Below the pieces are notes generated by a model. It had not been told where the DNA came from and searched no databases. It saw only the letters and a list, made by a program, of their open reading frames with translations. Made by a program: the position numbers and the translations under genes. From Coriobacteriia bacterium (GTDB lineage Bacteria; Actinomycetota; Coriobacteriia; Coriobacteriales; UBA8131), in contig WRHL01000007.1 of assembly GCA_009783245.1 (NCBI GenBank), forward strand, positions 1 to 39,875: a stretch of DNA of 39,875 nucleotides, given 5' to 3'. Of this stretch, positions 1 to 39,875 are shown one piece after another. How positions within the stretch are numbered: the first letter of the stretch is position 1; the number at the start of each line of letters is the position of its first letter.

Positions 1-133
1 GACGGTTCTAAGGACAGAAGGGGACGGTTCTATTTTGGCCTTTTCAAGGCCAAAATAGAACCGTCCCCTTCTGTCCTTAGAACCGTCCCCCTGACACACC
101 CCCCTGTCCCACTCGTACCGTCCCCTTCTGTCC
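1..133. repeat. Dispersed palindromic repeat, family 1, copy 1
   Basis: Positions 1-42 and 46-87 form a perfect 42-bp inverted repeat with a 3-nt loop; it may extend beyond the window. It contains two GACGGTTCT cores on the left arm and their complements on the right. A partial unit (117-133) follows and touches the stop codon of the leftward oppF/dppF gene. Related copies lie near 12644, 17369 and 21403. The pattern resembles REP/REPIN elements mobilised by REP-associated tyrosine transposases, but no transposase is present. The hairpin lies just downstream of the dpp operon, so it could act as a terminator or 3' stabiliser. Confidence 0.85.
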
Positions 134-1110
134 TCAGTAGAGGTGGCAGGCGCAGAAGTGGCCTTCCTTCTGCTCGACCAGAAGCGGTTCTATCTCGTCA
201 CAGACCTCGAGTTTCTTGTGGCATCGGCTTGAGAAGGGACAGCCGGGCGGCGGGTTGATGGGAGAGGGCACGTCGCCCTCCAGGATGATACGCTCGCGCT
301 TCTTGGTGGCATCGACCGAAGGCGCAGCGGAAAGCAAAGCCTGGCTGTACGGGGAGAGCGGCTCTTTGAACAGCGCCTTCTTAGGTGCAACTTCCAGCAG
401 TTTGCCCAGGTACATGACCCCCACTTGGTCAGAGACATGCCTGACCACGTTGAGCCCGTGCGCAATGAACAGATAAGTCAGCCCGAACTCTTCTTTAAGG
501 TCATCCAGCAGGTTGAGGACCTGTGCCTGGATGGACACGTCGAGAGCTGAGACAGGCTCGTCGCAGATGATGAGTTTGGGGTTCATGGCAAGCGCCCGGG
601 CAATGCCGATGCGTTGCCGCTGGCCACCTGAGAACTCATGGGGATACCGGTTGCGGGCGTAGTTTGCCAGACCCACGTGTTCGAGCAGCTCGTTTATCCG
701 GTCTTCCACCTGGTTCTTGGGCAATAGCTTATTGGTGATGATAGGTTCGGCGATGATGTCACCTACCCTCATGCGTGGGTTGAGCGACGAGTAGGGGTCC
801 TGGAAGATCATCTGGATATCACGGCAGTAGGGTTTCCGCTCTGCCGGTTTTAAGGCAGCAAGGTCGACGCCATCAAAGAAGATCGACCCAGAAGTGGGCC
901 TGATGAGGTTGACCAGCATCTTGCCTATGGTGGTCTTTCCGCAACCCGACTCGCCTACCAGGCCAAAGGCCTCGCCTCGTTTGATCTGGAAACTTACGTC
1001 ACTGACTGCCTGCACATAGCTCCGGGTCCGCCTGATACGGCTGGTGTCGCTGGCGAAGCGCTTGGTGAGGTGCTGCACATCCACCAGGATGTCGCTGTTG
1101 ATTTGTCCGC

Positions 1111-1114
<4 letters not shown>
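134..1114 (-). CDS. dppF: Oligopeptide/dipeptide ABC transporter ATPase (DppF/OppF type)
   Basis: ATPase of a peptide importer, acting at the inner face of the membrane. The 326-residue protein has Walker [10 protein letters not shown] (54-62), an SGGQRQR signature near residue 162, and Walker B LIICDEP followed by the D-loop SALD. The C-terminus is the oligopeptide-transporter extension with a cysteine set (CPFSSRC, then C, CAC). Similar cysteines hold an iron-sulfur cluster in some actinobacterial Dpp ATPases, so a cluster here is inference. It is the last gene of a five-gene leftward operon; its start overlaps the dppD stop by 4 nt, indicating translational coupling. The family is certain, the exact peptide substrate is not. 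Confidence 0.93.
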
Positions 1115-2109
<995 letters not shown>

Positions 2110-2112
2110 GGC

Positions 2113-3036
2113 TTACCTCTTCCGCGTCTTGGGGTCGAGGCCGTCGCGTATGCCGTTGCCAAGCAGGTTGAACGCGAGCACGGTGAGCATGATGGCCAGG
2201 CCCGGGAAGGTCATGAGCCAAGGTGCGCGGAAGATGTCGGCTCGGCCGCGGCCAAGCATGTCGCCCCATTCTGCGAGCGGTGGTTGCACGCCCAGTCCTA
2301 AGAATCCCAGAGCCGCTGTGTCGAGGATGGCCATGGAGACGCCCAGCGTCGCGCGGACGATGATGGAGGGCAGGACATTGGGCAGTATATGGCGCAGGAT
2401 GATCTGGAAGTCGGTGTCACCGATGATACGGGCGGCGGCAACGTAGTCGCTCTCCTTGATGGAGAGGATCTCGCTGCGCACTATGCGCGCGTATTCGGGG
2501 ATGGCCACCAGCCCGATGGCGATGACGGCCTTCTCGACACCCTTCCCCAGCGCCGCCATGATGGCAATAGCCAAGAGGATGGAGGGGATGGCGAGCATCA
2601 TGTCCATGCAGCGCATGATGATGGTGTCGGTGGCGCCGCCGCGATAGCCGGCAATGGAGCCGAGCAGAACGCCGGTTACCAGCGAGATCGCAACTGCAGC
2701 GAAGCCCACAGTGAGTGAGATCTGCGTGCCGGTGAGAATGCGTGTGAGGATGTCGCGGCCCTGTTGGTCGGTGCCGCACCAATGCTCCAGGGAGGGCGGC
2801 AGGAGTGCCTGGCTCAGGTTCTGGAGATTGGGGTCATAGGGCAGTACCTGCGGGAAGAGCTTGGTGACTATGGCGATTACCGCGAGGAGGATGATGAAGC
2901 AGAGGCTGACGAACGCCGCTTTGTTGGAATAGACACCCTCCCAGACGTCTTTCAGGATGCTCTCGTGTTTCTCCGTGTTCTTCTTGAGCGCCACTCCATC
3001 CAAGGTGGGGTTTGCGGTCAGCTTGGTATCAGCCAT
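2113..3036 (-). CDS. dppC: Peptide ABC transporter permease (DppC type)
   Basis: Inner-membrane permease of the peptide importer, 307 residues from the chosen start. There is an N-terminal cytoplasmic segment, one membrane helix (AAFVSLCFIILLAVIAI), the OppC/DppC N-terminal region, and a binding-protein-dependent transport domain with the EAA loop (YVAAARIIGDTDFQIILRHI). The reading frame stays open 24 codons further upstream, but ATG 3036 has a GAGGGGTGA ribosome site formed by the end of dppB, 4 nt away, and gives the usual family start. The upstream start would overlap dppB and is unlikely. Confidence 0.92.
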   Translation of the reverse strand: MADTKLTANPTLDGVALKKNTEKHESILKDVWEGVYSNKAAFVSLCFIILLAVIAIVTKLFPQVLPYDPNLQNLSQALLPPSLEHWCGTDQQGRDILTRILTGTQISLTVGFAAVAISLVTGVLLGSIAGYRGGATDTIIMRCMDMMLAIPSILLAIAIMAALGKGVEKAVIAIGLVAIPEYARIVRSEILSIKESDYVAAARIIGDTDFQIILRHILPNVLPSIIVRATLGVSMAILDTAALGFLGLGVQPPLAEWGDMLGRGRADIFRAPWLMTFPGLAIMLTVLAFNLLGNGIRDGLDPKTRKR

Positions 3037-3040
3037 GCCG

Positions 3041-4060
<1,020 letters not shown>

Positions 4061-4097
4061 AGACTCCCCTTATCCAGGTGTTATTAACATGAAACGA

Positions 4098-4133
4098 AGC
4101 CGGAGCTTATATCCCTCAAGGCAAGCTCCGGCT
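4098..4133 (-). terminator. Intercistronic stem-loop between binding protein and permease genes
   Basis: AGCCGGAGCTT (4098-4108) pairs perfectly with AAGCTCCGGCT (4123-4133) around a 14-nt loop. In the leftward direction it is followed by TTCGTTTC, which is too interrupted for a strong intrinsic terminator. It is better read as a partial terminator or mRNA-stability hairpin that sets the ratio of substrate-binding protein to transporter. Confidence 0.6.
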
Positions 4134-4179
4134 CCATTATAACTTCTTATCCCTCACTTGGAGGTAGCTTCAACTAAAA

Positions 4180-5802
4180 TCAGGCATCCTTGCTGACGTC
4201 GCGCATGAGAGCGACTCCTGTTGGATGGTAGAAGAAGTTCTTGATCTTGGGATTCAAGCCACAGAGGTTCTTGGAATGGCTGATGGTCAGCCACGGCCTC
4301 TTCTCAGCTACCAGTTCCTCACACTGCTTGTAGACGGCATCGCGCGCGGGGCCTTCATTGGTCTCCAGCCCCTTCTTGATGAGGGCCTTGTAGTCAGCGT
4401 CATTGAAGCGGGCTACGTTCATGGCCCAGTTGGAGTCAGCCAGCAGGTTCATGAAGTTGTCCGGGTCGCCGTTGTCGCCCGTCCAGCCATAGAAGCAGAT
4501 GTCGTACTCATCGGTCTGCAGCTTGGACTTATACGTTGTCCAGTCAAAGGGTGTGATGCTCATGGTCACACCTGCGGCAGCAAAGTAACCCTGGATCGTC
4601 TCGGCAAGGACTTGGCCGTTCTTGGTGTTATAGGGACGAGGATTGGAATAGGTCAGGCAGCTGAGCTTGGTGATGCCCTTGGCTGCCAGGGTCTCCTTGG
4701 CCTTTGCGGGGTCAAAGGGGCTGAAGGGGATGTCCTTATCGTACGGGGCCATCCAGATGGGCATGACGGTGTTGGCGGGGGTTGCATACTCGCCGTACAG
4801 CGTGGTGACCAGCTCATTGACGTTGACAGCCATGGCTAGCGCCTGACGCACCTCCTGGTCTGTGCAGACACCGCTGTTGGTGTTGAAGGCCATGTAGTTG
4901 ATGGTCATGCCGTCCTCGGCGAACAGATTGTAGCCTGCGCCCTTGATCTGGTCGGCCATGGAGACGTCCACGCCGTCGATGATGTCGACCTCGCCGTTGA
5001 GAAGCGCAGTGACGCGCGTGGCGTTCTCGGGGATGACCTTGAAGACGACGTTCTTGGTCTTTGGCTTGTTCGCGGTGTCCCAGTAATCCTCGAAGGCCTC
5101 GAGCTTGACGTTGTCGCTCTTGGTCCAGGAGACGAACTTGTAGGGGCCGGTGCCGCAGGGCGCCTCACTCAGGTCGTTCTTGTGCGCGTCAAGCGCTGAG
5201 GGCGAGACGATGGGCGCGGCAATGCACATGGCCAGGTTCTTGAGGAAGGAGGCCGATGGTGTGCGCATGGTGAATTTGACGGTGTAAGGATCGATCGCCT
5301 CGACCGTCTTGACACCGATACCAGCTGCTTCCTCGCCAAAGACAAAGGTGGCATAGGGCATATCCTCGGTGAGGTTGGGGGCAAGCTGGCGCTCCACAGA
5401 GGCCTTGACTGCCTCGGCATCGAAGTCTGTCCCGTCGTGGAACTTGACGCCCTCGCGCAGCTTGATGGTGTAGATCAGGCCATCAGCCGAGATGTCGGGA
5501 AGCTCAAGCGCCAGGCACGGGTGCACCGATGCGTCACGGTCGCCGTATCTGTAGAGACTCTCATAGATGCAGAATGACGGCTTTGCGGACTCGCCGTCGT
5601 CAAAGAGCGCTGGATCCAAGGCGCGAGGCTCGGCGCCCTGTGCGTAGATAACCGTGTCCGTGGCCCCTCCGCCACCGCCACCGCCACCGCCACCGGCGTT
5701 GCCGCCGCCGCCGCAGCCTACCAGGTTGAACGCTCCCACACTTGCTGTTGCTGCAGCCAATAGCTGCAAGAACTTCCGTCTGTCGAACACATTCTCACTC
5801 AT
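4180..5802 (-). CDS. dppA: Peptide-binding lipoprotein, SBP family 5 (DppA/OppA type)
   Basis: Extracytoplasmic solute-binding protein of the peptide importer, 540 residues. The N-terminus has a twin-arginine motif (DRRKFL, residues 7-12), a hydrophobic stretch and a lipobox LVGC with Cys30, suggesting Tat-dependent export and lipid anchoring. Right after the cysteine is a glycine tether that includes ten consecutive glycines (37-46). The rest matches family 5 binding proteins (YESLYRYGD, LREGVKFHDGTDFDAEAVKAS, FNTNSGVCTDQEVRQALAMAV). The start has AGAGGAGAG upstream. It is first in the operon, with an upstream leader of about 115 nt carrying a tandem 12-mer. Confidence 0.92.
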   Translation of the reverse strand: MSENVFDRRKFLQLLAAATASVGAFNLVGCGGGGNAGGGGGGGGGGATDTVIYAQGAEPRALDPALFDDGESAKPSFCIYESLYRYGDRDASVHPCLALELPDISADGLIYTIKLREGVKFHDGTDFDAEAVKASVERQLAPNLTEDMPYATFVFGEEAAGIGVKTVEAIDPYTVKFTMRTPSASFLKNLAMCIAAPIVSPSALDAHKNDLSEAPCGTGPYKFVSWTKSDNVKLEAFEDYWDTANKPKTKNVVFKVIPENATRVTALLNGEVDIIDGVDVSMADQIKGAGYNLFAEDGMTINYMAFNTNSGVCTDQEVRQALAMAVNVNELVTTLYGEYATPANTVMPIWMAPYDKDIPFSPFDPAKAKETLAAKGITKLSCLTYSNPRPYNTKNGQVLAETIQGYFAAAGVTMSITPFDWTTYKSKLQTDEYDICFYGWTGDNGDPDNFMNLLADSNWAMNVARFNDADYKALIKKGLETNEGPARDAVYKQCEELVAEKRPWLTISHSKNLCGLNPKIKNFFYHPTGVALMRDVSKDA

Positions 5803-5915
5803 TGGAACTCTCCTCTCAAATCTTTCTCCAAATCTTTCTCCTTGTGATGTTTTGAGGCAATGCCTCCGTCACCCCCGGCTTTCGGAATTGTTTTGCCGGA
5901 AACTACGCGCAAAGA

Positions 5916-5954
5916 CAATCGAAATAGTATAGTCGATTGGGAGCATTTACTCCA
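5916..5954 (-). promoter_or_regulatory. Putative dpp promoter with inverted-repeat operator
   Basis: On the minus strand TATACT (5926-5931) fits a -10 box, with a weak -35 (TGGAGT) 17 nt upstream. A perfect 7-bp inverted repeat, CAATCGA (5916-5922) and TCGATTG (5933-5939), flanks the -10 box with a 10-nt spacer. A protein bound here would block polymerase, so this is a repressor-operator candidate. The regulator is unknown. Confidence 0.5.
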
Positions 5955-6021
5955 TGCTAACCGGTTTTCCTCTGTGTGCGGAGCCTGGTTCAGAGTGGCG
6001 CGGCTGGGCAATTGTGTCTCA

Positions 6022-6045
6022 TAAGCCTAAGCCTAAGCCTAAGCC
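6022..6045. repeat. Tandem hexamer TAAGCC x4
   Basis: Four exact consecutive copies of TAAGCC. It lies between the dpp promoter region and the PurL-like gene's 3' hairpins. Copy number may vary by slippage; no function is apparent. Confidence 0.85.
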
Positions 6046-6060
6046 TACAAGCCGAAACAG

Positions 6061-6110
6061 AATCCCCACCAGATAACCTGATGGGGATTCATGCATGTTG
6101 ATTCATGAAT
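6061..6110 (-). terminator. Stem-loops after the PurL-like gene
   Basis: AATCCCCA (6061-6068) pairs with TGGGGATT (6082-6089), and ATTCATG (6087-6093) pairs with CATGAAT (6104-6110). Read leftward, these follow the stop at 6121. The sequence after the last hairpin (CTGTTTCGG) lacks a good T-run, so termination strength is doubtful. Confidence 0.4.
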
Positions 6111-6120
6111 GGTTGATTGC

Positions 6121-7236
6121 CTAGCCTATTTCTGCAAGCACACTGTCAGAGGGATGATTGGGGATAACCGCCACCACCTCATCGGCATACAGGAAGACTA
6201 TCTCATCGGTATCATTGATCTCCCCGACCACCGTTGCAATGGCGCCATTCGCGCGTATCGCATTCAGGACCTCTTCTACATCTGCCGGATTGACATGCAG
6301 CAGATAGCGCGCCTGGGTCTCATTGATCAGTGTTGCCTCGGGTTTATTGTCGGCAGCTTCTGCGGTGAGCGGGACAAGCGCCAGGTCGATTCTGGCCCCC
6401 AGCCCGCCGTAACGCGCTGACTCGCACACTGCCGCACCAATGCCCGCAGCTCCAAGGTCGGAACAGGCATTGATCTTGCCTGTCTTGAACGCCGCCAAAG
6501 CCCCGTCCATTGAGGTTCTTTCCTCCTCGAACAAAGGCCGCGCCGGAAGCATCACGTCCGCGAATCCTGCTCTAAAGGCTGTGTCATTACCATCATTGCT
6601 GGTATTGCCGATAAGGATGAGTTTGTCTCCAACGTTTCTCGCCGGTTTTCTCAATGGCTCATCCGTGACAAGCCTGCCGACAACCGATCCGACAAGCGCC
6701 GGGACGATATCACCAAACGAGGTAGAGAAACCGCCAGCTACCACACCTATCCCTAATACCTCGCAGCCTTCACGGAAGCCGTCGAGCATCAGCTGCACCC
6801 TATCCATGCTTGTCATGGGCTTACAGTTGCCGCAGGTGCAGGTCTTTCCGTCACCAATGAATCCACAGGGGCCTACTAAAAGCTCATTCTCGGGCGGTTG
6901 TGTGCCAATGAAGTCGGTAGCTACCAGTGGTTCGCCGCCCATGGCAACCACGTCACGGGCACAGCCGGTGAGACAGGTCACCGCTGAGCCATAGGGCTCG
7001 ACAACGCAGGGAGAACAGTGGCTCTCTGTTTTGAAGACCATGCGTACGCCCGTGCCTGGAATCTCGAATACGCCCGCATCGTCGTTATCAGCCGGCTCAA
7101 CCAGGATAAGCCCTGGGTGCTTCTGGTTGACCTTGTTGTTGAGTGCTCCGAACTTGCTGAAATCGATTGTCTTGTCGGAGTTGTGGTGCGGGTGGAGAAA
7201 AAGTGCGTGCATCAATGCTTTCTCGATCTGGTTCAC
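6121..7236 (-). CDS. Half-length PurL-like AIR-synthase superfamily protein with cysteine clusters
   Basis: 371-residue member of the PurM/PurL superfamily (AIR synthase-related fold), function unknown. It aligns by eye with the first PurM-like half of FGAM synthase PurL. The PurL block ETHNHPS is replaced by ESHCSPC (71-77), followed by VEPYGSAVTCLTGCARDVVAMGGEP, where PurL has ePygGAaTGvgGiiRDilamGa. SDLGAAGIG (259-267) and NETQARYLL (305-313) match the PurL DlGAaGl and SEsQeRm blocks. True PurL is about twice this length. Extra cysteines at 133, 135 and 138 (CTCGNC) with C74 and C77 suggest metal or thiol chemistry. Start is GTG with AGGAGGG 7 nt upstream. Neighbouring genes give no pathway clue. 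It is unlikely to be a purine-pathway PurL. Confidence 0.7.
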   Translation of the reverse strand: MNQIEKALMHALFLHPHHNSDKTIDFSKFGALNNKVNQKHPGLILVEPADNDDAGVFEIPGTGVRMVFKTESHCSPCVVEPYGSAVTCLTGCARDVVAMGGEPLVATDFIGTQPPENELLVGPCGFIGDGKTCTCGNCKPMTSMDRVQLMLDGFREGCEVLGIGVVAGGFSTSFGDIVPALVGSVVGRLVTDEPLRKPARNVGDKLILIGNTSNDGNDTAFRAGFADVMLPARPLFEEERTSMDGALAAFKTGKINACSDLGAAGIGAAVCESARYGGLGARIDLALVPLTAEAADNKPEATLINETQARYLLHVNPADVEEVLNAIRANGAIATVVGEINDTDEIVFLYADEVVAVIPNHPSDSVLAEIG

Positions 7237-7374
7237 AAAGAATCCCTCCTAAATCTGAAGCCTGTCCTTGGTAGTTTGCCGATAGCGTTGGTAGCCCCTA
7301 AGGCAATCACAGCTTTCAATATAGCATTAAAACAGAGATTCTTGCACGGAGGCGAAGAGGTTGCTACGCAAGCA

Positions 7375-7410
7375 GCTGACGGCAGGGTGCCCAAGCACCC
7401 TGCCGTCAGC
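7375..7410 (-). terminator. Perfect 16-bp hairpin just downstream of tRNA-Pro
   Basis: GCTGACGGCAGGGTGC (7375-7390) and GCACCCTGCCGTCAGC (7395-7410) form a perfect stem with a 4-nt loop, abutting the encoded CCA end of the leftward tRNA. There is no following T-run, so it may be an unusual terminator or a 3'-end processing structure. Confidence 0.65.
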
Positions 7411-7487
<77 letters not shown>

Positions 7488-7525
7488 ACAAGTGCAGTAT
7501 CCTACCAGACAATCAGTTCAAACGC

Positions 7526-7567
7526 TATACTGGTGTTACTGTCCCGACCTATTATCAACAAAAGGAG
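7526..7567 (+). promoter_or_regulatory. -10 element and RBS of the VanZ-like gene
   Basis: TATACT (7526-7531) is a likely -10 box; no good -35 is seen 17 nt upstream. AAAGGAG (7561-7567) lies 11 nt before ATG 7579 and supports that start. Confidence 0.4.
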
Positions 7568-7578
7568 TTGTATCGTCC

Positions 7579-8013
7579 ATGCCAACCAGCGGTCTCAGGG
7601 AGAAACCCAAGCAAACCCTGCGCATCGTCGCCATCATACTGTCCGTGCTCTGGGCTGCCCTGATCTTTGGCCTGTCGTCCATTCCCGGCAGCGGATTCCC
7701 GCCCCACCCGGACTTCCTCAACACCGTCGCCCACTTCTTCCTCTACGCGATCTTCGCGGTTCTCGTCACCCTTGCCCTGCACAGCCCAAAACGGGCCCTG
7801 TGGAAGACCGCCCTCATCGCCATTGTCATCTGCTCCCTGTATGGGGCCAGCGACGAGTTCCACCAGCAGTTCACCGGACGGCACTGCGACGTCATGGATT
7901 GGCTGGTAGACACCATTGCGGCCCTGGTGGGATCAGCGGCGACCATCTGGTTCATCAGCTCGAGGAAAGTGAAGAGCAGCCGCGCTAAGGACGCGCAGAA
8001 GAAGAGCGGCTGA
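7579..8013 (+). CDS. VanZ family membrane protein
   Basis: 144-residue protein with about four hydrophobic segments, starting with a helix at residues 14-33 (LRIVAIILSVLWAALIFGLS). The VanZ-like signature is present: HFFLYAIFAVLVTL, then GASDEFHQQFTGRHCDVMDWLVDTIAALVG, matching the DE.hQ.f.gR..d..D...n..G pattern. VanZ of Enterococcus gives low-level teicoplanin resistance, but most homologues have no known role and resistance should not be assumed. The basic C-terminal tail (SSRKVKSSRAKDAQKKSG) is probably cytoplasmic. ATG 7579 is chosen over an upstream in-frame start because of the AAAGGAG site. Confidence 0.82.
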   Translation: MPTSGLREKPKQTLRIVAIILSVLWAALIFGLSSIPGSGFPPHPDFLNTVAHFFLYAIFAVLVTLALHSPKRALWKTALIAIVICSLYGASDEFHQQFTGRHCDVMDWLVDTIAALVGSAATIWFISSRKVKSSRAKDAQKKSG

Positions 8014-8070
8014 CGATAAAGGCTGAGCTGACTTCAACCATCCTGCCCAAAACCGCAGATCGGTGCCCTG

Positions 8071-8118
8071 GGTTGCCGCGCTGCGCCGCCTCTGGCGGCT
8101 CCGCTCGCAATGACGGAG
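8071..8118. repeat. Dispersed repeat, family 2, copy A
   Basis: Begins GGTTGCCGCG and ends CGCTCGCAATGACGG, with an inner GCCGCC-GGCGGC palindrome. The same ends occur in inverse orientation at 16250 and 36949, and in the same orientation at 39046. It lies between two convergent genes. Confidence 0.75.
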
Positions 8119-8172
8119 AGTTACACAAAACAGTAGACGGCTTGCGTCACCACTATTCGACTCGTAATGAAA

Positions 8173-9270
8173 TCAGTAGCGGCAGGCGTTGTGCCACTTG
8201 CCCATGTTATAGCCGTAGCAGACGTATTCGCCGGGTTGAGGGGCGTGGATATAGCTCCCCCCTCCCATGTAGATACCCACGTGGCCCGGCTCCCAGAGGA
8301 TGTCGCCTGGCTGAGCATCGCTGACCGGCAGCACTGAGGACGCACCCGAGCGCTGTGAGGAGTCGGTGCGGGTGATGTAAACGCCTGCCTGGGCATAGCA
8401 CCACTGCGTCAACCCTGAACAATCGAACCTGTCCGGGCCTGTTGCCGCCCACACATAGGGACAGCCCAGACGCGATTCAGCAGCCTGGCAGATGATGTCG
8501 GTGACACCGCCGGAGAAGACCGGGACGCCGTCGCCCCAACCGCTGCCTCCGTTGTTCGCAGCCATCTCAGCCGCTGCTGCCTCTCGCTGACGACGCTCCT
8601 CTTCTTCGCGTTCCTTCTCCAGGAGTGCGGCTATCTCTGCCTCCATCGAGGCGAGCTCTGCCTCATAATCGGCGACGATCTGCTCGGCATGCGCCCTTAT
8701 CTCCTCGGCCTCGATGAGTTTCTGGGCAGCCAGCTTCTCCTGTGCCATGTGATCCTCACGGGCGGTCTGCGCCGTGGTCTTCGCTGCTTTGCTCTGTTCT
8801 ATCAGAGCCGCGTCATCACTGTTGAGGGTGTTGAGCAGATCCCAGGTGGTAGTGAACTCAAAAAAGCTGTGGGCGCCAAAGAGCACCTCCAAAAAGCTGA
8901 ACTGCCCCTGCTTGTACATGAATGATGCGCGGCTGCCCAGCTTTTGCTGCAGGCGGGTTATCTCAGCCTCGGCAGCTTGCAGCCTCCCTTCTGCCTCTTC
9001 CATGGCTTCCAGGGCGGCATAATAGGCATCCAGGGCCTGGTAATACGTTGTGCTGGCTCTATCAAGCTCCAGCGCCCAGGCATCGAGCTTCTTCTTTACC
9101 TCGTCAGCTTCAGCCTGCTTTTCTGCAGAGCTTGGCTCAGCAAAGGCCAAAGTGGGGATAAAGGAGGTGAGGGCGCCTGCAACCGCAGTGGTAACCAGAC
9201 CACCGGCAAATACGCGGCGGCTGAACAGAGACCCACACTGGTAGTCTTTGTCTGATTTTTTGTGGCGCAT
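8173..9270 (-). CDS. Tat-exported NlpC/P60 peptidoglycan hydrolase, paralogue 1
   Basis: Secreted cell-wall endopeptidase, 365 residues. Residues 15-44 are a twin-arginine signal (FSRRVFAGG, then a hydrophobic stretch and AFA|EP). Residues 46-235 are a long Ala/Glu-rich coiled coil of PcsB type, containing ASFMYKQGQFSFLEVLFGA. Residues 255-365 are an NlpC/P60 domain with catalytic Cys284 (FDCSGL), His330 (PGHVGIY) and a third polar residue near His342 (IHAP). Family members cleave the D-Glu to diamino-acid bond in stem peptides. The catalytic domain is nearly identical to that of the gene at 9331-10452, so the pair arose by tandem duplication. GGAAA upstream of the ATG is a modest ribosome site. 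Confidence 0.92.
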   Translation of the reverse strand: MRHKKSDKDYQCGSLFSRRVFAGGLVTTAVAGALTSFIPTLAFAEPSSAEKQAEADEVKKKLDAWALELDRASTTYYQALDAYYAALEAMEEAEGRLQAAEAEITRLQQKLGSRASFMYKQGQFSFLEVLFGAHSFFEFTTTWDLLNTLNSDDAALIEQSKAAKTTAQTAREDHMAQEKLAAQKLIEAEEIRAHAEQIVADYEAELASMEAEIAALLEKEREEEERRQREAAAAEMAANNGGSGWGDGVPVFSGGVTDIICQAAESRLGCPYVWAATGPDRFDCSGLTQWCYAQAGVYITRTDSSQRSGASSVLPVSDAQPGDILWEPGHVGIYMGGGSYIHAPQPGEYVCYGYNMGKWHNACRY

Positions 9271-9297
9271 CAGATTTCCTTACTTTAATTAGGAAAA

Positions 9298-9306
9298 ATG
9301 ATACCA
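9298..9306 (-). promoter_or_regulatory. Extended -10 element before NlpC/P60 paralogue 1
   Basis: On the minus strand TGGTATCAT (9298-9306) fits an extended -10 (TGN-TATNNT) about 30 nt before the start at 9270. No convincing -35 is present. It suggests the downstream paralogue may be transcribed on its own. Confidence 0.35.
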
Positions 9307-9330
9307 CAATGCGGGGATTAAGGCAGGTTG

Positions 9331-10452
9331 TCAGTAGCGGCAGGCGTTGGTCCAGGTGTCCATATTCCAGGCATAACGCACCACGTCTCCTGTGTAGGGA
9401 GCGTGGATATAGGCGCCGCCGCCCATATAGATGCCCACATGGCCATACTTCCACATGATGTCACCTGGCTCTGCCTGGCTGACGGGAAGCACAGACGTAG
9501 CTGCTGCGCGCTGAGAGGTGTCGACACGGGGGATGGATATCCCCGCCTGCCGGTAACACCACTGCGTAAGTCCGGAGCAGTCAAAGGTATTGGGCCCAGT
9601 TGCCGCCCACACATAGGGACAGCCCAAGCGTGACTCGGCAGCCTGGCAGATGATGTCCGTCACACCGCCTGTGAAGACCGGGATGCCATCGCCCCAACCC
9701 CCACCGCCGCCGCCGCTGTTCATGCTGGCAAGCGCTGCCAAACGCGCGGCCTCTGCAGCAGCCTCTCTCTGGCGCCGCTCCTCCTCTTCCTTCTCCTTCT
9801 GAAGAAGCTCAGCGACCTCTGCCTCCAACGAGGCAAGCAGGGCCTCGCCCTCTGCCACTATCTGCTCAGCACGCTCCCTGATCTCCTCGGCCTCAGCAAG
9901 CTTCTGCGCGGCGAACCGCTCCTGTGTCGCGAAATCATCGCGCGCTGCCTGTGCATCAAGTTTTGCGGCTTTGCTCTGCTCTATCAGAGTCGCGTCCTCA
10001 TTGGTGACCATATTGAGCAGATCCCAGGTGGTGGTGAACTCCGCAAAGCTGCGGGCACCAAAGAACACCTCTAAGAAACTGTATTGCCCCTGCTTGTACA
10101 TGGAGGTCGCCCGAGCGCCCAGCCTGCTTTGCAGGCGGGTTATCTCTTCCTCGGCAGCCAGGATCCTGGCCTCGGCCCCTTCCATTGCTTCGATGGCGTT
10201 ATCATGGGCTTCTATCGCCAGATAGTAGGTTGTGGTAGCCTCGTCAAGCTCCTGTCCCCAGGCTTCAAGCTTCCTGGTGACCTCGTCGGCCTCGGCCTGC
10301 TTCTCCGCCGAAGTAGGCTCAGCATGGGCCGCAGTGGAGATGAAGGGATTGAAGGTGCCAGCGATTACCGCAGCAACAAGGCCACCGGCAAAAGTGCGGC
10401 GGCTGAACTGGAGCCTGGTCGCGTTGTCCTTGTTCGATTCCTTGTCGTGCAT
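9331..10452 (-). CDS. Tat-exported NlpC/P60 peptidoglycan hydrolase, paralogue 2
   Basis: 373-residue paralogue of the neighbouring hydrolase with the same architecture: Tat signal FSRRTFAGG (17-25) with cleavage near AHA|EP (44), a PcsB-like coiled coil, a short Gly-rich linker, and an NlpC/P60 domain with the catalytic cysteine near residue 292 (FDCSGL) and the GHVGIY histidine. The two proteins share most of the catalytic domain but differ in the substrate-loop segment (ISIPRVDTSQRAAAT versus VYITRTDSSQRSGAS). The chosen ATG at 10452 has GAGGAG upstream; an open frame of 9 more codons has no such site. Expression may come from a promoter at 10590-10618. Confidence 0.92.
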   Translation of the reverse strand: MHDKESNKDNATRLQFSRRTFAGGLVAAVIAGTFNPFISTAAHAEPTSAEKQAEADEVTRKLEAWGQELDEATTTYYLAIEAHDNAIEAMEGAEARILAAEEEITRLQSRLGARATSMYKQGQYSFLEVFFGARSFAEFTTTWDLLNMVTNEDATLIEQSKAAKLDAQAARDDFATQERFAAQKLAEAEEIRERAEQIVAEGEALLASLEAEVAELLQKEKEEEERRQREAAAEAARLAALASMNSGGGGGGWGDGIPVFTGGVTDIICQAAESRLGCPYVWAATGPNTFDCSGLTQWCYRQAGISIPRVDTSQRAAATSVLPVSQAEPGDIMWKYGHVGIYMGGGAYIHAPYTGDVVRYAWNMDTWTNACRY

Positions 10453-10714
10453 GATAGAACTCCTCACAAGAAGAGGCAAAGTAGCGATAGATGGTTATTC
10501 ATATTCCTGGTACGCCTTTGCGTACCCGCTGCTACTGAGCTGCTTCTATTTAGGTACAAATTCTCAAAATCGCAGACTTTCACCTGCAAATAATGCCATA
10601 TTACTCCCATTTGGGCAAGTTTCCCAACGCCGTAAGCCCGCTGTTGCGGCTTTGTCACCTAGGCAAGAACGCCGTCAAAGAGTCTTCAGAAAGATGTCAA
10701 ATCCGGCGTGCTGA
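10453..10714 (-). promoter_or_regulatory. Leader and promoter region of NlpC/P60 paralogue 2
   Basis: On the minus strand TTGCCC (10613-10618) and CATTAT (10590-10595) are spaced by exactly 17 nt and fit a promoter. The predicted leader of about 130 nt contains a GCAG-GTGAAAGT-CTGC hairpin and GGTACGC (10509-10515) pairing with GCGTACC (10520-10526). Further upstream, AAGCC.GGCTT hairpins follow the asnB stop. I could not match the leader to a known riboswitch, including the c-di-AMP and c-di-GMP classes. Confidence 0.45.
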
Positions 10715-12622
10715 TCAGAAGAAGACCTGGTACCAGACGAGAAAGACGTAAACGTTCCAGATCTTGCGGCTGTTATCGGCTTTGCCGGTGCGGTGTTCAT
10801 CTAAAAGCCTGACGAGAAGGTCGGTGTTGAAGAACTGCTGGGCGGTCTCACCCTCAAAAGCCAATCGCACCCGGTTGTACCAGCGATCCTCCTTGAGCCA
10901 GACGCGTGTGGGCACCGGGAATCCGAGCTTGGGCTTGGTGGTGATGCGCTCTGGCAGCACGTCGTGTGCGGCTGCGCGCAGGGTGAGCTTGGTGGTCTCG
11001 TCGTTGAGCAGGTACTCCAGTGGCAGGGTGTTTGCCAAGGCGAAGACCCGCAGGTCCAAAAGCGGCATGCGGCTTTCCACGCCGTGTGCCGCAGCCATGC
11101 GGTCACCCTTGAGCATGATGTCACCGGGCACCCAGAAGTTGTAGTCGATGTACTGCATCTTGTTGGTGTCGAGCGCACCGGCGACCTTCGCGTAGAAGGG
11201 CTGGGTGAGCGACTCGGGCGGTGGCGCCTTGACGGGCGCCTTGAGCAGGGCTTCGCGCTCTGCCACGGTGAAGAGGTAGGCGTTGGAGATGTAGCGCTCC
11301 TCCACCGTCTTGGCGGCGCGGTTGAGGAAGGACTTACCCTTGAAGCGGAAGGGGATGGCCCGTGCGATGGCGGCCAGGCCACGGCGCAGGCCGCGCGGTA
11401 GCTTCTGGAAGCCGGCCAGACCTAATGGCTCATGGTAGATGGGGTAGCCGCCAAAGAACTCGTCTGCACCTTCGCCGGAGAAGACCACCTTCACGTCCTT
11501 GGAAACCATTTCATGCAGGAAGTACAGCGCCACAGCAGAGGGGTCGGCCAGCGGCTCGTCCATGTGGTACATGATGCGCGGCACGCTGTCCCAGTATTCC
11601 TCCGCTGTAATGACGCGGCTGATGTGCGTCTTGCCCAGCTCGTCGGCGGCTAGCTTTGCGTAGGAGATCTCGTTGTACTTCACGCCGTCAGCTGTCTCAA
11701 AGCCCACAGTGAAGGCGCGCTTGCTGGGGTTGAGCGCCGCGATGTAGCTTGAGTCGATGCCGCTGGAAAGCAGCGAGCCCAGCTCCACATCACTGAGCAT
11801 ACAGGTGTCCACCGCCTGTTCGATGACCTGCTTCACCTGGTCTACGGTGTAAGCGAAGGGGTCTTCGTAGGTGAGCCCGCCCTTGGCCTGCGATGCTGTG
11901 TTATGCTGCGCCATCTTCTCACGCACCACGGCAACGGTGGTCGCAGCGGGCAGCGGGTCAAAGTAGCGGCGGGTTGTGAGCGCGCCTTCTTTGAAGGTGA
12001 AGCACTCACCCGGCGACAGCTTGAAGATGCCCTTGAAGAAGGTCTCAGGCAGGGCGGAGTATTGGAAACTCAGGTACTGTTCCAGGGCCTCGAGGTTGAG
12101 CTGGGGTGCGACGCCCGGGTACGCGAAGAGGCTCTTGATCTCGGAGGCGTAGATGAGGGTGTCGCCTCGCTGCGTGAAGTGGAAGGGCTTGACGCCAAAG
12201 AAGTCCCGAGCCCCAAAGGCGGATTGGGTCCTTGCGTCCCAGACTATGAAGGCGAACATGCCGTTGAGGCGGTCGAGCAGGGCTTGGCCGTACTCCTCCC
12301 AGCCGTGGACGATGACCTCCGCGTCTGTGTTGGTCGCAAAGTGGTGGCCGCGCGCCTTGAGCTCGGCGCGGAGCTCCAAATGGTTATAGATGATCCCGTC
12401 GCAGGTGACAACAACCGTGCCATCCTCATTGAGCAGCGGCTGGTGGCCGTGAGCGAGGTCGATGATGGAGAGGCGGCGAAAACCCAGGGCTGCGCCCTTA
12501 TCGTAATGGGAGCCCTCATCATCAGGGCCGCGATGGGCGATGCGGTCCTTCATCGCTTGCAGGACCCGCTCCCTGTTCTCAACCTCGTTTGCAGGGCCTA
12601 TGAACCCACAGATGCCGCTCAT
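10715..12622 (-). CDS. asnB: Asparagine synthetase B homologue with altered glutaminase site
   Basis: 635-residue class-II glutamine amidotransferase plus AMP-forming synthetase, closest by eye to Bacillus AsnB (FGGYPIYHEPL, LGFPVP, KADNSRKIW). The synthetase half looks functional, with PP-loop SSGIDSS and FSGEGADEFFGGY. The N-terminal glutaminase half is abnormal. The nucleophile Cys2 is Ser (start MSGICGF, codon AGC). The NGEIYN motif reads DGIIYN (75-80), so Asn75 and Glu77 are lost, while Arg49-50 (FRRLSIID) and the Asp near 100 remain. By family knowledge, loss of Cys2 abolishes glutamine hydrolysis, so the enzyme probably uses free ammonia or another amine. A ribosome site (AGGAGG) precedes the ATG. 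It stands alone, flanked by family 1 repeats. Confidence 0.88.
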   Translation of the reverse strand: MSGICGFIGPANEVENRERVLQAMKDRIAHRGPDDEGSHYDKGAALGFRRLSIIDLAHGHQPLLNEDGTVVVTCDGIIYNHLELRAELKARGHHFATNTDAEVIVHGWEEYGQALLDRLNGMFAFIVWDARTQSAFGARDFFGVKPFHFTQRGDTLIYASEIKSLFAYPGVAPQLNLEALEQYLSFQYSALPETFFKGIFKLSPGECFTFKEGALTTRRYFDPLPAATTVAVVREKMAQHNTASQAKGGLTYEDPFAYTVDQVKQVIEQAVDTCMLSDVELGSLLSSGIDSSYIAALNPSKRAFTVGFETADGVKYNEISYAKLAADELGKTHISRVITAEEYWDSVPRIMYHMDEPLADPSAVALYFLHEMVSKDVKVVFSGEGADEFFGGYPIYHEPLGLAGFQKLPRGLRRGLAAIARAIPFRFKGKSFLNRAAKTVEERYISNAYLFTVAEREALLKAPVKAPPPESLTQPFYAKVAGALDTNKMQYIDYNFWVPGDIMLKGDRMAAAHGVESRMPLLDLRVFALANTLPLEYLLNDETTKLTLRAAAHDVLPERITTKPKLGFPVPTRVWLKEDRWYNRVRLAFEGETAQQFFNTDLLVRLLDEHRTGKADNSRKIWNVYVFLVWYQVFF

Positions 12623-12643
12623 GCTTTGATTTCCTCCTAAGTA

Positions 12644-12736
12644 GGACAGAATGGGGACGGTTCTCAGGACAGAATGGGGACGGTTCTATTTAGTCCTTTT
12701 CAAGGACAAAATAGAACCGTCCCCATTCTGTCCTTT
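12644..12736. repeat. Dispersed palindromic repeat, family 1, copy 2
   Basis: A half unit (12644-12664, GGACAGAATGGGGACGGTTCT) is followed by an inverted repeat of about 33 bp (12666-12698 and 12702-12734) with one mismatch and a 3-nt loop. It is nearly the same sequence as copy 1 at the window start. It lies between the asnB start and the end of the next leftward gene. Confidence 0.85.
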
Positions 12737-12747
12737 AATTGAAGTGA

Positions 12748-13722
12748 TTATTGTACCGTGAAACTAAGGCAGATGGCGTCGAGCAGGGCGATGGCGGCGT
12801 GCTGCTCCTCGCGGGCAGAGAAAGCCAGGCCGTCGTGCGGGGCGTAAGCCAGGTACAGCTTGATGCGTGGCTGCTGGGCCGTGACCGATTCCAGCGCTGT
12901 TGCCAGGCGCGCGTTTATCGTCAGGTCGTTCTCGAAGACAACCAGCGGGACCGTCTCCTGTTCAGCAAGCGCATCAGACATGCCCTGGTCACCCTTTGTG
13001 GCCAGCATGTCCAGGTCAACCAAGGCTATGCCAGAGCTGAACAGCTCGATCATCAGCGTTGAGTCGTCCGGCACCTGTGCCAGCGATTGCGCGCAGACCA
13101 CGCGCGAGGCCGAGGTGGTGGCCATCGCCAGGTTGGAGATGCGCTCCGCTATGCGACGTGCGACCTCGTCGGTGCCGTAGATGCAGATGGCAACGCCCTC
13201 CAGCGCCTCAGCCGCCCGGGCGAAACCCAACGACTGTACCTCCCTGAGCAGCGGGTCCTTGCCCTCCCAGGCGTGGCGCAGGTGGTTGATCGCACTGAAG
13301 GTCGAATACCCCACAATGCCGTCGCTGCTGAGCCCGGCGTTCTGCTGGAACTCGCGGACAGCCCGCTCTGTGTGGCCGCCAAAGATGCCGTCGAAGTTGC
13401 AGGAGAAACCCAAAGAGGCCAGGGCGCTCTGCAGGGTGAGGACATCGCGCCCGTGGAAATGCGGGAGGCGCAGGTAGAGCAGGCGGTCGCCAAAGGTGAA
13501 GGTCGCATCGACCAGCGCCGTCCAGGTGTCAAGGTCGACGTCGGTGCCAGCTGGCAGGCCATGGCGCTCTCTGAACCCTGCGACAGCCGCAGCGGTCACC
13601 GGGCCAAAGACGCTGTGCTGGGTCTCGCCGCCCAGATTGAAATCCAGCAGCAGCAGGCGCTCCTGCACGTCTTTGACTGCCAGCCCCTCGGAGCCTTGTT
13701 CTATGTGCATGAATTCTGTCAT
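12748..13722 (-). CDS. Cytosolic protein with two peptidoglycan-binding domains
   Basis: 324 residues with two PGBD-1 repeats: about residues 7-70 (LAVKDVQERLLLLDFN... FGPVTAAAVAGFRERHGLPAG) and 80-145 (DVLTLQSALASLGFSCNFDGIFGGHTERAVREFQQNAGLSSDGIVG). The remaining 175 residues have no recognisable catalytic domain and no amidase zinc ligands. There is no signal peptide or membrane helix, so the protein appears cytosolic. Mycobacterial CwlM has a similar two-PGBD front and is a cytosolic regulator of MurA, but its amidase-like half is not visible here, so the comparison is only suggestive. The start is uncertain: ATG 13722 and ATG 13710 both lack a clear ribosome site. Confidence 0.75.
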   Translation of the reverse strand: MTEFMHIEQGSEGLAVKDVQERLLLLDFNLGGETQHSVFGPVTAAAVAGFRERHGLPAGTDVDLDTWTALVDATFTFGDRLLYLRLPHFHGRDVLTLQSALASLGFSCNFDGIFGGHTERAVREFQQNAGLSSDGIVGYSTFSAINHLRHAWEGKDPLLREVQSLGFARAAEALEGVAICIYGTDEVARRIAERISNLAMATTSASRVVCAQSLAQVPDDSTLMIELFSSGIALVDLDMLATKGDQGMSDALAEQETVPLVVFENDLTINARLATALESVTAQQPRIKLYLAYAPHDGLAFSAREEQHAAIALLDAICLSFTVQ

Positions 13723-13792
13723 CGTCTAACCATCAGCCAGGGATACATCCCACAATTATACGCATTCTCAAGGCGCCTCAGTCCATCCGCTC

Positions 13793-14797
13793 TCAGTTCA
13801 TCCGATTGATGAAGAAGTCAGCCATGGAAAGCAGCAGGTCGCGCGGTTTGCTGGGATTTAGGGACTGTGCCAGCTCAGCCTGCGCGTTGTTCACCAGGCC
13901 GATAGCGTAATCGCGCGCGAATTCCAGGGAGCCTGCCTGCTCCATGATGTCCACGGCAATGGCCAACATGGTTGGCTGCGTGGTGTGGGAGGCGAGGATG
14001 GTGACCAGCTCCTTGGACTGCGCGGAGTGCTGGATGGCATGCACGGCGATCAGGGTGCGCTTACCCTCGGTGATGTCGCTGCGGAAATCCTTCTTGACCT
14101 CCTCTTTCTTACCTATGAGGTTGAGGAGGTCATCCTGTATCTGGAAGGCAAGCCCGGTTGCCATGCCAAAGTTGCGCAGCACCTCAACCTCTGTGTCCGA
14201 TCCGCCGCCCACAATGGCGCCCACAGCCAGCGGTGTCCCGCCGGAATAATAGGCCGTCTTGTGGGAGGCCATGTCCAGATAGTCATTAAGTGTCAGGTCA
14301 AAGCGGCCGTCGCGCGCCCAGCCGATATCCAGCGCCTGCCCCTCGATGGTACGCGTGGTCATCTCTACCAGCTCGCTGAGGACGCGCAGCTTGATGTTGT
14401 CCGGAAGGTTCTCATCATTGACGACAAGACCGGTGACCTGGGATAAGGCGAGGTCTCCCGCGTTGATGGCCAGGCCCTCGCCCTGGGTCAGGTGTATGCA
14501 GGGCCTGCCTCGGCGCAGGGTGGACTCATCGGCGATGTCGTCGTGGATGAGGGCTGCGGTGTGGAAGTGCTCGATGGCAGCGGCGGCGCTGCGCGCCAGG
14601 GTGGGATCGCCTCCAACCGCCTGACAGGCGAGCTCGCAGATAAGCGGACGATGGCGCTTACCGCCATTGGCGGAGTACTCCGCCAATGGCCCATAGAGGT
14701 AGCGCACCATATCCGGAGCCGCCTCCTGTTTGAAGAAGTCGGCCACCAGCTTGTTCATCCGCTTGGTGTTCCTGTTCAGATAATTCTCAAAAGCCAT
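13793..14797 (-). CDS. Polyprenyl diphosphate synthase
   Basis: 334-residue all-trans prenyltransferase that elongates allylic diphosphates with isopentenyl diphosphate, giving quinone side chains or a similar product. Family motifs are present: GGKRHRP (45-51), the first Asp-rich motif DDIAD (86-90) followed by STLRRGRP, Lys-Thr (HKTAYY), and the second motif QIQDD (220-223). The second motif reads DDLLN, where the canonical fifth position is Asp; Asn226 is a mild variation. Chain length cannot be judged reliably. It lies between the PGBD protein and eno, all leftward. Confidence 0.87.
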   Translation of the reverse strand: MAFENYLNRNTKRMNKLVADFFKQEAAPDMVRYLYGPLAEYSANGGKRHRPLICELACQAVGGDPTLARSAAAAIEHFHTAALIHDDIADESTLRRGRPCIHLTQGEGLAINAGDLALSQVTGLVVNDENLPDNIKLRVLSELVEMTTRTIEGQALDIGWARDGRFDLTLNDYLDMASHKTAYYSGGTPLAVGAIVGGGSDTEVEVLRNFGMATGLAFQIQDDLLNLIGKKEEVKKDFRSDITEGKRTLIAVHAIQHSAQSKELVTILASHTTQPTMLAIAVDIMEQAGSLEFARDYAIGLVNNAQAELAQSLNPSKPRDLLLSMADFFINRMN

Positions 14798-14844
14798 GAT
14801 CGTCCCGAATACCTCTGTCTTGTTGTGATCCAGTTGATGACCCA

Positions 14845-14870
14845 GCGCGCTGGTTCAGCGCGCTGGTTCA
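14845..14870. repeat. Tandem 13-bp duplication
   Basis: AGCGCGCTGGTTC occurs twice without a gap (14845-14857 and 14858-14870) between the eno stop and the prenyltransferase start. Probably a slippage product; no function is seen. Confidence 0.8.
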
Positions 14871-14899
14871 GCAAGCTTTCCTTTGTGTTACCCGTCAGC

Positions 14900-16289
<1,390 letters not shown>

Positions 16290-16299
16290 GCCAGCGCTT

Positions 16300-17253
16300 T
16301 CAGTGCTGCGTGGCTATCACAGCCACAGGTCCCTGCATTTCCTTCTTTTTCGCGTCCTGCCAAAGCGCCTCAAGCTCTTCTACCGAGCAGGCGGAGATGT
16401 GTTTTCCGCCCCTGTGCGCGCTGTCCTCCATGATAGCCCAACGCTCGCGGAATTTCCGGCAGGTTGCGCGTAGCGCACTCTCAGCGTCGATGCCTTCCTT
16501 GCGAGCGACGTTCACCAGCGAGAAAAGCACATCACCAAACTCCTCCGCTGCCGCGGCGCTGCCCTTATCCTCCGCGCGGTATTCTTCGATCTCCGAGAAG
16601 ACCTGATCCCACACACTCGCGACATCTGGCCATTCGAAGCCCGCCGATACGGCCTTCCGGCTGATGTCCTGGGCCTGCATCAGGGCAGGTAGCGCACGGG
16701 GGACGCCGTCGAGCAAGCCCTCGCTTACCGTGTCGGCGCCTGCATCTGTGCCCCCACCCGTGTCTCTGCCTCCACCTGCGCCTGTGCTTCCGCCCTTGCG
16801 CGCCGCCTTCTGCCGCTTCTCCTCAAGCTTGATCTGGTCCCACAGGTCAAGCACCTTGCCTGGCGTCTTTGCCGCCTGGATGCGCTGGATCTGCTCGTCG
16901 CTGAGATGGGCGGCGGCAAAGGCTGCTTCGTCACCAAAGACGTGCGGATGACGCCGAACCATCTTATCGTTGATGTCACCCAGCACGTCAGCGATGGTGA
17001 ACGCGCCCTTCTCGCTGGCCATCTGGGACTGCAACACCACCTGCAGCAGCACATCGCCCAGTTCTTCTCGTAGATCCGTAAGGTCATCGCGGTCTATCGC
17101 GTCAACAGCTTCGTAGGCTTCCTCCACCATGTTGCGGGCGATGGAGGCGTGGGTTTGCTCACGGTCCCAGGGGCAGCCCTCAGGCGAGCGCAGCTGCGCG
17201 ATGGTCGCCGTGAAGGCCTCAAAGGCCTCTCCTGTATTAGTTCCTATAGTCAT
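16300..17253 (-). CDS. mazG: MazG nucleoside triphosphate pyrophosphohydrolase
   Basis: House-cleaning hydrolase of non-canonical NTPs, 317 residues, with two MazG domains. The N-terminal one has CPWDREQTHASIARNMVEEAYE and REELGDVLLQVVLQS (EExxE...ExxD metal site). The C-terminal one has EIEEYRAEDK and EEFGDVLFSLVNVARKEGIDAE. Between them is a low-complexity Gly/Thr/Asp linker (GGSTGAGGGRDTGGGTDAG) not normally present. A longer reading frame reaches 17439, but that part is encoded by a family 1 repeat hairpin. GAAGGG lies 7 nt before ATG 17253; ATG 17259 is the alternative. The gene is divergent from the 4Fe-4S protein. Confidence 0.93.
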   Translation of the reverse strand: MTIGTNTGEAFEAFTATIAQLRSPEGCPWDREQTHASIARNMVEEAYEAVDAIDRDDLTDLREELGDVLLQVVLQSQMASEKGAFTIADVLGDINDKMVRRHPHVFGDEAAFAAAHLSDEQIQRIQAAKTPGKVLDLWDQIKLEEKRQKAARKGGSTGAGGGRDTGGGTDAGADTVSEGLLDGVPRALPALMQAQDISRKAVSAGFEWPDVASVWDQVFSEIEEYRAEDKGSAAAAEEFGDVLFSLVNVARKEGIDAESALRATCRKFRERWAIMEDSAHRGGKHISACSVEELEALWQDAKKKEMQGPVAVIATQH

Positions 17254-17368
17254 TGTCATGCCCTTCATAGCCCCTCGCGCCACTATCAGACCCCAACATA
17301 TTATACGGATTGCCAGTATCTCCCGGGAGATGAGGGAAAGAGCGGCAGTGAAGGAGGGGGTGGCATAT

Positions 17369-17471
17369 ATGACAAAGGGTATTATGACAAAGGGGACGGT
17401 CCCTTTTGTCATATTGTCACCCCGGGCTTCATATGACAAAAGGGACCGTCCCCTTTGTCACCCTTTGTCAT
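17369..17471. repeat. Dispersed palindromic repeat, family 1, copy 3
   Basis: A perfect 30-bp inverted repeat (17385-17414 and 17431-17460, core GGGGACGGTCCC) is nested within an outer ATGACAAAGGG/CCCTTTGTCAT pair (17369-17379 and 17461-17471). It occupies most of the intergenic region between the divergent mazG and 4Fe-4S genes. Apart from this repeat, the 17254-17620 gap shows only a possible -10 at 17608. Confidence 0.85.
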
Positions 17472-17607
17472 GAAGACCGGGGTGACAGAGAAACAAGTCT
17501 GGGGTGACAATAAGCCAAACCCGGGGTGATAAAGACAGTTCCTCCCTCCCGGCCTGTTTCGTAAGCAGAGGTGCAAGATGCACGCCACAGGAAGTCAGAG
17601 CATGGAT

Positions 17608-17613
17608 TATACT
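17608..17613 (+). promoter_or_regulatory. -10 element, possible leaderless start
   Basis: TATACT (17608-17613) sits 7 nt before ATG 17621, so transcription from it would begin at or next to the start codon. No Shine-Dalgarno sequence is visible before this ATG, which agrees with a leaderless mRNA, common in Actinomycetota. The -35 is poor (GCCACA). Confidence 0.35.
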
Positions 17614-17620
17614 AATCGCT

Positions 17621-18856
17621 ATGGACACTGAACTGTTGACACTTGAAATCAAACAGGAGAATAATCCCGGTTTCACGGATTTTGGAAGCGGTAACGTCAT
17701 CGCGCTGACAAGCCAGTGCCTTCGCTGCACACGAAAACCGACCTCCTGCACCATCTGCTCGGAGTTCTGTCCTACAGGAGCCATTGAGACCGAGCTGGAT
17801 GGGCGCCCGCGTATCGACAATGCCAAATGCATGAGGTGCGCTGCCTGTGTGGGTATCTGCCCTGTCAACGCGATCGGCTGTACAACACGGACCAGCCAGC
17901 AGTTCACGCGTCATGCCCTGCAGGCAACGCTGCGCATCGACCATCTGGCGGTGTGTTGCGAGCGCACCTGTGGCCTGCTGCGCCTGAGATCGCATACTGA
18001 TGAGCCCTTTGAGGCCCACCGGGCGCTCAGGCTTATCGAGGAGTCTAAAGCAAGCGACCACCTGCTTGTGGTGCCCTGCCTTGCCATGCTGGCCAAGGAG
18101 GTATGGTTCGCGATACTCAATGAGATCGGGACCTTGCGGTTCACAGCGCTCAGCGTCTTTCTGCCAACCGGGCAGTGCGCACAGTGCCCGGTGAACCTGT
18201 GCGACAACATCGAGGACCTGTTTGGGAAGGCGATCGTCACTGCTGAGCAATGGTCGGGGCATAGGGTTGGCATCATCACCAGCGCTGAGGAGCTTCCCCA
18301 AACCAGAAAGGCGAATGTCCGGGCCTATCTTGCCAGTGGTAATACCATGGACAGGCGTGGCATCTTCACCGGTTTTCTCGACGAACTCAGACAAACCTGG
18401 GAAGAGAACGCGGTTGTCGGCAACAAGGCGATGGATGAGGTGCAATACCAACGCGACCGCAGGAAGAGCTTCGACCGCACCCGTCTGTCCTCTGAGCTCA
18501 AGAAGCCGCGTCAGGCGAACCGCACTCCTATTGCTTCTACCAGCCGTTATGCTCTTGTGGAGGCCCTGGGGCGCAATGACCTGAGCGCAGAGGACGTACG
18601 GCTGTCCGTAAGTGCGACCGATAAGTCGAAGTGCACGCTCTGTGGAGATTGCATCGATGTGTGCCCAGTCAAGGCGCGTGCCTTTGATAAGGAGACAACA
18701 GAGGTGCTTGTCCTGGAGACCTTCTGTCTAGCCTGCAGCGCCTGCCTGCAGGTCTGCCCAAGTGAGGCCTGCTATTTTACCGAGATTGACGGCCGTTTGT
18801 TCCTGTTGGATGAGGCAGAGCTGGAGCAAAAGGCCACTGCGGGAAAAGGAGAGTAA
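17621..18856 (+). CDS. Multi-cluster 4Fe-4S binding protein
   Basis: 411 residues, cytosolic, probably an electron carrier or a subunit of an unidentified redox complex. N-terminal cysteines are at 33, 36, 43, 46 and 50 (CLRC, then CTICSEFCP), and a standard motif CMRCAACVGICP lies at 70-81. The C-terminus has another pair, CTLCGDCIDVCP and CLACSACLQVCP, giving up to four cubanes. The 200-residue middle part has further cysteines (CCERTCG, VVPCLAML, GQCAQCPVNLCDN) and resembles nothing I can name. No partner oxidoreductase is adjacent. ATG 17621 is chosen over 17504 because the upstream frame is atypical and lies next to the repeat; the lack of a ribosome site leaves some doubt. Confidence 0.75.
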   Translation: MDTELLTLEIKQENNPGFTDFGSGNVIALTSQCLRCTRKPTSCTICSEFCPTGAIETELDGRPRIDNAKCMRCAACVGICPVNAIGCTTRTSQQFTRHALQATLRIDHLAVCCERTCGLLRLRSHTDEPFEAHRALRLIEESKASDHLLVVPCLAMLAKEVWFAILNEIGTLRFTALSVFLPTGQCAQCPVNLCDNIEDLFGKAIVTAEQWSGHRVGIITSAEELPQTRKANVRAYLASGNTMDRRGIFTGFLDELRQTWEENAVVGNKAMDEVQYQRDRRKSFDRTRLSSELKKPRQANRTPIASTSRYALVEALGRNDLSAEDVRLSVSATDKSKCTLCGDCIDVCPVKARAFDKETTEVLVLETFCLACSACLQVCPSEACYFTEIDGRLFLLDEAELEQKATAGKGE

Positions 18857-18866
18857 AACGACGTTT

Positions 18867-18898
18867 TTTACAATGTTGTTATTTTCTATAGCTATAAT
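18867..18898 (+). promoter_or_regulatory. Promoter of the GGDEF gene
   Basis: Perfect TATAAT at 18893-18898 in a locally A/T-rich stretch. TTTACA at 18867-18872 is a -35 candidate, but the 20-nt spacing is long. Confidence 0.5.
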
Positions 18899-18946
18899 GG
18901 ATACGTGTTAGGCGTATCCTGACAGATACGACCATCTGGGGGATCT

Positions 18947-20263
18947 TTGTCAAAACAGGCGCCATCCATATCAAGGGCTGAACAGATCTCGGGCCATCAA
19001 TTCAAGCGGTCCCGGCAGCGTTCCATGTTGATTGTCGCCGTGCTGTTGATCCTGGTCCTGGTTGTCACCATCATCCTGACCATCTACAACAACAACCGGC
19101 TCCAGGCCATCCTGGAAGAAAGCGTCGAATCCGAACTGATCGCCTCCTGCGTCGCAGCGCGCAACGAGATCGACATCGACCTGTTCATGTCCATCAACAG
19201 CTCCCAGGACTTCGACGCAAACAACCAGGCCATCCAGAAGAACATCCTCCAGCTGCGTACCCTGCAGCAAGGCGTTGGCGCCACCTATATCTATGCCCTC
19301 AAGGAGATAGACGGACAGTTCTACTTCATCTTGGACACCGACGAGGAGGCGGGGACTCTGGACAACCCCATCTTCGACCTCTATGAGCTCAGCCCCGTGC
19401 ATGAGGCCGCCTTTGCCGGCCAGGACAGCGCGGGCATCATGAACGTCCAGGACGAATGGGGCAGCTATAACACGGGCGCCATCCCCATCTACCACGAGCA
19501 CCGGATAGTGGGCATCGTGGCCGTGGACTTCGAGGACACCTACATCGCACGCAGCCGCATGACCGCCCTTCTCGGTACCATCCTCCTGATAGCCGTCATC
19601 ATCATCGCCCTGGGCATCCTCTTCGCCTTCTTGATCGTCGCCCTCAGGCGCAACCAGAAGATGGAGGAGCACCTCTACCGCATGTCCAACTACGACGCGA
19701 TCACCGGCCTGCTCAACAGGAACTTCTTCTTCACCTACCTCTCTGGCTGGAGCAGGAGGCACGCGCCTACCGACGCCAGCTTTGGCCTTCTGTTCATCGA
19801 CCTAGACAACTTCAAAAGCGTGAACGATAAGGCCGGGCATGACACCGGCGATGACCTGCTCAAGGCTATCGCGACCTTCCTCAATGACCACACAGATATC
19901 GTTAACGAGAAGGGCGGGATCTACGGCCTGACCGCCCGCACCGGTGGCGACGAGTTCCTCCAGATCATCCCGGACATCTCGACGCCTGAAGAGCTGGAAC
20001 AGCACGCCCAGCTCATGCTGAAGGACTTCTCAGAAGAGGCGGAATTGCAACCCTTTATCAAAGACTATGGCGTTGGCCTCAGCATTGGCGGCGCCCTGTT
20101 CCCCCTGCAGACCGAAGACTACAATGACCTGGTCAAGCTGGCAGACATAGCCATGTACAAGTCGAAGTTCGGTGGCAAGAACAACTACACGCTCTATGAC
20201 CTGAGCATGGGTGAGGGCACCGCCGACATGGCGCTCACCGTCCGCACCAAGAAATCCCGCTAG
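18947..20263 (+). CDS. Membrane diguanylate cyclase (GGDEF)
   Basis: Makes cyclic di-GMP from two GTP. 438 residues: TM1 at 27-47 (MLIVAVLLILVLVVTII), an extracellular sensor domain at about 50-203, TM2 at 205-233, and a GGDEF domain from about 249. The domain has DAITGLLNRNFF, FIDLDNFKSVNDKAGHDTGDDLL and an intact RTGGDEF (GGDEF at 333-337), so it should be active. The RxxD inhibitory site normally five residues before GGDEF is absent (the segment is GIYGLTA), so product feedback is unlikely. The start is TTG with GGGGGA upstream; ATG 19025 is a less likely alternative because it would start inside TM1. Confidence 0.9.
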   Translation: MSKQAPSISRAEQISGHQFKRSRQRSMLIVAVLLILVLVVTIILTIYNNNRLQAILEESVESELIASCVAARNEIDIDLFMSINSSQDFDANNQAIQKNILQLRTLQQGVGATYIYALKEIDGQFYFILDTDEEAGTLDNPIFDLYELSPVHEAAFAGQDSAGIMNVQDEWGSYNTGAIPIYHEHRIVGIVAVDFEDTYIARSRMTALLGTILLIAVIIIALGILFAFLIVALRRNQKMEEHLYRMSNYDAITGLLNRNFFFTYLSGWSRRHAPTDASFGLLFIDLDNFKSVNDKAGHDTGDDLLKAIATFLNDHTDIVNEKGGIYGLTARTGGDEFLQIIPDISTPEELEQHAQLMLKDFSEEAELQPFIKDYGVGLSIGGALFPLQTEDYNDLVKLADIAMYKSKFGGKNNYTLYDLSMGEGTADMALTVRTKKSR

Positions 20264-20315
20264 GATCGGATCTGGGACCAAACCGAGGGAAAGTGCCGGT
20301 GAGCTGGCTCTTGGC

Positions 20316-20344
20316 CTGATTTTGTCCAGGATGACCGCTATACT
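20316..20344 (+). promoter_or_regulatory. Putative fba promoter
   Basis: TATACT (20339-20344) is a good -10. CTGATT (20316-20321) lies 17 nt upstream as a weak -35. The spacing to the fba start leaves a leader of about 65 nt. Confidence 0.4.
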
Positions 20345-20416
20345 GAAAGACAGCTGGTTCCCCTTCTTAAGGGGTGGAGCCGCTCTCAAAAGATGCGAGT
20401 AAAAGGGAGGATGACC

Positions 20417-21352
20417 ATGCCACTGACTACAACAACAGAGATGTTCAAGAGGGCCTACGAAGAAGGCTATGCCGTTGGCGCATTCAATGTGAATAACATG
20501 GAGATCGTGCAGGGCATAACCGAGGCCGCCCAGGAATTGAATGCGCCGCTGATCCTGCAGGTCAGCGCAGGCGCGCGCAAATACGCGAACCATACCTACC
20601 TGATGAAGCTGGTAGAGGCAGCAGTGGCTGAGACCAGCATCCCCATAGCGCTGCATCTGGACCATGGGGCTGATTTCGATATCTGCAAAAGCTGCATAGA
20701 CGGTGGCTTCACTTCGGTCATGATCGACGGCAGCCATCACAGCTTTGAGGACAATATCGCGCTGACCAAAAGGGTTGTGGAGTACGCCCACTCCAAGGGT
20801 GTCACGGTGGAAGGCGAGCTGGGGCAACTGTCGGGTGTTGAGGATGACGTCAACGTCTCCGAGGCGGACGCTTCCTACACCCGGCCAAGCGAGGTTGAGG
20901 AGTTTGTGGGCTCAACGGGCGTGGATTCCCTTGCGATAGCCATCGGCACCAGCCATGGCGCCTTCAAGTTCAAGCCAGGGCAGAAGCCGCAGCTACGCTT
21001 TGACATCCTGGAGGAGATCACCCAGTTGCTTCCGGGCTTCCCCATTGTGTTGCATGGCTCGTCCAGCGTCCCGCAGAACTTCCTTGAGGAGATCAACAAA
21101 TACGGTGGTGATATGCCGGGAGCCATTGGCATCCCCGAGGAGATGTTGCGCCAGGCGGCAAAGAGTGCAGTGTGCAAGATCAACATAGACAGCGACATCC
21201 GCATGGCGATGACCGCGGTCATCCGCAAGCATTTCGCCCTGAACCCGTCACATTTTGACCCTCGTCAGTACCTGGCCCCTGCCCGTCAAGCCGTGAAGGA
21301 CATGGTCGCTCACAAGATCAGCAACGTGTTGGGTTGTGACGGAAAGGCATAA
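20417..21352 (+). CDS. fba: Class II fructose-bisphosphate aldolase
   Basis: Zinc-dependent aldolase, 311 residues, cleaving fructose 1,6-bisphosphate to dihydroxyacetone phosphate and glyceraldehyde 3-phosphate. Typical segments are YAVGAFNVNNMEIVQGITEAA, HLDHGADFD (zinc ligand and catalytic region), SVMIDGSHHSFEDNI, VEGELGQLSGVEDDV, IGTSHGAFK (zinc His), VLHGSSSVP (zinc His and phosphate loop) and KINIDSDIRMA. ATG 20417 has GGGAGG six bases upstream; the in-frame ATG at 20411 touches that site and is too close. It is the second glycolytic gene of the window besides eno, but is not linked to it. Confidence 0.95.
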   Translation: MPLTTTTEMFKRAYEEGYAVGAFNVNNMEIVQGITEAAQELNAPLILQVSAGARKYANHTYLMKLVEAAVAETSIPIALHLDHGADFDICKSCIDGGFTSVMIDGSHHSFEDNIALTKRVVEYAHSKGVTVEGELGQLSGVEDDVNVSEADASYTRPSEVEEFVGSTGVDSLAIAIGTSHGAFKFKPGQKPQLRFDILEEITQLLPGFPIVLHGSSSVPQNFLEEINKYGGDMPGAIGIPEEMLRQAAKSAVCKINIDSDIRMAMTAVIRKHFALNPSHFDPRQYLAPARQAVKDMVAHKISNVLGCDGKA

Positions 21353-21402
21353 GCGCCCCTAGAGAAGTGTCGCACAACCGCATATGCAACGGGAGAGCCC
21401 CA

Positions 21403-21455
21403 AGGGGGACGGTCCCCCTGACACACATGACAAAAGGGACCGTCCCCTTTGTCAT
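21403..21455. repeat. Dispersed palindromic repeat, family 1, copy 4
   Basis: AGGGGGAC-G-GTCCCCCT (21403-21419) is followed by an imperfect inverted repeat ATGACAAAAGGGA/TCCCCTTTGTCAT (21427-21455). It is a shorter relative of the copy at 17369. It lies downstream of fba and could serve as its terminator. Confidence 0.75.
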
Positions 21456-21464
21456 AAAATCTTC

Positions 21465-21517
21465 TTGACAGCGGAACATAACATTGTTACACTGATGCTC
21501 GCAACAAAACATTGTTT
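21465..21517 (+). promoter_or_regulatory. yhbD-bactofilin promoter with twin dyads
   Basis: TTGACA (21465-21470) and TACACT (21488-21493) are spaced by exactly 17 nt, a strong promoter. Two similar dyads, TAACATTGTTA (21479-21489) and AAACATTGTTT (21507-21517), have centres 28 bp apart. The first overlaps the spacer and -10, the second the start of the transcript. The next gene encodes a MerR-like protein, so autoregulation is likely (inference). Confidence 0.65.
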
Positions 21518-21558
21518 CGCTCTCAAGAGCCCCACCCCACAGGATAGGAGGCGCAGAC

Positions 21559-22182
21559 ATGGAAGAGATCTCAAAGAAAGACCTGCTGAGCGAGACCGGC
21601 ATCTCCTACGGACAGCTATACCGCTGGAAACGTGAAGGCCTGATCCCCGAGGACTGGTTCATCAAGCGCTCCGCGTTCACCGGGCAGGAAACCTTCTTCC
21701 CCCGCGACCGCATGCTGGAGCGCGTGCAGGAGATACTCGCACAAAAGGACACGCATTCCCTGGATGAGATCCGCGAGGACCTGGCCAACAAGGCACGCGT
21801 CTACCAGATCCGCGAATCACTGCTCAGCCTGTCCGACATGAACGAGGAGTTCGTCGACAGCCTGCAGGCGCCAGCCACGATAACAGAGTTGAGCTGGGAG
21901 AGCTTCGCGGCAGTTGTCGGCCTTCATGAGATGACGATACGGGCAAAGCTCAAGCTGGCCGAAGCCGTCTCACTCATCGACGACGCGCTATATGCCGTTG
22001 CCAGCAGCACGCAAATCCCCAGCACCATGACGCTTGCCAAGGCCGCAGACAGCTGGCACTTCATAGTCGCCTCACAGGCGACCTGGCTAGCAACAGACCG
22101 AGGCGTTTCCTTTGTCGAGACCCTGCAGGTCGCAGACGTCGCTACAAGGATACGTAGACTCAAGGATGAAAGGACAGCATGA
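21559..22182 (+). CDS. YhbD-like MerR-type DNA-binding protein (DUF4004)
   Basis: 207 residues. The first 60 form a MerR-like winged-helix unit (ISKKDLLSETGISYGQLYRWKREGLIPEDWF, then FPRDRMLERVQEIL), as in Bacillus YhbD. The C-terminal part is helical and unannotated. The gene overlaps the bactofilin gene by 4 nt (ATGA); in Bacillus subtilis yhbD likewise precedes the bactofilin genes bacE and bacF. The start has AGGAGG eight bases upstream. It probably controls its own promoter through the twin dyads. A role in sensing envelope or motility state is only inference. Confidence 0.82.
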   Translation: MEEISKKDLLSETGISYGQLYRWKREGLIPEDWFIKRSAFTGQETFFPRDRMLERVQEILAQKDTHSLDEIREDLANKARVYQIRESLLSLSDMNEEFVDSLQAPATITELSWESFAAVVGLHEMTIRAKLKLAEAVSLIDDALYAVASSTQIPSTMTLAKAADSWHFIVASQATWLATDRGVSFVETLQVADVATRIRRLKDERTA

Positions 22183-22859
22183 TGTATACACGTTATAGCG
22201 GAACGGGAAAATACGAACAGAACGCGAAGCAGGGAAAAAGCAGGATCGACGGGGTTGTCATCTTTCCTGGAGGTAGTTTCGACGAGCTGTCCATCAACGG
22301 CGTCTGCACCTCTGAAGGGCCGATAGAAGCCAATCTCATCGACATCGACGGGGTCTTCACGGCAAGCAGTGACATCCGCGCTGACAGCATCGACTTTGAT
22401 GGGGTTGTCACCATCCATGGCAACCTGCGGGTCAAGAAGGCCGATGTCGACGGGGTTGTCACCGTTCGCGGCGTTAAGGTAGAGGCGGATTATATCAAGT
22501 GCGACGGCATCCTCACCGCTGAGAGCCAGGTATCGGCAGACGTCATCGAGGCCGAGGGCTTCATCAATGCGCGGGAGATAGTGGGCGACAGGATAACCAT
22601 CAGGTCCTTCAGGAAAGCCGGCCTGTTCAAGTTTGTCATGAAGGTAAGAGAGGCTTTCACCGACAAGGATTTCTCCCGGGTCGACCTCATCGAGGCAACC
22701 AGGATCGAGCTGAGGGGCGTGCGGGCGAAGACTGTCAGCGGCCAGGACATCATCATCGGCCCCGCCTGTATCATAGACCGCGTGGACTGCACCGGCACGC
22801 TCAGCGTCGACCCTGATGCCACCGTCCGCGAGATCATCGGTGTAGTTCCCAACCAATAG
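22179..22859 (+). CDS. Bactofilin (polymer-forming cytoskeletal protein, YhbE/YhbF type)
   Basis: 226 residues of right-handed beta-helix-like repeats spaced by about 18-20 residues, each with an IDGV/VDGV/CDG turn (IDGVVIFPGG, IDIDGVFTASSDI, IDFDGVVTIHG, ADVDGVVTVRG, IKCDGILTAES). After a less regular helical insertion (about 145-175) the beta-rich pattern resumes to the end. Bactofilins self-assemble into filaments in the cytosol or at the membrane. It overlaps the YhbD-like gene by 4 nt and is therefore coupled to it. The start is ATG 22179 or the next codon ATG 22182, both served by AAAGGA. A strong hairpin terminates the pair. Confidence 0.85.
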   Translation: MMYTRYSGTGKYEQNAKQGKSRIDGVVIFPGGSFDELSINGVCTSEGPIEANLIDIDGVFTASSDIRADSIDFDGVVTIHGNLRVKKADVDGVVTVRGVKVEADYIKCDGILTAESQVSADVIEAEGFINAREIVGDRITIRSFRKAGLFKFVMKVREAFTDKDFSRVDLIEATRIELRGVRAKTVSGQDIIIGPACIIDRVDCTGTLSVDPDATVREIIGVVPNQ

Positions 22860-22869
22860 GGTTCCAAGC

Positions 22870-22898
22870 AGAGGGGACGATCCCTTATCGTCCCCTCT
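22870..22898 (+). terminator. Terminator hairpin after the bactofilin gene
   Basis: AGAGGGGACGA (22870-22880) pairs perfectly with TCGTCCCCTCT (22888-22898) around a 7-nt loop. TATCTGC follows, so the U-tract is poor. It resembles the core of family 1 (GGGGACG) but is shorter. Confidence 0.6.
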
Positions 22899-23012
22899 TA
22901 TCTGCGCACCGCCGCTTCCTCACACACAAACAACCGGGTGAATCAAATAGCATTCCTCTGCTCTTGGAGTATCATTTGTCCCAGGAGAAATATGGGATTG
23001 GAGGAAGTGTCC

Positions 23013-23675
23013 ATGTACAAAGTCAAATGCACGCTGAAGGAGTTCATCCTTGACGAGGAAGCGCACCCCTGCCATTTCAACTACAAGGTTGGGGATGAGA
23101 TCTACTACGACGGCGAGACCTTCACTGGCAGGATATGCCCCGGTCTTATCGCCTCCATGATGCCGATAGTCAACGGCGTCTTCCTTTTGGGTCATAGGTT
23201 CACCGAGACCATCGCCTTTCGCTATCGGGGGGCCGATGTACGTGACCCTGAGATGGAGAAATACGACGGCGTGGGTTTTCGCCCTGTTGAGGGTAAGGGA
23301 ATCGCCCTGAACGCGTCTGCCAAGGGACGCGCGCGGGGCCATCATTTCGCCTGCGCCGACACACGGATACTTGCGCATTTCACCTGCGTGCCCATAGACC
23401 TCAGCGACTGCGAGTATGCCCGGCCGTTCTACAGGAGGTCTATTGCGGTCCTTGAGAAGATCGAGGCGGAGCCGGGTATCAGGACGGATGAGCTCCTCGA
23501 CAGGTTCACCGAGTTCCAGAGGACCGGCATCGCGCCCAAGCTGACGCCCGTCTTTGTTGGCGTGCTGCTTGATGCGCTTGAAGACATGGGCTACATCAGG
23601 ATAGAGGATGGGCAGGCTTATCCCTTGGGCAAGGAGCCGCCAAGCAGGCCGGTGTTCGCAGCTGACGAGGAGTGA
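23013..23675 (+). CDS. TIGR04076-like conserved protein
   Basis: 220 residues from the chosen start. The first 90 (MYKVKCTLKEF... CHFNYKVGDEIYYDG... GRICPGLIASMMPIVNGVFLLG) match the pattern of the small TIGR04076 family found mainly in anaerobes, whose function is unknown. Residues beyond 110 form an additional part with cysteines (HHFACADTRILAHFTCVPIDLSDC) and a helical C-terminus (RTDELLDRFTEFQRTG... LLDALEDMGYIRIEDG) resembling a winged helix. ATG 23013 has GGAGGAAG upstream; ATG 22992 with AGGAG is a real alternative. The gene stands alone between a terminator and the convergent MFS gene. Confidence 0.65.
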   Translation: MYKVKCTLKEFILDEEAHPCHFNYKVGDEIYYDGETFTGRICPGLIASMMPIVNGVFLLGHRFTETIAFRYRGADVRDPEMEKYDGVGFRPVEGKGIALNASAKGRARGHHFACADTRILAHFTCVPIDLSDCEYARPFYRRSIAVLEKIEAEPGIRTDELLDRFTEFQRTGIAPKLTPVFVGVLLDALEDMGYIRIEDGQAYPLGKEPPSRPVFAADEE

Positions 23676-23703
23676 GGCGTCTGCGGCGACAGGAGACCTG
23701 GGC

Positions 23704-25125
23704 TCATTGTTGCCTCTTCTGTTTCCTGCCCAGTGACAGCAGGACACCCAACAGGCAGAGCAGGGCAAAGACTATGAACGTGGTGTGGAAGACGCTCATC
23801 ATGCCAGCGTTTCCTGCCTCGCTGATAAGTGCGTTGCCTATGGTGAAGTGGATGATTATGGTGATGACGGCCATGCTTGAGAGTTGTCCAAGCAGCCGCA
23901 TGGTTGCGAGGATGGAATTGGCTACCGCATAGTCCTTTGGCGTGACGCAGGACATGGCAGCATTGGTGTTGGGAGACGAGAAGGTGCCAAAGCCAACACC
24001 CACAATCAAAAGGTTGACAACAATGAAGACAAGCGATGTGTCCTCATTCAAGAACAGGAAGAGCAGCAGAGCCACTGTGCAGATCGCCATGCCAACAGAT
24101 GAGATGAGAAACGGCGACCGCTTGTCGGAAAGCCGTCCCATGATGGGCGAGATGATGGCCATCAAAGCAGGTTGTATGATAAGCAGGAGCCCCACGGTGT
24201 CTGGCTGGAACCCTCTGAGCACCACAAGATAAAGAGTGAGGATGTATGACAGCGCGCCTGTGGCAGCGTAGTTCAGATAGGCTGCGATGTTGGAGAATAT
24301 GAAGTTGAGGTTGTTCTTGAACAGCCCTACAGCGATGACCGGTGAAGTAACCCGCAGCTCATGCCGGGCAAAGAAGAGCAGCAATAGCAAACCCGCCGCG
24401 AGTATGAAATAGGAATAGATGCTTTGGCCAAAAACCGTGAAGCCGTACATGAACGCGAGCATCGCGGTCATGTAAAGGGCAATGCTCACGGGATTAACCC
24501 TGCTGCCCTCTGTTGCCTGGTTTCTCACCTTCAGCAGCTTTGAGGTGCTGATCATCGCGATGACAAAGATGAAGAACGCCACAGAAGAGGTGGCAAAGAA
24601 GATCGCGTGCCAGGAGAAATAGTGGATCAGGAGACCGCCCACCACCGGGCCAAGCGACAGGCCGATATAGGTGCACATGGCAGAATAGCCCAGCACTCTT
24701 CCCCGCTGCTGTGCGGGGAACACTTCCATAAGGATCGCCATGTTTGTTGCAATGAACATGGCTCCACCTACCCCCTGGAAAATGCGCAAAACGATGAGCG
24801 TAGCAAAACTTGTGGCAAATGCACAGAGAAGCGTTGCAATCCCAAAGAGGATGACACCAATGGTGAAGACCCTGCGCCTGCCCCAAATGTCGGCAAAGCG
24901 GCCAAAGGGGACACTGAGCGAGATGTTCGCGAGCATCATCGCTGAGATGACCCAGGTCAGGCTTGTGGCTGGCGCCTGGAAATCCTCGCCGATAAAGGGA
25001 ATGGCCAGATTCAGGGAGCTACCCGCAAAGGGAAAGACAAAAGAGGTGAGCATGGAGATAAGCAGCGTGGTTCGCTGCACGAGTTTAGTGTTGTCTTTGT
25101 TGTGTGTCACGCGTGCACTGCCCAT
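23704..25125 (-). CDS. MFS transporter, DHA2/EmrB-QacA type
   Basis: 473-residue multidrug-type proton antiporter, with about 14 membrane segments. Family motifs are NLAIPFIGEDFQ in TM1, LTWVISAMMLANISLSVPFGRFADIWGRRR (motif A), RIFQGVGGAMF (motif B) and GLSLGPVVGGLL (motif C, typical of drug antiporters). The C-terminal half has LSDKRSPF. It follows the 2-hydroxyacid dehydrogenase gene in the same direction after 50 nt and may share its transcript. The substrate cannot be deduced. The start has a rather distant GGAGG. Confidence 0.87.
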   Translation of the reverse strand: MGSARVTHNKDNTKLVQRTTLLISMLTSFVFPFAGSSLNLAIPFIGEDFQAPATSLTWVISAMMLANISLSVPFGRFADIWGRRRVFTIGVILFGIATLLCAFATSFATLIVLRIFQGVGGAMFIATNMAILMEVFPAQQRGRVLGYSAMCTYIGLSLGPVVGGLLIHYFSWHAIFFATSSVAFFIFVIAMISTSKLLKVRNQATEGSRVNPVSIALYMTAMLAFMYGFTVFGQSIYSYFILAAGLLLLLFFARHELRVTSPVIAVGLFKNNLNFIFSNIAAYLNYAATGALSYILTLYLVVLRGFQPDTVGLLLIIQPALMAIISPIMGRLSDKRSPFLISSVGMAICTVALLLFLFLNEDTSLVFIVVNLLIVGVGFGTFSSPNTNAAMSCVTPKDYAVANSILATMRLLGQLSSMAVITIIIHFTIGNALISEAGNAGMMSVFHTTFIVFALLCLLGVLLSLGRKQKRQQ

Positions 25126-25175
25126 GCTCTGCCTGGATCCTCCATCGAACCTCTACCCGGACTTCTCGTCAAGCC

Positions 25176-26159
25176 CTAGAAAACCCGGTTCATCAGCGGC
25201 TCGCCCGCCAAGAACCGTGCGATGTTCTCCCAGACCGTCTGGTTCACCCTGCCAAAGGTCCCCTCGGTGATGCCGCCCATATGCGGCGAGAACACTATAC
25301 GCCTTGCCGCCTCTTCTGGAAGGTTCAGAAGGATGTTGTCAAGGGTCACCGGCTCGGGATATAGCGTGTCCAGACCCGCCGCAGCGAGATGTCCACAGAC
25401 CAGCGCGTCACCAAGGGCCTGTGAGTCGACGATCTCCCCCCGTGCCGTGTTTATCAGGATCGACCCCTGCTTCATCTTGCCGAGGAAGACGGCGTCCACC
25501 ATGTTTGCGGTCTCTCCCGTCACCGGCACATGCAGGCTGATGATGTCGCTGGTTGCAAGCAGGCTGTCAAGCGGTTCGAAGCGGGCGCCCAGCTGCGATT
25601 CCTGTTCTGCTGAGAGCGGTGTCCGCTTGAAGTAGGCCATCTCGCTGTTCCAGCTCTTCAGGCGTGTCATGGTCGCCTGGCCGCTGTCGCCAGCCCCGAT
25701 GAAGCCTATCTTACAGTCGCCAAGCTCCTTGAAGCCTTTCAGCATGTAGTGTTCCTTGGTTTGGATCTGCCGTCCTTCGCGCACCGCCTGGTCGCCGTTG
25801 ACCACGTCACGGAGGCAGGAGAGCATCAAAAGCACCGCGTGCTCTGCGACCGCCCCGGCGTTGACCCCCTTGCAGTTGCAGACGACTATCCCTTTGCTAC
25901 GCGCAGCTGCAAGGTCGATCAGGTTATAGGCAACACCCTCTGAATGGATGACGCGGAGCCTGGGCAGGACCTCGACCAACTCCCGCGATACCGGGCAGAT
26001 GGGGTCGACAAGCAGGAATTCGGCGTCAGGCAGGGCGGCGGCGATCTTCTCGTTAGCTGTTCCTCGGGGTACTACCACGCAGGTCACCTTGTCTGCGATT
26101 GCGGGATCGGGCCGATGCTTGTAGAAGCGCTCCTCATCACCGATTACCAGCAGCTCCAT
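25176..26159 (-). CDS. D-isomer-specific 2-hydroxyacid dehydrogenase family protein
   Basis: 327 residues, NAD-dependent. The catalytic and nucleotide-binding halves are clear: GFIGAGDSGQATMTRLKSWN (Rossmann turn GAGDSG near 146-151), LHVPVTGETANMVD, ILINTARGEIVD (substrate-binding Arg), and FSPHMGGITEGTFGRVNQTVWENIARFLAGEPL (catalytic His). It may act on a 2-hydroxy acid, phosphoglycerate or another keto acid; the sequence does not decide. A leftward promoter near 26210 (TATACT) is possible. The next gene downstream is an MFS carrier, so the pair may handle export and reduction of a keto acid, which is speculative. Confidence 0.85.
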   Translation of the reverse strand: MELLVIGDEERFYKHRPDPAIADKVTCVVVPRGTANEKIAAALPDAEFLLVDPICPVSRELVEVLPRLRVIHSEGVAYNLIDLAAARSKGIVVCNCKGVNAGAVAEHAVLLMLSCLRDVVNGDQAVREGRQIQTKEHYMLKGFKELGDCKIGFIGAGDSGQATMTRLKSWNSEMAYFKRTPLSAEQESQLGARFEPLDSLLATSDIISLHVPVTGETANMVDAVFLGKMKQGSILINTARGEIVDSQALGDALVCGHLAAAGLDTLYPEPVTLDNILLNLPEEAARRIVFSPHMGGITEGTFGRVNQTVWENIARFLAGEPLMNRVF

Positions 26160-26387
26160 AGTACCTCTCTCCCTGTTCGATAGCGTGAATAGGTGGCTTT
26201 ACCCTGATAGTATAGGGTTATTCCTGGTGGTCGATACTCATAATGGGGGAAATCAGCCTGATAGGATTAAGCTCCAAATCATGATTAGTCTGATATGAGT
26301 ATACTTGCAGTGGTGAAAACGTGTATCCTGATACCCAGGCTGAGACCAGGCTGAAAGACTGGCTGTGTGGGTGAACGCTGATTCGCG
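26160..26387. other. Intergenic region with CTGATA repeats
   Basis: No gene is seen. CTGATA occurs four times (26204, 26258, 26290, 26328), the last within the dyad GTATC-CT-GATAC (26323-26334). A leftward TATACT near 26210 may serve the dehydrogenase gene. The repeats have irregular spacing (54, 32, 38 nt), so they may be regulator half-sites or chance. Confidence 0.4.
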
Positions 26388-26416
26388 TTGCCCAGGGAAG
26401 TCAATCTTTTTATATA
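26388..26416 (+). promoter_or_regulatory. Promoter of the zinc-ribbon/Pro-Gly-rich gene
   Basis: TTGCCC (26388-26393) and TATATA (26411-26416) are spaced by exactly 17 nt, one of the best promoters in the window. AAAGGAGAG lies just before ATG 26442. Confidence 0.65.
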
Positions 26417-26441
26417 CAGCCAGCTTTTGAAAGGAGAGCGT

Positions 26442-26696
26442 ATGTGCTTTAGACCAGCAGCGATCGACGTAGACCTCACCTGCCCGAAATGCGGCGCGTC
26501 GAACCCCCCGACTGCCACTACGTGTGCGAAATGCGGAGCTACTGAGGAGGATTTCAAGGCAGCAAGTATGGGCGCTCCCGGCGCTCCTGCGATGCCCCCA
26601 CCACCTGGCGCTCCCAGCGCTCCCAAGCCTCCTGGTGTTCCCGGCGCTCCTGCAATGCCCAACCGCCCGGCCCCACCCAAGGCTCCTGGCAGCTGA
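26442..26696 (+). CDS. Small zinc-ribbon protein with Pro/Gly-rich tail
   Basis: 84 residues. Residues 12-35 form a zinc ribbon, CPKCGASNPPTATTCAKCGA, with two CxxC knuckles. The rest (44-84) is a low-complexity tail of GAP/PP units (GAPGAPAMPPPPGAPSAP, GVPGAPAMP). Such rubredoxin-like ribbon plus disordered-tail proteins are common in actinobacteria, without known function. There is no signal peptide or membrane helix. The start is well supported by AAAGGAGAG and by a strong promoter. It is not part of an operon. Confidence 0.75.
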   Translation: MCFRPAAIDVDLTCPKCGASNPPTATTCAKCGATEEDFKAASMGAPGAPAMPPPPGAPSAPKPPGVPGAPAMPNRPAPPKAPGS

Positions 26697-26860
26697 TCTG
26701 GGTTTATCCTCACAGTAAGAGAAGGCGACAACGCTTTCCGAATAAGGACCTCAAGGGCTCATTAGCAGCCCCTTTCGTGGTACCATTTGACTAATACATC
26801 CAAGCGACTGTCCCCGGTCGTAAACCAGCCGCACAACCACAGAGGAGAGTGAGGTGCCCC

Positions 26861-28207
26861 GTGTCAGATGCTACTCAGTTATCACTTTATGACAGATTCC
26901 AGGAGATCAACTCCGTTGACCCTGCACTTGTGAACCAATATCAGGTCAAACGAGGCCTGCGCAATGATGACGGCACAGGCGTGGTTGCGGGTGTGACCAA
27001 TATCTGCAGCGTGCATGGGTATATTGTGTCAGACCATGAGGTGGTGGCTGATGAGGGGATACTCAGTTATCGTGGGTATAGCATTGAGGATCTACTCAAG
27101 GATTCAGGCAGCGATCAGCGTTATTGCTTTGAGGAGATCTGCTATCTGCTGCTGAACGGCGACCTACCTACCCAGGCTGAGCTGGCCCAGTTTGTGGAGG
27201 CGCTTGACTCTCAACGTGAACTGCCTGACGGCTTCACCTCGCATTACATCATGAACCCGGCAACGCGCGACCTGATGAACTGCCTTTCACGCTCGGTGCT
27301 GCTGTTGTATGCAGACGACCCTGATGCTGAGTCGCGCTCGCCTGAGCATGAGATACGGACCGCCATCTCCCTGATCTCGCGCCTGCCGCGCATCAGCGTG
27401 CTTGCCTACTACGCCAAGAGGGTAGCCTTCTTCAAGGATTCGATGATCATGCACCGTTTTGTGCCTGGACAGTCAACCGCGGAGACCATCCTCTCCATGC
27501 TGCGGCTTGACCGCTCCTTCACAGCCGAGGAGGCGCATATGCTCGACATCATGTTGAGCCTGCACTCCGAGCATGGCGGCGGCAACAACTCCACGTTTGC
27601 CTGCAGGGTGCTGACCTCCTCTGATACCGATCCCTACTCGGCTTATTCAGCTGCGTTGGGCTCTCTCAAAGGCAACAGGCACGGCGGCGCGAACGCCAAG
27701 GTCCTGGCCATGCAAAACGATATCAAGGGGCATGTGGGCAACTGGGACAATGACGATGAGGTTGCCGCCTACCTTACCCGTATTGTCGAGAAGGACGCCT
27801 TTGACAGGACCGGGCTGATCTATGGCATAGGCCATGCGGTCTACACGCTTTCTGACCCGCGTGCGATTGTCTGTCGCGACTTTGCCACCAAGCTTGCTGC
27901 GGGGACTGAGCATGAGGCCGAGCTCGATCTGCTGAAGCGCATCGAGCGCCTTGCACCTGAGGTGCTCACGCAGGTCAAAGGCCCAGGTAAGCAGGTGTGC
28001 GCCAACGTGGACATGTATTCCGGCTTTGTCTACACCATGCTGGGCATCCCCGAGGAGATGATCACCCCGCTGTTCGCCTGCGCACGCATTGCCGGCTGGG
28101 CGGCGCACCGCTTTGAAGAGATAGTCTCGGGCAAACGCATCATGCGTCCGGCGTACATGGCCGCGTTCAACTCGCGCGACTATGTGCCCATGGATCAGCG
28201 CGGATAG
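26861..28207 (+). CDS. gltA: Citrate synthase
   Basis: 448-residue synthase condensing oxaloacetate and acetyl-CoA (citrate or 2-methylcitrate synthase family). Diagnostic segments are DEGILSYRGYSIEDLL, SLHSEHGGGNNSTFACRVLTSS (His), SLKGNRHGGANAKVL (catalytic His), GIGHAVYTLSDPRA, and MRPAYMA with substrate-binding Arg. The extended N-terminus and long spacing match the clostridial/coriobacterial type. Start GTG 26861 (MSDATQLS) lies 6 nt after GAGG; the upstream GTG 26849 is only 1-2 nt after AGAGGAG. Twelve bases separate it from an OFA-type carrier gene, so the two probably share a transcript. Confidence 0.92.
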   Translation: MSDATQLSLYDRFQEINSVDPALVNQYQVKRGLRNDDGTGVVAGVTNICSVHGYIVSDHEVVADEGILSYRGYSIEDLLKDSGSDQRYCFEEICYLLLNGDLPTQAELAQFVEALDSQRELPDGFTSHYIMNPATRDLMNCLSRSVLLLYADDPDAESRSPEHEIRTAISLISRLPRISVLAYYAKRVAFFKDSMIMHRFVPGQSTAETILSMLRLDRSFTAEEAHMLDIMLSLHSEHGGGNNSTFACRVLTSSDTDPYSAYSAALGSLKGNRHGGANAKVLAMQNDIKGHVGNWDNDDEVAAYLTRIVEKDAFDRTGLIYGIGHAVYTLSDPRAIVCRDFATKLAAGTEHEAELDLLKRIERLAPEVLTQVKGPGKQVCANVDMYSGFVYTMLGIPEEMITPLFACARIAGWAAHRFEEIVSGKRIMRPAYMAAFNSRDYVPMDQRG

Positions 28208-28218
28208 GCCTGATACCA

Positions 28219-29505
28219 GTGGATGATCTTCAGGGGATGCCAAAGAAAAAGAAGCTCCACTATGGATACATCATTGTTGTGGCAGGCTTCCTGACCCAGG
28301 TCATCCTTGTTTCCTCGCAACACAGCCTTGGCCTGACCCTTGTTGATATCCAGGAGACCCTTGGTGTCTCTTTTGCCGAGGTGGGGTTGTTATCCTCATA
28401 CTATGGCCTGGTGTATGCAGGAGCAGCTTTTATCTGGGGGTGGTTGTCTGACAGGTTTGGACCACGAAAATCCCTGACCTGTTCAGGAGCCTTGGCATCG
28501 ATTGGGCTGTTCCTCTTTGGCTTGTTTGGAGGGACAAGCCTGACCATAGCGCTTATCACGTACACTATTGTCGGTTTTGGCTGTGCCGGTATCTTCCTTG
28601 CTACGCTTCCCAAGCTGATCGCCGCCTGGTTTGTTGAGGAGAAGCGCGGGCATGCGTTGCGTTTTGTCTCTCCTGGTGGCGCCATAGCAAGCATGGTCCT
28701 TGGTGTGGTCATGCCCTTGGGTGTAGCAGCAAGCAGCTGGCAGACGTGCTATATGGTTATTGGCGTTGTGGCCGCTGTTGTAACAACAGGCTTCTTTTTC
28801 CTGCTCCGTGACGACCCTTCCCAAAAAGGCCTGACTCCTGTGGGTTCTCCCCCCGATACACCGGTCAGGTCATCTATTAAGCAGGAGTCAGGAGCAACCC
28901 TCTCCCAGTTCGTCACTGTCTTGAAAAAGCCCCTGGTCTGGCATCTTGGTATCATGTATATCATCTATCAACTGGCTTATTCCACCCAGGTCACCTATTA
29001 TGTGACAAGCATCAGAACCTCAGGCTACAGCCCTCTTGAAGCAGGGCTGGCAATGACCATCAGCAGTTTTGTGGCCATCTTCTTCATGCAGCTCTGGGGG
29101 CCGCTCTCCGACAGGCTTGAGAGGAAGAGCGTATTAGCCATAGGCGCTTTTGGCAGCGCTATAGTCGCTGTCAGCTACTTCTTCATTCTTCAGAACAACC
29201 CCAATCTGTTCATCTGTTATCTCTGCGTAGCCCTGATGCAGGGGTTCTACGGGATCACGCCTGTCTTCATGGCGGCCTTTGCAGACTACTTTCCCGGTGA
29301 GCTGCGCGGTACAGCCAGCGGCGTGATCAGCACCCTGTCCTTGGTTGGGCGTTACGGTGGCCCCTTCTTGTCAGGCCTTTGCATTGACGCCGCAGGTGGC
29401 AGGGTCGCCTTTGCCTTCATCTTCTCAGCTTCTGCCTCAGTAGTGGCCGGAGGAATAGGCCTCACCTGGCCCCGGTTGCGGAAGAAGGCGAGCGAAGGCA
29501 AGTAA
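28219..29505 (+). CDS. MFS transporter, oxalate/formate antiporter (OFA) type
   Basis: 428 residues with 12 predicted membrane segments. LHYGYIIVVAGFLTQVILVSSQHSLGLTL is the usual first helix of OFA-family carriers. Motif A reads WGWLSDRFGPRKSL, and the equivalent in the second half is GPLSDRLERKSVL. Close relatives move small monocarboxylates or dicarboxylates. It follows citrate synthase by only 12 nt, so an organic-acid role is plausible but unproven. Start uncertain: GTG 28219, or ATG 28237 (MPKKKKLHYG), which gives a more usual N-terminus but has no room for a ribosome site. It converges with coaBC, leaving 2 nt between stops. Confidence 0.85.
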   Translation: MDDLQGMPKKKKLHYGYIIVVAGFLTQVILVSSQHSLGLTLVDIQETLGVSFAEVGLLSSYYGLVYAGAAFIWGWLSDRFGPRKSLTCSGALASIGLFLFGLFGGTSLTIALITYTIVGFGCAGIFLATLPKLIAAWFVEEKRGHALRFVSPGGAIASMVLGVVMPLGVAASSWQTCYMVIGVVAAVVTTGFFFLLRDDPSQKGLTPVGSPPDTPVRSSIKQESGATLSQFVTVLKKPLVWHLGIMYIIYQLAYSTQVTYYVTSIRTSGYSPLEAGLAMTISSFVAIFFMQLWGPLSDRLERKSVLAIGAFGSAIVAVSYFFILQNNPNLFICYLCVALMQGFYGITPVFMAAFADYFPGELRGTASGVISTLSLVGRYGGPFLSGLCIDAAGGRVAFAFIFSASASVVAGGIGLTWPRLRKKASEGK

Positions 29506-29507
29506 CC

Positions 29508-30719
29508 CTACTGTATCTCTTTTACGATTCTGTCGACCAGCAGGCGGGCGAGGGCCTTCTTGGGGAGGAGCCCGGTGGACTCTGTGTGTTCAGCCGTGAC
29601 AAGATGCCAGCAGTTGTGGGCGCTGGCAAAGCCTATGCTGGGATCGGAGATATCGTTTGCTACGATAAGGTCGGCCTGCTTCTGGTGGAGCTTCTTTCGC
29701 GCTTCCGCGATGATGTCCTGGGTCTCGGCCGCAAAACCCACAATGTAGGCGCTGCCCTTGTTTGCTGCCAAGGTGGCGAGGATGTCGGGGTTGGCGACCA
29801 GCTGCAGCTCAGTTGCGCTGCCAGTGGCAGCCTTCTTCATCTTCTGCTGCTGGGCCTGCTCAGGGCGATAATCCCCCACAGCTGCAGTGAAGATCGCCGC
29901 GTCAAGGCCACCATGAGCAGTGAAAGCCTCCTGTGCCTGCTCGAGCATCTGCTGGGCGCTGGTGACGCGGATGGTAGTGCAGCCAAAGGGATCCGGCAAC
30001 GTGGTGGGGCCGCTTATGAGCGTGACCTGCGCACCGCGCCGCGCCGCCTCCTCGGCAATGGTGTAGCCGGTGATGCCGCTGGAGGCATTGGACAAAAAGC
30101 GCGCGGGATCGAGGTATTCGCGCGTTGGCCCAGCGGTGACCAACAGCTTGCGGCCCGTAAGGTCCTGCGAGCGGTTGAGCTCAGCCAGCACAGCGGCAGC
30201 TATCTCTTCCACGGGCGCCAGACGGCCTTCTCCTATCTCGCCACAGGCCAGATAGCCCTCCTCCGGCTCGATGATCTGTGCTCCGCGCTCCCGCAACTGC
30301 GCCAGCGAAAGCTGGGTGTTCTCGTCGCGCCACATATGCACGTTCATGGCCGGAGCGATGAGCAGCGGCGCCTCGGTTGCCAGGGCTGTGGTGGTGAGCA
30401 GGTTGTCAGCTATGCCTGCAGCCAGCTTGTTGATGGTGTTGGCGGTAGCGGGGGCGATGACAAAGACGCTGGCCTCCTGTGCCAGGCTGATATGGTGGAT
30501 GGGGGCATGCGGGTCATCTATGGGCGCCAACGCCACCTCTTGCCTGGTAAGCGCCCGGAAGGTGGCGGGGGTGACGAACTCAGCTCCCGCTGGAGTCATG
30601 ACCACTTTGACCTGGACGTCCTGTTTCTGCAGGATGCGCACCAGCTCACAGGCCTTGTAGGCGGCGATGCAGCCAGTCACACCAAGCAGGACTGTGGGCT
30701 GGGGGTGACAAGAGCTCAT
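29508..30719 (-). CDS. coaBC: Bifunctional phosphopantothenoylcysteine decarboxylase / phosphopantothenate-cysteine ligase
   Basis: Coenzyme A biosynthesis, 403 residues. The CoaC flavoprotein half (1-180) has LLGVTGCIAAYKACEL, the catalytic His76 (HHISLA), FVIAPATANTINKLAAGIADNLL, APAMNVHMW and the redox Cys159 (GYLACGEIGEGRL). The CoaB half (from about 190) begins KLLVTAGPTREYLDPARFLSNASSG and has VTLISGP, AVGDYRPEQ, and VGFAAETQ followed by LIVANDI. The start ATG overlaps the stop of the RNase HI-QueD gene by 4 nt (ATGA), so the two are coupled. It is the last gene of a three-gene leftward operon with the zinc-ribbon protein. Confidence 0.95.
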   Translation of the reverse strand: MSSCHPQPTVLLGVTGCIAAYKACELVRILQKQDVQVKVVMTPAGAEFVTPATFRALTRQEVALAPIDDPHAPIHHISLAQEASVFVIAPATANTINKLAAGIADNLLTTTALATEAPLLIAPAMNVHMWRDENTQLSLAQLRERGAQIIEPEEGYLACGEIGEGRLAPVEEIAAAVLAELNRSQDLTGRKLLVTAGPTREYLDPARFLSNASSGITGYTIAEEAARRGAQVTLISGPTTLPDPFGCTTIRVTSAQQMLEQAQEAFTAHGGLDAAIFTAAVGDYRPEQAQQQKMKKAATGSATELQLVANPDILATLAANKGSAYIVGFAAETQDIIAEARKKLHQKQADLIVANDISDPSIGFASAHNCWHLVTAEHTESTGLLPKKALARLLVDRIVKEIQ

Positions 30720-31654
30720 CGCGAGTAACCTAATCTGGCCACCGGGGACTCCCAGACGGCGACCTCCACCAACTCGATGCCAACAGGTAGCAGGGCTTCC
30801 AACTGCTCGTAGATTGCCCGCGCTAGATTCTCGGCCGTTGCGTTCATGGCGTCAAAAGGCGGTACCTCGTTGAGATAGGTGTGGTCATACTGGTCAAGTA
30901 TGCTCCTGAGGTTTCGCTTCAGGTCCTGGAAGTCATAGACTATCCCCACCTCATCCAGCTCAGTCCCTCTGACGGTGGCCTCTATATCCCAGGTGTGCCC
31001 ATGCAGGTCCTTGCACTGCCCTGGGTACCCAATCAGGGCGTGGGCTGCGTCGAAGTGCTCCTTTATCGTTAAGGCATAGCTGCCTTTGGAGACGGGGGTT
31101 GCCATGCTCGATCCCTTCTTTTGGGGTGTTTCCTTGGGCTTCTTGGCGGTTTTGGGTGTTGTGGGCGCCGTAGCCTCCAGCGAGAACAGGTCTCCCGCCC
31201 CGTAGGCGACAACGTAGGTCCCCGTCATGGCCTGGCTGTCCATGGCCAGATTCGCCAGCCGGTCCGCCTCGCTGTTCTCCTCGCGCGTCACATGTTTTAC
31301 CGTGAAGGACTCCAGGCCTTCGAGCAGCTGCTTGGCCTCGCGGTGCAGGGGCTTGATCCCCTCGTTCTTCACGCGGTATTCACCCTTGAGTTGCTTGACG
31401 AGAAGCTCGCTGTCCGCCTGGACTGCAAGCACCTTCACCCCCAGTGCGCAGGCGTTTTGCAGGCCCCAGATGAGCGCGCGGTACTCGGCGACGTTGTTTG
31501 TCGCCTTGCCGATAAAGGCGCTTCCGTGGCAGAGGTCCTTCAGCTCGCGGCCATCAGAGACCTCAAGCACAAAACCGATGCCGCTGATGCCCGGGTTGCC
31601 CCTGCTACCGCCATCAGTGCTGAGCCGGGCGCTGCCCAGTGAGAACTCTCCCAT
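30716..31654 (-). CDS. RNase HI-QueD fusion protein
   Basis: 312 residues joining two enzymes. Residues 1-145 are an RNase HI-type domain of the actinobacterial Rv2228c-like class, with the acidic set D14 (STDGGSRGNPG), E57 (NNVAEYRAL), D81 (QADSELL) and D131 (EADRLANLA). A Pro/Lys/Thr-rich linker (160-183) leads to QueD, 6-carboxytetrahydropterin synthase of queuosine synthesis: zinc ligands H205, H218 and H220 (AAHAL, LHGH), catalytic Cys214 (GQCKDLHGH), DHTYLNE and VAVWES. QueD alone can be translated from ATG 31105 (Met184), which has AAGGGA six bases upstream. Start ATG 31654 follows GGGGG by 7 nt. Other queuosine genes are absent. The gene overlaps coaBC by 4 nt. Confidence 0.88.
   Translation of the reverse strand: MGEFSLGSARLSTDGGSRGNPGISGIGFVLEVSDGRELKDLCHGSAFIGKATNNVAEYRALIWGLQNACALGVKVLAVQADSELLVKQLKGEYRVKNEGIKPLHREAKQLLEGLESFTVKHVTREENSEADRLANLAMDSQAMTGTYVVAYGAGDLFSLEATAPTTPKTAKKPKETPQKKGSSMATPVSKGSYALTIKEHFDAAHALIGYPGQCKDLHGHTWDIEATVRGTELDEVGIVYDFQDLKRNLRSILDQYDHTYLNEVPPFDAMNATAENLARAIYEQLEALLPVGIELVEVAVWESPVARLGYSR
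31100..31117 (-). promoter_or_regulatory. Internal ribosome binding site for free QueD
   Basis: In the fusion gene the minus strand reads AAGGGATCGAGCATGG. AAGGGA lies 6 nt before ATG 31105, exactly at the linker/QueD boundary. It would yield a 129-residue QueD, the normal family length. Confidence 0.5.
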
Positions 31655-31709
31655 CATCTTGCCCCCGCGCTGCTTTCCATGGCATCTTTCCCCCGCACTG
31701 CTTCCAAGG
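31654..31709 (-). repeat. Duplicated translation-start segment
   Basis: The 55 nt between the zinc-ribbon stop and the fusion start contain an imperfect duplication of about 26 nt: AGCAGTGCGGGGGAAAGATG and AGCAGCGCGGGGGCAAGATG. The two ATGs are 28 nt apart and out of frame; only the second leads into RNase HI. Confidence 0.6.
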
Positions 31710-32417
31710 TCACACTTCCACCACCAGCAGCCTGTGGCAATACGGGCACTCGCCGATACGCTCGCCATTGCGCAGCTTCTCCATCTGGCCTTCGGTGAGC
31801 TCAACGCGGCAGCCGCTGCAATGGGTGCCCTCGATATGAGCCGCGCCTCTTCCACCCTTGGACTCGCAGGCCCGCATGTAGCGGGCCAGAAGGTCGGCCG
31901 GCAGTTGTCCAGCCAGGTTCTCCCGTACAACCTGCGCAGCAGACATCTCCTTCTTCAGGGCTCCCGCCTGTGTCTGATATACCGCAAGCAGCTCATCATC
32001 TTGCTTCTTCAGCCTGGCTAAAGCCCCCTTCACCTGTTCATCGACCTGGGCGACCTTATCCACCTTGTCCATCTGCCTGAGCGTCTCGAACTCGATCTTC
32101 TCAATGCGTTTCTTATTCCCCTCGATCTCCTTATTGAGGGCTGCGACTTCTTTGTAGTTGGTTGTGCCGTTGATCCTGGTCTGCGAGAGGGCGATCTTCT
32201 CCTTGAGCGACTCTGCCTCATCCTGCAGCGCCTTGATGGTTCTCTCAGCCTCGTGATGCATCAGCGCTACCTGCTCTGCCTTGGCGTTGACTTCCGCTTT
32301 CTTGGTCCTCAGCTCGAGCAGCTGTCCGCGTTGCGGTAACTCATCAAGCTGCTTCTTCAACCTGAGTATCAAGTAGTCGGTATTGGCCAGTTCAAGCAGG
32401 ATGCTTGCATCACTCAT
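31710..32417 (-). CDS. C4-type zinc-ribbon coiled-coil protein
   Basis: 235 residues. Residues 10-170 are a long coiled coil (TDYLILRLKKQLDEL, EAERTIKALQDEAESLKEKIALSQTRI, NYKEVAALNKEIEGNKKRIEKIE). The C-terminus is a zinc ribbon, HCSGCRVELT with GECPYCHRLL. This family (Rv2229c, CT398 type) is typically encoded between Nif3 and RNase HI genes in Actinomycetota, as here; its role is unknown, possibly with RNA or nucleic acids. It is the first gene of the leftward operon with the RNase HI-QueD and CoaBC genes, and diverges from nif3. Confidence 0.88.
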   Translation of the reverse strand: MSDASILLELANTDYLILRLKKQLDELPQRGQLLELRTKKAEVNAKAEQVALMHHEAERTIKALQDEAESLKEKIALSQTRINGTTNYKEVAALNKEIEGNKKRIEKIEFETLRQMDKVDKVAQVDEQVKGALARLKKQDDELLAVYQTQAGALKKEMSAAQVVRENLAGQLPADLLARYMRACESKGGRGAAHIEGTHCSGCRVELTEGQMEKLRNGERIGECPYCHRLLVVEV

Positions 32418-32461
32418 ATTCGCTCCTCACGCGCTGCCTCTTCTCTGAGTTCTTCGACTCG

Positions 32462-32467
32462 ATTATA
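32462..32467 (-). promoter_or_regulatory. -10 box of the zinc-ribbon operon
   Basis: On the minus strand TATAAT (32462-32467) is a perfect -10, with a weak -35 (CTGTCC, 32485-32490) 17 nt upstream. Transcription would start about 40 nt before the coding region at 32417. Confidence 0.55.
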
Positions 32468-32507
32468 ACTTAGTGTGGCGGGGGGGACAGCCTGTTTTCA
32501 CCCTGAC

Positions 32508-32516
32508 TGCTATAAT
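32508..32516 (+). promoter_or_regulatory. Extended -10 promoter of the Nif3 gene
   Basis: TGCTATAAT (32508-32516) is a perfect extended -10 (TGN-TATAAT). It lies 41 bp from the opposing TATAAT of the zinc-ribbon operon, so the two divergent promoters overlap and may be coregulated. Confidence 0.6.
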
Positions 32517-32570
32517 CAGCCAGAACCTACCGTATCACCCAGGTTGTTTTATGACGAGAAGGGCGGCATT

Positions 32571-33380
32571 ATGGCGAGATTTTGCGTCGGCGACATCGAG
32601 GCCTTGCTCTTTGCAGCGTTCCCGGCAACTGATGCGTTGGAAGATGACCGCTTTGGTTTGCTGGTAGGCGACCGGAAGACCATAGTGAGCAGAGTCGCCG
32701 TCTCCCTTGATCAGACCATCCCGATGATCGAAGCAGCCGCAGCCCAGAGCTGCAACCTGCTTGTCTCGCATCATCCTGCGTTCTGGATGGCTCCGGACAG
32801 CTTCCTTGCAGCTGACTCCGCCGCCGTATCCAGCGGCGCTGTGGTGTTGCGGGCCGCACAACGGGGTGTGGCGCTGCTCTGTCTGCATACCTGCCTGGAC
32901 TGCGCGCCGGCGGCTGCCAGTATGTTGCTGGAACCTGTTGGGCTTGAGTTCGCCCTGCCTTTGAGGGCACATGGAACCGGCTCCCTGGGACAGATCGCAC
33001 GGCCTGCCAAAGGACGTGAATTCATTACGCTTGGTGAACTGGCTGCGAGCTACCAACAGAGCTTTGGCGGTGTGGCAAAGGTCTGGGGTGACCCGGCAAA
33101 ACCCGTCTTCACGGTTGCGACTTGCTCGGGTGGGGCAAGTGAGGTGGTCTCTGAGGTCATCGCAGCAGGTGTCGACTGCTTTGTGACCGGCGAACTCCGT
33201 CATCACGAGGCGCTCTATCTGTCAGACAGCAACATCGCCCTCATCGAGCTGGGGCACGATCTCTCGGAGCTTCCTTATCGTTACTATTTAAGGGAGTCGC
33301 TTGTCACAGGGGGTTTCCCTGCCAGTGACATTGTTGTGCTTGAGCCCAGCGCGACCTGGTGGCAGCCCGGCTCAGAGTGA
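32571..33380 (+). CDS. Nif3-like dinuclear metal-centre protein
   Basis: 269 residues of the Nif3/YbgI/YqfO family, whose dinuclear metal site is known but whose physiological reaction is still debated (GTP cyclohydrolase I-like activity has been proposed). Metal ligands are visible: H67-H68 (VSHHPAFW), the HTCLDCAP block (normally HTNLD), and the C-terminal H/E pair (ELGHDLSELPYRY) with CFVTGELRHHEALY. Start ATG 32571 has AAGGG 7 nt upstream; the open frame starting at 32475 covers the promoter and is rejected. It is divergent from the C4 zinc-ribbon gene, its usual partner in Actinomycetota. Confidence 0.9.
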   Translation: MARFCVGDIEALLFAAFPATDALEDDRFGLLVGDRKTIVSRVAVSLDQTIPMIEAAAAQSCNLLVSHHPAFWMAPDSFLAADSAAVSSGAVVLRAAQRGVALLCLHTCLDCAPAAASMLLEPVGLEFALPLRAHGTGSLGQIARPAKGREFITLGELAASYQQSFGGVAKVWGDPAKPVFTVATCSGGASEVVSEVIAAGVDCFVTGELRHHEALYLSDSNIALIELGHDLSELPYRYYLRESLVTGGFPASDIVVLEPSATWWQPGSE

Positions 33381-34205
33381 TCAGAGTAAGAACCAGGCGG
33401 GGACGAACTGGATGGCCTGTTTGACCGCTTTCTCGGCCTCTTTGGTGCTGCCGGGATAGGAGTAGAGCTCCTGGTGGAAGTCTACGGAGTGGTTGAGATG
33501 CTTGAGGTGCGCGAGCTCATGGAGCACCACTTGGCGGGCAAGGTTCCTGGGAAGGAAGAGCACGCGGCGGTCGATGCGGATGTCGCCTTCGCGCGTGCAG
33601 ATGCCCCAGGCGGAGTTGCGGTTGTTGACCATGATGCTGGTGGGTTTGATGCCTACCAGGTTGCTGACCTCGCGGTAGACCTCCCAGGCAAAGATCGGGA
33701 TCATCTGCTTGGCATGCTGCGTGATGAAGGTAACAAGCGCGCGGCGACAGAGCTCCTCATCTGAGACAGCGCCGCTGACCTTGAGCGCAAGGACCTGCGT
33801 CTCATTTTGGAAACGCCGTAGCCCGTCCGACTTGGCTCTGACGTTTAAGGCCTGCGTCTGCTGATACTCCACAAGCCAGAGCTCATTGCAGAGGGGGAAT
33901 TCCAGTTGCTTGGGCAGCCCGGCTGCCTTGCTTTCCTCAAAGCTGATGCGCTGCTGCCTGGAGCGCCTGGCAGCCCGCTCGATCCAGGAACGATGCTGCT
34001 CAAGGAAGTCTGTCACAGAGTCAGAGGAGCTGTCCTGGAGAGGCAGCCCTTGCCTCCGATCAGGGATGATCACCTCCAGTTCGCCGGTATGGGAGAGTGA
34101 GAGGCGACGGTTCTTGGCGCGCAGGGAGAAGCGGACGCTGACGGACAGACGGGTGCCGTCGCCGCAGACAAATTCAGAGGGTCTGTTCTCGGGATCCCCT
34201 CTCAT
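33381..34205 (-). CDS. YgjP-like M48/WLM-type metalloprotease
   Basis: 274 residues, cytosolic. The C-terminal region has a zinc-protease motif HELAHLKHLNH (His229, Glu230, His233 and third ligand His239), preceded by IRIDRRVLFLPRNLARQVVLHE, and SAWGICTREGDI, all typical of the YgjP (DUF45/SprT-related) family. The N-terminal half with SVRFSLRAKNRRLSLSHTGELEVIIPD is also family-like. The substrate is unknown. Its ATG overlaps the stop of the NYN-LOTUS gene by 1 nt (TGATG), indicating coupled translation. Its stop is adjacent to the convergent Nif3 stop at 33380. Confidence 0.85.
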   Translation of the reverse strand: MRGDPENRPSEFVCGDGTRLSVSVRFSLRAKNRRLSLSHTGELEVIIPDRRQGLPLQDSSSDSVTDFLEQHRSWIERAARRSRQQRISFEESKAAGLPKQLEFPLCNELWLVEYQQTQALNVRAKSDGLRRFQNETQVLALKVSGAVSDEELCRRALVTFITQHAKQMIPIFAWEVYREVSNLVGIKPTSIMVNNRNSAWGICTREGDIRIDRRVLFLPRNLARQVVLHELAHLKHLNHSVDFHQELYSYPGSTKEAEKAVKQAIQFVPAWFLL

Positions 34206-34975
34206 CAGCCGGTGAAGCCCTCCACTGCCCAGGTGCCGGATTTGGCATCCTTGTGCATCTTTATGAGCCCCAGGTCCTGGGCCTCCTCAAGCAGGCCGGT
34301 AAAGGAGCGGTAGCCGTAGAGCTGCTCGTTGAATTGCGGGGCCTTGCGGCGGATGGTGTCCTTGATGAGCGAGGAGTGCATGGCGGTGACGTTCTCGCGC
34401 TGCAGAGCCTCGATGGTCTCGAAGAGCAGCTGGTAGGCCTTGCGCTTCTCCTTTGACAAGCTGTCGGGGATGGCGGGTGCGTCCACAGCGATGCCGATCT
34501 CCTCGTAGAAGATGAACTCGTCGCAGTTGGCGGCAAGCAGTTCGCTGGTGGAGTCGTACATGCCCACGCCGATGACCGTCTTGCCGTTCTCCTTGAGTTG
34601 CGAGACCAACGGTGTGAAGTCGCTGTCGCCGGAGACGATGACAAAAGTGTCGATGAAGGACTTGGTATGGCAGAGCTCGATGGCATCCACAGCCAGGCGG
34701 ATGTCCGCGGAGTTCTTGCCGGTTTGGGCGCGGGTGGGGATCTCGGTGAGCTCGATGCCCAGCGCGTGGAGGTCGCCCACCGCGTCTGGGAAGCGCTGCC
34801 AGTCCGAGTAGGCGCGCTTGGCAGTGAGTTTGCCCTTCTCCAACAAGCGCTCGAGCACCTTGCTTATGTCGGGTTTTGTGGCGGGTTTGCGCTTGCCGCC
34901 ACCTTTTGGCGTGGCGCCCAGCGCGAGGTTCTCATAGTCTATGAAGACCGCGAGTGAGTGTTCGAATTCTGGCAT
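34205..34975 (-). CDS. NYN-LOTUS domain putative ribonuclease
   Basis: 256 residues. Residues 8-145 form a NYN (PIN-like) domain with the acidic metal site: FIDYENLALG (Asp13, Glu15), then KNSADIRLAVDAIEL and FVIVSGDSDFTPLVSQLKENGKTVIGVG. Residues about 175-255 form an OST-HTH/LOTUS domain (LLFETIEALQRENVTAMHSSLIKDTIRRKAPQFNEQLYGYRSFTGLLEEAQDLGLIKM), which binds RNA in relatives. A role in RNA turnover is likely, but the target is unknown. It is coupled by a 1-nt overlap to the YgjP-like protease. A GGAGG ribosome site precedes the ATG. Confidence 0.88.
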   Translation of the reverse strand: MPEFEHSLAVFIDYENLALGATPKGGGKRKPATKPDISKVLERLLEKGKLTAKRAYSDWQRFPDAVGDLHALGIELTEIPTRAQTGKNSADIRLAVDAIELCHTKSFIDTFVIVSGDSDFTPLVSQLKENGKTVIGVGMYDSTSELLAANCDEFIFYEEIGIAVDAPAIPDSLSKEKRKAYQLLFETIEALQRENVTAMHSSLIKDTIRRKAPQFNEQLYGYRSFTGLLEEAQDLGLIKMHKDAKSGTWAVEGFTG

Positions 34976-34997
34976 GGTACCCTCCTGTTTTAGTAAT

Positions 34998-36071
34998 TCA
35001 GTTTGGCGAGAAGAAGCGGCCCATCAGGGGCGGCTCATCATCAAGGTGATGTCCGTGATAGGGGCAATTCGGATCATCGCATTCCTCATCGTCATACTCA
35101 TAGTCGTCGTAGCCACCGTTGCTCGCACGCTCATAGACGTCCATGGCCTGCTGGGCGAGCTCCCAGTTGAGGCCATGCTTGGTGCTGCGTTCCTCGTCGC
35201 AGTAGATGAGGGCCAGCGCGTGGATGCCCTTCTTTGCGCCGCCAACAAGCACGAGCAGGTCATAGAGCTGGTGCGCTGTCTCCAGGCCGGGCAGTGCAAG
35301 GCCGAACTCATCTGCCGTATCAAGGGCTGTGGTCAGGTCGGCGAAGAAATGCTGGAGCTCGATGCCGTAGTAGAAGTCCTCGTCGATGATCTTTTTACCA
35401 AAGGCCTGCGCTACAAAAGCCGCCGCGGGGTTGGTCTCCAACGCCCTGAGTATCTGGTCTTGCGGGATACCAGCAGCCATGGCGAACATGATCGCCTCGA
35501 CAACACCCATCAAGGCGCCAGCCAGGGCGATCTGCGAGGCGAGCTTAAGGGTTGAGCCATTGCCGGGCAAGCCGACTTCTACTACCTCTGGGGTCAGGGC
35601 CACAAGCAGGGGCAATGCCTGTTTGAGGCCGTCTGGCTCACCAGCAGCCAAAAGCCTGAAATCGCCTGTCTCAAGCATGGTGGCTGGGCCTTCGATGGAG
35701 GCCTCCACGTAGCTGTGGTCATGAACGGCCGCAAGGGCATGCAGCTCTTTGGCCAGACGGGGGTTCGAAGCGCTCAGGTCGATGAACAGGCTCTCTGGCG
35801 CTGCGTGCTCCAGAATGCCCTTGTTCCCCAGGTAGACATCCTCAAGCTCCTGTGGTGTATTGAGGAGCGTGATGACAACGCCGGCGCCCTTCAGGGCTGC
35901 AGCCAGTGATTTGGCAACGACGGCTTCAGCGGGAAGACCCGCGCCCGCCTTCTGGTCCCCCGGATTCTCTTTTCTGATGAACACGGATACCTCGTTGCCG
36001 GCGGCGATGAGCCTTCTGGCAAGCGTGGGCCCCAAGGCGCCCCAGGCGCTTTGATAGATCAGTGCAATCAT
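34998..36071 (-). CDS. Atypical beta-hydroxyacid dehydrogenase family protein
   Basis: 357 residues. The fold is that of the 3-hydroxyisobutyrate/6-phosphogluconate dehydrogenase family: FIDLSASNPRLAKEL, YVEASIEGPATMLETGDFRLLAAGE, GNGSTLKLASQIALAG with the catalytic-type Lys, and PNAAA-like helices. The N-terminal nucleotide loop is unusual: relatives read IGLGxMG, while here it is YQSAWGALG (6-14), so the first two glycines are missing. The last 35 residues are an acidic, His/Cys-containing tail (YDDYEYDDEECDDPNCPYHGHH), which looks metal-binding. It may bind the cofactor differently or be regulatory. The ATG at 36071 has a weak ribosome site. Confidence 0.72.
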   Translation of the reverse strand: MIALIYQSAWGALGPTLARRLIAAGNEVSVFIRKENPGDQKAGAGLPAEAVVAKSLAAALKGAGVVITLLNTPQELEDVYLGNKGILEHAAPESLFIDLSASNPRLAKELHALAAVHDHSYVEASIEGPATMLETGDFRLLAAGEPDGLKQALPLLVALTPEVVEVGLPGNGSTLKLASQIALAGALMGVVEAIMFAMAAGIPQDQILRALETNPAAAFVAQAFGKKIIDEDFYYGIELQHFFADLTTALDTADEFGLALPGLETAHQLYDLLVLVGGAKKGIHALALIYCDEERSTKHGLNWELAQQAMDVYERASNGGYDDYEYDDEECDDPNCPYHGHHLDDEPPLMGRFFSPN

Positions 36072-36223
36072 GTTGTTCCGATAACCTCTTCTCGATCCAT
36101 GCTCGAACCATCCCTGCTGAGTCGCCTGGATGAAGTCCTGGTGATGCGTTCAGGGCTATCCCGTTTACTGCGATTCAAGCAGTTCCCTGGATTCTTCTGG
36201 TTAAAGTGTAGCGTACTCAGGCC

Positions 36224-36304
36224 TTTGGTGCCCTTGACACTGTTGATACCGTTGAGAACGTTGGGTCTGTTGAGGCTTTTCACGCTGTTGGCGCTGTTGG
36301 GAGG
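36224..36304. repeat. 9-bp-period minisatellite at the end of the nicotinamidase gene
   Basis: GTTG recurs exactly every 9 nt at 36242, 36251, 36260, 36269, 36287 and 36296, with degenerate units at 36224, 36233 and 36278. The array spans the stop codon of the nicotinamidase gene and encodes its C-terminal PTAPTA. The rest is non-coding. The gap from 36072 to 36279 shows nothing else. Confidence 0.75.
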
Positions 36305-36912
36305 ACCTCACATCCGGCTGCCGCCATCTCTGCAAACGCCCGCGCGCCGTCGCCTGGTTGCAGCTCGACCGCCCGGCAGGCTGGGGCATACACATGGGTT
36401 GTGAACCCCTCCTCTACCGCATCCAGCGCCGTGGCCTTCACGCAGTAGTCGGTGGCCAGGCCGCAGATCCAGACCTCGCTGACGTATTGCTCGCGCAGAT
36501 AGTCGGCCAGCCCGGTGGCGTGTGCGTGACCGTTGTCATAGAAACCGGAGTAGGAGTCGACTGTGTTATCCGTTCCCTTTTTGAAGGTTCTCACGATAAG
36601 ATCGGCACGCAACCCAGGGTGGAAGACCGCCCCGTCGGTGCCGTCCACGCAGTGATCCGGCCAGAGCACCTGTGGCAGGCCGCTTAAATCGATGACCTCT
36701 CCAGGCAGAGCCCCCTCATGCTGGGAGGCAAAGGAGCCGTGGTCGGCCGGATGGGCGTCCTGGGTCGCGACCACCAGGTCGCCTTGGGCCGTGAACTCTA
36801 CCGCAAGCACGTTTGCCGGCGCGACCACCTCGTCACCGCCGCTGACGGCCAGGGCGCCGCCCGGGCAGAAATCATTCTGTATGTCTACCAGTATCAACGC
36901 TTTCTTGGACAT
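36280..36912 (-). CDS. pncA: Nicotinamidase (PncA)
   Basis: 210-residue isochorismatase-fold hydrolase converting nicotinamide to nicotinate for NAD salvage. The catalytic set is visible: Asp10 (VDIQNDF), Lys111-112 (TFKKGTD) and Cys157 (LATDYCV). Metal ligands are Asp52 and His54 (QDAHPADH), with His87 (WPDHCVDG) nearby. ATG 36912 has GGGAG five bases upstream; the open frame running to 36993 passes through a family 2 repeat and is excluded. The C-terminal PTAPTA comes from the 9-bp minisatellite, so the original stop may have been elsewhere. Confidence 0.92.
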   Translation of the reverse strand: MSKKALILVDIQNDFCPGGALAVSGGDEVVAPANVLAVEFTAQGDLVVATQDAHPADHGSFASQHEGALPGEVIDLSGLPQVLWPDHCVDGTDGAVFHPGLRADLIVRTFKKGTDNTVDSYSGFYDNGHAHATGLADYLREQYVSEVWICGLATDYCVKATALDAVEEGFTTHVYAPACRAVELQPGDGARAFAEMAAAGCEVLPTAPTA

Positions 36913-36948
36913 ATCAACTCCCGTCATAGCGCAGCTCGCGCTATCTCC

Positions 36949-36989
36949 CGTCATTGCGAGCGCCTGTTTGCAGGCGCTTGGCAATCTAT
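36949..36989. repeat. Dispersed repeat, family 2, copy C
   Basis: CGTCATTGCGAG, a GCGCCTG/CAGGCGC stem and TTGGCAATCTATG. A degenerate fragment (CCGTCATAGCGCAGCTCGCG) lies just to its left at 36921. Located between leuA and pncA. Confidence 0.75.
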
Positions 36990-37049
36990 GCAACAGACGT
37001 CCATTGTTGGTAGATTATCACAGCGCATAGCATTCCAATCTCCAGCGCT

Positions 37050-38567
37050 TCATTTCACCCGCAGCATCCGGTTGAGAGCGTTGAGGTAGGCCTTGGTGCT
37101 GGAGACAATGATGTCTCCGTCTGCACCGCGGCCAGAGAACACCGTGCCAGCAGCGTCCTCAACCCGCACCGTCACCTCGCCCAAGGCGTCGATGCCGCGC
37201 GTGATAGCCTGCACCACAAACTCCTTGAGGTCGTTGTCTACCTGCACGATCTCACTGACCGCCTTGTAGGACGCATCGATGGGGCCGGTGCCTGTTGCGT
37301 TGGCCAGGTGCTCTACGCCCTGTGCGTCCACCAGCACCACCGTGGCCGTGGCCACCAGCGGCACGCCGCAGCTCACCTGCAGCGTCTTGAGCGTCCACAG
37401 CGCGTCGATGTTGCGGTCATACTCAGCCATGAGCGCCTCGAGGTCCTCGTCATAGACCTCCTTCTTGCGGTCTGCAATCGCCAAAAAGCGCCCGTACACC
37501 TTCTCAAAGGTCTCCGCGTCCAGGGGGAATCCCAGCTGCTCCAGGCGGTTCTTCAGCGCCGCGTGCCCACTGCGCGCTGTGAGCACCATGCCAGAGCCGT
37601 CCGCACCCACACTGGCGGGGTCGATGATCTCATAGGTCGCACGGCTCTTCATTACGCCGTCCTGATGGATGCCACTGGAATGCGCAAAGGCGTTGGCGCC
37701 CACAATGGCCTTGTTGGGTTGCACCTTGATGCCCGTGATGGAGGAGACCAGATGCGATGCGCGGGTGAACTCGCGCGCGTCTATGGTGGTGTGTGCGTCC
37801 AACGCTTCGCCGTGCAGCCGCAGCGCCATGACCACTTCCTCCATGGCGGTGTTGCCGGCGCGCTCGCCCAGGCCGTTTAAGGTGCACTCCACCTGCGTGG
37901 CGCCGTTCTTGATGCCCGCAAGCGTCAGCGCTGTTGCCAGGCCCAGGTCATTGTGGCAGTGCACCGCCACCATGACATCCTCAATGCCGCGTACCCGCTC
38001 CCGCAGCGTTTTGATGCGCCACCCAAAGTCCTCGGGCAGCGAATAGCCCGTGGTCTCAGGGATGTTGACTATATTCGCGCCCGCTGCGATGACGGCCTCT
38101 AAGATCCTGACGAGGAAATCGAGGTCTGCGCGACCGGCATCCTCCGCGTAGAACTGCACGTCACCTACGTAGCTGCGTGCGCATTTCACCGCCGCGACGG
38201 CCGCATCGATGGCGGCCTGCTCACTGAGCTGCAGCTTGTCGCGCAGGTGCGAGGGGCTCACGCCCAGCCCGGTATGGATGCGCGGAGCCGCGGCTTTTGC
38301 CAGAGCCTCGGCCGCAACCTCTATGTCGCGGGGGACAGCGCGCGTCAACGCGCAGACCACCGCGGCGTCGCCCACCTCCTGGCAGACGCGCTGCACGCTT
38401 TGGAAGTCCCCGGGGCTTGAGATGGGGAAGCCGGCCTCTATGACATCCACGCCAAGACGGAGCAGCTGCCGTGCGAGAACGACCTTCTCGTCAGCATTCA
38501 TACTGGCGCCGGGGCTCTGCTCGCCGTCACGCAGCGTGGTGTCGAAAATGTGTATCTTGCGGGTCAT
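37050..38567 (-). CDS. leuA: 2-isopropylmalate synthase
   Basis: First committed enzyme of leucine synthesis, 505 residues, condensing acetyl-CoA with 2-oxoisovalerate. The HMGL-like barrel has IFDTTLRDGEQSPGASM, VEAGFP-like DVIEAGFPISSPGDF, VHCHNDLGLATA (metal HxH), CTLNGLGERAGNTAMEEVVMAL and SGIHQDGVMK. The C-terminal LeuA allosteric domain (from about 400, SCGVPLVATATVVLVDAQG, then GTGPIDASYKAV) is complete, so leucine feedback is expected. ATG 38567 has AGGA six bases upstream; the GTG start at 38585 is less likely. It is isolated from other leu genes. No T-box or Leu attenuator was recognised upstream. Confidence 0.95.
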   Translation of the reverse strand: MTRKIHIFDTTLRDGEQSPGASMNADEKVVLARQLLRLGVDVIEAGFPISSPGDFQSVQRVCQEVGDAAVVCALTRAVPRDIEVAAEALAKAAAPRIHTGLGVSPSHLRDKLQLSEQAAIDAAVAAVKCARSYVGDVQFYAEDAGRADLDFLVRILEAVIAAGANIVNIPETTGYSLPEDFGWRIKTLRERVRGIEDVMVAVHCHNDLGLATALTLAGIKNGATQVECTLNGLGERAGNTAMEEVVMALRLHGEALDAHTTIDAREFTRASHLVSSITGIKVQPNKAIVGANAFAHSSGIHQDGVMKSRATYEIIDPASVGADGSGMVLTARSGHAALKNRLEQLGFPLDAETFEKVYGRFLAIADRKKEVYDEDLEALMAEYDRNIDALWTLKTLQVSCGVPLVATATVVLVDAQGVEHLANATGTGPIDASYKAVSEIVQVDNDLKEFVVQAITRGIDALGEVTVRVEDAAGTVFSGRGADGDIIVSSTKAYLNALNRMLRVK

Positions 38568-38692
38568 GTGCGTCCTGCCTGTCACCCTTTCATGCGGTGC
38601 TATTCTATCACCACTTCTCTACCCTCTTCTCATGCGTGAGACAGGAGGACGATCCTCATTGTCACCACATATGGTAATCTGGTTGCTACAAA

Positions 38693-38872
38693 CTCTGGTT
38701 GTGCGTGAGCGCCGTTGCTTGGGGCTTTCCCCGGGCATCGCGGGAAGCGGATGGGAATTCCGCGCTATCCCAGTAGCCGTGAAGCTGACAAACGGGCGAA
38801 GACCCACTGCGCAGGCATTGCGTGGGAAGGGGCCCTAGTAGAAAGAAGCCAAGCCGGCAGACCTGACCAGAG
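38693..38872 (+). ncRNA. Cobalamin riboswitch
   Basis: The closing stem P1 pairs CTCTGGT (38693-38699) with ACCAGAG (38866-38872). Inside are the conserved pieces of the AdoCbl family: GGGAATTCCG, the GACCCACTG block, GTGGGAAGG, and the B12 box AAGCCAAGCCGGCAGACCTG, a variant of AGCCAGGAGACCTGCC. The next gene downstream encodes a BtuF-like cobalamin/siderophore binding lipoprotein, which fits B12 repression. A GGGAAGC/GCTTCCC hairpin (38881-38897) follows as a candidate expression platform, without a U-run. Confidence 0.85.
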
Positions 38873-39170
38873 GTTGGCACGGGAAGCCCTGCTTCCCTGG
38901 GACTCTCCTGGAGTAGAGAGCGGGTGCGGCTATGGCGCTTTGCGCATGTCATTCCCCCATACAAACTCAACTCCTCTAGAGACTCAGAACGAGAACTGCA
39001 GGGCTATTTGCTGTGACAGATGTCTGGCAATGCATGCGCTAGCGTAGATTGCCACGCCGCGCTGCGCACGGCTCGCAATGACGGGAGTTTTATGGATGTG
39101 ACAAACGCTCCGTCCCTTTTGTCACGTCTGCGGCTCGCAATGACGGGAGTTTGTGAGAAAGGGAGTTATG
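38873..39170 (+). other. Leader between riboswitch and btuF
   Basis: About 300 nt with no gene. It contains the 7-bp hairpin after the riboswitch (38881-38897), a CTCTC/GAGAG hairpin near 38904-38920, and a nest of dispersed repeats (39046-39152). The repeats apparently inserted into this leader and lengthen it. Confidence 0.7.
39046..39152. repeat. Nested family 2 copies with a family 1 remnant
   Basis: Copy D (39046-39085) reads AGATTGCCACG to GCTCGCAATGACGGG. The 22-nt end beginning CGGCTCGCAATGACGGG occurs twice (39069-39090 and 39131-39152). Between them a short hairpin, GTGACAAA (39098-39105) with TTTGTCAC (39118-39125) and CGTCCC in its loop, is a family 1 remnant. Confidence 0.75.
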
Positions 39171-39875
39171 ATGATGCGTAAGACTTTATCGATTCTGCTG
39201 AGCGCCGTGCTGGCACTGGCGTTGTTGCCACTGCTTGCTGGCTGTGGTGGCCAGAACGGCGCTGGTGGCACCGGCGGTTCATCTGGTGCGACTGGTGCAG
39301 CGGGCGCGACGGGCGCTATCTCGGTCACCGACTTGACCGGCAGGGTTGTCACGCTGGACAAACCGGCAGAGAAGGTTGTCGCGCTTACAGCCTCTACCTG
39401 TGAGATTGTCTACGCGTTGGGCGCCGGCGATGCCGTAGTGGGTCGTGGCGAGTACTGCGACTGGCCGGCACAGGCGCTGGAGAAACCCGTTGTCTCATCC
39501 GGCATGGAAACCAACGTTGAGCAGATCATCGCCCTGCAGCCGGACCTGGTGCTCATGGCTACCATGAACCAGTCGCTCGACCAGGTGAAACAGCTGGAGG
39601 ATGCCGGCATTGCCGTCTATGGCACTGACGCGCAGGACATAGCCGGCACCTATGAGTCCATCCTGCAGATAGGGCAGCTCATAGGTAAGGACGCCCAGGC
39701 ACAGGCTCTGGTGGATGACATGAAGGCCACCTTTGACCGGCTTTCTGCCGATAAGAAAAGCGGGACCATCTACTTTGAGGTCTCACCCCTGGAATACGGG
39801 CTTTGGACCGCGGGGAGCAACACCTTCATGAACGAGATAGCACAACTCCTGGGACTGGAGAACATCTTTGCCGAC
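39171..39875 (+). CDS. btuF: BtuF-like cobalamin/iron-siderophore binding lipoprotein (partial)
   Basis: 235 codons are visible; the gene runs off the window. The N-terminus is a lipoprotein signal with lipobox LAGC (Cys25) and a Gly/Ala/Thr-rich linker. The rest is a class III (helical-backbone) periplasmic binding protein: VTDLTGRVVTLDKPAEKVVALTASTCEIVYALGAGDAVVGRGEYCDWP, ALQPDLVLMATMNQ, and WTAGSNTFMNEIAQLLGLENI. These proteins carry vitamin B12, heme or siderophores to an ABC importer. The upstream cobalamin riboswitch points to B12. Of three consecutive ATGs (39168, 39171, 39174), 39171 is the middle one, with GGGAG five bases upstream; 39174 is possible. Confidence 0.85.
   Translation, partial: MMRKTLSILLSAVLALALLPLLAGCGGQNGAGGTGGSSGATGAAGATGAISVTDLTGRVVTLDKPAEKVVALTASTCEIVYALGAGDAVVGRGEYCDWPAQALEKPVVSSGMETNVEQIIALQPDLVLMATMNQSLDQVKQLEDAGIAVYGTDAQDIAGTYESILQIGQLIGKDAQAQALVDDMKATFDRLSADKKSGTIYFEVSPLEYGLWTAGSNTFMNEIAQLLGLENIFAD

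Follow-up and report, generated by a model that had tools for sequence, protein, structure and literature searches.

A fusion of RNase HI with a QueD-like pterin synthase in Coriobacteriia, with a likely internal start at the domain border and a possible role in folate synthesis

The window analyzed here, a 39,875-nucleotide stretch of a Coriobacteriia bacterium genome (GenBank assembly GCA_009783245.1, contig WRHL01000007.1), carries on its minus strand a frame of 312 aa that opens with the ATG at position 31654, ends its final sense codon at 30719 and stops at 30718-30716 (Table 1). An earlier note, made from the sequence alone, had read this frame as a complete RNase HI joined to a complete QueD, and profile searches bear out that reading. 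Pfam places RVT_3 at residues 13-137 (E 9.6e-25), RNase_H at 12-137 and PTPS at 195-310 (E 6.5e-38), and the protein scores 105.4 bits with the NCBIfam QueD profile TIGR03367 (cut-off 89.25). The profile of the bifunctional RNase H/acid phosphatase, NF005567, gives 135.9 bits against a cut-off of 326, with the match restricted to residues 12-179. The four acidic residues of RNase HI (D-E-D-D) and the zinc histidines, Cys, Asp-His and Glu of QueD are all present and are invariant across 66 relatives, whose rows were chosen by the DGG, DAAH and HGH motifs, the free test of invariance being the remaining positions; this filter excluded rows in which RNase H starts DGA rather than DGG (loci L023 and L161).

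Modeling with AlphaFold (26 aligned relatives) predicted two domains with confidence, joined by a disordered linker, with Met184 at the linker end and domain border. For the first domain Foldseek gave the Rv2228c structure 3hst (rmsd 1.3, TMt 0.91); for the second it gave PTPS enzymes, E. coli QueD among them (4ntk, rmsd 1.2-1.3, TMt 0.90-0.92). The best PDB match of the RNase H half is 3hst by sequence (E 4e-25) as well as by fold (TMt 0.91-0.95), in agreement with the kinship to Rv2228c that had been proposed, and this half is probably a housekeeping RNase HI of the Rv2228c type. An assembly or frameshift artefact was rejected, because the identical single-frame fusion recurs in 22 further genomes of the window's family and in other families.

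Table 1 Coordinates of the RNase HI–QueD gene, its parts and its neighbors in the window
Feature	Position	Strand	Basis
Whole fusion gene RNase HI–QueD, 312 aa + stop	30716..31654	-	Translation, Pfam, AlphaFold
RNase HI domain (RVT_3/RNase_H, residues 12-137), Rv2228c type, DEDD intact	31244..31621	-	Pfam, PDB match, alignment, Foldseek
Disordered linker, residues 156-187, pLDDT below 50, Met184 inside	31094..31189	-	AlphaFold
Putative internal start: AAGGGA 31117-31112, 6-nt spacer, ATG 31105-31103 (Met184)	31103..31117	-	Sequence, comparative SD/ATG test, equivalent start of relatives
QueD/PTPS domain (residues 195-310), motif CKDLHGH, catalytic and zinc residues intact	30725..31072	-	Pfam, NCBIfam, alignment, Foldseek
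CT398 coiled coil and C4 zinc ribbon gene (Rv2229c-like), upstream, co-directional, conserved neighbor	31710..32417	-	Pfam, neighborhood comparison
DUF34/NIF3 gene (Rv2230c-like)	32475..33380	+	Pfam, neighborhood comparison
CoaBC (Dfp), next downstream gene, conserved in own family	29508..30719	-	Pfam, neighborhood comparison

The ATG of coaBC (30719-30717) overlaps the stop of the fusion as ATGA. Upstream of QueD, the gene order NIF3, zinc ribbon, RNase H is common to Coriobacteriia and mycobacteria (Rv2230c-Rv2229c-Rv2228c; PMC7466739). The NIF3 gene points away from the zinc-ribbon and RNase H genes in the window, whereas in most relatives it is co-directional and directly upstream; its divergent orientation is a local inversion. 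NIF3 was considered as a GTP cyclohydrolase supplying QueD, which is not needed, as FolE was found in 57 of 61 genomes.

A search of Coriobacteriia, suggested by the earlier note, found the same architecture in other genomes of the window's own family and in other families; Raoultibacter timonensis is one named carrier. Among the 33 own-family genomes 29 gave a match, and in 23 of them, the window's counted, the two domains form a single-frame fusion. The halves are split in three: the genes overlap by 4 nt (ATGA) in G007, lie ~240 bases apart in G010 and are found on separate contigs in G013. The remaining matches are interrupted by contig ends or have one half absent. The ~240 bases between RNase H and QueD in G010 (L023) contain the RNase H gene end in tandem copies (TTCTAGCGGCGACCTTTTTG), possibly the scar of a repeat-driven split. 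In the other orders of the class, RNase H is followed by QueD as an adjacent and separate gene with few exceptions, and QueD has its own SD, which at L070 reads GAGGAGGCGTC-ATG.

Of the 66 relatives with rows for both RNase H and QueD, 34 are fused and 32 paired. On a tree of these rows, well-supported branches force at least five changes between the two states, the directions of which are our reading of a tree whose root and some forks are not firm; G007, which is paired, is placed beside the window gene at one such weakly supported fork. At three loci (L049, L050 and L052) QueD is in frame with RNase H with a single stop codon between, so that loss of this one stop would fuse the genes. Fusion may accordingly be pictured as loss of the stop between neighboring RNase HI and PTPS operon genes, the fused state having been gained or undone several times. 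Because the pair is class-wide and its upstream order is shared with mycobacteria, QueD most likely adjoined RNase H before any fusion, and comparison of the loci suggests that the pair was probably ancestrally separate in Coriobacteriia. The supposition that fusion had swapped QueD into this lineage does not hold, as the pair occurs class-wide and was fused only afterwards, more than once. The earlier note had named two separate genes here, with a frameshift, as grounds for abandoning the fusion; relatives do have separate genes, but these are intact, and the window gene is an open single frame. A literature search returned no paper bringing together RNase H, 6-pyruvoyl tetrahydropterin and fusion.

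The sequence AAGAAGGGATCGAGC precedes Met184 (window base 31105), with AAGGGA six bases upstream of the ATG, and the product predicted from this start has 129 aa and a mass of 14.4 kDa. The position of this site at the domain border, pointed out earlier, is confirmed by the sequence together with the AlphaFold model. In 22 of 31 unique fusions an ATG falls within the 35 codons that immediately precede the QueD domain (the other nine are without an internal ATG), a stretch where ATG is 2.6 times as dense as elsewhere in the linker (p 0.002). An SD energy of -4 kcal/mol or lower accompanies 82% of those 22 border ATGs vs 11% of 71 other in-frame ATGs (p 8e-9), a comparison slightly favored by picking the best ATG per gene. 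Shuffling of synonymous codons gave no internal SD signal above that dictated by the encoded Lys-Gly residues, and the case for an internal start therefore rests on the placement of ATG and SD and on the split relatives.

Most fusions of the window's family keep both SD and ATG at the QueD border. Genus g48 lacks the RNase H part in its three genomes (G114, G130 and G177), where QueD opens at the zinc-ribbon stop with ATGAAAGG or ATGGAGG. The g48 QueD retains a linker, NAPYEGPGKLSG, homologous to the linker of the Raoultibacter fusion, MKGTSMEHNPAYSGPGRLTG, and its start matches the Raoultibacter internal start, ATGAAAGGGACATCC-ATG. Release of free QueD from an internal start, which the earlier note had raised as a possibility, is thus supported by the signals kept in most family fusions and by the use of an equivalent start in split and RNase H-less relatives. 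We consider internal initiation at Met184 likely, and no stronger word is warranted because the choice of the best ATG favors the result and the codon shuffle adds nothing. A ribosome site persisting at the old QueD start would give free 14.4-kDa QueD beside the 34-kDa fusion.

Active sites have decayed in several relatives. G038 retains an intact RNase H next to a PTPS half that no longer has HGH and Cys, while in G081 (L194) and G167 (L193) both active sites are broken and the fused frames, of 297 and 306 aa, stay open. Each of these three genomes has a second PTPS. Since g48 is without RNase H and these three show decay, either half can be lost without the other. The repeated switching, the loss of one half and the active-site decay suggest that the RNase HI and PTPS halves probably work independently, the former presumably on RNA:DNA hybrids and the latter in pterin metabolism; the domains of the mycobacterial RNase HI–CobC fusion act independently in vivo, as judged from knock-outs (PMC7466739).

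The genome of the window (G000) contains another composite frame, of 712 aa, in which FolP, FolK and an RsmI-type methyltransferase (TP_methylase) are joined (L153 394-2529, contig C27); in G004, FolK-RsmI are fused (547 aa) and FolP is separate. FolP-FolK-RsmI is a second fusion of unrelated neighboring enzymes in the lineage. An adaptive RNase H–QueD fusion, coupling removal of RNA:DNA hybrids to pterin/folate supply or displaying RNase H domains on a QueD hexamer, would account for the several changes to the fused state, for its long retention in one family and for the open frames of G081 and G167, which may reflect a non-catalytic role or slow decay. We hold such an adaptation to be very improbable in view of the splits and the complete loss of one half in some relatives. 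The separability of the halves in evolution, the disordered and variable linker and the FolP-FolK-RsmI fusion in the same genome lead us to regard the RNase H–QueD fusion itself as probably drift; knock-outs led to a like interpretation of the mycobacterial RNase HI–CobC protein (PMC7466739).

The earlier note had tied the protein to queuosine precursor synthesis and proposed looking for queC and queE elsewhere in the genome. With a curated profile, no own-family genome (0 of 33) reached the cut-off for QueC, nor did any of the 55 other-order genomes that carry RNase H-linked QueD; its only occurrences are in families f2 (20 genomes) and f5 (one). G167, an f2 genome, combines QueC with an RNase H-linked QueD copy, and that copy is dead. 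The strongest QueC-like similarity in the own family is partial and under cut-off (E 3e-20), in a 342-aa frame of G025 (L079, contig C34). QueE was found in the queDECF operons of f2 only, by a single-sequence query that is less sensitive than the QueC profile and evidently misses some QueE. The tgt gene is nearly universal in the group and was not found in the window genome, an 80%-complete assembly.

An ordinary QueD, making 6-carboxytetrahydropterin for queuosine, with the fusion tying tRNA modification to RNase H, would agree with the TIGR03367 score, the CxxxHGH motif, E. coli QueD among the closest folds and the prevalence of tgt. However, the absence of QueC largely refutes it, the QueE that was found belongs to canonical operons, co-occurrence with queC/queE is lacking, and tgt by itself fits salvage of queuine or preQ1; we find an ordinary QueD quite unlikely. 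The link to queuosine thus falls away, as QueC is absent in all tested genomes with intact RNase H-linked QueD, and FolB is absent from these genomes too. Absence of both FolB and QueC points to folate rather than queuosine.

In the own family, FolB was detected in 0 of 33 genomes, FolE in 31 and FolK in 28, and the folate cluster reads ftsH-folE-folP-folK without folB. In the window genome folE, cut by a contig break, is followed by the folP-folK-rsmI frame, again with no folB; FolP was read directly in G000 and G004. Class-wide, 200 genomes divide into 148 with PTPS and 49 with FolB, one having both and four neither (Fisher p 3e-40, phylogeny not corrected for, most FolB genomes belonging to one family). 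Family f10 and the f2 genus g47 are two separate lineages that have FolB and no PTPS. The one genome with FolB and PTPS together (G211; L196, L184) has a PTPS of the CENLHGH type.

The motif of the RNase H-linked QueD is Cys-only, and position -3 is R, K, A, S, Q, C or H, never Glu, in 66 of 66 rows. The genome context expected of PTPS-III (FolB absent; FolE, FolK and FolP present) is found in the own family, with FolP in G000 and G004, but the active-site Glu of ExxHGH is missing. This glutamate is the accepted rule for folate bypass (PMC5041015, PMC2229834): a folate-making PTPS needs it, and Plasmodium E38C and E. coli QueD yield no 6-hydroxymethyl-dihydropterin (PMC2229834). A Glu at -5 (GECxxLHGH consensus) was rejected as a substitute, the window clade having Gln and others Pro. 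Those stand-alone PTPS proteins that were read carry CENLHGH in f2, f5, f6 and f7 and CEALHGH in f3, a Cys-plus-Glu motif being that of folate-capable PTPS-I/III hybrids (PMC5041015). A report on biopterin in gut Actinobacteria (PMC5227711) rests on qPCR primers and has no bearing on the fusion gene.

The Cys-only site resembles that of enzymes that yield no folate precursor (PMC2229834, PMC5041015), as would suit a QueD half making another pterin, such as 6-carboxy- or 6-pyruvoyl-tetrahydropterin, with an unrecognised enzyme replacing FolB. We judge this unlikely, because PTPS alternates with FolB across the class and, within f2, the Cys-only and CENLHGH types replace each other, the RNase H-linked copy having decayed where both occur (G038, G081 and G167). 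Weighing genome context slightly above known chemistry, we infer that the QueD half probably substitutes for FolB at the missing folate step. It would then convert dihydroneopterin triphosphate to 6-hydroxymethyl-dihydropterin rather than provide preQ0 for queuosine. Whether the Cys-only, RNase HI-linked clade provides many Coriobacteriia with their replacement for FolB in folate synthesis is, in our estimate, an even call. The combined account, in which neighboring operon genes fused, the halves stayed independent, an internal start persisted and the PTPS half serves folate, is a little likelier to be right than wrong.

The interest of the locus lies in this conflict, context saying that a Cys-only PTPS fills the FolB gap and known chemistry saying that it does not. 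The class is largely without FolB and many members are also without the glutamate-type bypass enzyme, pointing to a probable gap in folate biochemistry for which many FolB-less Coriobacteriia have one obvious candidate, against the accepted motif rule. If the candidate is right, the glutamate taken as diagnostic is not required for folate bypass, and many proteins annotated as QueD in organisms without queC are wrongly named. A single locus also displays fusion, splitting, a retained putative internal start, the disappearance of one half and the decay of one or the other, and so supports drift over coupling as the origin of an odd two-enzyme protein.

Among known systems, QueD (PTPS-I, 6-carboxytetrahydropterin synthase) shares with the window-type protein its fold, zinc site, CxxxHGH motif and TIGR03367 match, but the latter is without queC/queE partners and is linked to RNase H rather than queDECF. 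PTPS-III, the FolB bypass, belongs to the same superfamily and occurs in the same setting of missing FolB with FolE, FolK and FolP present, and differs in the ExxHGH glutamate that defines it. The stand-alone CENLHGH PTPS of other Coriobacteriia families is mutually exclusive with FolB and alternates with the RNase H-linked type, yet has Cys plus Glu and no RNase H link, and lies within queDECF at the f2 loci L076 and L077. The RNase HI–CobC proteins of mycobacteria and streptomycetes (Rv2228c, MSMEG_4305, SCO2299) end in a CobC phosphatase domain, whereas the C-terminal partner in Coriobacteriia is PTPS/QueD; both have the same type of N-terminal RNase HI, NIF3 and zinc-ribbon neighbors and a linker to a metabolic enzyme.
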